Origin: Naganishia liquefaciens
Lineage: Eukaryota; Basidiomycota; Tremellomycetes; Filobasidiales; Filobasidiaceae
DNA: 64,000 nucleotides
Assembly: GCA_013423385.1 (NCBI GenBank)
Contig: BLZA01000053.1
Location: forward strand, 1-64,000
Reading direction: 5' to 3'
The notes below the pieces were generated by a model, which did no database searches, was not told the origin of the DNA, and saw only the letters and a list, made by a program, of their open reading frames with translations. How positions within the stretch are numbered: position 1 is the stretch's first letter; every line of letters begins with the position of its first letter. Shown here one piece after another: positions 1 through 64,000 of this stretch. The translations under genes and the position numbers were made by a program.

Positions 1-74
1 TCTTTGAATGTATACGTTAGTTCAATGTTGGTATCTGATACACCCCTAACCCCTAACCCCTAACCCCTAACCCT
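1..74 (+). mobile_element. 3' tail of a telomeric LINE (copy A) ending in telomere repeats
   Basis: The first 42 bases recur at 3368-3409, where they close a LINE that encodes a reverse transcriptase, so they are the 3' end of a second, outer copy whose body lies left of the window. The tail runs straight into CCCCTAA repeats, as at the other copy. That both copies share the tail and the same junction shows that the element ends in, or targets, telomere repeats. Known relatives with this habit are Cnl1 of Cryptococcus and the SART/TRAS elements of silkworm; the assignment to Cnl1 type is inference. Confidence 0.8.
43..74 (+). repeat. Telomere-type repeats, outer tract
   Basis: Four tandem CCCCTAA units followed by a partial unit. 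The C-rich strand reads left to right, as at the left end of a chromosome, so the telomere should lie to the left. The tract is short and internal and directly abuts open coding sequence on its right. Confidence 0.85.
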
Positions 75-959
75 CCCATCCACGAACATACGCCTCCTGT
101 GTCCCCCGTCGACCCGAACCACGCCGAACAACTCTCTGGAGACGACGAAGGACAAATTGCGGCTTACAGCCCCTCTCCACCCCAGTTGGACATCAACGAT
201 GACTTTTGGGAGTTCGTTGACCCCGAGGCAGTGAGTAGGCGATGTGATCCCTTGCCTGCATTCTCCGTTTGAACATACATTGCTGGCAGGTCCAGGGGGG
301 GAGACTATGCCAATTTTCCGCCAGCAACAACGTCAATGCGGGTCTCCTCTGTAACGACGTCGTCCCTACTGGCGAACCTTTGCCGCCCAGCTTCGTGGAC
401 TTCTGCCTCTCCCCTGGAATGCTTGGCTGGTACAACAACGAGTTGGTTTCAGGTGTACGTTGCCGACCCTTCCCTCTCTTCGCGCTCTGAAACCCTGCGT
501 CATCAGAATCTGGACAACGTGCTCTTCTCAGACGCCTTCTGCGCGGACGATGCGGTTCCCGTCGAGCACAACGGTTCCTGCACCGCTTCATTCGCTCCTC
601 TTGCCGAGCAGGACGTTCAAGCGCTCCTGGACCTTCTGCGTACCTTTACAGAAAGTCGAGCCACAGTAGCGGACGGTCTCTTCGCCGCCAACACCGTTCA
701 GCCGTCTATGCTCTTCGGCAAGTGCCGTTCTGACGCGAACGAAGATGGGGATGCCCAAGCGTTTTCGCTGCCAATTTACGCGGAGCCTGTAAGCGACATC
801 GCTCTCAGCAATGACGACATTCACATTATCCCCCGTCTTCTTGCCGCTACGGACACCGAGGCGGATACCGAGGCGGACGACTCGGACGACGATAACGTAC
901 TCGAGGCCGAGGACGTCATCCGTCACTACTGGCGGGGCAACGATATCAAATACCTATGA
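75..959 (+). pseudogene. 5'-truncated spliced gene of unknown function fused to telomere repeats
   Basis: An open frame starts at the edge of the telomere repeats and continues through two phase-0 introns, 231-289 (GTGAGT...GCAG) and 455-506 (GTACGT...CAG), to a stop at 957-959. No start codon is visible between the repeats and the first splice site, so the 5' end appears lost. The product would be about 250 residues; its C-terminal part is very acidic (a run of Glu, Asp and Thr near residue 220) and ends NDIKYL. No family is recognised. Two clean, phase-matched introns argue that this is host DNA and not reverse-transcribed LINE sequence. It could be a fragment of a subtelomeric gene family; whether it is expressed is unknown. 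Confidence 0.55.
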
Positions 960-1444
960 GCCTGCTAGAACCTACAACTCTTAGCTCTGCCTTACACACA
1001 CCGATCCGATCTACTAGTGTCCGCTTTCGAGGGCAACGATTGTTCCTTACGGCCGAACAACTCGACGTCAAGTTCAGCGGTTGCAAGTCCGCCTTGTGGT
1101 TCTACTGGAGAGCCAAGTCCGCTTCTCGAACGCCGACACACAGGATCATCAATCATCTCACAAAGAAAGGCGTCTCCGGTTTTTTTAGGGAGATGCTGTG
1201 GCACCTGTTGCCTGAAGCGATGCACTTCCAGTTGATCTCGCTTCGAAAGAAAGGCAAGTTGCATAATTGGCGATGGTAAGGACAACGTGGGCGTTGTCTT
1301 CTTCCTGGCGGGGAGAAATTGTAGAAAGACAGCTTGTATCTAGTAGCCAGCTGGGATGTGGCTGTACCTGCGGTACACACTATGACATCTGATGGCTGGT
1401 CTACAGTAAGCGTCGCCTTCCAATAGCCGCCTGGCGGGGTGCAA
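960..1444. other. Non-coding stretch in the subtelomeric patchwork
   Basis: No convincing exon chain or RNA gene. It lies between the truncated spliced gene and the minisatellite. The reading frames here are short, overlap on both strands and match no family I know. Confidence 0.5.
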
Positions 1445-1614
1445 AGTCCATTGCACCATAGTACATCGCATCATAGTGCATTGTACTTAGTACATTGTAC
1501 CATAGTCCACTGCGCCATAGTGCATTGTACCATAGTGCATTGCCCCAAAGTGCATTGTACCATAGTGCATTGAGCCATAGTGCATTGCACCATCATACAT
1601 TGTACTGAGTACAT
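1445..1614 (+). repeat. 15-bp minisatellite, about 11-12 units
   Basis: Diverged tandem copies of a 15-bp unit close to AGTGCATTGTACCAT. Units keep the phase with only one or two single-base length changes. The sequence between here and the LINE at 1858 shows no gene. Confidence 0.85.
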
Positions 1615-1857
1615 GACTCTATAGTTCAAGCCACCACGTAGCCTAATCTAATAGGTATGTATAGCTGGCTCCGCAGACCTGTAATAGCTCTCATGCTCTA
1701 TGATACACCCTTTGATTCACCTTTAATTCCGAAGCTACCTCGAGTGCAAGACTTCCTCAGGATTAGCTACCCTCGTCTTCCACTTAAGGTATTCTAAGTC
1801 CTAGCCACGTAATAAGAGTACATCGTTAGTGCTGGATCCCTCATACAACGGCGGAAT

Positions 1858-1877
1858 AATATCGCTATAGCGATATT
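1858..1877. repeat. Perfect 20-bp palindrome at the 5' edge of the LINE
   Basis: Ten bases (AATATCGCTA) are followed immediately by their exact reverse complement, with no spacer. LINE coding sequence begins within or just after it. It may mark a fold-back or end-joining junction; that is inference. Confidence 0.7.
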
Positions 1878-1883
1878 GACTTC

Positions 1884-3068
1884 TTGCCCGCGACAGATAT
1901 CGTCAAGGCGTTCCAGTCGTTTCGACACGACACCGCCCCGGGTATCTCAGGATGGACATTCCCGCTCCTCAAGATTGCCATGCGATCGGAACCGGTCCAA
2001 AACATGCTCACCACCTTGGTCACCATGCTTCTGGCTGGAACTGCCCCAGGACGTAGCTTTCTTTGCACGTCCCGGCTCATCGCACTGGACAAGCCTGATG
2101 GCGGAATTCGCCCAATTGCAGTTGGCGAACTCGTATATCGACTCTGCACGAAAGCCATCCTCGGACACTCATTCCGACCCGACAGCCTATCACCTTGTCA
2201 ATTCGGGGTGGGCACTCGAAGCGGAGTCGAGCCTCTAATTCGAGCGGTTCAGCGAGCGATGGATGGTACCATTCCTGATGAGAGCTTTACCCATGTCGCG
2301 TCGCTCGACTTCCGGAACGCCTTCAACACCCTTAGTCGGCGAGAAATGGCGGATTCCGTGAAAAAATACGCCCCCGGACTTTGGAAGGTCGCCAAGTGGG
2401 CGTACAACGACCCGTCAGACCTAGTCTTTGGCGGTCTCCAAGACGTACCCGAGGTAATCCAGTCCAGTCAAGGCGTTCGACAAGGAGACCCGCTTGGACC
2501 TTTATTGTTCTCGGTCGGGATCGGTCCTATGCTCGACCAGCTGGTCACTGCCCTTGGCCACGAAGCCTTGGTGTTGGCCTACCTGGACGATGTTTACATC
2601 CTTAGCAAGTCGCCGAATATCCTTCAAGAAGTCTTCAATTTCTTCAGCACCGATGCTGTCTCTCTACAACTCAACACCGCTAAAACAGCGATCGTGTCCT
2701 TGGAAGAGATGAAGACCTCTGGAATGCAAATCTTAGGCGCTTGCGTGGGTCCGACGGAAGCTCGTAGAGGGTTCCTTGAAGGCAAGATCGGTAAACTAGA
2801 AGAGAAAATGGCCAGACTGTCCGGTCTTCCGCACCAACACAGCCTCCTGCTGCTGCGCCAATGCTTGCAACAGGAACTTCGACATCTTCAGAGGTGTCTT
2901 CTCGGCGACGGATTGGAGGATCTCTGGAGAAGGTTGAATAGATCGATCTGGGACACCGCCAATTTGATTCGGGGAGCCAACACTGACAACTTGACGCAAT
3001 CTCAATTAAAGACCGCCGACATCCTTTACTCCTTGCCGGTCAGGTTGGGAGGCCTTGGTAACCCCTAA
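1884..3068 (+). CDS. LINE reverse transcriptase (truncated)
   Basis: About 394 residues of a non-LTR reverse transcriptase. Fingers motif LDKPDGGIRPIAV is near residue 69, palm motif A with LDFRNAFNT near residue 142, motif B with RQGDPLGPLL near residue 200, catalytic YLDD near residue 234, and the LNTAKT motif near residue 264. There is no ATG at the left boundary: the frame opens upstream into the palindrome, so the N terminus is absent. It ends at LGGLGNP, where relatives continue into a thumb and often a restriction-like endonuclease. By motif style it resembles Cnl1 of Cryptococcus; exact clade needs a tree. Not expected to be functional. Confidence 0.85.
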   Translation: MPATDIVKAFQSFRHDTAPGISGWTFPLLKIAMRSEPVQNMLTTLVTMLLAGTAPGRSFLCTSRLIALDKPDGGIRPIAVGELVYRLCTKAILGHSFRPDSLSPCQFGVGTRSGVEPLIRAVQRAMDGTIPDESFTHVASLDFRNAFNTLSRREMADSVKKYAPGLWKVAKWAYNDPSDLVFGGLQDVPEVIQSSQGVRQGDPLGPLLFSVGIGPMLDQLVTALGHEALVLAYLDDVYILSKSPNILQEVFNFFSTDAVSLQLNTAKTAIVSLEEMKTSGMQILGACVGPTEARRGFLEGKIGKLEEKMARLSGLPHQHSLLLLRQCLQQELRHLQRCLLGDGLEDLWRRLNRSIWDTANLIRGANTDNLTQSQLKTADILYSLPVRLGGLGNP

Positions 3069-3367
3069 GATTCAAAGGCAAATGACAAGATCCGACGACT
3101 ACCTCGAAATGGCATTCCATTCACGCCCCTCGTTTTTACCGTCGGAGGGATGATGGATAAGGGGACGGTAGAGGTAATGAAGTTGTGGCAGGACACGATG
3201 CCTCCTGCGGCCTTTTCGACCCTGTGCCAACAGCTATCTCTGATCTTGTTGAAGGCACGCGCGAGATCGTTCGTTCTGTAGGCGGGGTATATAGGAGAGA
3301 GAGAAATCTTGAACTTGGGTGGGTGCAAATATCGAAGGAATTGGAGTTTATGATCTTGGTAGAATAG

Positions 3368-3409
3368 TCTTTGAATGTATACGTTAGTTCAATGTTGGTA
3401 TCTGATACA
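3368..3409 (+). repeat. LINE 3' tail, second copy
   Basis: Repeats window positions 1-42 and precedes telomere repeats at both places. The near-perfect match suggests the two insertions are related and not very old. Confidence 0.85.
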
Positions 3410-3447
3410 CCCCTAACCCTAACCCCTAACCCCTAACCCTACCCTAA
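3410..3447 (+). repeat. Telomere-type repeats, inner tract
   Basis: A mixture of CCCCTAA and CCCTAA units in the same orientation as the outer tract. This is the inner, probably older, chromosome-end boundary of the patchwork. Confidence 0.85.
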
Positions 3448-5304
3448 GGCTAGGTATACCTGGCCGGGGTTGAATACTATTAGGCGAGCAGCAATCGCCT
3501 TTGATGCATTCTTTTCTTCCGGTTCGAGCCCATTGAACTTGTCGGGTTGCAGCCAAGACCGACCCTGCTCCACGGTCAATCAGAGCTTCTTGATGGGCTC
3601 TGCTTCGCGGTGAGTCTCCTCCCGTTCCTTGAGACGCAGGCCCTGATTCCAAGGCGCAAGAAGAAAGTCGATCGAGTCCGCAGTGACAGTCTTGCCAAAC
3701 CCGAGCCTCAGAGCTGATCCGATGGAGTAGGTCTGCTCCAAGCCGCTTGCATTGATGAAAGAGAAGAAGGTTGAGCCTCGCAAAGCAGTATTGCTTCGCT
3801 CTCTTCGCTCTCTGATCAGTTGGAAAATTGGCACTGATGAGTGAGACGGCGGTAGATGGAACAATCGGGACTCACGTCAATGCCTGCTTTATCCGTTGCT
3901 GCAGACCAGTTGATGCTTCCCGAATGGCCACAACCTGCCCCCTCTAGAGGCATCGTAGTCTTCAGGAGCTTGGAGGACGTCTTGGTCGAACACCTCGAAT
4001 GTTTCGCATGGGATAATCTCTTCCTCCTCGAAAAGAGTCTGCAAGGTGCGGTAGGTGACCTGACATGGCATTTGACTTGAGAGGCAAGTGTAGTTCTCCA
4101 CGTTTAACGTCGTACAAGCAATGAGGCCTAGTAATTGCTCGAAGGCTTCTAATGACCAAACGACAAATGCATAACTGCAAAGACCGATCAACAGCTTGAT
4201 CAACTTGTCTCGATCATTACACCTGCGAAAGTCGGTGTTGATGGAAAAGTTCAGGAAATTGCCACAAGCGATATTCTGCTCCTGGCCCAGTAAAATTGCG
4301 TTGATAGAAATTCGCAAAGCCGATCATCAACCTGATGCCGGGCATCTTTTGTAATGTTGAGTGGGGGGGTTGCTGCATCGAAAACTGCATGATTGCAGAA
4401 AGTGCCTGGGTCAAATTCTGGAAGGGAGGTGTACTGCATGTACTGGATCCATCGTTCAATTGCATCGATATCACTGTTTCTCGCTGGTAACAAGTGTACA
4501 ACTGATCATTCATCATCGAACGCACTCTCTTGCAACATTAAATCACTCAGATCATCGCTCGCCACTGGCACAGGAGCTCTAGATCTTTCGGAAGAACCTA
4601 CTGCTTTGCTTCAAGGTGTCCTTTCATCCTTCTGCCGCATTCCTGCGGAGAAGACCCGCCTTGTTCAATCTTCCACCTGTCGATCTGGACGCCGTCATCT
4701 TCGTCCTATTATTCTTCGCAGGTGCTTTGATGGCAGGTCCCTCGAGCTTGGCGGCTGAAGAGTCCGGTTTTCCGGACGGCTGCCTCGATAACGCAAATTG
4801 ACTTGGAGATGCTGCGCCGCCTTGCATGCTACCGGGAATGACATCTTTCTCTGGTACGATTTTCGCATGCGCAACGATATCATTCGAAGCTGGACTGGAC
4901 ACAGCAATCCGGGCCTCATCGTCGTTTTTGTTAAGGGCCAACCGTCCTCGCTCAGTTCAGACTGCAGCTCGACCTTATGATCGATAGCTGACAAGTCAAA
5001 TGACTAAGTTCAAGTACAAGCCGGATCCTAACGTGCCAAGTAGTGGGACTACGCAGGGGTTATGTAATGCTCACCTGTCTTAGCAACTGCCTAACTTATG
5101 CTTGAGCTTCAATGCTGATGACGTAAGGTTTGCAAAGCCTGAGTCAAAGTATTGAACTTGCGCGTCAAACAATAAGATCTAATTTCGCCCCCTCCAACTA
5201 TAAGATTACAAGTCAGTCTGGATCTGTTCTTCTTATATAGCTATTTTAAGAGGCAAAGGTATACTAGTCAAAGTTACAAGGGCTAACACAGTCATTTGGG
5301 TGAG
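3448..5304. other. Decayed subtelomeric DNA, no supported gene
   Basis: Several medium-length open stretches occur, mostly on the minus strand between about 3.45 and 5.0 kb, but none shows a start, splice sites and a recognisable domain together. A few peptides faintly recall LTR-retroelement pol proteins; I treat these as possible old fossils only. Base composition is more AT-rich than in the gene-dense right part. From about 4990 to 5300 nothing coding is seen. Confidence 0.4.
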
Positions 5305-5404
5305 TATCAGCGCGCCGCGGCGAGCCCCAGCGCGTCGCAGTGAATATCAGCGCGTCGCAGTTATTCCCAGCGCGTCGCACCTGGGATCAGCACGCTCTCT
5401 ACAG
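5305..5404 (+). repeat. 20-bp tandem repeat with CAGCGCGTCGCA core
   Basis: Five units of exactly 20 bp, each holding a CAG-CGCG-CGC type core (the last unit decayed). The core is better conserved than the bases between. The period is close to two turns of DNA, so the cores would face the same side of the helix. Confidence 0.8.
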
Positions 5405-5690
5405 CAAGTCAATGCTCAGCTTCAGTTGTAGGTCTACCGGTAGTCCAGAGTTCATGTGATGACATTACTCTCTGAACTAGACATACAGCTGAAGTGTTGA
5501 ACTAGCAGCGACTACATTATCTGTGGCGCTCACTACACTAACCCTGTAAAGATGTCTTGCGGAGAAGGGAAGCTTCGGAATTGAAGGTGAATCAAAGGGT
5601 GAAAAAGAGATGATCTAGTTATTACAAGACCCAAAAGGGCATGCCTTATATGCCTGAAGTCCAACAGATACCAGTCAAGACGATGTGTGG

Positions 5691-5784
5691 ATTCGCGTGA
5701 AGAGAGAAGCGTTTGCGCGAGAAACGAAAGTTTGACGTGAAGTTGGAGTTTCGCGTGAAACATCGAATTAAGGTTTCGCGTGAA
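5691..5784 (+). repeat. Cluster of five TTCGCGTGAA-like motifs
   Basis: Imperfect palindromes TTCGCGTGAA or close variants at 5691-5701, 5712-5724, 5731-5741, 5749-5760 and 5773-5784. Spacing is irregular (about 19-24 bp), which suits a cluster of binding sites better than a slipped microsatellite. No gene start is evident directly downstream. Confidence 0.6.
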
Positions 5785-7408
5785 GTGAGGAGTCGAGTGG
5801 TAGTGAGGCGAATGGCGAAGATGGGCCAGGGTGTTATGGCTATGATAGATTTGTGAATGAGAGCCATTCGATATCACTACAGGCGGCGACTGAGCGTAGG
5901 GTTAGGTGGGAGACTGGCATGAGGTCGTTCAAGCTGACTGCGGATGAAGGCACAAACGGGTTCCTTGAAACGTCAGGCGGATCCGGTATTTACTGCGAGA
6001 AAAAAGGAACCGACCAGAGGCGTGAGTCCGTCTGTCACTCTCCGCCCTTCTCTGTATATTCACTTAGCTAACCTGAGATCGACTTCTTCGTATTCACCAG
6101 CCTTAGAAAACCGACCGCCCGCATCATTTGACGGAAGAGGTAGCTGGCGGCGGCATGTTTGTCGAGTTGTTCGACGCGGGTGAGCTAGAAGGCGGGAGAT
6201 TCAGCTCGTTCAGAGCCTATACCAACAAAAGAATTTGACACCCGAAGTCATTTTCACCTACATGCAAACCGAGTATAACCGTCGAGTGAATGTTGGAGAA
6301 ACGTCTTCAGCTCTTGCGGTCAAGCAAAACAAAGACGATTCACAAAACAAAAAATGGTGTGAAGTTCACAAGTACAACTTCAGCCATACCACCAACGAAG
6401 GCAAGGTATTGGCAGGCAAGCGCAAGAACGTGAGCCATCAAGACTCCTCTCGTGCAAACGTCTCTTCAACCGTCAACAACGAGAATGAATCGCACAAACC
6501 TTCGACTATCCCCGGAACTGCAACAGCTCTTTTCGTTCGATTCACCAGCAAAAACTCATTTTTTAACGAGTCCGGTGCTACCGACCATATGGTCTGCACG
6601 GAAACCCATCTTCACGACGTAACACCCTTACGACGGGAGGTCCTTGTTGGCGGAGGTAGATCTCTATGCTCTACTCACCAAGGCACACTACGCCTTGACG
6701 GAACGCTCAATCTCCTCTGTGTCCTTTTGGTACCGAACTTGGAATGCAACTTGTTATCTGTTCGCAAGTTAATTCAATGTGGTCTCACCGTCAAGTTTGG
6801 CAGCAACGATTGCACCATCTTCAAGCAAGGCAAACACATCGCGACTGCACCACACCGAGCTGGCTTATACACTCTGCAGGTCAGCGAACCATTTTCTCTA
6901 GCTCACATAGTGTCTAAGACTGATCTGCTTACTCACTGGCACCACAGATTGGGTCACCTCAATTTTCGGGAAGTCTTTAGAATGGATAGTGAAGGTTGTT
7001 AGACGGTGACTGTGAAAATGTATCGAATCATGATCTAGCATATGCATTCTGCGAAAGCTGCGTTCTTGGAAATAGAAGACGATTGAACACGCATTCAGCA
7101 TTAAAACGTGCACAGAGACCTAATGATCTGGTTCACATCGATATTTGGGGTCCAGCAAGAACACCTTCCCTCGGGGGAAATCGATATTTCTTGACTTGTT
7201 ACGACGATCATTCAAGATACACTCGTCTCTATCTTCTCAAGAATAAATCAGAAGCGTTACGAGCCTTCGAACAATTCATCATTCTGGTTGGTAATCAATG
7301 CGAAACCTCGATTAGAAGAGTCCGCATGGACAACGGGAGTGAATTCACTTCAAATCGTTTCAAGCACTTGCTTGCCAACAATGGCATTCTCGAGAATTTG
7401 ATTACTCC

Positions 7409-7684
7409 TAAAAGAATCAGAGTAGAAATGTCTAATGAATATTAAAGGTCACTCCTAGTTAATGAAGAACTCACCTAAAAGAATCAGAGTAGAAATGTCT
7501 GATCTTTTAGGTGTTCGTACAAAGTGGGAAACTAAATAAAAAGAGTTTATATATTGCTGCAAGATGAATCGAGCACAGTGAGATGACATATTGACAAACC
7601 ATTCACCAGAAGCGCGATTGAGGCGCAAAGAATTTACGTGTCCTTTAAAAGTGACGTGGTGTTCAAAGTCGTTGATTCCCGACA
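7409..7684 (-). mobile_element. Solo LTR of the same copia family, inserted in reverse
   Basis: This 276-bp block is the reverse complement of an LTR like the one at 9613-9867, beginning TGTCGGGAATCAACG on the minus strand. It sits inside the integrase region of the copia fossil and is flanked by a direct 5-bp repeat ACTCC (7404-7408 and 7685-7689), the target duplication size known for copia elements. No internal coding part accompanies it, so it is a solo LTR left by recombination. Confidence 0.85.
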
Positions 7685-9612
7685 ACTCCTGGGAACCGTG
7701 CGCAAAATGGTCGAGTCGAGCGACAACATCTCACGATCCTGAACTCAGTCCGAACCATCTTGATTGATTCAAAACTTCCTCAAGAATTCTGGGCTGCGGC
7801 AGCAAATTTCGTGACTCATGTTCGAACTCGAATAACAAATGCGAAAACAAGAAAAATACCTCACACAATGTGGTCCGGCGAAAATGTGGCTCATGAGACA
7901 CTACGGCCTTTTGGATCTCAGATTTACTTTCGAGACCACACAGAGTCTGATAAACTCCAAGCGCGATATCGACCGGGCATCTTGTTGGGATGGCGCGAAG
8001 ACAGTAATTCCTATGTTAGATATCGGGATCCACTCAAGAAATCCGTCAACTATTCAAGAGATGTCGTCTACTCTCCACTCGAGATCTCTCACGCCAAATC
8101 GAAGTTCGAGCCAGCGATGAACAGTTGGATATTGTCGACTTGACAAGCCATAACATGCAACAAAGAGAGGAACCGAAAAAAACAATCATCAAACGCCCGA
8201 CGTACATGTCGCATCATTGCCTCCGACTCCCACAGCTCAGCGGTATTCGACTATCGAGCTTGAAGCTGAATCGACTGCAAACATTTCACCTTCACCCTCT
8301 CCAAAAGATCCTTCGACATCGCTGCGTCGCGTGCCTTCATATGACATACTTGGTCATTATGAGAATGATAGCGAATCGACGACGAGCTTGCCCTTGGCCA
8401 GATTGCGCAAGCTGCTGCGTATATTTCAAACGGAGAGAATCCCAAGTCTTACAAAGAAGCAAGAAATTCACCACAATGGGAGCAATGGAAAACTGCTTCA
8501 ACAAGGCTTTCGACACCTGGATGAAAAGCCAAGGTTTGGTCTCTTCGAGAGCCGATGCAGGTCTATACATCATCAAGAAGGCCGACACGATTGTTTTACT
8601 CTCGGTACACATCGACGATCAACTTGTTGCGTCGAATTCACGACCCGTGTTGGACAGATTCAAAAAGGATCTTAACGAGCGATTTGAATGCGCGGACAAC
8701 GGTCCAGTCAACTACTTTCTCGGTTTCAACGTTCGTCCCAATCGACAACAAAAGATACTATATATTGGACAGGAAATCTATATCGATTCACTGTTAGAAA
8801 AATTCGAAATGACCCGCTGCAATCCTGTCAGGACACCACTGCCGCCTGAATTTAAGCTGACAGCAGCATCAGACGACGAAGTAGAAGAGGCAAAGCATTT
8901 GGAATTTTCGAAGATCGCCAGATCTGGTCTTGATCTGTCAATTATCACACGGCCAGATATATCGTATGCTGGTGGCGTCTTGGCGCGATACATCGGTCGT
9001 TGGTCTCTAGCACATTTCAAGGCTGCCAGACATCTGCTGCGATATCTACGAGGTACAATTGATCTGTGCTTAACATTCGATGCCAACACTGGTCAAAAGC
9101 TCCTTTGCGGATTCGCTGATGCCGATTGGGGAGGATGTCAAGATACTCGCAGATCTATCTCTGGATACCCTTTCAAAACTTTTGGAGGTTTAAGGTCTTG
9201 GCGAGCTCGACGCGAACCCACTGTGTCGTTCTCCACCGCCGAAGCGGAATATCTTTCTTCTGCCGATGCCACAGAACAAGCGGTATGGCTAAAAACACTA
9301 CTTGCAGATCTCGTCTTTCATCAAGACAATGCTACAACGATCTACGATTACAACATGGGCGCTATTCTTCTATCAAAGAATCCGGTACATCATGATCGAT
9401 CCAAACACATATCTTTGCGACATCATTTCCTCAGAGATCAAGTCAACGAGCATGTTATCAAGTTGGAACATGTTCTTTCCAAAATCAATCAAGCAGACCT
9501 CTTTACAAAATCATTGTCAGCGGATCTGTCTCAACAATTATGAAACGAATTCGGCCTCACGCAAAGAATGAAGCCACCTCAACACACCCCGTGATATTCA
9601 GTCGAGGGGGAG

Positions 9613-9867
9613 TGTTGGGAATCAACGACTTTGAACAACGCGTCACTGTTAAAGGCTACGTAAATTCTTTGCGCCTCAAACGCGCTCTTGGCGAACGACC
9701 TGTCAAAGTACCATCTCACTATGCTTGATTCATCTTGCAACAACATATATATACTCTTTTCATTCAGATTTGCACTTTGTACGAACACCTATGAGATCAG
9801 ACATTTCTACTCTGATTTTTTCAGGTGCTTAAATATTCATCAGACATTTCTACTCTTCTTTTTTTCA
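9613..9867 (+). mobile_element. 3' LTR of the copia fossil
   Basis: Starts with TGTTGGGAATC directly after a purine-rich tract and matches the reversed solo LTR over its length. Both copies carry near their 3' end a direct repeat of a motif around AGACATTTCTACTCT, a feature internal to this LTR family. The right boundary is set by comparison with the solo LTR. Confidence 0.75.
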
Positions 9868-10600
9868 GATTATGCCAATATCAATCAGACATTTTGCTGG
9901 GATGGCGCGAGGATAGTAAAGAAAATTGAATTGTTCCATCATATGCTGTCCGGACGCGTGTCCGAATGTATTGTCCGAATATACGCGATTAGAGCGCTTC
10001 GTCCGATCGTCAGAATGTCAAAAGCTCCCTTGTGGCCTTGGTCAATATCAGTTGAGAGGCTATCTCACCTTGTTCTCCTCAAACCACCTTAAGTCTTTGA
10101 GTTTTCCTTTCTGAACATCTGCGCACTGCCTTGGAATCCGATAGTCATAGCCTCTGATCGTAATTCATCATGGCCGGCGGCACTCAACGTATGCTGCGAG
10201 CGACGCAGATAATCACCGAAGGTGGTCCAATCGAGGAGGAGAATAAAGCAATAGAAGGGAATGCATTTCTGGAGGTGATTCATAGAGCTCAAGATAAATC
10301 CATCAACAAAGCGACTAGGGCAGTGTACGCGGGACTGACGAGGGATCACCCCGTTCTTTGCCAGGAGTGGGTTGTAGAGAAAGTAGGAAAGGTTCCGCTG
10401 TATCAAGTGGATTCAAGTGAATGAGGTGCAGGGTTCTTTGGAAGGAGTGGGAAGGTTCGGCAAAGCCTTGGACTATATCTGCGTTCTTACAGCTTACTGT
10501 TCGTCTTGCTTGTACATAATTCTGTCACTGACTGGTTACTCTGAGTAGGGTGCTGGTCACAGGCGCACGAGGCGCTACGTTCTTACAGCTCAAAGTAGCA
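9868..10600. other. Decayed DNA right of the copia LTR
   Basis: Just after the LTR, 9894-9920 matches the integrase-side sequence of the same copia family at about 7980-8005, so a scrap of another copy adjoins. The rest, including an open stretch at 10170-10424 of about 84 codons, matches nothing I recognise and lacks gene context. Confidence 0.45.
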
Positions 10601-10859
10601 GCCCATGATTGGAAGTTGGGCGGAGAACTATGAAGGCGAATCTTTACGCTTTTTGTTCTCTCCAGAAGCAGCAAATGCAGGCATCGGGCCGCGTCCTCAT
10701 CAGCCCCCGTCGGTTTCCGGACGTGATATAGCTCACGACGACTCTAAAGCGTCAAGAAGCCGAGCGCGAGAAGAGCTTCAACGTTGATCACTGCGAAGGT
10801 TTGTAGCTTAGTAACCTATGATGCCGAAAATGTCGAGAAAACTGATATTGTATGTTGAC

Positions 10860-11405
10860 TACTTCTAGATACCTCTCCGGACGGTTACCACGAGATTGCT
10901 CAGCTGGGAGAAATCCTCGGCGAGAGACTCGCTCGGAATTAGGTCGAAGGACTTATAGATCGCACGATGGCAGTGTTCTCCCATCAAGGATTGTTGAGAG
11001 GAGAAGACGACGGGGCAATCCAGATGGCAGATGTTCGGCGTTGCCAATGGACTAAAGAGAGGGCCCGACTCAATGCGAAATTCTAGTTGTTCTACTGCTG
11101 GACCGCGAAATCAACCAAGGCGGAAACCTGCAGTATATGGGCTCAATGGGCAATAAAGAGTGGCAGGAATGTCCGATTGGCGCTTTGGCAATGGGGCTCC
11201 TTTATAGGTTGGCAATCTCTATCCTTTACAAACTCTCGTATGCTTACCGCCTGATGCATGCACTTAGATTCCAGCTGAGTGGCGAAACATTTGGCGCGCA
11301 ATACGACAGCTTCCCGCCCATACACGATGCGTCTCAGTGGCACAAGATCTGGTTATTCCCTGGAAAGGGCAAAAATGCCTCTCAGCCTATATCCCTAGAC
11401 GCTCA
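10860..11405 (+). pseudogene. Crypton-type tyrosine recombinase fragment (DNA-binding and core part)
   Basis: On the plus strand a decayed frame reads PDGYHEIAQLGEILGERL, then LLDREINQGG..QYMGSMGNKEWQECPIGALAMGLLYR, then DASQWHKIWLFPGKG. The pattern of a KxNQ/G-x-QYMG-hydrophobic-CPIGALA block followed by a W-K-x-x-L block is what I know from the Ndc10-like/Crypton recombinase domain of fungal tyrosine-recombinase transposons and their relatives. Stops and frame changes interrupt it. This is recognition by motif memory; a profile search would decide. Confidence 0.5.
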
Positions 11406-11579
11406 TGCTATAACGACCAAGTGTTATGGAATCGCCAACTCGACATCTCTAGTTATCAAACAGTGTGCAATTGTACTTTTAACCAGTTATCCCACCAGAG
11501 TTTTCCATTATAGCGAGTTCGACACAAAACAACAACTTGTAAAATATAGGAATCAAAATGTCAAGCTTCACCACCTATG

Positions 11580-13030
11580 ACGTCAGTACACAACTGCAAG
11601 ACTTCAAACGTCGACGATTTGCGAGCACTCGCGCGACTGGCACGGTCAAGTGTCACGTGAACAAGACGACTAAGGCATTCTCGCGGCACTCATAATGACG
11701 TGTCACCGCCGGCAACGATCAAGTCCGCAAGTAGATAAAACCTAACTTGCATTGTAGTCACCAACTCTGGAACTCACTCACGTGCACCTGTAGGCATCCA
11801 AGCATCCAGACATCCAGACGTATAAATATCCAGCCATCCAGATGCCCGGACATCCAGCCATCCAGACGTCCGGACATCCAGCCATCTGGACATCCGGGCA
11901 CCCAGACGACCAGACGTCCAGATGCATGGGTGAGTCTACATCTCCGGCAAATTAGTGAGCGAATTAGGAGAGGACCAACACCGGTCCAGGGAGTGAACAA
12001 TTGTAACGCCACCAACGCGGTGGATATATAAGACATGCAAATCTCACTCTTCTTTGCCTGGAAAAGGGAAAGAGGGGGAGAAAGTATCCATACATGACAT
12101 TGCGATACCTTGATACTCATTCAAGGAATAGCTAACCTTCTGCAATCAGTATTCGAGCAAGCAACCAAGGCTTATAGTCGCTAAGACAGGTGTGCATTGA
12201 ATACCAACTGTGTGGTACCGGGATAATATCAAGTGAGCTCTGTACCTGTGACGTGTAAAGGGATCGAGGTGAGTAACAGGTCCAGGCTTTAACACCAAGA
12301 CCGTGCTGGAAAACGTCGGTGTTCGGCAATTCTTCGAAAAGCTTACTCACATATACCGTGGCTCCTGTAAGAGACCTAGATAACGTTGTTATAGATAGCA
12401 CTATGGAATAATCCGACTAAGTACAGTACGAGGTTCTGGTGGGTCCAGTCAAATAAAATTATGCTTCTTATCTAACTCAGAAGGGGAGGAGAGTGACTCT
12501 TGCCACCGATTAGGTGAGTTCAAGCGTGATTCCATAGACATAAGGCTATGAAAAGGTACAACTTTGGCTCTCCTTATATAGACATATCCCAATACTACCT
12601 TTGGAAGGCGAATCCGCAGAAAGACAGAGACTATGTCTTCAGCTTTGGATCCGATGGACATAACTTATGTCCATGACAGAGCCTATGTCACTTGTGACTA
12701 ATGATAGGTACAAAGGACATAATTGCTGTCATCGTCGGGTACAAGGATTGGAGAGGCGCATGTGAGCTGCACAATGTTAGCTATAGTCAAGACAGTCGCG
12801 AATCGAGTACAAGTTCGAGTAGACAAGCTACTTGATTACAACAAAAGGGTGATAACAAACTTAACTGAGAGTCGAACCATAAACCTAACTAATACATAGT
12901 GCAACCTAAATGGACTATCGGGCGAGGTATCAGTGAGCTGAAAATCAAGACTCTTACAGCTCCGCTGCACGAACGGCCGATCTTTTCGGCTCCAGTAAAA
13001 CCGGATATCCGGAGAGTTAGGGGTTAAGTA
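11580..13030. other. Non-coding stretch between the two Crypton parts
   Basis: About 1.4 kb without a supported gene, holding the CATCCAG minisatellite at its left. It may be an insertion into the Crypton, or the Crypton halves may derive from different copies. No terminal repeats or target duplication could be found by eye. Confidence 0.4.
11794..11926 (+). repeat. CATCCAG-rich minisatellite
   Basis: Repeated CATCCAG/CGTCCGGA words in units of roughly 8 and 12 bp, giving higher-order units of about 24 bp. The words are partly self-complementary (CCAGACGTCCGGA, TCTGGACATCCGG). Confidence 0.75.
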
Positions 13031-13089
13031 GGTTGGAAAATATGGAACGCATGAACGCATACCAGAGCAGAAGAGAACCATCGCTGCTC

Positions 13090-14060
13090 ACTGAACATCC
13101 TGATGGTCCTCCGGCGCGTCATCTTGCAAGACTGTACTTTCCTGCAGAAGCATCAGCCGGGCCACGTGCTGTGCAAGCACGACGTCTTCAATTCGGATGC
13201 ATACCAGGTGCATGCCGCCCGACTTTTGAAGTGCGCCGATACGATACGTCCGCCTGCGGATGTACAATTACATCAGGTTATGCCGCAACTGTACAGCAAG
13301 ATGAAAATGATGAGCGACGTTCTCGACACGGGAAGAAGGACACATGATCAATCTCGCGCTCCACTGTAGATAAGAACCTTCAGGAGTTCCGTCAAGAGGT
13401 AATGCCGACTCTGTCAGAGGTGTGCGAGATTCAGGCAAAGCAAGCGACGCATAAAGAGACAATCGCCTCGCAACTTGGTATCCTTGCTGAAGGCCTGCAG
13501 CACATCACCAATGGTACGTTCGAGACCCAACCGCGGGTATGCATCACGGCACAAGTGGAAGAGGACACCGCCACGATCCCGGTACAGCCACCTTCAATCA
13601 TGCCCACCTGCTTGATCGGGTGATAAGGGCTACTCATGATTACTTGGATCAACCTCGACCTCCTCCAGATGAAGGCCAGGCCGAAGGCACGAGACCACGT
13701 CGACGACGGCTTCCGGATCAAACCTACTCGCTCTTGCGACGGCGGAAGTGTTCGTGCTTAAGGCAAATCACGCAACGGTCGACATGTTGTGGAAGGATTG
13801 GACGGAGGGATTCTTCGGCCGGCTGCCTGTAGAAGACGGTGGGAAAGGGTTGAAAAGACTCAGAGGCCCAACGTAAGCTTTACGCAAGGCAAAAGGCGGT
13901 AACCGACAAGGTGGTAAAGCTGGCGGACGCTCGCATGGAGCCAAACTGGGAGATCATCAAAACCATGAACACTTACATTGGTCGCCACAAAATGTCCGTG
14001 ACGAAGCTGCAAGACTTGATCAAGAAACAAACGGCTGAAGGCAACGTGATAGCATTCTAG
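13090..14060 (+). pseudogene. Crypton C-terminal part with GCR1_C-type DNA-binding domain
   Basis: Decayed coding pieces in order: LRRVILQDCTFLQKHQPGH followed by HDVFNS (a region that precedes GCR1_C in Cryptons), a helical stretch ending QLGILAEGLQHITNG, then near 13760-13830 MLWKDWTEGF, and finally 13873-14060 with a YARQKAVTDKVVKL helix ending ..TAEGNVIAF and a stop. The W-K-x-W-x-E-G start and the R-x-K-x-(I/V)-x-x-x-(I/V) helix are hallmarks of the GCR1_C domain found in yeast Gcr1 and in Crypton transposons. Frame breaks separate the pieces. A host Gcr1-like pseudogene is the alternative. Confidence 0.6.
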
Positions 14061-14186
14061 ATGGAAGCGGGTGGTTAGCCTCTGCGTGTATTCGGTTATC
14101 TGTGGGTTACACTTCCATGACATTGATATCATGCCCATCACGCTGCGCTACAGTCATACAACTAGTGCAGGGTGACGAGGCATGAC

Positions 14187-15005
14187 TCAGCGCGATGACG
14201 TGAAAGCAAAGCGAGAAGCATGACTTACCTGTCTAGATTGAAAGAGGAGCGAGACAGATGGCACGGTCTGCGACCGATGGCGTAGATCGACGGCGTAGAT
14301 CACCATTCCAAGCGCGAAGCCGACGTGTAGGGCGAGAGAGGCAACATATGTTATGATGGAAGCTATGTTCAGTACGAGCAGGACGTACCTAGCGGCTGCG
14401 GGGATCATCACGAGCGCTGAGTAACCGGGAGCTTTGACGGCGTCAGCCAAACGAGCCAAAGAAAGAGGTGATGATGATAGTGAGAGTGGGGTCCTTTGGC
14501 AGAGGGGTGGGAGTAATGATGGTGTCGTTAATGGCGGTGACGGAAGACGTAGTGCGCCGGATGGCACTATGGAGTGAGATATCCTAACATGATTGCTCAC
14601 TTCAAATCATCTCGATCCCGCAATCATCATCCCGTCTCGTCCGACTACCCAATTCCAGCATAACCGTCTCCGACTGATCTGCGACCTGTATGCTTGAACA
14701 TGGGAGCGACTGCGAAGATGTTTGCAAGGACCTGAACGGAAACGGGCGAAGGTTGGAGAGAAAAGATGTGATATGACAAGGGAGAGCTATTAGAACAGAA
14801 AGTTACCTGGAACAAAAGATGCAGCAGTGGCAGGCATTGTCGATAGCAGACTTTTACTCACATGAGGCCTAGAGAGCTTCGCGGAACACAGCAAACGCGA
14901 TTGCCAAGGGTCCAGCAGTGGATAGATTGATCGCTTCCGACCAGCAGCAGCCATGACTGTCGAAGTAGCTGTGTATGCGGTGATACAGGCAGGAATGACA
15001 TGCAT
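14187..15005 (-). other. Possible small membrane-protein gene or its remnant
   Basis: On the minus strand an open stretch at 14187-14600 encodes a hydrophobic segment (AARYVLLVLNIASIITYVAS) and ends at a good donor (GTAAGT at about 14226). Upstream, 14790-15005 is open and contains plausible splice sites (GTGAGT, GTAACT...TTCAG). I could not join these into one convincing protein or recognise a family. It may be a degraded gene at the boundary between the repeat-rich and the gene-dense part. Confidence 0.25.
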
Positions 15006-15452
15006 ATAGACAGGAACAACAACTTGAGAGGGTCAACGTTGGGGGAATGCTCGATCACACTAGTTTGGAAGCGATTAGGTAATTAGGTGGCATTTCATAA
15101 AATTCAATGGATTAGACAGCGGAGCAGGTTCTCCAGATTAGGTGGGGGACACGGATCTCAGCCATTCACGACTTGTTTCCAAATAGGCTGACCTATTCAG
15201 CTGAGCTGAGACAAATAGGTCGACCTATTTGGAAGCGGGCTCGTACAGGGCGAGCTGCTGTGTCCGGCGCTAGCGCCTGTCTGTCCGCGGACTCAGGCGG
15301 GACGCGCGCGGAATCAAGGGCATGATAGTAAAGCATTGAGCAGCCAGGAGTCGTGCAGTGAAAAGATGATTGAAATTGCTACAGACGTTGAAGATGCTGC
15401 GGCAGAAAGTTAAAGACATGGGAAGCGAGAAGGTAAAAGACAAAAAAGAAAC
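15006..15452. other. Spacer with paired palindromes, no gene
   Basis: No coding signal. It contains the palindrome pair at 15178-15231 and the T-rich (on the minus strand) terminator of the tRNA-Ser gene at its right edge. Confidence 0.5.
15212..15231. repeat. Perfect 20-bp palindrome CAAATAGGTCGACCTATTTG
   Basis: Perfect self-complementarity with no spacer. A diverged copy with the half-sites CAAATAGG and CCTATTC lies at 15179-15197, 14 bp to the left. This looks like a double binding site for a dimeric protein; no downstream gene can be assigned. Confidence 0.75.
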
Positions 15453-15551
15453 GACGCTGACATGATTCGAACATGCGCGAGCAGAGCCCATTGCATAGCG
15501 ACGAGGAGATCCCATTCGAGTGCAACCCAGTAACCACTTTGGTACAGCGCC
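15453..15551 (-). tRNA. tRNA-Ser(CGA) with 18-nt intron
   Basis: The minus strand folds into a class II tRNA: 7-bp acceptor stem GGCGCTG/CAGCGTC, D arm, anticodon stem TTGCA/TGCAA, long variable arm (GGGC TCT GCTC) and T arm with loop TTCGAAT. The loop reads CT-CGA-A, followed by an 18-nt intron (15497-15514) in the canonical place after base 37. Anticodon CGA reads UCG serine codons. A T-run follows the 3' end as a Pol III terminator. A nearly identical gene lies at 19484-19582 on the other strand; the visible difference is one intron base. Confidence 0.9.
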
Positions 15552-16005
15552 TGATGTTTGTTCGGCCAAACAATACAACATCTGTCGTTTTAATTTTTTG
15601 GAAAAGCCCAAAGCTTTCGAGCTTTCGCGGTGCTTTACACTCGCTTATATGACAGCAACAATGGGCCGCTATCCGAGCGCCGCCTATGCTCCATCCCTTT
15701 CGTCGTCGTCTCCTCTCCCTGCCTTCCGATGTACGGGAAATGCGATTTGCGGAATTCAATGTGTCAGATCCAGATGGAATTGGTCAACACGGCGTCCAAA
15801 TACGGCTTCGATTCAACATCGGGTGGCGGACCGATTGACCGCCGGCGTTATCCGCGCCGGAAGTTCCGCGCCGTGTTGGCTGCAGCACTGGGTGAGGCGC
15901 ACTTGCTTATACTGAGAGCCCATCTCCCCGCTGGCCCGAAGGTTTCATCTCACCGCGACGGGGCAAAGCTTCTTCTCAAACCGAACATTACTAAATTCCG
16001 CTCGC
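15552..16005. other. Upstream region of the amine oxidase gene
   Basis: About 450 bp between the tRNA-Ser gene and the oxidase start. Long frames cross it but have no domain or splice logic; I take it as promoter and 5' leader. Confidence 0.5.
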
Positions 16006-17614
16006 ATGTACGACGTCATCATTATCGGAGCCGGGTTTGCAGGATTGACGGCCGCTCGAACTATACTCAAGACGGCCTCGAATGCGAGGGTTCTGGTTCT
16101 CGAGGTAAGGTTGTGCGCGAAAGACCTCTCGCGGCTATTGACTCCCTCAATAGGCACAGACACGGCTCGGTGGAAGGTGCTTGACGTCAAGAGATTTTGC
16201 CGGCCCCGTAGACGTCGGCTGCAGCTGGATACACGGATACCGGGAGGGTAGCGTGGTAAGGGAATTAACGGACGAACTTGGTGTCGTGAGTCATGCGATG
16301 GACGACTGTCAGCCGACACTGACCTTTCGCGAATCAGAAATGCTTTGTTCCGAACAAGGGTAAAAGCTGCATGATCTTCGGAAGCAGTACGTATGACCTT
16401 GACAGTTGTATCACTTTCATGCATTGACACATTCCACAGAGGTCTTGGATGCCGATTTGGCTACCAAGCTATCCAAGAATATGTCAAAGGCACTCTCCAC
16501 CGCTGCATCGACAGCATCTGCCGACATTGCTACAAGTTTGGCTTCAAGTCTGCTAGCGCCCTCGTCCCCCCTATTCGGCGCTCTCGATTCCAGCTCGGAA
16601 CAGCATCTCGCCAAATCGCTGGCACGCACACTCGAGATCGGGATGGGTGTACAACTCGAGGAGGTCTCTCTGTCATGCTTTGGGTATGAGGACTCGGCCA
16701 AAGGAACAGACGCGGCCATCGTAGGCGGGTACGATACCCTTATCCAGAAACTGGCAGAAGAGATCAAGAAAATGGGCGGTGAGATACGGTTGGGCAGCAA
16801 GGCGCAGGATCTCGCGGCGGAAGAGGGATCGGACACCAGCGTCAGCCTCAACATTGTCGCACAAAACGATGCGCAACGCGCTTCGTCTCGTCTAGTGATC
16901 TCCACCATCCCATTGTCGCTCTTGCAAAAGAATCGCTCGGAGCTTTTTAAAGCGCTGTCACCGAGAAAACTTCACGCCATCGACAACGTACATGTTGGCA
17001 AGCTCGGCAAACTTGTTATCTCGTATGAAAATGCATGGTGGCCCACCGACACTGGAGTCTTTACTGTTCTTCCCACTGAAGACGATAGCGTCTCGACTGG
17101 ATCGCCCGAGAATCGACTTCACGACCTGTTCCGATCAGTACCTTTGGTTGTCTCCTCATTCGCCATACGGTCCGCGCCAGACGATGTCCAGCCTCCGCCC
17201 TCAACACATCCAACCTTGCTGATCTACATCCCTGTTCCCATCGTCGCCGAGATCGAAGGACAATCTGCAAGCGAAGTTGGACAGGCGATGCACGGTTATT
17301 TGGCTGAATCGTTGCCAAAGGAGGGGGTCGTGCCTGAAGGGCCTCGGCAATCCGTCCTTACGAATTGGGCTCACGATCCATACGCCCTTGGCGCCACTAG
17401 TACACCGCTTACCATCAAGAGCGTTTCCGCAGGGATCTCCCCGACCTCCTTCATCGAATTGGGGAGACCGGAAAGTTTGGGAGCCGACGATGGAAAGCCT
17501 CGGGTCTTGTTTGCGGGAGAGCATACCAGTGTGAATAACCGAGGAAGCGTAACCGGAGCCGTAGAGAGTGGTCTCAGAGAGGGGAGACGCGCTGCCCAAT
17601 TGCTGGACTTGTAG
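16006..17614 (+). CDS. FAD-dependent amine (polyamine) oxidase
   Basis: Flavin amine oxidase that would oxidise polyamines or related amines with release of hydrogen peroxide. Exons: 16006-16104, 16154-16285, 16338-16386, 16440-17614; all junctions GT-AG and phase-consistent. The protein opens with the Rossmann motif VIIIGAGFAGLTAAR, then LGGRCLTSRDF and VDVGCSWIHG (FAD and substrate region), later DAAIVGGYDTLI, and closes with LFAGEHTSVNNRGSVTGAVESG, the FAD-binding C-terminal motif. About 485 residues, usual for Fms1/PAO-type enzymes. No signal peptide; no clear peroxisomal tripeptide (ends LLDL). Exon 3 is only 49 nt and is the least certain part. Exact substrate (spermine, acetylated polyamine or histone tail) cannot be told. 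Confidence 0.85.
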
Positions 17615-17881
17615 CTACTTAGGGTCATTGGGATGACGAGCTGTCAATGTGATGCTGCAAGTAGCAGCAAGGTCCGGCTGATGCGAGACGCATCCGAACC
17701 AATGCGACAAGTATTGCTGTTCCCATCTATGTAAGCTAAAGCACTGAAAGCTCTGACGACTCCCATGAGCGATCATGGCCGGAGCCATTCCGAGCAGCTC
17801 TTCTGATGTGTGACGATTCGTAAGGCTACATATTCTCCAAGTTACAAGCTCATGTCCCTCTGGCCTGCATAAACTACACGA

Positions 17882-19328
17882 TCATTCATCAGTGTCGTTT
17901 CGCGGGTGGAGTGCTTGAGACTCACCATCCGGGCGCTTCTGTATTGCAAGTGGTATCTGCCGACGCACAGACCTGACCAAACGGTAATTAGTAAATTGCA
18001 AATTCCCTCCATCATGAACACTCACTCTACGAGACCCACATCTAAATCGACGGTGAAGAAATCGCTCGGAAACCTGCCCTCCGCATCGGTCCCTCCATCT
18101 TCCGCATCCTCGACACTCTGCAGGCGGCCGAGCTGCCGTCCCCAGGGGTCAAAAGCCAAAGACTCGCCCCAAGAGGTCCGCGCGGGCGCGGCATCGGACA
18201 AGTGGTAATGGGTTCCCGCTTGCGCTGGTGCGAGAACGTAGACCTGATGTTGAATAGCGATTGCTCGCTGTATTTGCCAATCTTCAGCTTCTAACGGAAG
18301 CCTGCCGAATGACGGTACCCACCAAAAGCGTATCTGATGGAAGATTGTCAGACGGTCGCTCACGCTCTGACACGACACTACAACTCACGCCAATGATCCC
18401 GCCCCGTCACCACTGTGAACGCCGCGGGGAAGATCAACACCTTGGCTCCGCGCTCGACCAACACCCGATGCATCTCCGGAAACCGTAGGTCATAGCAGAT
18501 CTCGAGGCCGATCGAGCCAATGGTATCGTTCACAATTACTGGATCGAGGATTTGAGGTCCAGCCAAGACGCGCAGAGACTCGCCAGTCTTGGTCAACGTT
18601 GCGCCCGAATTCGACTTAGCGGTGGCATCTTGCAGAGAGACGTCAAAGAGGTGTACCTAAACAGTCATTCCAGACGTCGACCTGATGCAGCCATGGGACA
18701 GCACTCACTTTGCGATAACTCTCTGTCACCGAGCCTTGGTCATTGATGACCACCAATGAATTGTAAACCTTCTTCCCCGTCAAAGACTCGTTGACGACGT
18801 TCTCTCCATCTGCTTCTATCGTTGGCAACTCGTGAATACCAGCAAAGATCCACACGCCAAGCTCCTTGGCGAGTTGCTGCAGGCCAATCGTGTACGCATG
18901 GGATGCCAGCGGTTGAGAGAGCTCGTAGCATTGATCTTGCGTGGGAACAATAAAGTCGGCCGCTTCCGGCAAAAAACATGCCTGAAGGAAGCATTACCAA
19001 GTCAGTATGATCAGACGTGACAGAACCTTGAACGCAGACTCACTGTCGCTCCCGCTTTCGCAGCCCTACGCACCACATCCTGCGAGATCCGCAGGTTGTG
19101 CTTCACATCCTCTGTGGAGCATATCTGACACACAGCCACCCGTCCGGGTCTTCGCGTTCCGGTGGTCATGCTTCGTCTGGTTACCGATGGCCAAATTCTG
19201 GATCGCTGATAGATGTGCTGCAAAGAAAGGCGAAAGTGTGGAGCAGATACGGAGAGTGCGGGGAAGGAACGTGTTGGTACTGATCTCGAGTACGGCGTGC
19301 CAGTACTGAGCAGCCGACGAGCGAACAT
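17882..19328 (-). CDS. Deaminated glutathione amidase / nitrilase-family (NIT1/Nit2-like)
   Basis: Carbon-nitrogen hydrolase of the Nit branch, known to hydrolyse deaminated glutathione made by transaminase side reactions. The Glu-Lys-Cys triad is visible: FLPEAADF, SYRKVHLFD and GLEICYDLRFPE. About five exons; the last begins after an intron near 17950-18004 and supplies the family tail (VRRQIPLAIQKR). Two in-frame ATGs occur: 19328 gives an Arg/Ser-rich, acid-poor leader like a mitochondrial presequence, and 19169 (MTTGTRRPGRVAVCQ) starts at the enzyme core. Mammalian NIT1 has both forms, so dual targeting is a fair inference. It is convergent with the amine oxidase; their stops are about 270 bp apart. 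Confidence 0.88.
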
Positions 19329-19483
19329 GGCGAGCGACACTGTAGCATCTATGGAGAATCGCACGCAAGCGATGTATGACACGAGGACATCCAGCCATTC
19401 AGCAGACGGAGAAGACCGGATTCTCTCTTTTTGGGTTCTTGTATTGTTATATTGTGCAAACTAGCCAACCGCTTTCACCAATC

Positions 19484-19582
19484 GGCGCTGTACCAAAGTG
19501 GTTACTGGGTTGCACTCGAATGGGATCTCCTCATCGCTATGCAATGGGCTCTGCTCGCGCATGTTCGAATCATGTCAGCGTC
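19484..19582 (+). tRNA. tRNA-Ser(CGA) with 18-nt intron, second copy
   Basis: Same fold as the copy at 15453-15551: acceptor GGCGCTG/CAGCGTC with one G-U pair, anticodon CGA at 19517-19519, intron 19521-19538, variable arm, T loop TTCGAAT. A short T-run follows. Flanks differ from the first copy, so the similarity stops at or near the gene ends. Confidence 0.92.
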
Positions 19583-19738
19583 GTCTCTTTTTATAAAGTT
19601 GCCAGTCTTCGCTTGATCTTTTTGCCGGGCTTTGACCGCTCCTGAAGGTGACATCATTTCAGCAGCGACATTTCGACCCAACACATTCGAATCATCTCGA
19701 GTCGAACTTTTTCCTTCCTCGCACTGGAACGAATCACC

Positions 19739-20301
19739 ATGTCTCGCACAGCATTGATCCACTTCAAAGTGTAAGTCACCTGTATCGCCTTCACCCAACA
19801 CGCTTTACTAAGCAATCGTTCAGCATCGGCAAGGTGCAGGTATGTCCGGTTTTTGAACCAGCCATCGCAAACGCTCAAAATGCGCCGTAGGGCGTCTCCT
19901 TTCGGTATTATACACAAAAAGAGTGAGCTCACACCGCCGCCCCCTTGTCTTTCGCTAACAATCTTTTCTGCAGAGCCTCTTCTTTAGGCCTCACGGGATG
20001 GTGTCACAACCACCCGGATGAATCGGTAGAAGGTGTAGCGTTCGGCCAGGAACCAAAAGTCGACAAATTGTACGTACCAGTCTGCGCCTCGAGCGTCCTC
20101 TCTCATATTTCCTCAAACAGCCGTCAATACCTCTCTGAGGGTCCATCCGCAGCCTCGGTCCAAAAGGTTGAGTACGTCAAGGAAACATATGACCCGGACG
20201 AGCAGACGCGGACAGAACTGCTGAAAGGCATCACCGAGGGTTTCCACGTCAGGCGGTTTGGACAGTCTGAGAGCATCGTTAAGAACGGGCCAAAGCACTA
20301 A
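19739..20301 (+). CDS. Acylphosphatase
   Basis: Small enzyme that hydrolyses acyl phosphates such as 1,3-bisphosphoglycerate. Four exons with short GT-AG introns; spliced product about 115 residues. The start MSRTALIHFKVIGKVQ joins to GVSFRYYTQKEASSLGLTGW and HNHPDESVEG. These match the family pattern V-x-G-x-VQGV-x-FR...LGL-x-GW-x-x-N-x-x-D-x-(S/T)-VEG, with catalytic Arg in SFR and Asn in CHNH. It is slightly longer than the usual 90-100 residues because of a charged C-terminal tail (GFHVRRFGQSESIVKNGPKH). Exon 2 is tiny and exon 3 is short, so automated predictors may miss it. It lies just downstream of tRNA-Ser on the same strand. Confidence 0.87.
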
Positions 20302-20624
20302 GCATGGAGGCTTCGCGGTGTCAGGGGACATATTGCGTCGGTCATTGCGTCCAGTGAACAGATCCCTATATATCGGCTCTGCTCCTTATGGGTGCTCGAT
20401 CTTGTTTCAGCATGACAGTACTCTCGTGTACTGAGCACGGGCTCGATCTGTTCTCAAACGTCTGTCTCAAAGCATCCGGCAAAAGACCGAATCCCTTTAC
20501 GAAGACAGAAGGATACCATTCACAGTCGCGCTCGCAACAGAACGGCGGATGTGACGGGCCCGTGGCTACTCTTTCAGCACTGTAATGTCATCTCATGACA
20601 ACGCATGCACATAGACTACAACTA
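20302..20624. other. Convergent 3' spacer
   Basis: Space between the stops of the acylphosphatase and PUS7-like genes; nothing beyond presumed 3' UTRs is seen. Confidence 0.5.
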
Positions 20625-23298
20625 TCATTCAGGCTCAGTCTTCTCAGTTGGCTTGTTTTCGTTGCCGTCAACCTGCATCTCGCCACTTTCGTCAACGCGC
20701 GCAGTAGCCTTGTGAGCCTGGTCCTCGGACGCTTTCGTCATCTGGCTTTGGTTGTACCAAGAGGTGGAAACCTTGGTAATCTCCCTATGATACCAGTCAG
20801 CCGATAAGAGGTACGATAGCCACACGAAACTTGCCTGAGAGCCATCGTGGCATAAGAGCTCGTGCCCAGCGTCAACCTGACCTGAAGAGCCGCAAACTTT
20901 CCCTCCTTGGCTTCCTCATCGGTCGGCGGAGGATCGAGTCCCAACAGCTTGTCTTCGTCCGATTGCGACAAGGCAACGTCCGGGTCGTTGTACTTCATGT
21001 GTTTCCAGCTCAGATGGCCGGGAACATGCACAATCTTTCGGTACGAGCCTGACAGCGAGTATTCCCTGCAAGAATGTCAGCGACATGAGTCTCGTGCTTT
21101 CGCTCAACTCACCTCTGATCACGTCGCATCTTGGCCGGATCCAATCCATCGGCAGCCATGATATCTTTGTACTTTTCGTAAAGTGGGCCCTCTGGATACT
21201 TTATGTCGAAACCCGGCAACGGCAACACTACATCGGCGAGCGTGTACTTGTCCAGGTCCTCGGCGGCCAGAACCTTGACTTTGACGCTCGACGCCGTTGT
21301 CCAGCTGCGGTCTGGGTTTCCACGGTAGCTGGCGGGGGCTAGAGACATTGTCAGCATTGTTCGCGGTGGCGCGCACAATACACACCAGTATCTGCTTCCA
21401 AGTCCCTCTCCTCGGCCAACACAAGATCGCCGACAAGAACCTTGTACGGGTCCATCTTGATACGTTCCGAAGCAATCATGTTCCATATATAGCTCTGGTA
21501 GCTATGGACGTAGAGTAATCGGAGGTTGCGAGGGATCTACAAAAGCATTGGCGCACAGGCGGAAGGTGATCTTGTGCAGCTTACATTCAAGATAGCATTG
21601 AATGCATCCTCAACCCTTGAGTTCGGCTTAGCCCAATATTCGAGTAGAGCGCGCTCGGCCACATTACGTCTCGGCATGAGGTTGACGACCGCTTTAGCAT
21701 CCTTGGTCTCGAACCACAGCCGCCTCGCCTCGATTGTCTCCGGATGTTCTCCCGGACGAATCGCCAAAAGTAGCTCGGCGGCGGCGGCCCACTTGCCCTG
21801 AAGAAGAGCCAATCCGACGGTGTGCGAGGCAATTGATGCCGTCCCAAATCGCTGCATGCCGTAATAGTTGATGAATCCACGAGTCTTCATCGATTCCATG
21901 ACTTTGTCAATCATCTCATTGCTCTCGGCTTGGACGTTTCTGCGGAGCAATCAGCTCAGATCGAGGAATATCCCCGTAAGGCAGACGTACCGGAGCGTAA
22001 TCACAAAATGATTACCTTTGAGCATACCGAGCTCGAGGTACTTGTGGGAATACTCGAGATCACCAATTCGAATACCATAGTCGGCTCGCTCTTCGCACGC
22101 CTGTTTCATCGTCTGCCTGCCTTGCGTAATGCCATTGATAGCCTTCCACACGTCCATGACGCGCAGCCGCCGTCGCTGAAGGCAGACTCGCTGAACGGTG
22201 ACACCACGCTTGTCCTTGGTACCGCATGTCGTGAGATTTCTGCTTTCGACCTTGAGCGATCGCGCAATCGATTGCATGGCATCGGCTGTGTCCCTATTGG
22301 ACTTTTGCAGAGTAAAGTGGATGTAAGGCGGCATCTTGTTGACGGCTACGCAACATCAGCGAACTATCAAAGCGCCCAATGCCCTCTACTCACCTTCCTT
22401 GGCCTCCTTTTGCCGCTTCTGCCTTTCCCAGCTCTCCTGTTTTTTCTTGGCATCTTGCTGCGACATGCCCCACTTGATAGCAATCCGTGCACCTTCCTCG
22501 CCTGGCGCATCCCTGGCAAACGTCTCGAACGTTCCTGAGAAGAGCTTGCGAATCGCGGCATGGAAATCGGTTCGTGCCTTTTTGTCGGTCATGAGCTGGA
22601 TAGATATTAGCCGATTCGGGCTTTGCAAACGGAGAAACGAACGAGACTCACATCCGACAAGACCTCTCTGGGATCCTCAACACGCTCGCCATACGACCCG
22701 CCTCCTCCACGACCTCCCCGTCCGCCACGGCCGCCCCTATCACGCTTTCCTCTACCCCTGCCTCTATCTCTGCCCTGACCGCGCGAGCTCTCTCCGGTCA
22801 CGGCACTCATGGCCTCTTCCTCGGCATTCGATTCTGTCGCAGCGTTGGATCCCGTTGCCGGAAAACGCTTCGGCGGGGCCCTTCCTTGCAGAAACAGCTC
22901 GTGTAGCTTGACGATTGTCTCCTCCTTCAACAGCTTGAGCAGCTCTCGTGTGGTCTCCGTTGGCCATTCCGGCGCCGGATCAAAGCGAAGAGTTTCCGGA
23001 AGATCAGAGTTGTCTGCCTCGGGGACTTCAGGCTCTTCGACATCGGCCACGGGATCCTCGTTTACGGGGTCCGCTTCCTCGCCGTTTAGCTGCTCTTCAG
23101 CGTTTTCCCCGGACGTCTCGATCTCGACTTTTTGCTCTTCTTTGCCATCCTCTTTCGCATCCTGCTTGACCTCGTCCTTCTTTATCTCGACCTTGAGCGT
23201 ATCCACCGGCGGACCAATCTCCTTCAGATGCAGAATCTCGCCATCCAATCCAACCTCATAGACCATAAAGTCGGAAAACCTGCCAAGCAATCAGCGCT

Positions 23299-23352
<54 letters not shown>

Positions 23353-23675
23353 ACGCTCTATACTCACCTCTGCTTGATGATCCCATTAACTTCGCCAGCG
23401 CCCTGCGTTAAATACGCGCTGATTCCGACATCTTCCTCCCGCAAATGGTACACGCCATCGCCGTTATCGATCATTCCGAGCTTTCCGTCGGCATTTGAAA
23501 AGATGTAACTCGACTGCGGCAGATTGCTTCCTGGCAACTTGCCTATTGCACGCGGCGCGAGCGTGTTGGACGCTTCCTCTTCCTCCAGCAAGGTCGCATC
23601 ATCGACATCGACTTTTTGTCGCTTGGCATCTGGCGCGTCGCCATCGGGCGATCTTGGGCGGACGAGGGACGACAT
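20625..23675 (-). CDS. PUS7: tRNA/RNA pseudouridine synthase, PUS7/TruD family
   Basis: Makes pseudouridine in tRNA, snRNA and mRNA, in the nucleus and cytosol. About nine exons on the minus strand with short introns. Family signatures are clear: [14 protein letters not shown], in which the Asp is catalytic, and [10 protein letters not shown], followed by the TRUD insertion region ([20 protein letters not shown]). The start at 23675 ([13 protein letters not shown]) is the first ATG; the frame is open further up but without ATG. Between the N-terminal box ([21 protein letters not shown]) and the catalytic part lies a long acidic insert and an Arg/Gly-rich stretch, common in fungal Pus7. The C terminus continues past the catalytic core with a charged tail. 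Divergent from the membrane hydrolase gene, sharing a 275-bp promoter region. Confidence 0.9.
23302..23351. repeat. (TC)n microsatellite, about 25 units
   Basis: Uninterrupted TC dinucleotides inside the first intron of the PUS7-like gene. On the transcribed strand it is a GA tract lying between the donor and acceptor. Confidence 0.95.
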
Positions 23676-23950
23676 GGCGGCGATGATCTGGAATGAAGAC
23701 CAGCGTCTACCTGGATGCACACCTGCACACCTGACGGTCAACTTGTCGCCTGAATGCTCAAAAATCCGATTGACGGCGGCCGATGAGTCATTTACTTTGT
23801 TTCCGCTTATCGCTGTTTCATCAGCGTCCAAGTGGGGGGTTGAGTCGAGTTCTCTCTTCTGATGGACGCAGGACTAGCTAGCTTGGTCTCCCCTGCTCGC
23901 CTCGTACTCACTCACCACCATCGACACGCGACCCGATAACAGCGGCCAGC
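23676..23950. promoter_or_regulatory. Shared divergent promoter region
   Basis: 275 bp separate the start codons of the PUS7-like gene (-) and the membrane hydrolase gene (+). Both promoters must lie here or overlap the genes. No specific site can be named. Confidence 0.5.
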
Positions 23951-25281
23951 ATGCCAGTCTACGCCTATGACGTCGACCCCAATGTCCCCACCGCCCCGCC
24001 CGTCAACTTTTCAGCCTCACCGCCCATGGTCCTGCTCTACGACGGTCTCGTCATCCTCCGTGCCATCGCCACCTTGCCCTTTGTCTTTGTGCCCAGACCC
24101 CTTGCAGGAATCGACATTACTACTTCCGGGTTGGCTCTCCAAGTCGTCGCCTTCATCGTCAGTCTTGGTGTCAGCGGAATAGTTCTCGCTGCGCTGGGAT
24201 TAGGAATACCCGCGCCGTGGCTAGCTTTCATTCTGGCCTGGATCGCACTCGCCTTGATCAAGGTCGTCCAGGGGGAAGCCCTCATCCCTCCAAGAGTTGG
24301 AAGCACTGAATTTGACAAGGAGGCATGGTTTGTGTGAGTTATCGGGAGTGCCCTCAAAATGGTACGCGACTAATTCGACAACCTCCTAACACAGCGTCAA
24401 CGGAATCTGCACCTCGCCCTCGGGGCTCCGTCTCATCATCGCCACTCTCGAAAACGTCTTTCAACGTCCCATCACCGGCATCAACAACCGCACTTATGGC
24501 TTCCTCTTTGACTTTCTCGAATGTCTCGTTCAGCGTGATCTCTTCTGGCCAACGGATGATCTTCGCGTAGGCTACGGGGTATGTTGATGCATACCCAAAG
24601 TGCCTCTCTGATCGCTGGCCACAGGCTATTTGTGCAGCCATCCTTGATGACTCAAAGAAGCGTGTTGTCTTGATTGCACATAGCCAAGGCGGAATTCTCG
24701 CGTCCCGATGGATGGTATGTCACCCCATTTTCGTCCACCTTGACATGCTTACACCTATCCCGAAGGACCAACTTCTCGCCGATTTCACCCCTGACCGTCT
24801 TTCCAAGCTCGAAGTCTACACCTTTGCCTCGGCCGCCAACCACTTCTCGGCACCCCTCTCCGGCAACCGCGAAGCGCCCTTTTCGCGCATCGAGCACTTT
24901 GCCAACGAGAACGATTTCGTTGCTCGCATCGGTAAAGATTTACGCCCACTGGAATAACATAGCAATGCTCACCCTGCTCACTTTACATCAGGCGTCCTCG
25001 CGTTCAGCAACCGACCGTCTATGTCTGTACTCGCCGCCAGCAATCCTGGAATTTTTCCCGCCGTGCAAGCACGCTACGCGGGCCGTGTCTTCCTTCGCAC
25101 TCGCAACACGGGTCACCTCTTGCTGAGCCACTAGTAAGCCCGCTTTCTCCCCTTGCGACAACATTCCCTCCTGATTTGGTCCTACAGCCTTCAGCCGGGC
25201 AACTCGATTCTCGATCATCCGTTCGTTCAAGAGCATAGCAAGCTCGTTACCTACATGGGCGGAGAGAATGCTGCGGTCTGA
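23951..25281 (+). CDS. Membrane-anchored alpha/beta-hydrolase-like protein
   Basis: Unnamed fungal family. The N-terminal exon has three hydrophobic segments (about residues 28-45, 55-78, 84-105). After an intron at about 24334-24394 comes VNGICTSPSGLRL, then a region ending FLECLVQRDLFWPTDD, and in a further exon VVLIAHSQGG, a nucleophile-elbow (G/A-x-S-x-G) motif of serine hydrolases. Later pieces include FASAANHF, HFANENDFVARIG (likely acid residue) and TGHLLLSHYF (likely catalytic His); the protein ends at YMGGENAAV. About five exons. The hydrolase call rests on the motif order, not on a named homologue; lipid or ester substrates are possible. Cell location is probably an internal membrane. 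Confidence 0.75.
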
Positions 25282-25909
25282 GTAGAAAGGAGGAGCCCGT
25301 AGGTCGGCGGTTTCAAACGGACAGTTCGGTTTCTGTGTAGATTTTTCGGGGTGCCTTCGTGAAATGGACAATGGCTGTAGCGTGAACTTATGTAAATGGC
25401 GTTCTGCTTTTCGTTGTATAAATGGGTTCTGAACTGCAATGCGATGTACGCTGAAATCGTGCTTGGTCTTGCTAGAGGGATCTGCAGAGTCCCCTGGAGC
25501 TTTTCACGTGATTTTCTGCCCTATGAATACCGCCGTGTTGGCCTGTTCACACGATCCATAGTCTTGCAGTTATACATAGAGGGGAAGGTGGAAACCTACT
25601 AATCGCAAAGGGCTGTCCACCTACCTCTAGCCCAACCTACTCGCTTCTCGGGCAATCGGGTCGGCGAGTGCAGCTGGCGGTAGATTACTCGAGCGAGTGC
25701 TCCCGCGATTCTGCATCCGCGAATGTCTCAGGTGGCTCGGCTGATCCATCCAGGTATCCTTCAGGTCGAGGCGAAGACTGCCATAGGAGAATGGGTGATT
25801 GACCTTGCTATCCTCGTCACTGCTCACCGCTGACGAGGTATAACACTTTTCAGGTAGGCCTCTTCCCGTTAACCTCCCACCTGATCTGACGCATTTCAGC
25901 CCCGCAGCC
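25282..25909. other. Intergenic region before the TPR gene
   Basis: About 630 bp with no gene supported on either strand; presumed terminator of the hydrolase gene and promoter of the TPR gene. A frame at 25396-25602 has no family features. Confidence 0.5.
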
Positions 25910-27675
25910 ATGGAGATCCCGCTGCGCGTCCCCACAACGGATCCGTACTTCTCCCTCAATACCATTCACTTCCCCATCACCACCGCCTCCTCCTCGGCGC
26001 AGGAATGGTTCGATCGCGGTCTGACGCTATGCTACGCCTTCAACCACGAAGAAGCACATAGGTGCTTTTTGCAATGTCTGGCGCATGATGAAAAGTGTAT
26101 GATGGCATACTGGGGTATCGGGTATGCGCTCGGCGCAAACTACAACAAGGTAAGCCGAACCACTGCAGCCAATTCCACGTAATTGACGACTTTCAGGCTT
26201 GGGAACTTTTTGAACCCGGAGAAGTGGAAAGATCGGTCCCGACTATCATCAAGGCCCTTAAAACCATTGACGAAATCGGTGCCACAGGCACAAACGTCGA
26301 AACGGCTCTGGTCAATGCCCTTCGCGCACGGATGCCCGCCGACGACACCGATCGGAACTATACAGCGTGGAATCAGTCGTATGCGGAAGCCATGCAGACC
26401 GTATATAAATCCTTCCCAACGGATACCGACATTGCGACGCTCTACGCCGATTCCCTGATGAGCTTGACTCCGTGGAGGCTCTGGGATATCAAGACGGGCG
26501 ACCCGGCACCGGGATCCCGCGCCCTCGAAGCGCGCCACGTACTCGAAAGTGCCATGAAGCAATCTCCAACCCATCCGGGCGTCCTCCACTTTTACGTCCA
26601 TCTAACGGAAATGTCAACCACGCCCGAAAAAGCCCTTCCTGCCGCCAACGCCCTCGTCGGACTTGTCCCTGATGGCGGCCACCTGGAACACATGCCATCC
26701 CACATCTACGTCCTCATGGGCGACTATGCACGCGCCATCGAATGCAACGAGCGCGGCATCATCGCCGACGAGAAATACCTCGCGTCCCGCGGCCCAGGCG
26801 GATTCTACCTTGTCTATCGTCTTCACAACATGCAATTCATCGTTTACAGCGCCATGTTTGCGGGACAGTACGAGGTCGCGATGCGGCACGTCGAGATGAT
26901 CGAGCGGCATGTCCCCGAGCAGTTGCTCGAGTCGCTCGGGCATTTCATCGAGGCAACGTACGCAATCAGATTCCAGGTCTACGTCCGTTTTGGCCGGTGG
27001 CAGGAAATTATCGCTACCCACCCGCCGAAGCGAGAACAAATGTATCCGATCGCGACAGCCTTCACGCACTGGTCAAAGGCAATCGCCTACTCGGCAACGC
27101 GAGATGTCGCCAACGCAGAAAAGGAGCGCCTCCTCTACCTCGCGGCGTACGATCGGATCCCCTCGACAAGCCTCATGTTCCCCAACACGGCGCACGATGT
27201 CCTCGCTGTCGGTACCGCCTTTCTCGACGGAGAACTCGAATATCGCAAGGGCAACTTTGACATCGCCTTTGGCCACCTCGAAGAGTCCATCCGACGGTAC
27301 GACTCGCTCGTCTACTGCGAGCCCTGGTCATGGCTCACCCCCGTCCGCCACGCGTACGCGGCACTCAAACTCGAACGCGGTCACATCGAGGAGGCACTCG
27401 AATGCTATTTTGATGATCTCGGATTCAACGATACCCTTCCCCGTGCGCACCAACATCCCAACAATGTCTGGGCCCTGACGGGCGCGTACGAGTGTCTCCA
27501 AAAGTTGGGCAGGGAGCGCGAGGCCAAGATTGTGTGGCCGCTTTTGCGCGCGGCGCGGGCGACGTCGGATGTGGATGTTGAGGTGTCGTGTTTCTGTCGA
27601 ATCGATGATGTCGCGAATGGCAGAGATCTCGTCGAGCAGGGCGAGCGGCGCGCGGCGTGCTGTAGCAGTACTTAG
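25910..27675 (+). CDS. TPR-repeat protein
   Basis: Two exons, 25910-26149 and 26197-27675, joined by a 47-nt intron. About 572 residues. The sequence reads as paired helices typical of tetratricopeptide repeats: EEAHRCFLQCLAHDEKCMMA near the start, ARHVLESAMKQSPTHPGVLH, and toward the end HIEEALECYFDDLGFND and ALTGAYECLQKLGREREA. The motif HMPSHIYVLMGDY in the middle is shared, from memory, with a conserved group of fungal and bacterial TPR proteins of unknown role. No signal peptide or membrane segment. It is probably a soluble scaffold-like protein; no partner can be inferred. The first exon starts close to 25910 and no earlier ATG is in frame. Confidence 0.85.
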
Positions 27676-28288
27676 GGAACAAGCACGGACATTCAGTAAA
27701 CCCCGCTTCTGCTGTGTTGTAGCTGGTCTCAATTCGCAGCGCACTCGAATGCTTCAATCTGGAATCTCCCATCTCGGTTATGCGTTCTTTCATCTGCATA
27801 GCAAATTCAGGATTCATCACGTTGCCAGAGCGCTTGCCGCGACCTGACTGAAGGAGCTTCGGAATCTCGCCGTGACGAGACTGAGAAAACGGTCTGTTCC
27901 GAACCTCTGAGTCAGTGTCTCGCCTTTAGAATGTTGAAATGGACGGTCAGCTATAGTCGGTACATGTGTAAACACGTATTCCGCTCCCAATATTTCCCGG
28001 GGATGACGCGGACCCATTTGCTTCTAGCTATACAATGCCTCTCGCGAGACTAGAAAGCCTCTGCCTTGGGGAGCTCTTCCCATGATTAGACATCTGGTTG
28101 GCGATGGACCTAGCGGCGATCAGCCTAAAGCTTGCGAAACCCGGCTTGGACTGGCGTGTCGTTGCAGTACAAGTACACAGGGAACCAGCATGGACCCAAG
28201 TGGCAAACCAACGCGCAAGTGGAGGGCGGAAGCAACGTAAGACAGCAGTCGACCGCCCAAAGATGAAGATGACCGACACCTCGACTCG
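27676..28288. other. Intergenic region before the DHHC gene
   Basis: Holds no recognised gene; long overlapping frames on both strands after 28000 are products of GC-rich sequence around the first exon of the next gene. Confidence 0.45.
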
Positions 28289-30260
28289 ATGGTTCCCCCG
28301 CGGACCTCCCTGTCCTGCCAAATGCCCGTCCCCGCGCTCCTCCACGTCCGGCCCTGGCTGCGTAGATCTACGAGAACCTCCCCGCCGTCGAGCCCACGCA
28401 CAGAAAGAGTGCCCGCCATCGGCAACCTCGAGGATGTCGTCGGCGCCGTGGAACGGTGGTGGGGCGAGGGAAGAGAGCGTACTGCTGTGCGTGGTTGGCG
28501 TGGTTGGGTGTCTCGGGCACCACTCATGGGTGAGATCATATCTTATCGTCATGGATGCATGCTGATAATTTGCAGCGGCTTTCTCCATCCTCGGCTTGAC
28601 GTACGTGCCCTTTGTCGCATGGGTTGGACACGATCAGCTGTACCTCATATACAAGCAGGGATGGCGGTATCTCGCAGTGTAAGGCTTTTCGATTCCTTAT
28701 TCTTGTCGCTTACTCTTTTCAGGCTCGTTGCCTATCACACGCTTCTCGGGATGACGAGCTTCTCCCTCGTTCGCGCATCGACCATCCCACCTGGATCCCC
28801 GGCGCGTCGGCGACACCCAGTGCAACCCGATAGCGAAGACGAGGCCGACTTCCGCGGCATCAGCGTAGCGGAATGGCGTCACCGTCGTGGAGAGAAGCCA
28901 GAAGCAGAAGCCGAAGACGATGATCTGCCCTTGTCGGCGATCAAGGCGCAAGAGGTCCCCGCTTCCGAGATACCAGAAGATCGCATACCGCTCAATAGCA
29001 TATCGCCATACCCTCCACCATCTGTCGCACCGATAAGTGCTGAAAATAGGCTTCTCCGAAGATGGTGTAAAGAATGCCAGGGCTGGAAACCACCGCGGTG
29101 CCATCACTGTCGGACCTGTGGCGTCTGCGTTCTCAAGGTAAGCGGTACATGCGCTCTATCGGCGACCGCGCTGACCCTTGTAGATGGATCATCATTGCAT
29201 ATGGCTCATTACATGCGTGGGTTACGCCAATCACAAGGCATTCCTGCTATTTCTCCTCTACGCAACAGCGCTCAGCGCCTTGGTTGCGGAAGAGACGGGC
29301 TACGTGATTTGGAGATGGCTAGACGGCGGTCAAGTCGTAGTACGTACGCGTGGCATCACCGCTGTCCGGCTGACTAATTCACGCAGGATATCACCGACTT
29401 CCGGCCGGTTGCCAACCTGCTGCTGTGCATCATCGCCATCACTTTCTTCCTCTCGATCGGTAGCTTTTTCTGTTTCCACGTCTATCTCGCCATGTAAGTG
29501 TCTCGTTCTGCCGCGAGGAATCTTGCCAACGCCGCGCAGGAATAATCGCACAACGCTGGAAAATCTTCGGCCCTGTCTTCCCCCAGCTGCACTGATAGAG
29601 GCGGGACCTGCGACACCCCCATCCGAGACGCTCTCATCGCCGTCGCCCGATGCTCCTCCGACATACAGCCCGGAAGCAACCATCTCATCTCCCACGCCAC
29701 ATTCAACACCTTCCACCCGTCCGCCCGTCCCGCAAACGCGCCGATACCACTGGCAATGGCGCTGGAAGCCGGACCATCTGTTGACGCGTAACGAGCGGAA
29801 ACTCGTGCGTCATGTCGCGCAAAACGTCAACATCTACGATCGAGGAGACGCATGGTCGAATCTCTTGGCCGTCGTCGAGCGACAAGACGAAGATGCAGAT
29901 GGAGACGCAGACGTCGAGATGGGCGGCACCGGACGCCGCAGGGTGCACGGATACCAGAGGGTTTGCCGCTGGTTTTGGCCCTCGGCAATCGGGACCACCT
30001 GGCCGCCCAGCTCTGTTCAACGTCCCGCCTCGCATCTCCCAGGTCACGACTTCCCCATCTCTGCACCCGCTCTCGACACGATCCGTTTCCAGACATACGG
30101 CCTCCGTACGCGTCGGCGAATTGCGCTCAGGCGTCACACCAATCTGGATGACTCGGAGGATGATGATGACCAGGGGTTTGCGCGGTCGTCGAATGAGTAT
30201 GAGTTCGATAGCGAGGAGGGGTACGAGGCGGATGAGATCGAGGAGTATGGGATGATCTAG
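28289..30260 (+). CDS. DHHC palmitoyltransferase
   Basis: Transfers palmitate to cysteines of membrane-associated proteins, in ER/Golgi or plasma membrane. Around six exons. The cysteine-rich domain is intact: WCKECQGWKPPRCHHCRTCG, then after an intron MDHHCIWL..CVGYANHKAFLLFL. The catalytic DHHC is present; the usual Pro after it is Ile. Membrane segments: AAFSILGLTYVPFVAW and LVAYHTLLGMTSFSLV before the domain, FLLFLLYATALSAL and VANLLLCIIAITFFLSIGSF after it, giving the normal four. An acidic cytosolic stretch precedes the domain and a long disordered acidic tail ends EIEEYGMI. The first exon and ATG at 28289 are the least certain; the frame of exon 1 was chosen so that the junction gives LM-AAFS. 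Confidence 0.85.
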
Positions 30261-31172
30261 TCGCGGGGACGTGCCGATGCGTCGAGCGGTTTTATGTAAG
30301 CTCCCACAGCTATATGATGTGTCTCGTATTGCCTGGACGCCGGCTACGGCTGTGATGGTAGGTCTAAAGAGGTCTTTCCGATTGCTTGGTTGTATGCTCT
30401 TTTGATGGATTAGAGGCTTCGACGCCCAAGTCCCGCTTGTTTACTGCTCTGCGGCAATTCCAGTTACTGGCGGGCAAAGGTGCCAACAGTATGAGCAGGT
30501 GAAATAGCAGACTGCTCTAGGTATTTCTGCGCTGCTCCGACGCTGCAGCCTGTCAGTTCTGGTGGTCAATGACCTGCTGCCGTCATGGCGTGTGATGGTC
30601 TCCATATGAGAGTCCTTTTGACGATTTCCATCAAGCGTCAAAGGGAGCCTCGAGGTCACGACAGGGGCGATCATCCTGCTGGGCTCCACAGACACTTCCA
30701 TCATGCCCTGTAGCTAGCGTATCCTAGTAGATGGCCATGACTTTCCATCAAATCATCATATCCATCTTCTTCCCCGCCCGTAGCTGCTATCCCGCGCCGA
30801 CCACCTTGACTCCGGCTGGCGGCCCGAGCTTTCCGGAATCACCATTTCACCTTTTTCTCGTCAACGGGTCGGTCAGTGTTCTGTTCTGGTATAAAGAGTC
30901 GCCCGGTACGATCACCTCACACCACCTCCGCAGCGCCCTTTTCCTCTGCCCCTCCGCAACGTCATAGCCCCGCGCACGCACCCATCCACTCGCCCGCACT
31001 CCACACCTTGGCCCCGTTTACGACTAGCGCGCGCACGACGCTCCGGTTATCTGCCTGCGAGTCGACTCCAACTTTTCGCGTCGAGTCGAGTCGAGCGGGC
31101 ATATAGAGTCGACGACCAATTGGCAGCGAACGATACGTCCTTGATACTCCTCGCTCCATCCCCCCACTCGCA
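30261..31172. promoter_or_regulatory. Long upstream region of the glycerol kinase gene
   Basis: About 910 bp without a supported gene between two genes on the same strand. It contains a TATAAAG box at about 30890 and, close to the start codon, repeated GAGTCGA words (about 31065-31112). Length and position fit a regulated promoter, as expected for a glycerol-inducible gene; this is inference. Confidence 0.45.
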
Positions 31173-31204
31173 ATGACAGAACGCCAGGCCCACTCTCCTG
31201 CCAC

Positions 31205-31251
<47 letters not shown>

Positions 31252-34229
31252 CCCACCCCTCGCTCGCACGATCCAAGAGTCTTTCAGGAAGGCAGCAGCA
31301 GCAGCAGCAACAGCAAGCGGGCAATGCAGCATCATCTACCACCGCTCCCTCCGTCCGCCGCTCAGCATCTCAGCGCGGACCACCGCCAACAGCGCGTCGA
31401 CCGAGTTTCGTACCGGGCAGCCTCACGCCCGCCGGCTTGACGCCCACGAGCGAGCTGTACAACGCCGTTCCGGCACCGCCGCCGCACTTGCGTTCGGACA
31501 GCGTGCTCGCGCCCTCGCCGCTCGCCACGCTGGACTCGGCCGTTGACGACTCTCAAAATGAGCAGCCTCGCATCGTGCGTCCACAGCCCCTCGCGGCCAC
31601 CCCGGGTCAATCGTTTTACGGCGGAGGAGGATTCACCGCCTTGCCCGAAGGCTCGCCCATCTCGTCGCCCTACAATTCTGCGCCAGCCTCGCGCCGCTCA
31701 TCCTTTGTCTCCCACCCGCACGCCTCGGGTCCACGTCCACCCGTCATTCGGCGCCGCGATAGCTCGGCATCAGGCTACGGATACCCCGAGCAGCTCGGCG
31801 CTGGCCAAGTCTTCGTCGATGTCGATCCCATCGCCACACCCTCCATGCTCTCCCGAGCCGGATCTCCGACGTTGCCGCTCATGACCCAGAAAACCGCGAG
31901 CCGATCCTCTTCGCGCCGTGGCAGTGTCGCCGATGGGGTCCGTCCCGGGTTCGGCTTTGGTGGAGGCTTTGGCGGCGGTTTCGAAATGAGCAGCATGATG
32001 GACCGCAACCAGAAAGAAGAGGAATTCGTCGGCAGCATCGACTGCGGCACGACCTCGACTCGATTCATCATCTTTGACAAGTACGCCAAGATCATCTGCG
32101 AGCACCAGACCGAGTACCCCCAGCATTATCCGCATCCCAATTGGCACGAACACGAGCCGCAAGATCTCGTCGACAGCGTCACGGAATGCATCGAGCGCGC
32201 AGTGGAGAAGCTCGAGTTTTTAGGCTACAGCGCGTCGTCCGTCAAGTGCATCGGCATCACCAATCAGCGAGAGACGACCTTGTGCTGGGACAAGCAAACG
32301 GGGAAAGCGCTCTGTCGCGCGATCGTGTGGGACGATGCGCGTACCGTCAGTCTCGTCCGGGAATTCCAGAAGAAACTTGATGAGGAGGGATTGCCGGCAG
32401 GAGAGGGCGAGCAAGAGGTAACGGATTATGCGCAGACGGCGCGAGAGGTATGTTGACGATGCCCCTTCAACATCATTGCACGCTGAACCCTTGCCCTCCC
32501 ACAGCTCAAGAATGAAATCCAAAGCAAAGCCGTCGACGCCGCGACCAACCTCCTCTCCAACCTCGACGTTCAATTCCACGGCAACGCTTCTCCCGTGCCC
32601 AACGAGACGCGCCCCGAAGCTGGCCAATCCGGCAGCGTGACAACCTCGCAAGAAGCCTCGTCCACCCCGACCATCACCTCGGATGCCAGCATCCAGCCCG
32701 ATGCCAAACGTCGGAAAAAGGGCAAGGACGCGCTCGTTGATGTCACCGGTCTCCCTCTCAGCACGTATTTCAGCGCAATCAAGCTCAAGTGGATGGTTCT
32801 GCACCACCGGGACGTTCGGGAAGCATACGAACAGGATCGCATGGCGTTCGGTACCGTTGATAGTTGGCTTCTCTACGTGAGTCTCGCTGGAGTCACATAA
32901 CCTCCTCTCGCTGACGCCCGTCTCAGAACCTCACGGGTGCAGCAGACGGCGGCGTCCACGCCATCGACGTCACCAACGCCTCGCGTACCCTTCTCATGTC
33001 CATCAAAACCCTGCAATGGTACGACCCCCTTCTGCGCTTCTTCGACCTCAAGCCGTCCATCCTCCCGCGCATCGTTTCCTCGTCGGAAGTCTACGGCAAC
33101 ATCAAGGGCGGACCGCTCGATGGTATTCCCGTCGCCGGCATGATCGGTGACCAACAGGCTGCGCTCGTCGGCAACAAGTGTCTCTCCAAGGGCGAAGCCA
33201 AGAATACGTACGGCACGGGTTCGTTTGTCCTGTTCAATACCGGCCAAGAAGTCGTACGGAGTGAGAACGGGTTGATCAGCACGCTCGCTTACCAGCTCGG
33301 ACCGAAAGCCAAAGCGACCTATGCACTGGAGGGATCCATCGCCGTAGCGGGATCCGCCATCAAGTGGTACGTTTCCCCCCTTACCCCCCCGCTCTCATTT
33401 CCGAATGCTGAGACCTCCTCAGGCTCCGAGACCAGGTCGGCCTTATCGGCGATTCGAGCGAAATGGACGCTCTGTGCGGTCATGTCAAAGACACTGGTGG
33501 CGTCTACTTTGTCACGGCTTTCAGCGGTCTGCTCGCGCCATACTGGGACCCGAACGCCGGCGGCATGATTGTCGGGCTGACGCAGTACAGCACATCAGCG
33601 CATATCGCACGTGCAACACTGGAAGCCGTGTGCTATCAGACTCGTGCGGTGCTGGATGTGATTGAAAAGGAAAGTGGAGTGCGTTTAGAGGAGCTCAAGG
33701 TGGATGGTATGTCATGTTTAGCGCATGTGGTCCCTCGAAATTCAAACGCTGATCTGATGGTTGATCAGGCGGTGTCACCAATTCGGACCTGGCGATGCAG
33801 ATTCAGGCCGATATCGGCGGGTTCCGAATTTGTCGCCCGGCGATGCGAGAGTACGTTTTGCTTTCCCCCTTCTTCATTCGCACCGGGCCCTTTACTGACT
33901 CTCTCCTCCCAAGATCGACCGCCCTCGGCTCGGCGTTGCTCGCCGGATCCGCCGTCAACCTGTTTGGCTGGGACCTGACGAATCCAGACACGCTCAAGGA
34001 AGTCAACACCGAGGAAGCGATGTACTTTGAGCCGATCCTGCCAGAAATCAAGCGACTCAAACAGATCAAGGGCTGGGAAAAGGCCGTTGAGCGGGCGCGG
34101 TCTTGGCATACGAACGAGCAAGAGGACGAGGATGAGGCAGAGTATGAGCGACAGCTCGAGGAGGAGGAGAAGCGGAGAACCGAGGGCCTGGTGAGCCCGG
34201 GTGAAGCCGCCCAAAGGGAAAAAGAATAG
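31173..34229 (+). CDS. GUT1: Glycerol kinase with long N-terminal extension
   Basis: ATP-dependent phosphorylation of glycerol to glycerol-3-phosphate, entry of glycerol into metabolism. FGGY-family kinase: [18 protein letters not shown] opens the catalytic part, with [28 protein letters not shown] and [16 protein letters not shown] following, and ETA-like [13 protein letters not shown] near the end. About six exons with short introns. Two oddities: the first roughly 285 residues precede the kinase domain and are low-complexity (an Asn-Gly run, a Gln run, Ser/Pro-rich), and an insert rich in Ser/Thr/Lys (about 32515-32735) sits inside the first kinase lobe. The C terminus is a charged coiled-coil-like tail ([19 protein letters not shown]). 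Yeast Gut1 is soluble at mitochondria and cytosol. Confidence 0.92.
31207..31250 (+). repeat. GGCAAC hexanucleotide repeat coding Asn-Gly
   Basis: About seven tandem GGCAAC units in frame at the start of the glycerol kinase gene, giving alternating Gly and Asn. A CAG/CAA run coding glutamines follows at about 31293-31316. Unit changes keep the reading frame. Confidence 0.9.
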
Positions 34230-34562
34230 ATGAGCTCGCATAGATGAATGAAATTACCTTGTAACGGGAGCTCTTATGTATATGACGATCACGATGGACC
34301 TATAGCCGACCGATTGTCGGAGACTGAACAGAGATGGCGATCTCGATTGGGGGGGGGAAACACGGTCGGGCAAATTGAGGCGAAATACTCCGTCGCGGAA
34401 GCAGATGAGACAGGTCGGGTACAGTCGGCCCGATGAGCGTTCAACAACTCACGATGAGGAGGATGGATACGCCGATGAGCGAGAAAACGATACATATTGC
34501 GTCCACCCATCATCGCATCATGGCCTCCCTGTCGCACCCCACAAGCCCCTCAAACTTCAGTC
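34230..34562. other. Spacer between glycerol kinase and CoA transferase genes
   Basis: Both genes are on the plus strand; no gene is seen here. A run of nine G is at about 34350-34358. Confidence 0.5.
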
Positions 34563-36642
34563 ATGTCGACCCCGCTCATCCGTCGACCATTCGCCGCACT
34601 TTTGCGCAACGCCAGATGCACCGCTCGTCGCACCTCGGCACCTTGCCATGCCAGACCGTTCTCCCTGTCAACTCGATGTCAAGAGCTACAGTCCACGCCA
34701 AGGGCACAACAGCCAGCATCGGGAACGATATCAGTGCCCAGATCAACCAAAGTCTGGCCTTCCGCGGAAGAGGCCGTCAAGCATATTCCGAGCGGCAGCA
34801 TGATCCTAAGTGCAGGTGAGATGACATCTCTCTATAATTGGGGCTCCCCTCGCGCTGACAATCCTTGCTGAAGGCTTCGGACTATGCGGAGTACCACAAA
34901 CCTTGATCAATGCTATACACGCCAACGATAACATCCAAGACTTGACCGTTGTCTCAAACAATGCAGGAAACTCGGGCTCAGGCGGGCTTTGTGAGTCCGA
35001 CTGTGATATACCCAATCCCGACAGAGCCTAACCCATCCGTCAGCTCCGCTCGTCAAGTCTGGTCAAATATCCAATATGATCCTTTCCTATGTCGGCACCA
35101 ACAAGAACCTTCAAGACGCGTATCTCTCCGGCAAAGTCGGCCTCGAACTAGCACCCCAGGGCACCATTGCCGAACGTCTCCGCGCAGGCGGCGCCGGCGT
35201 CCCGGCCATCTACACCCCGACCGGTGCCGGCACATTTGTCGAAACAGGTGGTATTCCGCGACGCCTATCACCCAAGGAGCAAAGCAAGGAACAGACGATC
35301 GACGTCCCAGGTGTCGCCAAGGAAGTCAGGGAATTCGACGGCAAGCACTATCTTCTCGAACCGGCCATCAAGGGCGACGTGGCGATCATTCGGGCATGGA
35401 AAGTGGACAAGGCCGGGAACTGTGTGTTCAGGTATGTTTCCCATGCCAGTGGAAATACCTGAATAGGCTGCTCAGACCCGGAATGGCAACAGATATACCA
35501 CCAAGGCTTTCGCCGGACTCATGGCCCGTGCCGCTCGTCTCTGCATCGTCGAGGTGAGTATACAATGTTATTGTCATGCCACCCTAGCCTGACCTGGCTC
35601 GCGAGCACAATAGGCAGAGCACATCGTGGAAGTGGGAGAAATCGCGCCAATGGAAATTGACCTTCCGGGAATCTACATCGACCGCATCGTGCCCGCCACC
35701 GTCCCCTCGCAAATCGAAATCACCGTCCTCCGCTCCGACACTGCTGACACAGCCACCGAATCGTCCGCCAAGGATCCCGCCAGACTACGCCGCGAGCTCA
35801 TCGCCCGACGGGCATCCCAGGAATTGAAAGACGGCTACTATTGTAACCTCGGCGTTGGCATGCCCGTCCTCGCCGCCAGCTACCTTCCGCCCGGGACCAA
35901 CGTCTGGCTCCAGTCAGAGAACGGGATTCTGGGCATGGGACCATATCCGACAGAGGACCAAGTTGATGCGTGAGTGAAAAATTTGGTCGTCAGCAATCAC
36001 GCATAGCCGGCTGAAAGTGCGAATTCCTTCTTTCCCGCAGCGACATTATCAACGCAGGCAAGGAGACCGTGACACTCCTACCTGGTGCTGCCGTCTTTGA
36101 CAGCGTAGAGAGCTTTAGCATGATCCGTGGCGGTCACGTCGACGTTTCCATCCTCGGTGCCATGGAGGTCAGCGCCAATGGCGACCTGGTGCGTCTCTGC
36201 CCCGACAGAACCCAACGATCCTTTTCGGGTGGAGTCCTAACTCTTGCATCTCAAGGCAAACTTTATGATTCCCGGCAAGCTCGTCAAGGGCATGGGAGGC
36301 GCGATGGACTTGGTTTCGAATCCGGACGAGACCAAGGTACGGCCTTGGATGAGCATCGATGTTTGGCAGCCTTCTGACGACACGCTTTTCCTGCAGGTGA
36401 TTGTCGTTACAGATCACGTCGACAAGAATGGCAACCCCAAAGTGGTGGAACAGTGCAGTCTACCAATGACCGGTGTGCGCTGTGTCAGCCGAATCATTAC
36501 GGATTTATGCGTTTTCGACGTCAATCGAGAAAGCGGCGGGCTAACGCTTGTCGAGCTAGCCAAAGGCGTCACGGTGGAAGATGTCAAAGCCAAGACGGGA
36601 GCGGCGTTTGTGGTTGCGGACCGGCTAGGGTCATGGTCATGA
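34563..36642 (+). CDS. Succinyl-CoA:3-ketoacid CoA transferase, mitochondrial
   Basis: Moves CoA from succinyl-CoA to acetoacetate (ketone-body use) or related acids in the mitochondrial matrix. Start [19 protein letters not shown] is Arg/Ser/Ala-rich without acids, a clear presequence; residues to about 60 are leader. Subunit A region: [71 protein letters not shown]. Subunit B region: [20 protein letters not shown] and [15 protein letters not shown], in which the Glu is catalytic. Both halves are fused, as usual in eukaryotes. About eight exons; length near 510-520 residues. Its stop is 52 bp from the stop of the converging transcription-factor gene. Confidence 0.92.
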
Positions 36643-36694
36643 CCATCCTGTACACCTATTACAACCATATATATCTGTCGCTACAAATTGGCCT

Positions 36695-39600
36695 TCAAAG
36701 CCCAATCTCTTGAAGTGTCCCTGGATCTTGTCCCGCCAGAGTCGAACGCAGTAGCTCGTCAAACGTCAACTCTTGGGAAATGTCTTCCTGTCTCTGTCCC
36801 GTTCTGGACATCCGCCGCGGCAACCGACGAAGCATGGGTACCGAAGAATCCAACAAGCGACTTTCTTGCGAGCCATCCGACATTAACGGTAACGGCGCAA
36901 CGACAGGTAAGCGACAGGCTCTTGAAAATTCCTCCAGAATAGTGGCGGAGACCGTTCCCGCCGGACGCTACGTGGGTACGATTCCTCAAAATCAGCAACG
37001 ATTCATCGCGCATCAAGTCAAAACGCCTCACCCTCAATCCAAGCTGCCTCAGCAGTGCTATGCTGGACGACAGGCCTTGGATTGCCAATCGAAGAAGATG
37101 CTGATCGTTCAAGCCAGGTTTACCTTGTAGCTGCAGAATCACGCCAACAAGGCCTGCGCCAGACTGCGATAGTTGAGTGATCTGCTCTTGATCTCAATCA
37201 GCCTCCTGCCTTTCGCCTCCATTCCATCTTACCGCATGAGCGCCGAAAAGCCGGAGTCGACCATTTGCAAGAATTGTTGCATACGTTCCAATGATACCGA
37301 GAGCAGCTGTAAAAGTCGAAGTTGTCAGAGTCTGTCAGAGTATAATGATGCCCCACGCTTACCTTGTGTAACCTGTTGCAAAATGATTTGCTCTTCCGCT
37401 GGTTCTGGTCCACCAGGGAGTGCGCCTGGGCGCCCGGAAAGCAGCGTCAAAAAGCGATGTCTCGCGACAAGCAATCGTATGAAATGCTGCAGAGTGAATG
37501 CTCGTGTTTTGCGGAAGAAGTGTACATTGTCTTCTTGAGTGATCGTTGAGGGTGTAAACGTCCAGTCTCCTGGAAGGCCTATGGCAAACTTTTCCGAGAG
37601 AGCAATTTCGTCATACAGATGGCTCGTGGGCTGGCTCGTTGCGAGCGCCATATTGAGGAATGACGTTCGCGGCCCATCATCACGCGATACCTCATTAATT
37701 CGAGTGACGCTAGAAATGGAAACGATTGAATGAGGACGTCATGCGATCGGGATCTGAACTCACGTTCTTTCCAAAACCGCATGTAGCCGAATGGACGCAA
37801 CGAAACCAGCCATCACGCTTGGGCTTTCTGCAGGCCCTGGTTGAACACCCTGGCTTTCGCTTATGAATACATCATCGACAGGCAAAGGTTCGGATACGTC
37901 TGGGAAAAGAGAGATTCGATAAGCATTCTCCAGCAAGGAGTTCTGCTTTTTGCTGACCGCAATCTGCGAGCCGGAGCAGCGCAGGCACGCCGAATGTAGC
38001 ACTTGTCTCAACGCCTAGGCAGTACAGGGCCCAAAACGTTCTTGTGCGGATCTCAGATTCGACACTTGTGTCAAATAAAAATGAGCATCGGGTCGAACGG
38101 AACATGTACGTCAACACACATACAGCGAGAAAGCTTCCCAATCGTTCACCCGGCGATGCAGTCCAGTCTGCAGAGCAATGCTAAAAGGCAACTCATGAGC
38201 TGTGTCAGTTGAACAACCTCTGCAACATACGTGACTGCTCGACTCAGATGAATAAGCCCTGAATACGGTTTTGAAGTGCCGCTAGCGTAGACGGCTAGAT
38301 TGAAAATTGCTTGCACTACTTCGAGGTCTTCCCGATCGGCGGCTTCTCGCTGGAGGATTGACTGGCACAAATCAAGGAGCTGCACTCCGACTGGCGCGGC
38401 CAGTTCTGTGGAGACTCCCCATCCAAGATCGCCAATATAACGTGAGGAGAGGCATGCCATAGAGATGACTAGAGCGACAAAAGATGGGTCGCGGCGTAGC
38501 TGAGGGTCGACGTAGCGAGACATGAAGTGAGGGGCATGTAGAATAGGCCATACTGCAACGCGGGTCATCAGGGGAGCGAGCTGGACCAACGTGTGTAGCG
38601 ACTCACAAAGATGACTTGTTGTAAAGTATGCCTGGATCAAACTATAGTACAAAGCTTATGAGGACGACCGAGGAACCACCCCGCCGCATCGACTCACTTA
38701 TCCAGCAATAGCTGCGGCGCGATAGCCGTCACCCGCGGCCAGAGATCGCCCATCCCGAGCTCTGCTTGCGTCCCTTGCTGTAGATCTTCCAGTACATCAC
38801 TTGACGTAAACATGCACTGGGCGCCCGTCGGGAAAGGATAATTCAAGCCCGAAGCAGTCGACATCGAGATCCAGTCTTCGGCAGATGAGTAGGCCCTCTG
38901 AGGTGCTTCGGCTTCGACATTGAGCTCTTTGAGGAGATCAAGAAGCGGCATTCCGCTGTAAGATTGATCAGTACGAATCAGTAAAGTTTCCGATAGAAAA
39001 AGCCTACCTCGACGCGCCAAGCCACTTTGTTTGTCCTCGTCCATCTCTGATTTGGGTGAAGAGGTAGGCAAGTAAGCTCAACGCTAGAGAATACTGGCTG
39101 CATCTATACTCACTGGTATAGTAAATTATGCCAAGACTGCACAGACGGGGGTGTGTTGGCTGCACGCCCTGGTGACGTATGGAATGGCGGGCTGGGCTGG
39201 TCGCAACGGTATTCCGCTGAAAGATATTGCGCGAGATCCGGATAGGTGGAAGGACCGGGGTCCATCGAGGGACTGAACCATGTTTCCTCGACACCGATTT
39301 CTTCTTTCAAGCTATGCAGACCCGGTGGAGTTCCCGTCATCTCAGGTTGCACCGATCTCTCACCTCGTAGGTCAGGGCTAATGCTCTCGAACCCAGTATG
39401 AACAGCAGGAGTGTCCTTTACGGCAGTATTCGCCGCCGCTCCAGATTCCGCGCCGCTTTGAGGTGGTTCCGACTGTGCACCCGTGCTTCCAGGACTTGCC
39501 TGTGCCGCAGCCCAGATACCGCGAAGTTGTTCCTCTGTCAGAGCCATATCCTTATCCGTAGATTCGCGTGACATGGTAGCCAAAATTTGTTCCAGATTCC

Positions 39601-39951
39601 GAAGTCGACTCTCCACACTGTTGTCTGGCCTGAGGAATGGAACCAATCTCAGCCCAGATTGACAACACACGACACGCCTATGCTGGCTCTGAGCTATTCA
39701 CTTTGGCCGAGGACCTCTTTTCAACACCGGTGCATCGAATGTGCACTGCACACGGGCTTCAGCACATAGCTTGCAGGGATTCCCATCAACTGGTTGTGCA
39801 GGTTGATGAGCGACAGGTTGGGAACGATATGCGAATCACGATACTTGCCGCATCGTGCTTTTCTCTTCCTACATCGGTCACAACTCCGTGCTGCCGGCGG
39901 TTGTCTAGGAGTCCGAGATGGTCCAGGAGTGCCTTGTTGAGCTACGGGCAT
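36695..39951 (-). CDS. Zn2Cys6 fungal transcription factor
   Basis: Fungal binuclear zinc-cluster regulator. Exon 1 starts MPVAQQGTPGPSRTPRQPPA and carries CDRCRKRKARCG; an intron interrupts the cluster and the next exon supplies PVCSACTFDAPV with the last two cysteines. A leucine-containing coil follows (SVESRLRNLEQILATM). The middle contains the fungal-specific transcription-factor domain: YFTTSHLCESLHTL.., HFMSRYVDPQLRRDPSFVAL, SKPYSGLIHLSRAV, then RTFWALYCLGVETSATFGVP. The C-terminal part runs through several exons to LTFDELLRSTLAGQDPG and a stop at 36695; the last exons are the least certain. About ten exons. Target genes are unknown; a role in regulating the convergent CoA transferase is only a guess. 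Confidence 0.8.
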
Positions 39952-40341
39952 CGTGTCCAGGATGCCGGCACGGCTGGGACCTTTGTCGCATCGCTCAACT
40001 TCAATATGAAGCAGAGTACCAACGAGTATTCGTACTTGGTCTGTTCCTGCTTCGCATGTTTCAGTTGGTCAGGATCCGATTAGATCCGGCCGCCGCGATC
40101 CCCTATAGCATGCCATCTGTCACAGCTTCGAACACCAGGTTACCATCTTCCCATCAGCCTTTCCCGTCTCGCGAAGCCTTCTGAGGGGCATCTGCGGGTG
40201 AATCTATGTGCAGATTGCGGAAGGAAGCCAGCAGTGCCTCTGTTTCCGCAATGCGAGATAGTGGACAAAGAGAGTCGCACCCAGAATGCCGACAACACTA
40301 ATCTGCTATACCGCATGACATATTACAATGAATAACCTCTT
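39952..40341. other. Promoter of the zinc-cluster gene and 3' end of the carrier gene
   Basis: No gene supported. Both neighbours are on the minus strand, so the carrier transcript ends here and the regulator promoter begins. Confidence 0.45.
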
Positions 40342-41623
40342 CTACCACTTCTGATACTGAGCCTTGATTTGCTCGAATATAACAAACATCAAGATAGTGT
40401 TCGGCCTGGTCAAAAGAATAAAATGATCAGCTTGCATCTCGACATCGGCATACCAGACATACGTCAGGCGCATCCAAGCCGGTGTCCAGCCCTTCATCAG
40501 GAAGAGAGGTCCATCTGCTTTCAAACCGTTCCGTATGATGGAGAACACATCCTGAAAATAGCTGTGTCAATACAAGCTTGCAGGACTCAATGTCATTTGC
40601 GACATACCGTCTTGCCAGCACTGCTTTGAATCCTGCTTTTGAGCACGTCAAATGGTGCTGCTGCAGTGGTAGCGATCGTCCCTGCCAAGACTCCTGACAA
40701 CAGATGCGTCTTCACGTCGTCTTTTAAGCCGAGCTGTGATGTAGCGAGTAAGGATGACTTGATCGTGTCATACGCAGCGAGCTGAGATATGTCTACGCAT
40801 GAAACGACATGAGATGCGCCGTCGCCTATCATACCGTACAGACTCACTCATGACAACACTCCGCATCACATTCGGTCCCAAACCGCGGTAAAGCGAGCGC
40901 ACACCTTCCTCCTTTACAGATCGAAGCAATCCGTCCAAGACATTGACATAGCCAAATCTCTCACGAGGCGGCTTGACGCCGTCCGCACACATCCGGACAA
41001 GCACAATCTGGGAAATGCCGTCAGTTCGGATACTGGTTAGTTAAGCATAAGGACGGTGACTTGAGCTAAAACTCCTCACCTCTACCGGATTCCCAACCAA
41101 TCCACCCAGTCCACCAGCGACTCCCGCGCAGACACATAGCGATCCCGCTCCGAGCTTGCCTCCTTCAGGCTGCACGACAGTCTTCCACGAAGCCTGCATG
41201 ACCTCGTACATGGCGAACCGGGTAGTGCTGTATGTCATTTGTCGAAGGATCGAAGCCGAGGCGCCGTCCCAGAGGGAGATGATGCCAGACGTATGGGCGG
41301 AACGGGTGATGGTCTGTAGCATGCCGGCTTTCGAGGTTTGAACTTGGAGTCGGCTGCGTTGAGTGGGCTAAGCGCAGATGCCAAAAGTTCACATGGTGCT
41401 ATACTTGCTATTTCTGCTGATCTATTGGGTGAGCTGCGTAATTTTTTGCAAAGTCAGGGATTTAGCAGGTAGACGACCGTCGACACTCACTGCAAAGACT
41501 GGCCGCGGCTGCTGAGATACCGCTATATCAATCCGCAAAGACAACTTTAGAAAATCCTGTTCCAAGTTGGACACATACAACTCACCCAAAGTAGAAGGGC
41601 GTAGCCGCTGTAGAGCCAGACAT
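40342..41623 (-). CDS. DIC1: Mitochondrial dicarboxylate-type carrier (Dic1-like)
   Basis: Six-helix carrier of the inner mitochondrial membrane exchanging dicarboxylates and phosphate. Start MSGSTAATPFYFGG at 41623. The three mitochondrial-carrier signatures are present: THPIDQQKYRLQ, GNPVEIVLVRM and AAPFDVLKSRIQ, with LWDGASASILRQMTYSTTRF and LYRGLGPNVMRSV as the matching loops and FLMKGWTPAWMRL..PNTILMFVIFEQIK at the end. The PIDQQKYR signature is completed only across an intron with a GC donor (41354-41408, GCAAGT...CAG); GT donors there would put a stop in frame. The WTPAWMRL and LTRPNTILMF pieces are also split by an intron. THPID style suits DIC1 over OGC, but substrate needs testing. 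Confidence 0.88.
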
Positions 41624-42620
41624 CCTGGGGTGAGAGTTCGATGGGACGGGTTGCGATGAACTTCAACTTGGACCCTTACGAGTTCACGCGTCTCAGCCCG
41701 TATTTACGTCCAGGGTCTTTGAATGAAGGGTCATCCCGTCAGTGCATTCGGGGATCCGTCCGACTGTCGACTCTCCGGTCAACGTGGGCTTGCCACTTTC
41801 TGTGTGTCGCAGTTGCGCCGGTCGGAGAGATTGTCGGAAGACGTATCGGAAGACGGGGAAATCCAGCCTCCACTTGATGAGACTCGAGGTACAGTAGCTG
41901 TTACAGTTGCTATCACAATACCGCGAAAGCGAATCGCTCTTTCGCCTCGTAGCCCAAGATAAAGGAGACTTTCATGTCCTTAACATCGGTCACGAGACCG
42001 AATCGATTTCCTGCCCTGTCAGGTCGCCTGCTGAAGGGGCAGCGCTTCAGGCGTTTCAGGAGCTGTTTCAGGTTAAGAGTCGCTGGATTTACATCCGCCC
42101 ATCCTGTCGCTTCATGGATTGTCTACTCACACATTGTCTGCAATCATACCATTGCTGGGTGTGTCGGTCAAGCATCAAGTTATAGCCGTCATCAGAGGCT
42201 GAGTATTCATGGGCATCTCTGAGGTCGTCTCTGGAAGCCAAGGCGTATTCGGAACAAGTCAGCGACTGGCGGGCGTTTATGCGAGAGACTTTTCCGGAAT
42301 ATTCGCTGAAATTGATGAGGAGGATGCAAGGCCGGTCAGATGAGCTCTCAGGGCAAACTGTAGATGACATATACTTAGGGACGGACTGGTCGTGAGACGG
42401 CCGATTATACGGAGGCGAGGAGCAAGTGAAACGCCCAAACGGTTCCCGTTGTCTGCTCTCTCGGTGCGCCCGGCTCGAAACCGATGATGGTGAGACAGAG
42501 GCAACCATCGCCGCTGCTATCGCATTTTTCAAGCCATCTTCATAGTTGCTCAGTGTGTCGCTTCAGCGCCAAATTATCCTGGCTCGGCTCAGTACCGAGT
42601 TCGGCTGACTTCATCCCGCT
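41624..42620. other. Divergent intergenic region of about 1 kb
   Basis: Lies between the starts of the carrier (-) and the BRCT gene (+). Open stretches on both strands (for example 41907-42185 and 42089-42532) show no family, no good splice chain and overlap one another. I leave it as promoter sequence; an unrecognised short gene cannot be excluded. Confidence 0.4.
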
Positions 42621-44404
42621 ATGAGCGATCCGGACGACTCCTTCGAGGAGGAAGTCGACGACGATCTCGTCCTAGCATACGTTGAACAAGAACGATCGTC
42701 CATCAAAGCTCAACAGGTTTATGCAACTGCATCAAAATTCGACACAACGCACTCGCACAGCGTCAAACGCGATCGCAAAAGGTCGCAGAGCCCTAGTTCA
42801 AAGCTCGACGATGGGAAGAGCGTACGAAATATGAAGCCTCGGGTGGAAGCTGCTGTGGTCGTGCGTGTCGCTTCTCACTTAGACGAACATTCCGTTAACA
42901 CTCTTCGTTAGGTCAAAACCCCAATGTCGGCACCAAAGTCGAAGGTTTTGGATGTCAAGCCAGCACTCAAGCAAGAGGTTCATGATCAGCCCGTTGAGAA
43001 AGACGTGATATGGCCGCCGTCTCAAACGTTTTCCGCCGATGCCATCAAACGCCAAGGCTCTTCGTGGACCACTGAAATCAAATCTCGGATCAAGTCTGAA
43101 CCTGTTCCGCTTCAAGGATATAAGGGGAAGACCAAGGCCTCAGCGATCGACATTGACATCAAGCGAGACGAGCAAGGCAACGTGACAGGGAGCGGGAAAA
43201 AGGAAATCACGAAACATTTACTGCGGACACTAGGACAAAAGCACAATCCGATCACAAACTCGGATCTATACACACGGTACGTTTCTTTTCCTCGAAACGT
43301 GTCAACATTGATGCTGAATCCGCCTTTCAGTACCTCACACATTGTCTCGTGCGCTACAGGCCATCAAGTCGCCCAACGCGGCGGCGCCAAATTCTCCCTA
43401 CCCGAAACCTCGTATTTCCACTCCCGAAACGCCAAACTTCGTCAGCAATTCACCGCGCAGGCGCGTGAAGGATTGCGTGTCGCCGAGGGGACGGGTATCA
43501 TGGGTCCGGGTCGCGGTTCCTCTGTCGGAATAGGGGGAAGGTTTGGCGCCGAGTTGAGTCGAGCAAAGGCTGAGGAGGGCGAGCACGATGCCGTCGACGG
43601 GACCATGGTCCAGCAAAGTAATATTTTCAGTGAGCATTCCACTCTAATCGACATGCAAGAACAAGATTGACAATGTTTCGCATCAGCTGGACTGACGTTC
43701 TATCTGAACGGATACACGGGACCCCGTATATCGGACCTCGAGCTCAAGCGGTTGATCGCAGTCCACGGCGGGGATGTCAGGTACGAGACGCGTCAATCAC
43801 AGCGAGCGGACATTGATTATCGCGCTCTTGTTCAGCTACCTCGCCAATTCTTCGTGCACGCACATTTTGATCACCAAGAACCTCTCGGCGAGCAAGACGC
43901 AAAAGTTTTTGGATTCCGCAAGCTCGATCCGCGGCGGGAAACGCAAAGTCGTGCATGTGGACTGTAAATCTCCTTCACTTGAGTATGCGTGGGTACAGGT
44001 TCTTACGACGGATTCTTCAGTCGTGCTAGATTCTGTCGCGAAATGTCGTAGGCTGGATGAGACGCCATACAACGTTATCGTTAACAAAGTAAGCCCGACC
44101 GTCTACTAGCACAACGTTTGTGCGCTAAATCGTGACTGGAACAAAGGCACAACCTACCCTTTTGGCATCTCTCGGAGTTGCTAAGCACAGCACATCGCCC
44201 GACAACTTGAAAGCCAAAGCACCGCCTAGAAAGGTCGCAGATCGACAAAATAAGGTGATATGTATCGATGATTGACACTCTGTAGGAACGTATTCGACTT
44301 TGCCAGGTCAAACTTTCCGAGCATACTTGGTTCGGGGTGTATGTCGGTTTGCGTTTGCAAATTTGTCATCGGACCCGAGGGCTTCGCTCCAACTCTGTCT
44401 AGTA
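42621..44404 (+). CDS. BRCT-domain protein resembling the REV1 N terminus, no polymerase domain
   Basis: Starts MSDPDDSFEEEVDDDLVLAY. A disordered charged region leads to KFSLPETSYFHSRNAKLRQQF and then, across introns at about 43629-43688 and 43781-43837, to a BRCT domain: TGLTFYLNGYTGPRISDLEL..LIAVHGGDV, SSCTHILITKNLSASKTQKFL, KVVHVD-FVLDSVAKCRRL, PYNVIV. This NGYT...L..LI..HGG pattern is that of the REV1 BRCT, which binds DNA ends and PCNA. The usual conserved Trp before V-x-DS appears as Phe in my splice model. After a few more exon-like stretches a stop comes at about 44404, and the Y-family polymerase core is absent because the next gene begins there on the other strand. Splicing of the last two exons is uncertain. 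Confidence 0.6.
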
Positions 44405-44504
44405 GCTAGTACGATTCGACATGTTCGATTTATAAATCATAACCTGATACTCTGCGAATTGACAATCGCGAGCTGCGATGCACCACCAAGAATACATTTT
44501 CACC

Positions 44505-47317
44505 TTAAATTTGTCCCACGACCTGTCCATCAGCTCGCTGGTCCGAGCCGCCTGCCCAGACGGTTCTGCCGGAACGATCCGTGACTTTCTGGATGATTTG
44601 CCCTCGACCTACGATGGATCGGTTGAAGTTGCTCGCCTTTCTCGCATCGTGTCCCATCTCTGTTTTCCGTCAACGAAAGTCAGCCCTCGCAGCACACGGG
44701 GAAGGCGAGCAACGAATGACTTGCCTCGGAGTTTCTCAATGACCTCGTCGCTGATCCCCTCTTCCATCCAGACTTCCGAATCGATGTTGCCTGCATTAGC
44801 AGCGTCTTCAGTATCTGCATCTGGCAAGCCAGCCGAGATGCAGAAACGCGGGGCGTCGAGAGCGGCTTGAGGCGTCATGCCACGCAGCACGTTTAACAAG
44901 ACTTGAACATGGCCCTCTATGTGAGAAAAGTAACGCGTTGGCCATCAGCAATCAGACATCATTGCAGAATCCACATACGAGGTTGCATGAATCCTCCCAT
45001 CACGCCGTACGACATCAGCAATTCACGGTCATCACCTCGCGTTACCATAGCCGGGACTATCCGAACGTCAGGCGTCAGACCGATACTACAGGTCACCTTG
45101 CAGACCAGGTGGAACAGAAAGGCACCTACTGATTGTATGGTAAGGTCGTTTACCGCCTTTCACATTGTTTGGATGGCCTTCTTGAAGCGTGAAACCGGAT
45201 CCGCGGTTCTGTAGCGTAAACCCACAACCCTTGGGGATCGCGCCGGTGCCGAATCCTGAGGTAAAAGTCAGTTCCTCGTAAAAGACAGTAATCACTCAGA
45301 TTACGAACCGGCATAATTGCTATCAGGGGAAAAGACGGCGCGTTATTAGGATTCTGCATCAGATCCCTGCCACGGGGACTAACCTCGCGATGAATGAACA
45401 AGCATTGCCCTGACTGTCACTCGCTAATCACACAAACGTGTTTAATGCCAAGACTGCAAGAAATCACGTTGATGTAAGGCTTACTAGTGAAATAGACCGT
45501 ATCAGAGCTGAATAACGCAATATGAAAAGTATCAGCGGCGAAAATTATTCACGCAAACTGCCGAGATCATACCTCTGGACAGGACGGCCCTATACGGTAG
45601 ACGCGCCGAAACCATCAACCATTGCCGGACCCCGCCTGACGCAAAAGTACATACATGCTTGACGTTGGCTGTCGCCTTTTCAGGCTGGAAGATACCAGCT
45701 CGCTCCTTGAGATACTCCTATGAGAGGCAGAGGATATGATATAAGCGAAATGGAGACATTGTTGCGCGCTACCGAGCGTCACTTACCGCACTCAGCATCT
45801 CCTTGACGGGAACATGCACGACATCCGGGTCGGTCACGTAGTACCGGGTATCTGTGTATAGGGACTGAGCCGGGTCCATGGGCCGAGCTGACACACGAGC
45901 TCACCTGCAAATGCTAGCCTTTCGGGAGAGGACTGTTAGCGACTCTCTTGCCTCGCTGCACAAATGCTTACCGAAGAGCCTCGATCAACACATGCAGGTA
46001 CTCTACCGAATTGTGCTCCAATTTGAGTATATCGTCTAGCTTGCCGAGGTTCTCCAGCTGCTCGATGATACCCAGTGCGACCAAGGCGGTGAGACCTTGT
46101 CCGTTCGGCGGACACTGTTTGATTCCGTCCGCCGATGAGCAAGATACAAGAGGCAGAGTTCTTTGCGACGTACTTCCCACAGGGTCACCCCGTCAGCGCC
46201 AGGTGCGCCCTTCTTGAACTCATACGAGATTGGCTCGACGACCTGGGCTTCCTGGGCTGCCAGATCTTCCATTGTCATGACACCGCCGCCCGCACGAACG
46301 AGATCGACAATGGCCTGCGCGATCCGGCCTTTGTAGAAGCCTGCGTGGCCCTCATCCGCTACCGCTCGGAACGTCTTGGCTAGATTGGGAAAGGTCATGA
46401 TCTCCGAGGCGAGAGGATGTGACTGGGCAGTTCAAGTCAGTCAAGCTCCGTGAGTGTCCCGCAGAAGGCTGACCCCATTCAAAAGCATACTACGAGAGGG
46501 GAAACAATCAGCGAGAGGTCGATCGAGGTATTACCGTAACTAACTCGTGATGGTTGTCGGATGCCTTTTTGATCAGGTTGGCGGATCGCATCCACTGAGA
46601 AAGATGGGTTGTCAGCCCTCTCGGGAAATCAATGGCACCTGATACAGAGAATATCTCACAGCGTTCGCGTGCAGTTCGTGAGTGGGAACACCTGAAAACA
46701 CGATGCTGAGTCAAGCTCAAACCAGTTCAAAAAAAAAAAAACATCCATACCTTCCTCTGCCATCCGGATGGCGGGTTCCAAAATCTCCTTCATGGTCAAC
46801 TTTCCGCTTCCAAATTCCTCAATGGTCTTGATCCATCCCGACGCAGCTCCGGGCACGGTCACGGCATTCAAGTTGGTCAACGGAATTTCCCTGCCCTTGA
46901 TCCCGATAGAGCGCAAGTATTCCAGTGATAGCGCCTGGGGAGACTTGCCCGAGCCGTTGATAGCCCTCACGGTCTTTGACGAAGCGTCATAGAACAGACA
47001 AAAGACATCACCTCCGATGCCGGTGCAGGAAGGCTCTGTGACGTTTAACGCAGCGGCTTTGGAGAAAGGTGTTTGATCAACGACTCCGGCTTGATCGTGA
47101 CCTGTTGCCTCGCGCGCCCCAACGTACCGGTCGCGACCGCCGCATCCGCAGCGTTTCCCCCCTTGTTCAATATCTCAAGCCCGGCCTGGCTGGCGAGCGG
47201 CTGACTGGAGGCTACCAGTCCCTTTGTGGAGAACACTGTCGATCGCCTCGATGCAAAGTGGGAGAACTGGGGGTTATGCGAGGGATGGACTTTGGTCCAG
47301 TCGATGGCGGATGGCAT
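44505..47317 (-). CDS. Gamma-glutamyltransferase family (GGT/HpxW-like)
   Basis: Ntn-hydrolase precursor that self-cleaves before a threonine; known members break or transfer gamma-glutamyl groups (glutathione) or act on oxamate. Start [20 protein letters not shown] at 47317; then [20 protein letters not shown] with [47 protein letters not shown]. The nucleophile Thr is in SSDTVYFT (codon 45498-45500). Then [30 protein letters not shown], and finally [19 protein letters not shown] and a Trp-Ala-Gly-Gly-Ser-Asp end. The final exon joins through an intron with a GC donor (44660-44724). More than ten exons. No signal peptide or anchor, unlike classic extracellular GGT, so it is probably cytosolic and could be a bacterial-type subgroup. 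Confidence 0.85.
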
Positions 47318-49150
47318 GGTGCTCGACAATGTGCTGAAGCGTCGAGAGGGTGAACGAAGGGTTCTGTTGACGACGAGGCACTGGCGAGCGTATGAGATAT
47401 CACTGGCAAGAAGTGAACCGCCGAGATGTTCACCGTCGCGTAGCCGTTCGACCCGGCAACGGGCGCCACGATACGAATGCCCAATGTGGCCGGCTACGGA
47501 GTCGGCCGTCCCCGAATTCGGCGCATCGGACCGAATAGAGACCGGAGGGGGGGGATGACTGATTATGACGTGTCAGCGTGTATGGCTTCCGAGGCTGGGC
47601 CGTCTCTGGTGCATCACCGATGATCCGAGTACGTTGCTGATAGGACTCGACAGAAGGACCTGGTATACGTCCGCTTGCGGCCCAGAACGGACCCGCCCCT
47701 GGGCAGCCCGCCCCTGAGAGCAGGTGTGTATGACCCGTGAACGAATGACTACCATGTACCCCTTCAACTCGGTCGCAACCAGGCTCTTGCACACTCTTTG
47801 CTTTGTTGCTGCGTACCGCAAGGCAGCCAAGAGAAACATTCGAGGAACGGTTGTTGACTTGTTTACATGTCGGAAACCTTGTTGCAGGTGGGACAAGGCA
47901 GTCAATGACGTGTCGAGGCTTTCCTCGGACTTGCTGGCGCAACAATGGGTCGCACATTCACCGTCCTAGGGCGATATGGATTTTACACTTTCCGAGGATA
48001 TACCAACTGCCCGATGAAATATGTCGACGCATCACGTCAGAGTCGATCTTTTTTTTTTCTATCAAATTCACTTGCATGTGATCTGCTCTTCCGGTTCCTT
48101 GAGCTCGACCTGATGCACTCTATAGATTGTACGCCGGGTATCTGATAGAAGTTGAATCCGTCCATGACGAACGATAGGGAACGCTGCGGCTCAGTAACTT
48201 TATGCGCCGTTCTCGCTCACCGCGGTGAGGGAAACGTGTGTGAATCTACAAAACTCTAGGTGAATCGCTCGGGAGGAACCTTTCCAGACCCATGTCGAGC
48301 CATGACACTTGTAGAGACACCTTATTCATATTGCTTGTGGGACAGGGACACGCGTCTGCCCGGGATACTGGAACAAAAAGGACGGCGGACGATCCATGAT
48401 AGGGGAAATCCGACCCGCGGGCGCGGACGGGTTCCTGACGCGATCGGCTAGCTCCATTTTGCTCCAACCTCGCTCCGACCGTATTCTCGACCATGCCGCC
48501 AACCTTTTCATGATGATTATGATTATTGCATTATTGATCTCATGCAAGAAAGGAACAAGCCCCTTTTCTCATGGACGGAATATTGCCATAACTCTATTGC
48601 AGCCCCTCATGCGCGTCTCCCCGTCGGCACATGACCCCGGGGGAGAAACGCGGAATTGGCTTTCTCCCTTGGGGGCGTGCCTGCCCGCCAGTGCACGCGC
48701 TAGAACACGCCCGATCGCACGCAGGGCGGGGGCGCGTGTCGGGAGAAAAGACGCGCGCCCTGGCGTTAATTGAATTGCGTGCAGCGACGACAGCCAACGC
48801 GTGGGCGAGACCGAGACGGAGAGGCTGATATACTTGGACCTGGGCCAACGTCGGGAATTTCCTCTTTTGGGTAGACAAAGACTGCCGCTGCCCTCTCTTC
48901 ACATTGCGTCTGCTACTCCCCTCCCACAGTCCCTTGCTCAAAGCGCTCATACGATAACGGGCTGTGCCTCGCATCGTGTCTCGACCACTTGTCGATAACC
49001 ACCACAACACGGCCCCTGTGCACCGGGTTCATTCACATAAAACACGTTTGACACGTATCCCGACACGCTCGTTCGCCGTCGACATCCCGTCAAACCGAGA
49101 ATAGCTTGATCCTCGCAACGACCTTGTTCCGACTCGGCCTCGCATTCACC
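47318..49150. promoter_or_regulatory. 1.8-kb divergent intergenic region
   Basis: Lies between the starts of the GGT (-) and glutaredoxin-like (+) genes. No gene is supported. It has a 14-bp perfect palindrome CTCACCGCGGTGAG at 48216-48229, and a GC- and CpG-rich block at about 48640-48830 with many GCGCG and CCCGCC words. Its size is well above the typical 0.3-0.6 kb spacers of this window, which suggests complex regulation or an unrecognised non-coding transcript. Confidence 0.45.
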
Positions 49151-50586
49151 ATGGGTTCCCCGATGCATTCCTTTCTCTTCTCGCCGCCGACCTCTCCGAC
49201 GGCTATTCAAGCATCGCACTCTCCCCTGCTTGAACCAGTCGAAACTTTCAATGCCCTCAACCGTCTTCTTTCGCCGCGGGTCGGTCCAAGTACGACATTC
49301 CAGCCTGGTCCGGAACTCGGCTCGAGAAAGGTCTCGTCGACGATATCGCACCAAGATTGCGACGACGGCCAAGGTGGATTCCCCTCGACCCGGTCGTATC
49401 CCTCAAGAAGTGTCTCCCCGATAAACCTCGCACCTCTGCCGGCCCACGGGGAACTGCCGCCATTCCCATCATCGAGCTCATCATCCTATCAACCCCGATC
49501 GAGCAGCGCTCCGGTCTTGAGCCGCCACAATTCGTTTTCTGCGTCTGCGCCTCCCAACGTGCCGACCGACTTTACCTTGCCTCCTCCAGCGACGCATCGC
49601 GACGCTCTCGCCACCCTCCGCAAGACATGGCTCTCTTTCCCGCGTCCAAAGACCGTCGTTCGTTTGATCCTGGCGGCGCTTTTGCTCTTCGGCAGTATCA
49701 GCCTTGTCCTCCGCTCAACCAGTCCCCTCTTGTCGTCGACGACACGGGAATCCCACGATAAATTGCCAATGTCGGTCATCCAGCAACAGCTCATCGATAT
49801 CGAGAGGATAAGCGTCGTCGGCGGGAAAAAAGTCCGCGTGACGGGCCAGTGGGGCGCCCCGCGGACTCTGACCTACGCTGACGAGCAACAAGCGATGGGT
49901 AAGCCGGAAACGATCCCTGACGCCCACGCCACGCCGAGCATCTCCACTAACAAACACACACACACACACACACGTCCCCCGCAGCTCCCTCACGAGCCTA
50001 CCGACCCGTCAATTCCCCGATCCCACTCACGGCATCGCAAGAACTCCTAGCTCTTCAATCGTACCTCCTCGCCGGCCCGACCAACTCCCTCCTTCCGACC
50101 ATCGACACTTCCCGTCCCCTCGACCCCATGTCCCTCGTCGGCTTCCACGCCAACGACGCCCACGGATGGACCGAGCTCCGCGCCGAAGTCGAACCCGTCG
50201 TGATCTGGAGCACCGGCCCGACATGGACCGACCCGGTACACGAACTCTTGGCGCTTTACGCCCTCACACCGGGCCCTCACACGTTGTCGTTGGATTCGAG
50301 ACCCGATCAGGCGGCCATCAAGGCCACTTTATCCCGTCTCGTCACCGGTCGATCGGCCGATTCACCGGCACCATTGATCACGATCGGTGGACGCCCCATT
50401 GACGGATACGCACCGTTGTTGAAGCTTCACGTCGAGGGGAAACTGCATGGGATGCTCGAACGCGCGGGCGCGGTCGTGGATGGCAAGCGGGCGCAGGAGG
50501 AGCTCGATCGGGCGAGGGCTGCACGTCTGCAGAAGCGGGTCAAGCAAGCTCGGATCGTTTTCCGGGATGAGGATGACGAGGCGTAA
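49151..50586 (+). CDS. Membrane glutaredoxin-like protein lacking active-site cysteine
   Basis: Two exons, 49151-49898 and 49985-50586. The N-terminal third is Ser/Pro-rich and disordered; one membrane segment follows (VVRLILAALLLFGSISLVL, about residues 168-186), so the rest should face the secretory lumen. The C-terminal domain has the glutaredoxin shape: QELLALQSYLLAGP.. , EPVVIWSTGPTWTDPVHELL (beta strand and helix where CPYC or CPYS is expected), then APLITIGGRPIDGYAPLLKL and HVEGKLHGMLERAG, matching the cis-Pro and G-G-x-x-(I/V)-G-G...L..L..EGKL signature. The redox cysteine is replaced by Thr/Gly. A coiled-coil tail ends the protein. Yeast Grx6/7 share the single-pass layout but keep cysteine. 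Redox catalysis is unlikely; a binding role is inferred. Confidence 0.75.
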
Positions 50587-50890
50587 AACAGACGTCTGTG
50601 ACGTCTCGGTGAATCAACAAGTTGTCCAATGTAAGAGGGAGGTCCCGATGATATTGTATCCAGTTGCGACAAGCTAGTATAAGATGGTTGCTGCCCGGCC
50701 GGAGGCAAGCGCTCTCAATGTAGTATATAGATTAATGAACGAATTCATGCACGAAACAACACTCGGTTCGGTAAAATTTCGTCTACTTTCAGACCGTGCG
50801 GAAACAACATTCTGGGGAATACAACGTGGTTGAGGTTTCTTCTACCTCGCAATCGGTCAGAGACTTGACCCGGAATCTATCTCTGGTAAT
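50587..50890. other. Convergent 3' spacer
   Basis: About 300 bp between the stops of the glutaredoxin-like and BAR genes; nothing besides 3' UTRs is expected or seen. Confidence 0.5.
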
Positions 50891-52334
50891 CTAGACTCCG
50901 TAGATTGCCAGTTCCTTCATCTCCGACAAGACGGTCTCTACCTGTGCGTCCAGCTGTCCATTCGCATAGTCATCCCGGATATTATCCGCAAAGTACCTGC
51001 AAGCGCACGCTCTCTGTCAGCCGACAGAGACAAGTCTAGGAACTCTGTGATACCGACCTTTGAACACCGCTCAGTTTGGCATAACCTTCCTCTGCAAACC
51101 TCAATTGACATCGAACCATGGCCTCGAAAGAGGGATCGAGGTATGCTATATCGCGAACAGTGGTGTTAGATCGTGCCGCCCCCGCCCCCGCTCCCCTTTC
51201 CCCTTTCACCCGCAACTCACGTATTCGTGTATCCAAGAACAGAGGCAGTTCACGGATGTACTGCTCGTTCAAGATATCGAAAATCTCCTTGGCTTCGTCG
51301 TATTCCTGCTGAGCCTGATTGCAGAGATTCGTCAGCACGCTTTTCACCCCGCCGGACCGGACGAGTTGAACGCCAAACGTACTCTGGGAAGCTTGACGGA
51401 ATCATCAGAGGGCTTGTCTTGCAGTTTTCGCACCTTGGATCTCGCGGCATCATAGTCAATCATCTATACGAGGCCCCTGAATCAGTCCAAGACCCTTGGG
51501 TGGGATTCGGTATCGCCATTTTCCCGTCGCGTACCTTTTTGTTTCTCTTGGCGATGCCTTCGTTGACGGTCGGGAAGTACGAGCATAGTTTCCCGATGGG
51601 TTCCAGAACGGTCGCACGGAAGGGCGCATCCTGTTACCCAACGTCAAGGGATTCTCGGTGTGAGATCACGTCTCGTAAGGGTGTATGGAATGGTCAATAC
51701 TGACGAGGTCTCGGCTGACAATGTTGTCCAATTCCTCGACGACAGACTTGTATGCATGACCCGCCATCGCACTCTATCGGAATTGGCACACAATACGAGC
51801 AGGGAAAAAGTCAGCAAAGGCGGCAAGTCGACGAGAACATCCTGGGAAGTGAGACTGCGCACATCTGATGTTCGGTCGGCGGTGTAGAAGAGTTCGAGTG
51901 TCTCGGCGATACGGGCTTGTGAAGCCGACATCACTATAGCGACGAACAAGTTTTCAGACTCAGCCGTACGCCCGGGGATCAGGTTGGACGGAACCGGCAC
52001 ACTCACTGCGCATCGAATCGAGATAGTTCTTGGACTCTCGCTGAAGGTTGTTCATCTCCTTTTCCATCCTGCACGAACGACAACTCGATCAGATTCCGGA
52101 AAAAGGGGCGCGCGCGCGCGCGCGGCCACGAGCTCCTGGAGATACTCACGTTCGATACCTCGTTTCCTCCTCCATAAACTCTCTATCAACCGTCCGCTCA
52201 ATCTGCCCCGTCTTCTGCATCAACTGCGTTTGCGCACGGGACGCCGCTTTCTTGAGACCGCCCCTGACCAACACGACGAATTCATCAGCGCGGAGCGGAC
52301 GAGCGAGGCGTAGATTGGAGACGTACCAGGACAT
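50891..52334 (-). CDS. BAR-domain protein, Rvs161/Hob3 type
   Basis: Membrane-curving protein of actin patches and endocytosis; Hob3 also helps activate Cdc42 in fission yeast. Exon 1 codes only MSW and is completed by the next exon (GGLKKAASRAQTQLMQKTGQ, then IERTVDREFMEEETRY), the standard start of Rvs161/Hob3. Following exons give NNLQRESKNYLDSMR, AHIAETLELFY-type helix, AYKSVVEELD, APFRATVLEPIGKLCSYFP, then NEGIAKRNKK, MIDYDAARSKVRKL, AKEIFDILNEQYIRELPLFLD, and a C terminus LSEMKELAIYGV. The whole length is BAR (about 265 residues) with no SH3, which separates it from Rvs167. Around seven exons. The tiny first exon makes gene prediction error-prone. Confidence 0.9.
52108..52125. repeat. 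(GC)n tract
   Basis: Alternating G and C over about 18 bp within an intron of the BAR gene; alternating purine-pyrimidine GC tracts of this kind can adopt Z-DNA. Confidence 0.9.
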
Positions 52335-52893
52335 GATGGATGTACGGATGAAGATGATGTGTGGACTCTGGTGCAAGGATCAGGGATGCGGGATGCGGGA
52401 TGCGGGATGAATGACGAAGTCGACACCGCTTGACGGGCCCAGGCGGGGGGCGCGGTCCTGGATGGTGCGCCCGGGGTGGAGAGAGAGCGGATGCAAAGAG
52501 AGAACAGGAGAGGCAGCGGGCGAGCAGGGAATAATGGCATGGTGGAATCGTACATCTCGCTCAAGACTGCTGTTCTGGCGATCCAAGCGAGGGAGGGAGC
52601 AGTCCGATGGGGAGCATGGATGAGGCAGCCTCGACCATGAGCTCACATCCCAAAGGACCACACTCTGCGTATACGCATCCGTATTTCCCGCCCTGATAGA
52701 GAGACCTTTCGGGCCGAGATTGCGCGCTCGATCGTTTGTCTTTCGTCATCTTTCTTCCCCCTTTTTGTCTCACTCGTCTCCAGGGACATCAAGATTCATC
52801 ACGCTCGAGCGATATAAACTTGGGATAGCCGCACACGCTTCCTCTTGAGAACCGGCATTGCATTTTTGATTCCAAGTTGGATGTCCCCCCGCA
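52335..52893. promoter_or_regulatory. Divergent promoter region with a 7-bp repeat
   Basis: About 560 bp between the starts of the BAR gene (-) and the epimerase-like gene (+). Four tandem GGGATGC/A units lie at 52383-52410, about 50 bp upstream of the BAR start codon and probably in its leader or promoter. Confidence 0.5.
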
Positions 52894-54923
52894 ATGTCCA
52901 GCTCATCCGAAGCCAAGAAGCCTACCGTACTTGTCCTCGGAGGAATCAACACCGTCGCCCGACATCTCGCCGTCTTCCTGTGCGGGAACCCAGGTCGTGA
53001 TGCAGATTCGAGAGAGCCATTGGTCAAGGTAAAGTCTACCCCAGCTCCACCAAACCGCCCCGCTCTCGCGCTGATGCCGGATCTCGGACAGTACCTTCGG
53101 ATCGTCGATAAATACAGTGTAAAGCCAGCCACGACCTATATCGACCCGGCATTTCGGAAATGTCTCGAGGATTTACCAGACGTCCTAGAGTACCGGCAGA
53201 TGAACTTGACGATCCAAGGTGGATCCCTCAGATACTGAAGTGCTCGCCCAGTCTCACACTTGCATTCTGTACAGCCAAAGTGGAAGAAGCCTTCCGTGTG
53301 CCAGAGAACAAGGGATTTGACAAATTCGACCATGTCTTTGATTTGACGGGAGAGACGAGATACGACCGTCCAGAAATCGTTCGTCGTAGTATGCCCCTCT
53401 TCGACATTCATTTGCGCTGACCCTAGATGCGCCTTCATATCAGATCCACATCCAGCAAACATATGCCCTTCCTCTCGCCCTTGCAAACCACGTTGTCTCC
53501 TTACCCAAACACCTCCACCCGCGGGCCTACATCCGCCTCACGTTCCCCTTTTACGAGATGAAATCATCCTCTCCCTCCACTGGATACGCCGAAGCGTTTC
53601 TTCCCAACCCCGAGGACAAGAAAAAATCAAAGGGCTTCTTTGGCGGTGGCAAGGACAAGGACGATGTGTTCCCCGAGGGCTTGGGAATGCGACCTGATGG
53701 TGTCCGGGGTCGATGGTGGCATGAAGTTGTACGTGCTCTCGGCGCGATTGGCGCAAACGTCGGAGACGGTCGGGATCGCTTGAATTTTGCGGTGATCAGA
53801 GTGGGAGAGATCTACGGAGAGGGTTACTGTGATCAGAGTCAAGTGCTAGGACGACTCGTCGTGGGACACATCTACCAATACAGGTGCGCGAGTCCCATGT
53901 CGCCACAAATGACATAAGCTGAATCCTCATCATGCGACAGCAAGGAGGAAATGAAATTCTTGTACAACCCCGACCTCCGCATCCACACGATCCACGTGCA
54001 GGATGTCGTACGCGCGCTGTTTACTGCAGCGCAGTGGATGACGGGCCTCGGTGAGGATGCGAGATCGAAAGCAGACAAGCTGGCGGGCGTATCGATACCT
54101 AGCGGGTGGTACCGTGCCTCGGAGGCGGAAAAGAGGGACTTGGAAAAGATGGTCAAGAGCGGCGAAATGCGAATGAATATGCTCGATCAAGATGACAAGG
54201 TCGTCGTTCCGTATTTCAATCTGGTGAGCCTTTCGACAATTTTCAGCCTTTGTCCTTCCACTGATGATGGTACGTGGGTTACGGCAGGTTGACCAGGCCG
54301 ACACCACACAAGACTCCCTCGCCCGATCGATTGCTTCAGTATACAAGATCAAGTATGGCTTTCACGGATCCATCGTCAGCACGCTCGTCGGTCAATTCCA
54401 AAAGATGGACTTTGCAGAAATGGTAGACGACGTGAATGAAGATGTAAGTCTTGCGCACAGTCCAGCTTGAGGGATCTTGACGCTGATCTGCATGTCAAAA
54501 AGCACATGGAGAGTGCGTTGATGCGTTTTCCCACAGTTTCCCCAACGTCTACTGATATACGCTGTGGCTACTCCTCAAAGTCTGGCAAAAGATGCTTGAA
54601 GCGTCAAACCCTCCGATACTGGACACACCGATATCTCCCTACCTCGACGACCACGCTTTTCGCAGTACGTCGAGCTCCTTGTAACACCTCCGAGCGTCTG
54701 CTTAACATCCCACGGCTTGACCAGAGATGGCCACGAACCTGGATGGCAGGCAGTTTCGCAATATTACGGGCTTCAAGCTGTTGTATCCCAAAGTGGAAAC
54801 CAAGTACTTGGAGGCGATCGTAAAAGCGTTTCAGGCAGAGGGGATCTGGTAAGCTCTCCCCGTTTCTCCTTTTTCTGTTTTTTTCGTCATCGCTGATGGT
54901 TGCTCAGGCCAACTACGGTGTAG
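52894..54923 (+). CDS. NAD(P)-dependent epimerase/SDR-like protein
   Basis: Extended short-chain dehydrogenase-like fold. The start MSSSSEAKKPTVLVLGGINTVARHL gives the Rossmann strand with a GG-x-x-x-x-x-AR variant of the nucleotide loop. Further exons: ATTYIDPAFRKCLEDL, FDHVFDLTGETRYDRPEIV, APSYQIHIQQTYALPLALA, HPRAYIRLTFPFYE, GRWWHEVVRALGAIGAN, FAVIRVGEIYGEGYCDQS (C-terminal part of the epimerase fold), and RIHTIHVQDVVRALFTAA. The C terminus continues through KIKYGFHGSIVSTLVGQFQKMDF to LDGRQFRNITGFKLLYPKVE and stops at 54923 after one more short intron. About eight exons, roughly 500 residues. The classic YxxxK is not obvious, so it may bind nucleotide without the usual chemistry. No pathway can be assigned. 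Confidence 0.75.
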
Positions 54924-55546
54924 ATGAGAGTCAAGGGGCACTATTCCTTGGAGATGCATGGCCACCTCGGGACGATGATACGTAACAGCAAGCCGTTGAC
55001 GGAGTCTAAAACACCACAGAACGATGCCCTGTGGCGCGGAGAAGGGATTGTACGTGGATACGAAGCATGATCTCATCTTTCGAGGAGGGATCGCGTCGAC
55101 CGCCGGCCCCCCAGCAGAAACCTACACCTTGCTGTACATTTCTCTGCTTTATACACTACGAATCTCGAGCGTAGGCTGCGGAGCACTGCAACTCTCGCTG
55201 CGGGCTCAAGGCAGCTCTTTGTCCCGACGCTGTCGAGTGCGCTCTTGAACTGCTCCCAGTCGGTCGCTGACGAGGGCGTACGCGGAAGCAACGACGAATC
55301 GCGATTAGTCAGCGCCACGGTGAATCACGAGCAGCCTGGTTGGATTTCCTCGTGGGAAGAATCCCTTGGGATGGGTCATGGTGCGTCAACGGCCTTGTAG
55401 TCGGCTGCACACCTGTCCTTTTGTCGACGTGACCTTGGCTCTCTTGTCCCTTTGGAGACAGCAGGCTCGTGCGTGATGAGCATCCTCGACCGATCGTGTC
55501 GACACGCTGATCAACTTTGCCTCTCGTCCCCCAGATCTCCAACCCC
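54924..55546. other. Intergenic region
   Basis: About 620 bp between two plus-strand genes with no supported gene. A CCCCCAG just before the next start could be a splice acceptor, so the next gene may have an unseen 5' exon here. Confidence 0.4.
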
Positions 55547-56924
55547 ATGCCCGTCCTCATTCAAGACTTTCCACGGACCGATCACCAGCACTTTCCAAAC
55601 CCCCCCATCCCATCTCAACCCATCTCGCCCGTCGCGCTGACGAGGACCGATCATACCCCATGGCGCGGTCGTAAGCGATCGCGTTCGCCATCGACGAGTC
55701 CTGTCGGGTCGGGCGAGGAGGAGAAAGCATGGCGGCCGTGGAAAGGAGCTTTTGCCGTGGAAGGGGAAGAGGAAATACCTAGGTTGGAAGTAGATCCCGC
55801 AAGACAGCAATGGTTGGGTTTTCCGAGGGAGATAGCAAGACCCGGAGGAGGGGACCTGTCGCCGACCAGCTCCTACGCAACGGGCGTCAATCTCGTTATT
55901 CCGCTGGATTCGCCATCGGTTCGAGAACCCGGCTCGATGAGATTGTTATGTGGCGGCGAAGCTAGCAAGAATGCAACAGACGGCCAAGTATCCACGTTGG
56001 CCGGTACATCTCGCCACGATCGCGCCCGAGATACCTCGATCCAGGTTCCCATCCCAAGCGGCCGTATCCAGCCTCCGACAGTCGACCGCCCCATCTTACT
56101 CCAGTCTTTCCCCGGGCTCTCTGGCTCTGGATTTGCGGAAGGAACGGCAAGCAGAGACAGCAGGCAGGATGGTTCCGGTGCCGCACGGTCGCGGACGACC
56201 TCGGGAAGCGCTTTGAACAAAAGGATCTTCAGGGATGGAATAAACGGGACGGCCGGCAATGATGTACGCGAACGCCGGTCGCTGGATTCGCCGAATGCGA
56301 ATTACGTCGAGACGAACGCAATTTTGCATGATCTTGTAAGTCGGCATATCTGCTCATACGATTCCCGATTTGATTTTGGTATGACCACAGCATGCTCAAC
56401 GTCTCGTTCGACATCCTCTGCCCGGATCGACCGCAAAAGGACCCAAAACCGAGTTGCGCTCGATGAACCCACCAACCGCCAAAAATCCCACCTGGCGCTC
56501 CCCTTCGCCACAACGGTCCGTCGCCATCGCGCTCCCCATATCTCCCAACGCATCGGTCACATCGGTCTCCTCGACCGAGACAGCCACATCCGACGACCGG
56601 GATGCCGAACGAGCATTACTAGTAGCGGGATACGAAGGCGCTGGTGGATCGCGTCTTACCGATGACGTTGGCGGCGGGGACGCACGGAAACAAAGGGATC
56701 GATCGCCTATAAGACGGCGGCATCGGATGCTGTTGTACCGTCCGCAAGGGGATTCAGAGGAGGACGATGATGGCAAGTCGGCGAGCGACGAGGGGGAAAC
56801 GATCCCCGCGGGGACGGCGCGGGGACGGATGATGAGCGGGGGCAGCACGGTGTCGGCGGGATATGAGGATATGAATCGGCTGTTGGGCCGACTTGCGATA
56901 CAGAGACGTGGTTGTAGGCGGTAG
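55547..56924 (+). CDS. Disordered protein of unknown function
   Basis: I do not recognise a family. Two exons, with a 59-nt or so intron from about 56335 (GTAAGTCGG) to 56392 (CACAG), joined in phase 0. First ATG in the frame is 55547 (MPVLIQDFPRTDHQHF). About 440 residues, rich in Ser, Arg, Pro and Gly, with basic patches (RGRKRSRSPSTSPVG, RSPIRRRHRMLLYRP) that resemble nuclear localisation signals, and an acidic stretch GDSEEDDDGKSASDEGE. No membrane segment. The end is GYEDMNRLLGRLAIQRRGC. Probably a nuclear, fast-evolving basidiomycete-specific protein; function unknown. Confidence 0.6.
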
Positions 56925-57144
56925 ATGTTGTGTATAGTCGTACTTACTATAGTAGTCGCCATGCATGGTGGCCATTCACCGAATCCGTCGCCCCTCTGGT
57001 GCCACAAGAAAGCGCGACCGAGTTGTGCGCTAATGGAGGGGGAGATGACTCACCAGATGGCGGGCAGCGACAAACAATAAAGACCTCCTCCTCTTCTCGC
57101 CATCACCCTCCCCATCACCTTCCCCATCACCGCCATATCCCACC
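56925..57144. other. Upstream region of the Bqt4-like gene
   Basis: 220 bp; CCCCATCACC/CCTTCCCCATCACC repeats precede the start codon and are a pyrimidine-rich leader typical of fungal promoters. Confidence 0.45.
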
Positions 57145-59133
57145 ATGTCGCACCGCCCCGTACCCACTCACCTCGCCGACGAGCACGTCCACCCGCCCCC
57201 GCCCGCGTACGAGCTCGTTCCGCCGATCATGCCGTCCGAGGTGGCCGCCGAGAATAGACCCGCGTTGCCGCTCCGTGCGAGGAATGTGTGGTTGAGTGAG
57301 GGTAGTAAGTGTCGAGCGATGACCGAAGTGAGCGAGGCAAATGAGGCGAGCGACTGGAGGGAGCGAGAATAGGAGGCGCCGCAGGCGAGCAATCTCCGAG
57401 CCCGCCGTAGGGCGCGCGAGAAGCCTTGTCTCGTCGAGCGAAGCAAGAGTTCCAGCGCCGCAGGCAAGGATACCTCGAGGCCGTCATAAGATGGCCGAGA
57501 ATGCAGTCGAACGGAGCGAGAATCCAGTCGAGCGGAGCGAGAATACTTCCTATCGAGCGGAGCGAGGAACTCCTATCGAGCGGAGCGAGAATGCCAGCGC
57601 CGCAGTGTTCTCAAGGCTGATTCCCCCTTTGTACAGCCTCGCCGACGGCGATGGATCCGGATGCGCTCGTCGTCAAGTTTCAGACGATTGTTCGTGATGG
57701 AAAGGAGATTATTGTCGGACGGCTCAAAGTTCCCACGGTAAGTGGCGTCCACCCTTCGGGATCGGGAATCCCCATCTGACGGCCACGCCCCGCCTGCAGC
57801 GACTCCCCGCACCGCTCGAACACGCGTTCATCCTCAGGCGTTACGATACCGGTGCCATCAGCGTGACGACCATGTACAAGGCTGCTTTCCCCAGTGCGAC
57901 GGCCGAAGACGAGGAGCGCGAGATGAAGTGGATCAAGTCGTCGTTTGACATGTCGGGCATGAATGGATCGAGGACTTGTAATGCCGTCAAGCTTGCCGGA
58001 AATTGGTGAGTCGGAGATCGCGGAGCGTATGGTTCCGCACGCTGACAACGCTTCGTAGGGCCCCCTTGAACCTTGCCAGACACCTCGCTCCGGCGTACAA
58101 GTTGGAAGCTTGGGTCGAAGTCAGTGTTTCTCCTACCGGGGCGATATTCTTACTCCCCTTCCTTAGATTCCCCTCCCCTGTCGCGTGCTGATCTCCCGCC
58201 CTCTCGCAGGCCATGTGCACCGCTCGACCAGAAGTCGGTGTCGCGTATCGAAAGAGCCAGCGCAGTCAACGAGCCGCAGAAGAAGCTTCCAAGCCCAACG
58301 TCGCCGTTGCTAACCCTCCCGCCGTTCCTGTCCCTGCCCCCGTTCCTACCACGGTCGATCCTGTCGCGTCGCCCGCCTCCGCCCGCATGAACGGATCAGC
58401 ACAACTCGCGCCTCCTATCGCGGTCCCTGCGGCATCGGCGCCGGCATCGGCACCGGCACCGGCGTTCACCCGAGTTCCCATCGCGAGCGCTTCAGCTCCC
58501 GGACCGGGCACACCCCTGCGCAGTGCCAAGCGATCCAGAATCGCCCAGTCCCCGGCTGCCGGCACCTCGAACACCGCCTCCGCCTCTGCCGACCATATGG
58601 ACACAGACGACGCGCCCGTTAATCCGTCCCAAGCCGACCACGTCACCGTCACCCTCCAATCCACGCATCAAGTCCACGCGCCCCTTCACACTTCTCCCAG
58701 CGACCTCGCCGCTGCCGCCGAAGCCGAAATCGCTGCTTCCAAAGCCGACGTTCTTCGTCTCCGCCAAGAAGCCCTCGCGCGTTCCGCTGCCGGCGAGAGC
58801 GCCGCCGACATGGGTCTGGTCGCGCCCCAGCCGGGCATCTCGGGTGGACCGGGCGCCAACCTGGCACGCGCGGGGACGGGCGGTGTTCGTGGCGTCAAGC
58901 GAACGACCGAGGATGTTTCGGCCGAGGATGACAATGTTATGATTCCCGCCGGCGCTGGATCGGGTGCCGCCGTGACGACGGCGCTCAGGGGATCGGGTGA
59001 GGGACGCGTGATTGCGGGCAACAGGCGGATCGTCAACAACGAGGCGGCGGCTCAACGTCAGAACAGATGGGGCACCGTCGCCCTCGTGGCCGGGATGGCG
59101 GCGAGTTACCTGGCGAGTAATTTCTTGTTCTAG
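57145..59133 (+). CDS. Bqt4-like inner nuclear membrane protein with APSES/KilA-N domain
   Basis: In fission yeast Bqt4 ties telomeres to the inner nuclear membrane. The conserved core is an APSES-type domain: VVKFQTIVRDGKEIIVGRLKVPT, HAFILRRYDTGAISVTTMYKAAFPSA, EMKWIKSSFDMSGMNGSRT, VKLAGNWAPLNLARHLAPAYKLEAWVE and ARPEVGVAYRKSQR, spread over several short-intron exons. A long Ala/Pro/Ser-rich linker follows, then a C-terminal tail anchor WGTVALVAGMAASYLASNFLF. This order (APSES, linker, tail anchor) is the Bqt4 layout. The 5' exon (57145-57304) would encode MSHRPVPTHLADEHVHPPPP and ends at GTAAGT; the 332-nt intron after it is far longer than others here. If that exon is wrong, translation could begin at MDPDALVVKF (about 57653). 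Confidence 0.82.
57507..57592 (+). repeat. Minisatellite TCGAGCGGAGCGAGAAT in an intron
   Basis: Four copies of a 15-17 bp core at about 21-26 bp spacing within the long first intron (57305-57636) of the Bqt4-like gene. The bordering sequence CCAGCGCCGCAG also occurs twice in the intron. Confidence 0.8.
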
Positions 59134-59995
59134 GGATAGGGACACCGCCAATCGGCCTTTTCTGGGTTGATGAGTTCTTGCGTGAGTTCCCTCTCCCAAT
59201 TTGGGCCTTTGAGAGCGTCCGGCGCACCGGCGCTCCTGGAACTGACATTCGTGGCAATTCTCTAGTTTTTCCCTGTTCTGTCTCATGCCTCCTTTTCTCC
59301 GTTTCCCATCATTCAAGAAAAAACAAAAACCATGCCTCGTGCAATCATCGGTAATATTGTACCATAAGACCTTCCCTTCCCTGTAGTACCCTTCGAGCTT
59401 GAAGCAGGTACTGTAACCCTGTCCCTCGATCGTTCAAATGTGTCCGTGCGCGCGCGAAACCGTCAACGCGAACCGAAAACTCGAACACGTACGATCGAAT
59501 CGAACAGAGTCGAGATGCGTCGTTGGGCAGGACCCGAGTGACTGATCAGACGACACGAACCGAGCGAATCGAACCGAACGAATCGAACGAGGCGAAGCGA
59601 ATCGAATCGAACGAATCGAGCAAGACCCGCATGAATAGACGTCGCTTCAAGTTCGAGATGGATCGCTGCGAATGATGTGAATTGGTTTCCGTAGTGTCTC
59701 GAGGGATGTGTCTTTGAGTAGATAGGCTCCTGTAGCGGGTAGTTAGTGTTTCCTTTTCCATAGTGCTTTCTGCTAGCTAGTTGGTTCCGTCTGTAAGGTA
59801 GATATAACGGGATGGGATACCGTAATTCTGTACAACGCGGCTCTTCCTCGCTGGCGATCGGGCGCCTCGTGTGAGATTCCTTTGGACGACAAAAGTCGTT
59901 TTGGGCGGAACATTTACCGTGCGTTCGTGGTCTGCCGAGGCTTTATGTCATTCCGATGCGGCATGCTGCCCTCGTATGCGCGCACGACCCCTCGT
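59134..59995. other. Convergent spacer with GAATCGAAC repeats
   Basis: About 860 bp between the stops of the Bqt4-like and NudC genes. Between 59467 and 59622 the words GAATCGAA, CGAACGA and CGAACCGA recur many times in one strand direction. Apart from 3' UTRs nothing coding is supported. Confidence 0.5.
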
Positions 59996-60924
59996 CTACC
60001 CGACCTTGGCGTTGCTAAAGTCCATTTCCGGATGGGCCTTCTTGAATTTTTCCAACATGTCGAGCTTGCGCTGTTCATCCGATGTCGGCTTGCCTGCTTG
60101 CTGCAGAGTCGAGTGCCGGCTCAGCTTTCTCGCCAGTTTCTGAAGCTTGGCTTTAACGTACCTTTTGCTGGTTGTCAAACTGGTATGACAGCGTTTCCAT
60201 CAATCAGAATGATAGGAAAGAAAAGCCCTCGCAGAACGCACCATCATCTTTTCGACCATGCCCCTCGTTTCACCATCCAGGTCGCTCAACTTGGAATTCT
60301 CGGGTGCTAGCTTGGTGGTGTCGATGCGCGGATGATGAGTAAGGATGTGTGGCCACCATTGCGGCGTTGATGTGCGTGAGCTGGCATTTGACATTGTCAG
60401 GTCAAACAGCCGTGTCTTGTCGGGCTATTTACCTGAGCTTCTCGAGTTCGACATACAAGACGCCCTCGTCTGTAGACGATTCAGAAATGGTCCAACGAGC
60501 GATGCACAGGGCTCACCGATACTCCATGTCGAGTCCTCCTCTTTAATCTCGGCAAACAACTCGCCTTCAAGTATCGGCTCGGACTGTGACTTGATCTGTA
60601 CCTGCACGCACACCATCAGTCAACGCTTCTGGGCAGTCACTCTTTCACAAACCTTTATAGACTTTTTCTTGATCGCTACCACCAGATCTCGCGCACGGGT
60701 TCCCGAGGGCAGGTTCACTGTGACGGTTGCGGTATTGAGATATTGGGTCCATTTATAGGGCAGAGCTGTTGGCGGAGATGAGCGACTATCTGGAGGGTTC
60801 GATGACACCGGGACTGACCATCTTGTTCTGCCTGCTCTTTGGCTCGAGCTGCGCGGTCGTGCTCTCCTTGTTCTGGCTTGCTCATCTCGTCATAGGATTT
60901 GCTGTTTGCTTCTAGGGCCGACAT
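59996..60924 (-). CDS. NudC nuclear movement protein
   Basis: CS-domain cochaperone (p23/Hsp20 fold) that works with Hsp90 on dynein regulator LIS1/NudF; cytosolic. Start [21 protein letters not shown] at 60924, a charged coil, then the CS domain [62 protein letters not shown] and [12 protein letters not shown]. The family tail is present: [44 protein letters not shown], then [32 protein letters not shown]. About seven exons, near 190-200 residues, the usual size in fungi. Nothing unusual except the very short exons (one gives only about 12 residues). Confidence 0.92.
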
Positions 60925-61100
60925 CGTGCAAGTGTCTTGGCGTAGCGGTGAGGAAGCAGAAAGAGAAGTCTGGAGTTGTAAGAGAAAGGATGAATCAGTG
61001 TGGTTACTGAAGTGATCGAAAGAGCTTGAAGAGCACCGAAATGACGAATGACTCGTGAAAATGCTTATATTATAAAGCCAAAATTGGGTCCTTATCAATT

Positions 61101-61191
61101 GCTTTCATAGCTCAGTGGAAGAGCGCATGCTTAACATGGTTCCAAAGAACAATTCACGCATGCGGTCGGGAGATCGAAACTCCCTGAGAGT
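61101..61191 (+). tRNA. tRNA-Val(AAC) with 20-nt intron
   Basis: Folds as a class I tRNA: acceptor GCTTTCA/TGAGAGT (two G-U pairs), D arm GCTC..GAGC, anticodon stem CATGC/GCATG, loop TT-AAC-A, intron 61137-61156, T arm GGGAG/CTCCC. Anticodon AAC (read as IAC) decodes valine. TCTTTTTG after the 3' end is a Pol III terminator. Odd: the T loop is ATCGAAA, with A at position 54 where elongator tRNAs have T; A54 is normally an initiator-tRNA feature and also changes the B box. The alternative pairing that would give anticodon TTA leaves no base 26 and is less good. Confidence 0.82.
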
Positions 61192-61569
61192 ATCTTTTTG
61201 TCAATGTCTTCTTGCTGCCGGGGAATGCATGATCAAGTAAACTGCCAAAGGCTTGATGGGAAGTACCACCATACCTTGTTCCTCATATTTTGGTCTCGTC
61301 AACGACATTCTCGACAGCGCCTCGATTTACTTTTTTCGAAAATCGGTACAACAATAGTTGTCTGATGTGCAAAGATGGAACATGCAACGACTTGGAACCG
61401 TGTGCGACCGAGTTTTCCGGCATACGCACATTGGATGAACGTGGGGCGGCTCTAGAAGGCGTCAAGGCCCCCTTTCGGGCTGAATTGAGTTACGACAAGT
61501 ATCCGCTGATTGCAAACCTTGAGCTCCAGGAATCAAACTACCTGACTTTCCCCCGTGCAAAGCCCAGCT
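61192..61569. other. Spacer right of tRNA-Val
   Basis: About 380 bp with no supported gene; contains the tRNA terminator and presumably the 3' UTR of the minus-strand gene that follows. Confidence 0.45.
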
Positions 61570-62412
61570 TTATACACCCAGGGATCTCCCTTCAGCTCGG
61601 AGTCTGTCCAACTCGGCTTCTTTCTCGCGTATCTTCGCCCGATGCTTCTCCAACCTCTCCTTGTTCTCTCTCTCCATTCGTTCCGCTTGAACCCGGATTT
61701 GACGTCTCTTTCTCAGTTTCCACCAAATGTATAGTCCAATCGCTCCGATCAGCAGGGCACCAAGCCCTGTGCAGTCAACCGTCAGTGGACTCTCCTTGAC
61801 CGACATCTGAAGATGGTACTAAAACTTACCTACCATGCAATAAGCGCTCTCGCATTCGGTTGACAACGTCGCAAAGGCCAGCAAATCACATCCTTCTGGC
61901 ACCTCCTCTCTTGTGGGCATGACACCTCTGCTGATGACGGGGTCTGAATGATAAGCGTACTGCTGCCTGTCAGCAGTGATCTGTGGGAAACTTGCGGATT
62001 TCAATGGGCGGTCCAATGGTGGAAAGATCGGAGAAGTGATGGGCAGGACTTGCCAGCAGATACGCCGAGCGAGCGTGAATTGCTGAATGTACTGACGAGC
62101 AGTCGTTACCCCCTGTTGCAAGGGAAAAGGAAAGTGTTACAAAGGATTCGAGGTTTCGTAGAGAAGGCAGGAAGGGCGATTACACAAAGGTACCCACTTG
62201 GAACACCCTTGTGACCGGATTGCAGAATCGTGAATCATCTCAAACATCAAAAAACGTAGAACTCCTGAAACACTCGAGATCTCGACTACGGTTAGGACCT
62301 CGATCGTTATATTGACCGGTCGTGCAGCACCCAAGCCACAGCGAAAAGCCAGTAGGGTATATAGCAAGCAGGCGTGATACTTACCCTTTATCACTCGTTC
62401 CTTTTGAGCCAT
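61570..62412 (-). CDS. Single-pass membrane protein of unknown family
   Basis: I do not recognise the family. Read on the minus strand, a Cys-containing region (SKWVPLCNRPSCLLYETSNP) and a segment ending EVPEGCDLLAFATLSTECES with AYC are followed, after an intron that opens with GTAAGTTTTAG, by a membrane helix LGALLIGAIGLYIWW and a strongly charged coiled coil (KLRKRRQIRVQAERMERENK, LEKHRAKIREKEAELDRLR) to a stop at 61570. The join gives CMVG-LGALL. The candidate start is MAQKERVIK at 62412, with a donor right after it, but the N-terminal exons are not secure. The layout suggests a Cys-rich lumenal or external part and a cytosolic coil. Confidence 0.5.
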
Positions 62413-63372
62413 CTCACAAGCTTTTTGTCACTCTTCAGCCTTTCTCATCCACTAATCCTTTCGACCCTGAACGAAGCGAGCGAACGACTTTCGACATTCG
62501 GATGATGTCGTATATCGATATGCCTTGTGTAAAACATATTGGGTATGGAAAGGCCCGGCGTGTACATTTGTCTCATGTGGGTAGAGGAGCGATTCTTTCG
62601 ACACAAGATCTCGTACTCCATGAATGGCACCCTCCTGACGTTGCCCAGTGCCAGCCCCTCGGGGCCTCCTGCACCGGACGATGGGGGTTCAAATTGCCAT
62701 GATTCTTATCTTCACACCTAGTGCAGCCATCTGCTCAGCCATCGCGTCATTTGATTAATGTTCTTTGTATTATTCCGAGATTTCCTTTGGTGTTCGAGTT
62801 TCTCCGACGCGCTGAGCGATTGATGGCTTGTTCTCTGGTGATAGCAGAGCACGTCGGATTGACGGCCGAGTGGTTGATAAAGGACATGACAACGAGTAGA
62901 CCCTGCTGCAGAGACGCGGGACCCAAACGTCGACGCATTGCTCGTCCATTGACGCTCAGAAGAGCAATTCCCTCGTCCCCGATCGTTCACAGCCCTGGGC
63001 ATTACCCACGAGCAAGCAAGCCGGGGCGATCACGCGCGGATAGCTACGCTCATCGAAATCAAACGCGTCGGATCCTCGCAGCGGAAGCAAGCGGGCGGAA
63101 GCTGTGGCAGCCGTCAGCAATCAACGCAGCGGAAAGATCTGAATTGCCAGCTGAGCGCCCGGGGCCATTATTCCCACCGTCCACCGCCTCGTGCTCGTTT
63201 CGAACACTGCGGGCCCACACAGTGACACACCGCCTGCTCGGGGACACCTTATAAGGGTTGAGTCCAAGGTCCAAGGACAAATCTGCGAGAAAGCCTCCAC
63301 GTCCACCGATTATCCGTCCTTGCAAAGTCCCCTGCCTGCATTCGATACCCGCCAATCGACTCCTCTCTGATA
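62413..63372. promoter_or_regulatory. Divergent intergenic region of about 960 bp
   Basis: Lies between an unknown minus-strand gene and the Ser-rich plus-strand gene. A long frame at 62721-63254 has no family features or splice context. A TATAAG-like box is at about 63251, 120 bp before the plus-strand start codon. Confidence 0.45.
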
Positions 63373-64000
63373 TGGGTTTCGAGTCCGACACGGGACGAGG
63401 AGCCGCCTCGATGCCGTCGTCACCCCGAAAAGCAAGGGGAAAAGGTCATCACCGACGCTCATCATCGCTCGTCACGCTCGCGCTCGTCCTTCTCGCGTCG
63501 CAACAGCAAACCGCCAACGCCCTTCCGACCGGTCAAGCAGCATCTGCCCTTGCAGTCTCTCCCGAAGTCGGCGGGACGCTGTCGGGTCAAGGCGGATCCG
63601 GTTCGATGTCGCAGTCTCCCATCGTTGAACCCGTGAATGATGCTTCGTGGCCTATCCGTTTGCCACAAGAGAATGAAGGCCGGCGTAATCACAAAAGGCA
63701 AGAGTCATCCTTGATTGCCTCTGGGACGTCCTCGTAAGTAGACCGCACGTCGAGAGCGGATAACCGAGCTCCGAGACTGACGAGGAGGCGTGGAATATGT
63801 TGAATTAATATCTAATCAAGATCGTCTTTTGAACTTTCTTCTGCAACCCTGTCATCGCCGTCCACCTCGCTCCTGCCATCGACATCCTCTTTACTCTCGG
63901 TTTCTCCCTCCGCTCAATCTACGTTCTCGTCCGCTATTTCCTCCGCGGAACCCGAATCTTCATCTTCATTGTCCATCACCTCACTCTCACCGTCAACAAC
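63373..64000 (+). CDS. Ser/Thr-rich wall or membrane protein, 5' part only
   Basis: Starts MGFESDTGRGAASMPSSPRK at 63373. A basic stretch is followed by a hydrophobic segment SLVTLALVLLASQQQTANA (about residues 31-49), which ends in a likely signal-peptidase site (ANA-LP) and so reads as an internal signal peptide or signal anchor. After an intron from 63735 (GTAAGT) to about 63821 the frame continues as almost pure Ser, Thr, Pro and Ala, a mucin-like region expected to be O-mannosylated. The gene runs off the right edge, so the domain type (WSC, GPI-anchored or SKG6-like sensor) cannot be told. Intron acceptor is tentative. Confidence 0.65.

Follow-up and report, generated by a model that had tools for sequence, protein, structure and literature searches.

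What kind of history produced the left end of this Naganishia liquefaciens N6 scaffold, where two copies of a LINE tail lie next to telomere-type repeats? The window, meaning the whole stretch of 64,000 nucleotides analysed, comprises bases 1–64,000 of the scaffold, and window base 1 is scaffold base 1. The host is an environmental, deep-sea yeast that has been described as a subject of BRCA2/RAD51 genetics. The two 42-base tails named in the original prediction are present at 1–42 and 3368–3409; they are identical, lie on one strand with a spacing of 3367 bases, and both run directly into CCCCTAA/CCCTAA repeats (43–74 and 3410–3447, respectively). The prediction had also filled positions 1–3447 with two head-to-tail LINEs, and here it had to be revised: the 3.3 kb between the tails are several layered remnants, not one LINE, and comprise an LTR-retrotransposon remnant, a LINE middle piece, a telomere unit and a LINE 3′ piece. 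The features are as follows.

1–42, + strand: 3′ tail of LINE A (family 1), truncated by the scaffold start; exact tail match
43–74, + strand: telomere repeats that separate LINE A from the capped sequence; TRF period 7 with 100% matches over 42–73, boundary after C3T at 74
75–1319, + strand: probably the 3′ part of an LTR-retrotransposon internal region, its left part gone at the telomere junction
273–959: open frame without a family, inside the LTR-retrotransposon remnant
1307–1319, + strand: purine-rich run GGCGGGGAGAAAT, adjoining the LTR
1320–1895, + strand: LTR (TG...CA, 576 bp), adjoining LINE B
1896–3059, + strand: middle piece of LINE B (reverse transcriptase), without the 5′ and 3′ parts
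3060–3068, + strand: AACCCCTAA, one telomere unit at the B/C junction, absent at the same joint of reference copies
3069–3409, + strand: 3′ piece of LINE C (341 bp, 5′-truncated), including the tail at 3368–3409
3410–3447, + strand: telomere repeats beneath LINE C; final bases CCCTAA, followed by G

The LTR was 87–88% identical to two C17 copies with the same ends and is repeated elsewhere in the genome. The adjoining region at 75–1319 gave no Pfam family below E 0.1 in the two frames tried; its assignment to the 5′ half of a LINE was rejected, as a genome search returned no match to LINE copies and the region is joined to the LTR. A reverse transcriptase domain (Pfam RVT_1) was detected on 1860–3065 (E 8.7e-17), and LINE C was 98.75% identical to the C25R copy over a 160-base query. 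Read together, these features trace a history at 1–3447 in which elements inserted and the end was eroded and healed.

Genome-wide, the 42-base tail occurred in 43 near copies with up to three mismatches, 24 of them exact, and the reversed-pattern control at the same setting gave 0. The distance to a scaffold end was below 1 kb for 23 copies, below 8 kb for 39 and below 17 kb for 42; the 20-kb margins of the scaffolds make up about 6% of the genome. This distribution agrees with the predicted repeated insertion at many ends. The predicted polarity, with the 3′ end pointing centromere-ward on C-rich repeats and the chromosome end to the left in the window, also held, as 41 of the 42 near-end copies had the 5′ side of the element outward. 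An exhaustive count in the DNA read gave 49 tails, 48 of which are followed by telomere-type repeats with an almost constant register, so that the anticipated pattern of tails at many contig ends with telomere repeats on their 3′ side was indeed found. CCCCTA or CCCCCTA followed 45 of the 49 tails (two with one A interposed; reversed control 0), and in three others the repeats were variants (CCCTTA, CCCCTG and, once, a shifted form). The tail at C13:6144 is followed by CCCCC alone and then by the next LINE piece, without a full repeat. In 12 of the 49 tail arrays, another LINE piece began within 25 bases. The combination of a position less than 20 kb from an end and an outward 5′ side was found for 47 of the 49 tails; the exceptions are an interior tail at C17:1165500, approximately 465 kb inside scaffold C17, and an inverted tail at C17:1613918, 16.6 kb from the end.

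A tail was borne by 32 of the 56 scaffold ends, whereas 15 had neither a family-1 tail nor a telomere repeat in the stretch read, which for some was only about 600 bases. Among these 15 ends, C26L reads N and C22R holds a family-3 LINE. The 47-nt 3′ tail was 96% identical among seven representatives, compared with 60% for the adjoining UTR; in this comparison, row C12L_2937 does not extend far upstream of the UTR, so the coding-sequence mean was not used. A role of the tail as a folded RNA signal was rejected, as three family-1 tails folded no better than shuffled sequences (z +0.9 to +1.6); the family-2 value was z −1.0.

Intact LINE copies encode a protein of about 1160 residues that combines a reverse transcriptase of R2 type with a REL-like region; the single ORF, with its non-LTR reverse transcriptase, lies in frames that run for 1193 and 1168 codons from stop to stop. 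R2 was the best match by profile and by fold, with R2 structures occupying all of fold ranks 1–7 for the predicted model of a relative, P0002 (mean pLDDT 78). Alignments of 22 and 34 proteins showed no variation in the CCHC, RH, EP and two D residues. Three LINE families reside at the chromosome ends, a new observation, as are the conserved 47-nt tail beside its diverged UTR and the preference of cap starts for a neighbouring G. In a 53-row tree that included C. neoformans, Kwoniella and Filobasidium but lacked MoTeR, CRE and R2, with 39 relatives hand-picked among the best 120 of 455 matches, the Naganishia LINEs formed a branch separate from the C. neoformans proteins.

The locus is thus very probably a chromosome end colonized by telomere-targeted R2/CRE-type non-LTR retrotransposons related to CNL1, MoTeR and FoTeR, with reverse transcription at the telomere end and telomerase capping in repeated cycles. 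The elements' 3′ ends abut C-rich telomere repeats directly, with a near-fixed register and with the 5′ ends outward; the copies are stacked and mostly 5′-truncated, and many pieces carry telomere repeats on their outer side. Judging from these junction sequences, the conserved 47-nt tail may hold the element RNA while reverse transcription is primed by the G-rich strand (TTAGGGG) at its 3′ terminus. Telomerase would then cap the exposed cDNA end, or an end that loss had shortened later, and the new repeats could serve as the next insertion target. In the window, the cycle of insertion and capping would have run at least twice: between cycles, an LTR retrotransposon would have landed in LINE B, and terminal loss would later have reached this element and been followed by telomere addition and then by insertion of LINE A. 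LINE B is left unexplained by simple tail-primed insertion: it has no tail where it stops at the lone telomere unit.

The same elements could instead have been inserted internally, the REL nuclease nicking the telomere tract so that the outer repeats are old telomere and not a new cap. This is a serious possibility, although we do not favour it. The strict published REL pattern, as it appears in PMC12857005, matched none of the 139 proteins scored (121 LINE proteins and 18 palmitoyltransferase matches), a point against the favoured R2/CRE-type reading, and a variant with RHE, RND and X16 was present in 23 of them. A looser form occurred in 11 of 14 genome copies, consistent with a nicking activity; in the other three, the frame tested ends before the REL-like region or, as in the window copy, the region is missing. 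Moreover, CNL1 is described as able to insert into the FRR1 gene of C. neoformans (PMC12810828). Cap starts argue in the other direction: they were adjacent to G in 35 of 55 telomere arrays, a count for which the 1/7 null for cap phase ignores variable C runs, and at 12 of the 16 junctions where outer caps lie on LINE pieces. They look as if telomerase had been seeded on a 3′-terminal C to heal free ends, and less like a joining to pre-existing repeats, a pattern that leaves room for internal nicking at some copies.

Telomerase is indeed encoded, since a telomerase RNA-binding domain (TERT) was detected at C2:542700 with 46 bits against a cut-off of 25, and we therefore rejected the idea that the LINEs act in its place. 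A search for the telomerase RNA gene with the pattern CTAACCCCTAAG gave 21 places (reversed control, 2) but no candidate, because each was about 8 kb or less from an end, belonged to the terminal region of C17 or coincided with the interior site of that scaffold.

Within the window, B and C (1896–3409) might alternatively be a single LINE copy with a 0.7-kb internal deletion and AACCCCTAA as chance filler. End joining can leave such fillers, and the same reference copy, C2R, is matched by B (95% identity) and by C (94%). However, the nine bases are an exact telomere unit, their ending in TAA followed by G recurs in 22 other caps, and outside arrays the 9-mer occurs only once more in the window, on the other strand at 13017. 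We thus regard a single deleted copy as somewhat unlikely.

Recombination or break-induced copying between subtelomeres, in place of transposition, is improbable as the main way in which the stacks spread. Recombination has been reported for MoTeR arrays (PMC7367193), and some Naganishia subtelomeres share sequence (the C5R and C6L flanks). Copying would, however, make inner flanks and truncation points shared, whereas the inner flanks were distinct in all 55 telomere arrays, indicating many separate events, and the listed truncation points were distinct as well. An assembly artefact is very improbable. The assembly is Illumina-only (short reads and mate pairs), so that array lengths hold only as assembled; many scaffolds end within a repeat, and a short-read assembler could have collapsed or misjoined repeats. 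However, the junctions recur with many distinct flanks, and their order and register hardly ever change.

Beyond telomere-end insertion with telomerase capping, we offer one more speculative proposal, which is itself unlikely: two reverse transcriptases may alternate in keeping the ends. One would be telomerase, seeding on a 3′-terminal C, which would imply a G beside the template CCCCUAAG of its RNA; the other would be supplied by at least three old LINE families, each of which has come to finish in, or lie directly against, C-rich sequence resembling telomere repeats, so that its RNA could pair with the overhanging G-rich strand. Under this proposal, telomere length would depend on how LINE addition and telomerase capping balance losses from the end.

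Elements of this kind are already known in other fungi, but the Naganishia junctions show unusually clearly where the element lands and where the repeats restart. A 2026 paper describes the precise sequence specificity of CNL1 as undefined (PMC12810828). At the natural junctions, the LINE 3′ ends meet the CCCCTAA repeat at a single step, and the 47-nt tail is singled out as a candidate signal. The caps are naturally occurring examples of where telomeres start in a basidiomycete yeast, and they allow a guess at one boundary of the template in the telomerase RNA.

The predicted likeness to CNL1 of Cryptococcus neoformans, which belongs to the same class of fungi, is supported by 40% identity over 98% of residues 480–1162 to a C. 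neoformans protein that we take as CNL1-like, its record being without that name. CNL1 is likewise described in chromosome-end arrays flanked by telomere repeats (PMC12810828), and Cnl1 has been grouped with MoTeR1 and CRE (PMC12857005); the Naganishia elements differ in belonging to another genus and a separate branch, with three families. FoTeR of Fusarium oxysporum resembles them in its zinc fingers, RT, REL-like region and 3′ end on canonical telomere repeats (PMC12857005), but differs in its REL residues and spacing, which in Naganishia are RHE, RND and X16. The comparison with MoTeR1/2 of Magnaporthe oryzae draws on published descriptions; the unit is CCCCTAA in Naganishia and not CCCTAA, and MoTeR 5′ ends carry a TTTGGG-type tract. 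In Drosophila, HeT-A, TART and TAHRE form head-to-tail retroelement layers at chromosome ends with the 3′ side inward. The predicted likeness to HeT-A/TART holds for this layout but not for the means of end maintenance: telomerase-type CCCCTAA arrays separate the Naganishia layers, and a genome that encodes telomerase has not undergone a fly-like replacement of it.

The 42-base 3′ tail of the window's LINE was found at 43 genomic sites when up to 3 mismatches were allowed, and at none with a reversed control. The distance to the nearer scaffold end was at most 100 bases for 11 sites, 1 kb for 23, 3 kb for 31, 8 kb for 39 and 17 kb for 42, with one site lying 465 kb inside. The original prediction that tail copies would share one orientation relative to the chromosome end was borne out at 41 of the 42 near-end sites, and a tail lay within 10 kb at 32 of the 56 scaffold ends, its 5′ side outward in all 32. 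All 56 ends were read (~0.6 to 10 kb apiece), and overlapping stretches showed no base conflicts. An exhaustive scan of this DNA, with at most 6 mismatches tolerated over the final 29 nt, yielded 49 tails (reversed control, 0), 47 of which were less than 20 kb from an end with their 5′ side outward. Telomere-type repeats, likewise expected 3′ of the tail, were present at 48 of the 49. The sequence that followed was CCCCTA in 37, CCCCCTA in six, ACCCCTA in one, ACCCCCTA in one and a variant repeat in three (CCCTTAACCCC, CCCCTGACCCC and, behind a decayed tail end, a shifted AACCCCTAA); at the exception, C13:6144, CCCCC was followed by another LINE piece.

At C17:1165500–1168480, in the largest scaffold, a minus-strand tail of the same family (family 1) has repeats on its left, and plus-strand CCCCTAA repeats lie 2.9 kb to its right, an arrangement of two chromosome ends face to face. 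The 7 kb read around it contained no N run, and the segment looks like a relic of telomere–telomere fusion. For fusions in Cryptococcus and Kwoniella, one study states that interstitial arrays were not found (PMC11185503).

Short-read assemblies break off in repeats, and scaffold starts are such places. Since the window (G000:C25:1–64000) comprises the initial 64 kb of a scaffold 509,295 bases long, its base 1 is a scaffold start. Naganishia liquefaciens N6, the source strain, belongs to the tremellomycete yeasts and comes from sediment of the Japan Trench; its assembly was built with Illumina reads, both paired-end and mate-pair (PMC7679087). The first 3447 bases had been described as two head-to-tail LINEs; this description had to be replaced, as an LTR-element remnant and separate LINE pieces B and C lie between the tails.

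Features of window 1–3447
1–42, tail of LINE A
43–74, telomere repeats between the LINE A tail and non-LINE sequence
75–1319, non-LINE sequence, with a purine-rich run at its end immediately before the LTR
1320–1895, LTR (TG...CA), both ends common to two LTR copies on C17
1896–3059, LINE B, beginning immediately after the LTR
3060–3068, AACCCCTAA between LINE B and LINE C
3069–3409, LINE C, ending in a tail at 3368–3409
3410–3447, telomere repeats after the LINE C tail

From family knowledge, we take the layout of 75–1895 (purine-rich run and LTR) to be that of the 3′ part of an LTR retrotransposon; Pfam searches with two frames recognised no internal LTR-retrotransposon domain in 75–1319. 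The segment is probably such a 3′ part, its left side cut at the telomere. A 15-bp minisatellite in the LTR (1445–1602) varies in copy number among LTR copies. Just inside the LINE stack, 6184–9540 carries broken frames of an LTR element; 6184–6999 matches Pol_BBD and, weakly, gag_pre-integrs in Pfam, which from family knowledge is copia-like. Because LINE B and LINE C cover 757–1920 and 2623–2962 of the reference copy at the right end of C2, ~0.7 kb including the restriction-enzyme-like nuclease (REL) region is absent between them.

Read from right to left, old to new, LINE C would have been laid on the telomere of an old end, truncated and capped, and LINE B would then have joined without its own 3′ end. 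An LTR element would next have entered LINE B, and terminal loss reaching into that element would have been followed by a telomere and then by LINE A. We infer the relative order of the LTR insertion and the joining of B and C.

Open frames at other ends span 1193 (C27), 1168 (C17), 1092 (C1) and 944 codons (C2, 5′-truncated). The C27 protein, 1162 residues from its first ATG, contains RT and, by eye, finger-like CCHH pairs at its N terminus. Alignments of 22 and of 34 proteins showed no variation in a C-terminal CCHC-RH-EP-D-D set. When the PDB was searched by profile, R2 proteins ranked highest (E 3.2e-20), with only weak alignment across the CCHC segment (4.7 bits). R2 structures occupied fold-match ranks 1–7 when the relative P0002 was modelled with AlphaFold (pLDDT 78, pTM 0.72). 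The strict published REL pattern matched none of 139 proteins checked, 121 of them LINE proteins; C-X2-C-X6..10-H-X3-C-X9-RHE-X18..22-E-X7..9-RND-X16-D matched 23 of the 139. A looser form was found in 11 of 14 genome copies; the three without it are the window copy, the first frame at C16R (R and L denote right and left scaffold ends) and the cut frame at C22R. The LINE ORF is preceded by 84-bp and 120-bp tandem repeats (end-oriented positions 288–750 and 925–1202 in C16R, 47–325 in C17Rint), which are reminiscent of the VNTRs named in the abstract on FoTeR of Fusarium oxysporum.

Pairwise comparison of seven representatives (21 pairs) gave a mean identity of 0.96 (minimum, 0.91) for the final 47 nt and of 0.60 (minimum, 0.44) for the UTR directly upstream. 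Since the tail folded no better than shuffled sequences, its recognition, if any, would be by sequence.

The start of the caps, the telomere repeats on the outer side of a piece, was surveyed in 55 arrays of at least two units, whose inner flanks all differed. The array ended exactly after TAA in 23, with G next in 22 of these; over all 55, the following base was G in 35, A in 10, C in 7 and T in 3 (binomial P ~2e-9 for at least 35 G at a background of 0.254). G came next at 12 of 16 LINE junctions, two of the 16 sitting on single telomere units and hence outside the 55 arrays. Of these 12 G junctions, 11 could be matched to a reference copy; the best reference of each carries the same G, so the base is native to the LINE there. 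We read the junction sequences as favouring telomere addition at ends with a 3′-terminal C, and a G may lie beside the template of telomerase RNA. The G bias, shared by LINE junctions and the arrays as a whole, suggests that LINE 5′ ends were capped as free ends. Separately, about six TTAGGGG repeats were seen by eye in an apparent intron of an HSP70-like gene (C27:178550–178600); another repeat, GCTAGGGGCGCACCTGCCGCATGGCTGGACG, neither telomere- nor LINE-like, occurs at C3R, C4R, C11L and C23L, and C6R and C20L have yet another in common.

Family 2 (C1R, 1092 codons) has a distinct 3′ end, and its five copies in the DNA read at scaffold ends all finish as GCTAGTA CCTAACCCATAA CCCCTAA. Family 3, read in one copy at the right end of C22, ends in GCACCCCAGAACCCCATAT, then CCCCTAACCCCTAACCCC. 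In a 53-row tree built by a quick method, the genome copies occupied three positions separated by environmental proteins (four label changes, at least three forced). At C1R the families are interleaved: telomere repeats come first, then a family-2 copy with a complete ORF, after which telomere and family 1 alternate, twice each, before a last telomere unit. The family-2 copy at C1R and the family-1 copy at C27R have ~390 bp of 5′ region in common at 90% identity, although they are 64% and 73% identical, respectively, to the window RT, and this suggests exchange.

This kind of element is already known, and its N. liquefaciens member is new; among the papers listed from the literature searched, which leaves out most subscription journals, none reported such elements in Naganishia. 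CNL1 of Cryptococcus neoformans is reported to be an element that forms subtelomeric arrays flanked by telomere repeats, has MoTeR of Magnaporthe oryzae as its nearest relative, and is still undefined in its exact sequence specificity, its target duplications containing CACCCCT (PMC12810828); the N6 junction GATACA/CCCCT reads CACCCCT too. For MoTeR, published work describes 5′ ends toward the chromosome end, truncation, telomeres formed de novo (19 of 24 through extension of 1–4 nt seeds) and LTR-element insertions (PMC7367193). FoTeR combines zinc fingers, an RT and a REL-like region, and its 3′ end adjoins canonical telomere repeats (PMC12857005). To these systems, N. liquefaciens usefully adds a composite anatomy, a mix of three families, a near-invariant tail and a cap bias.
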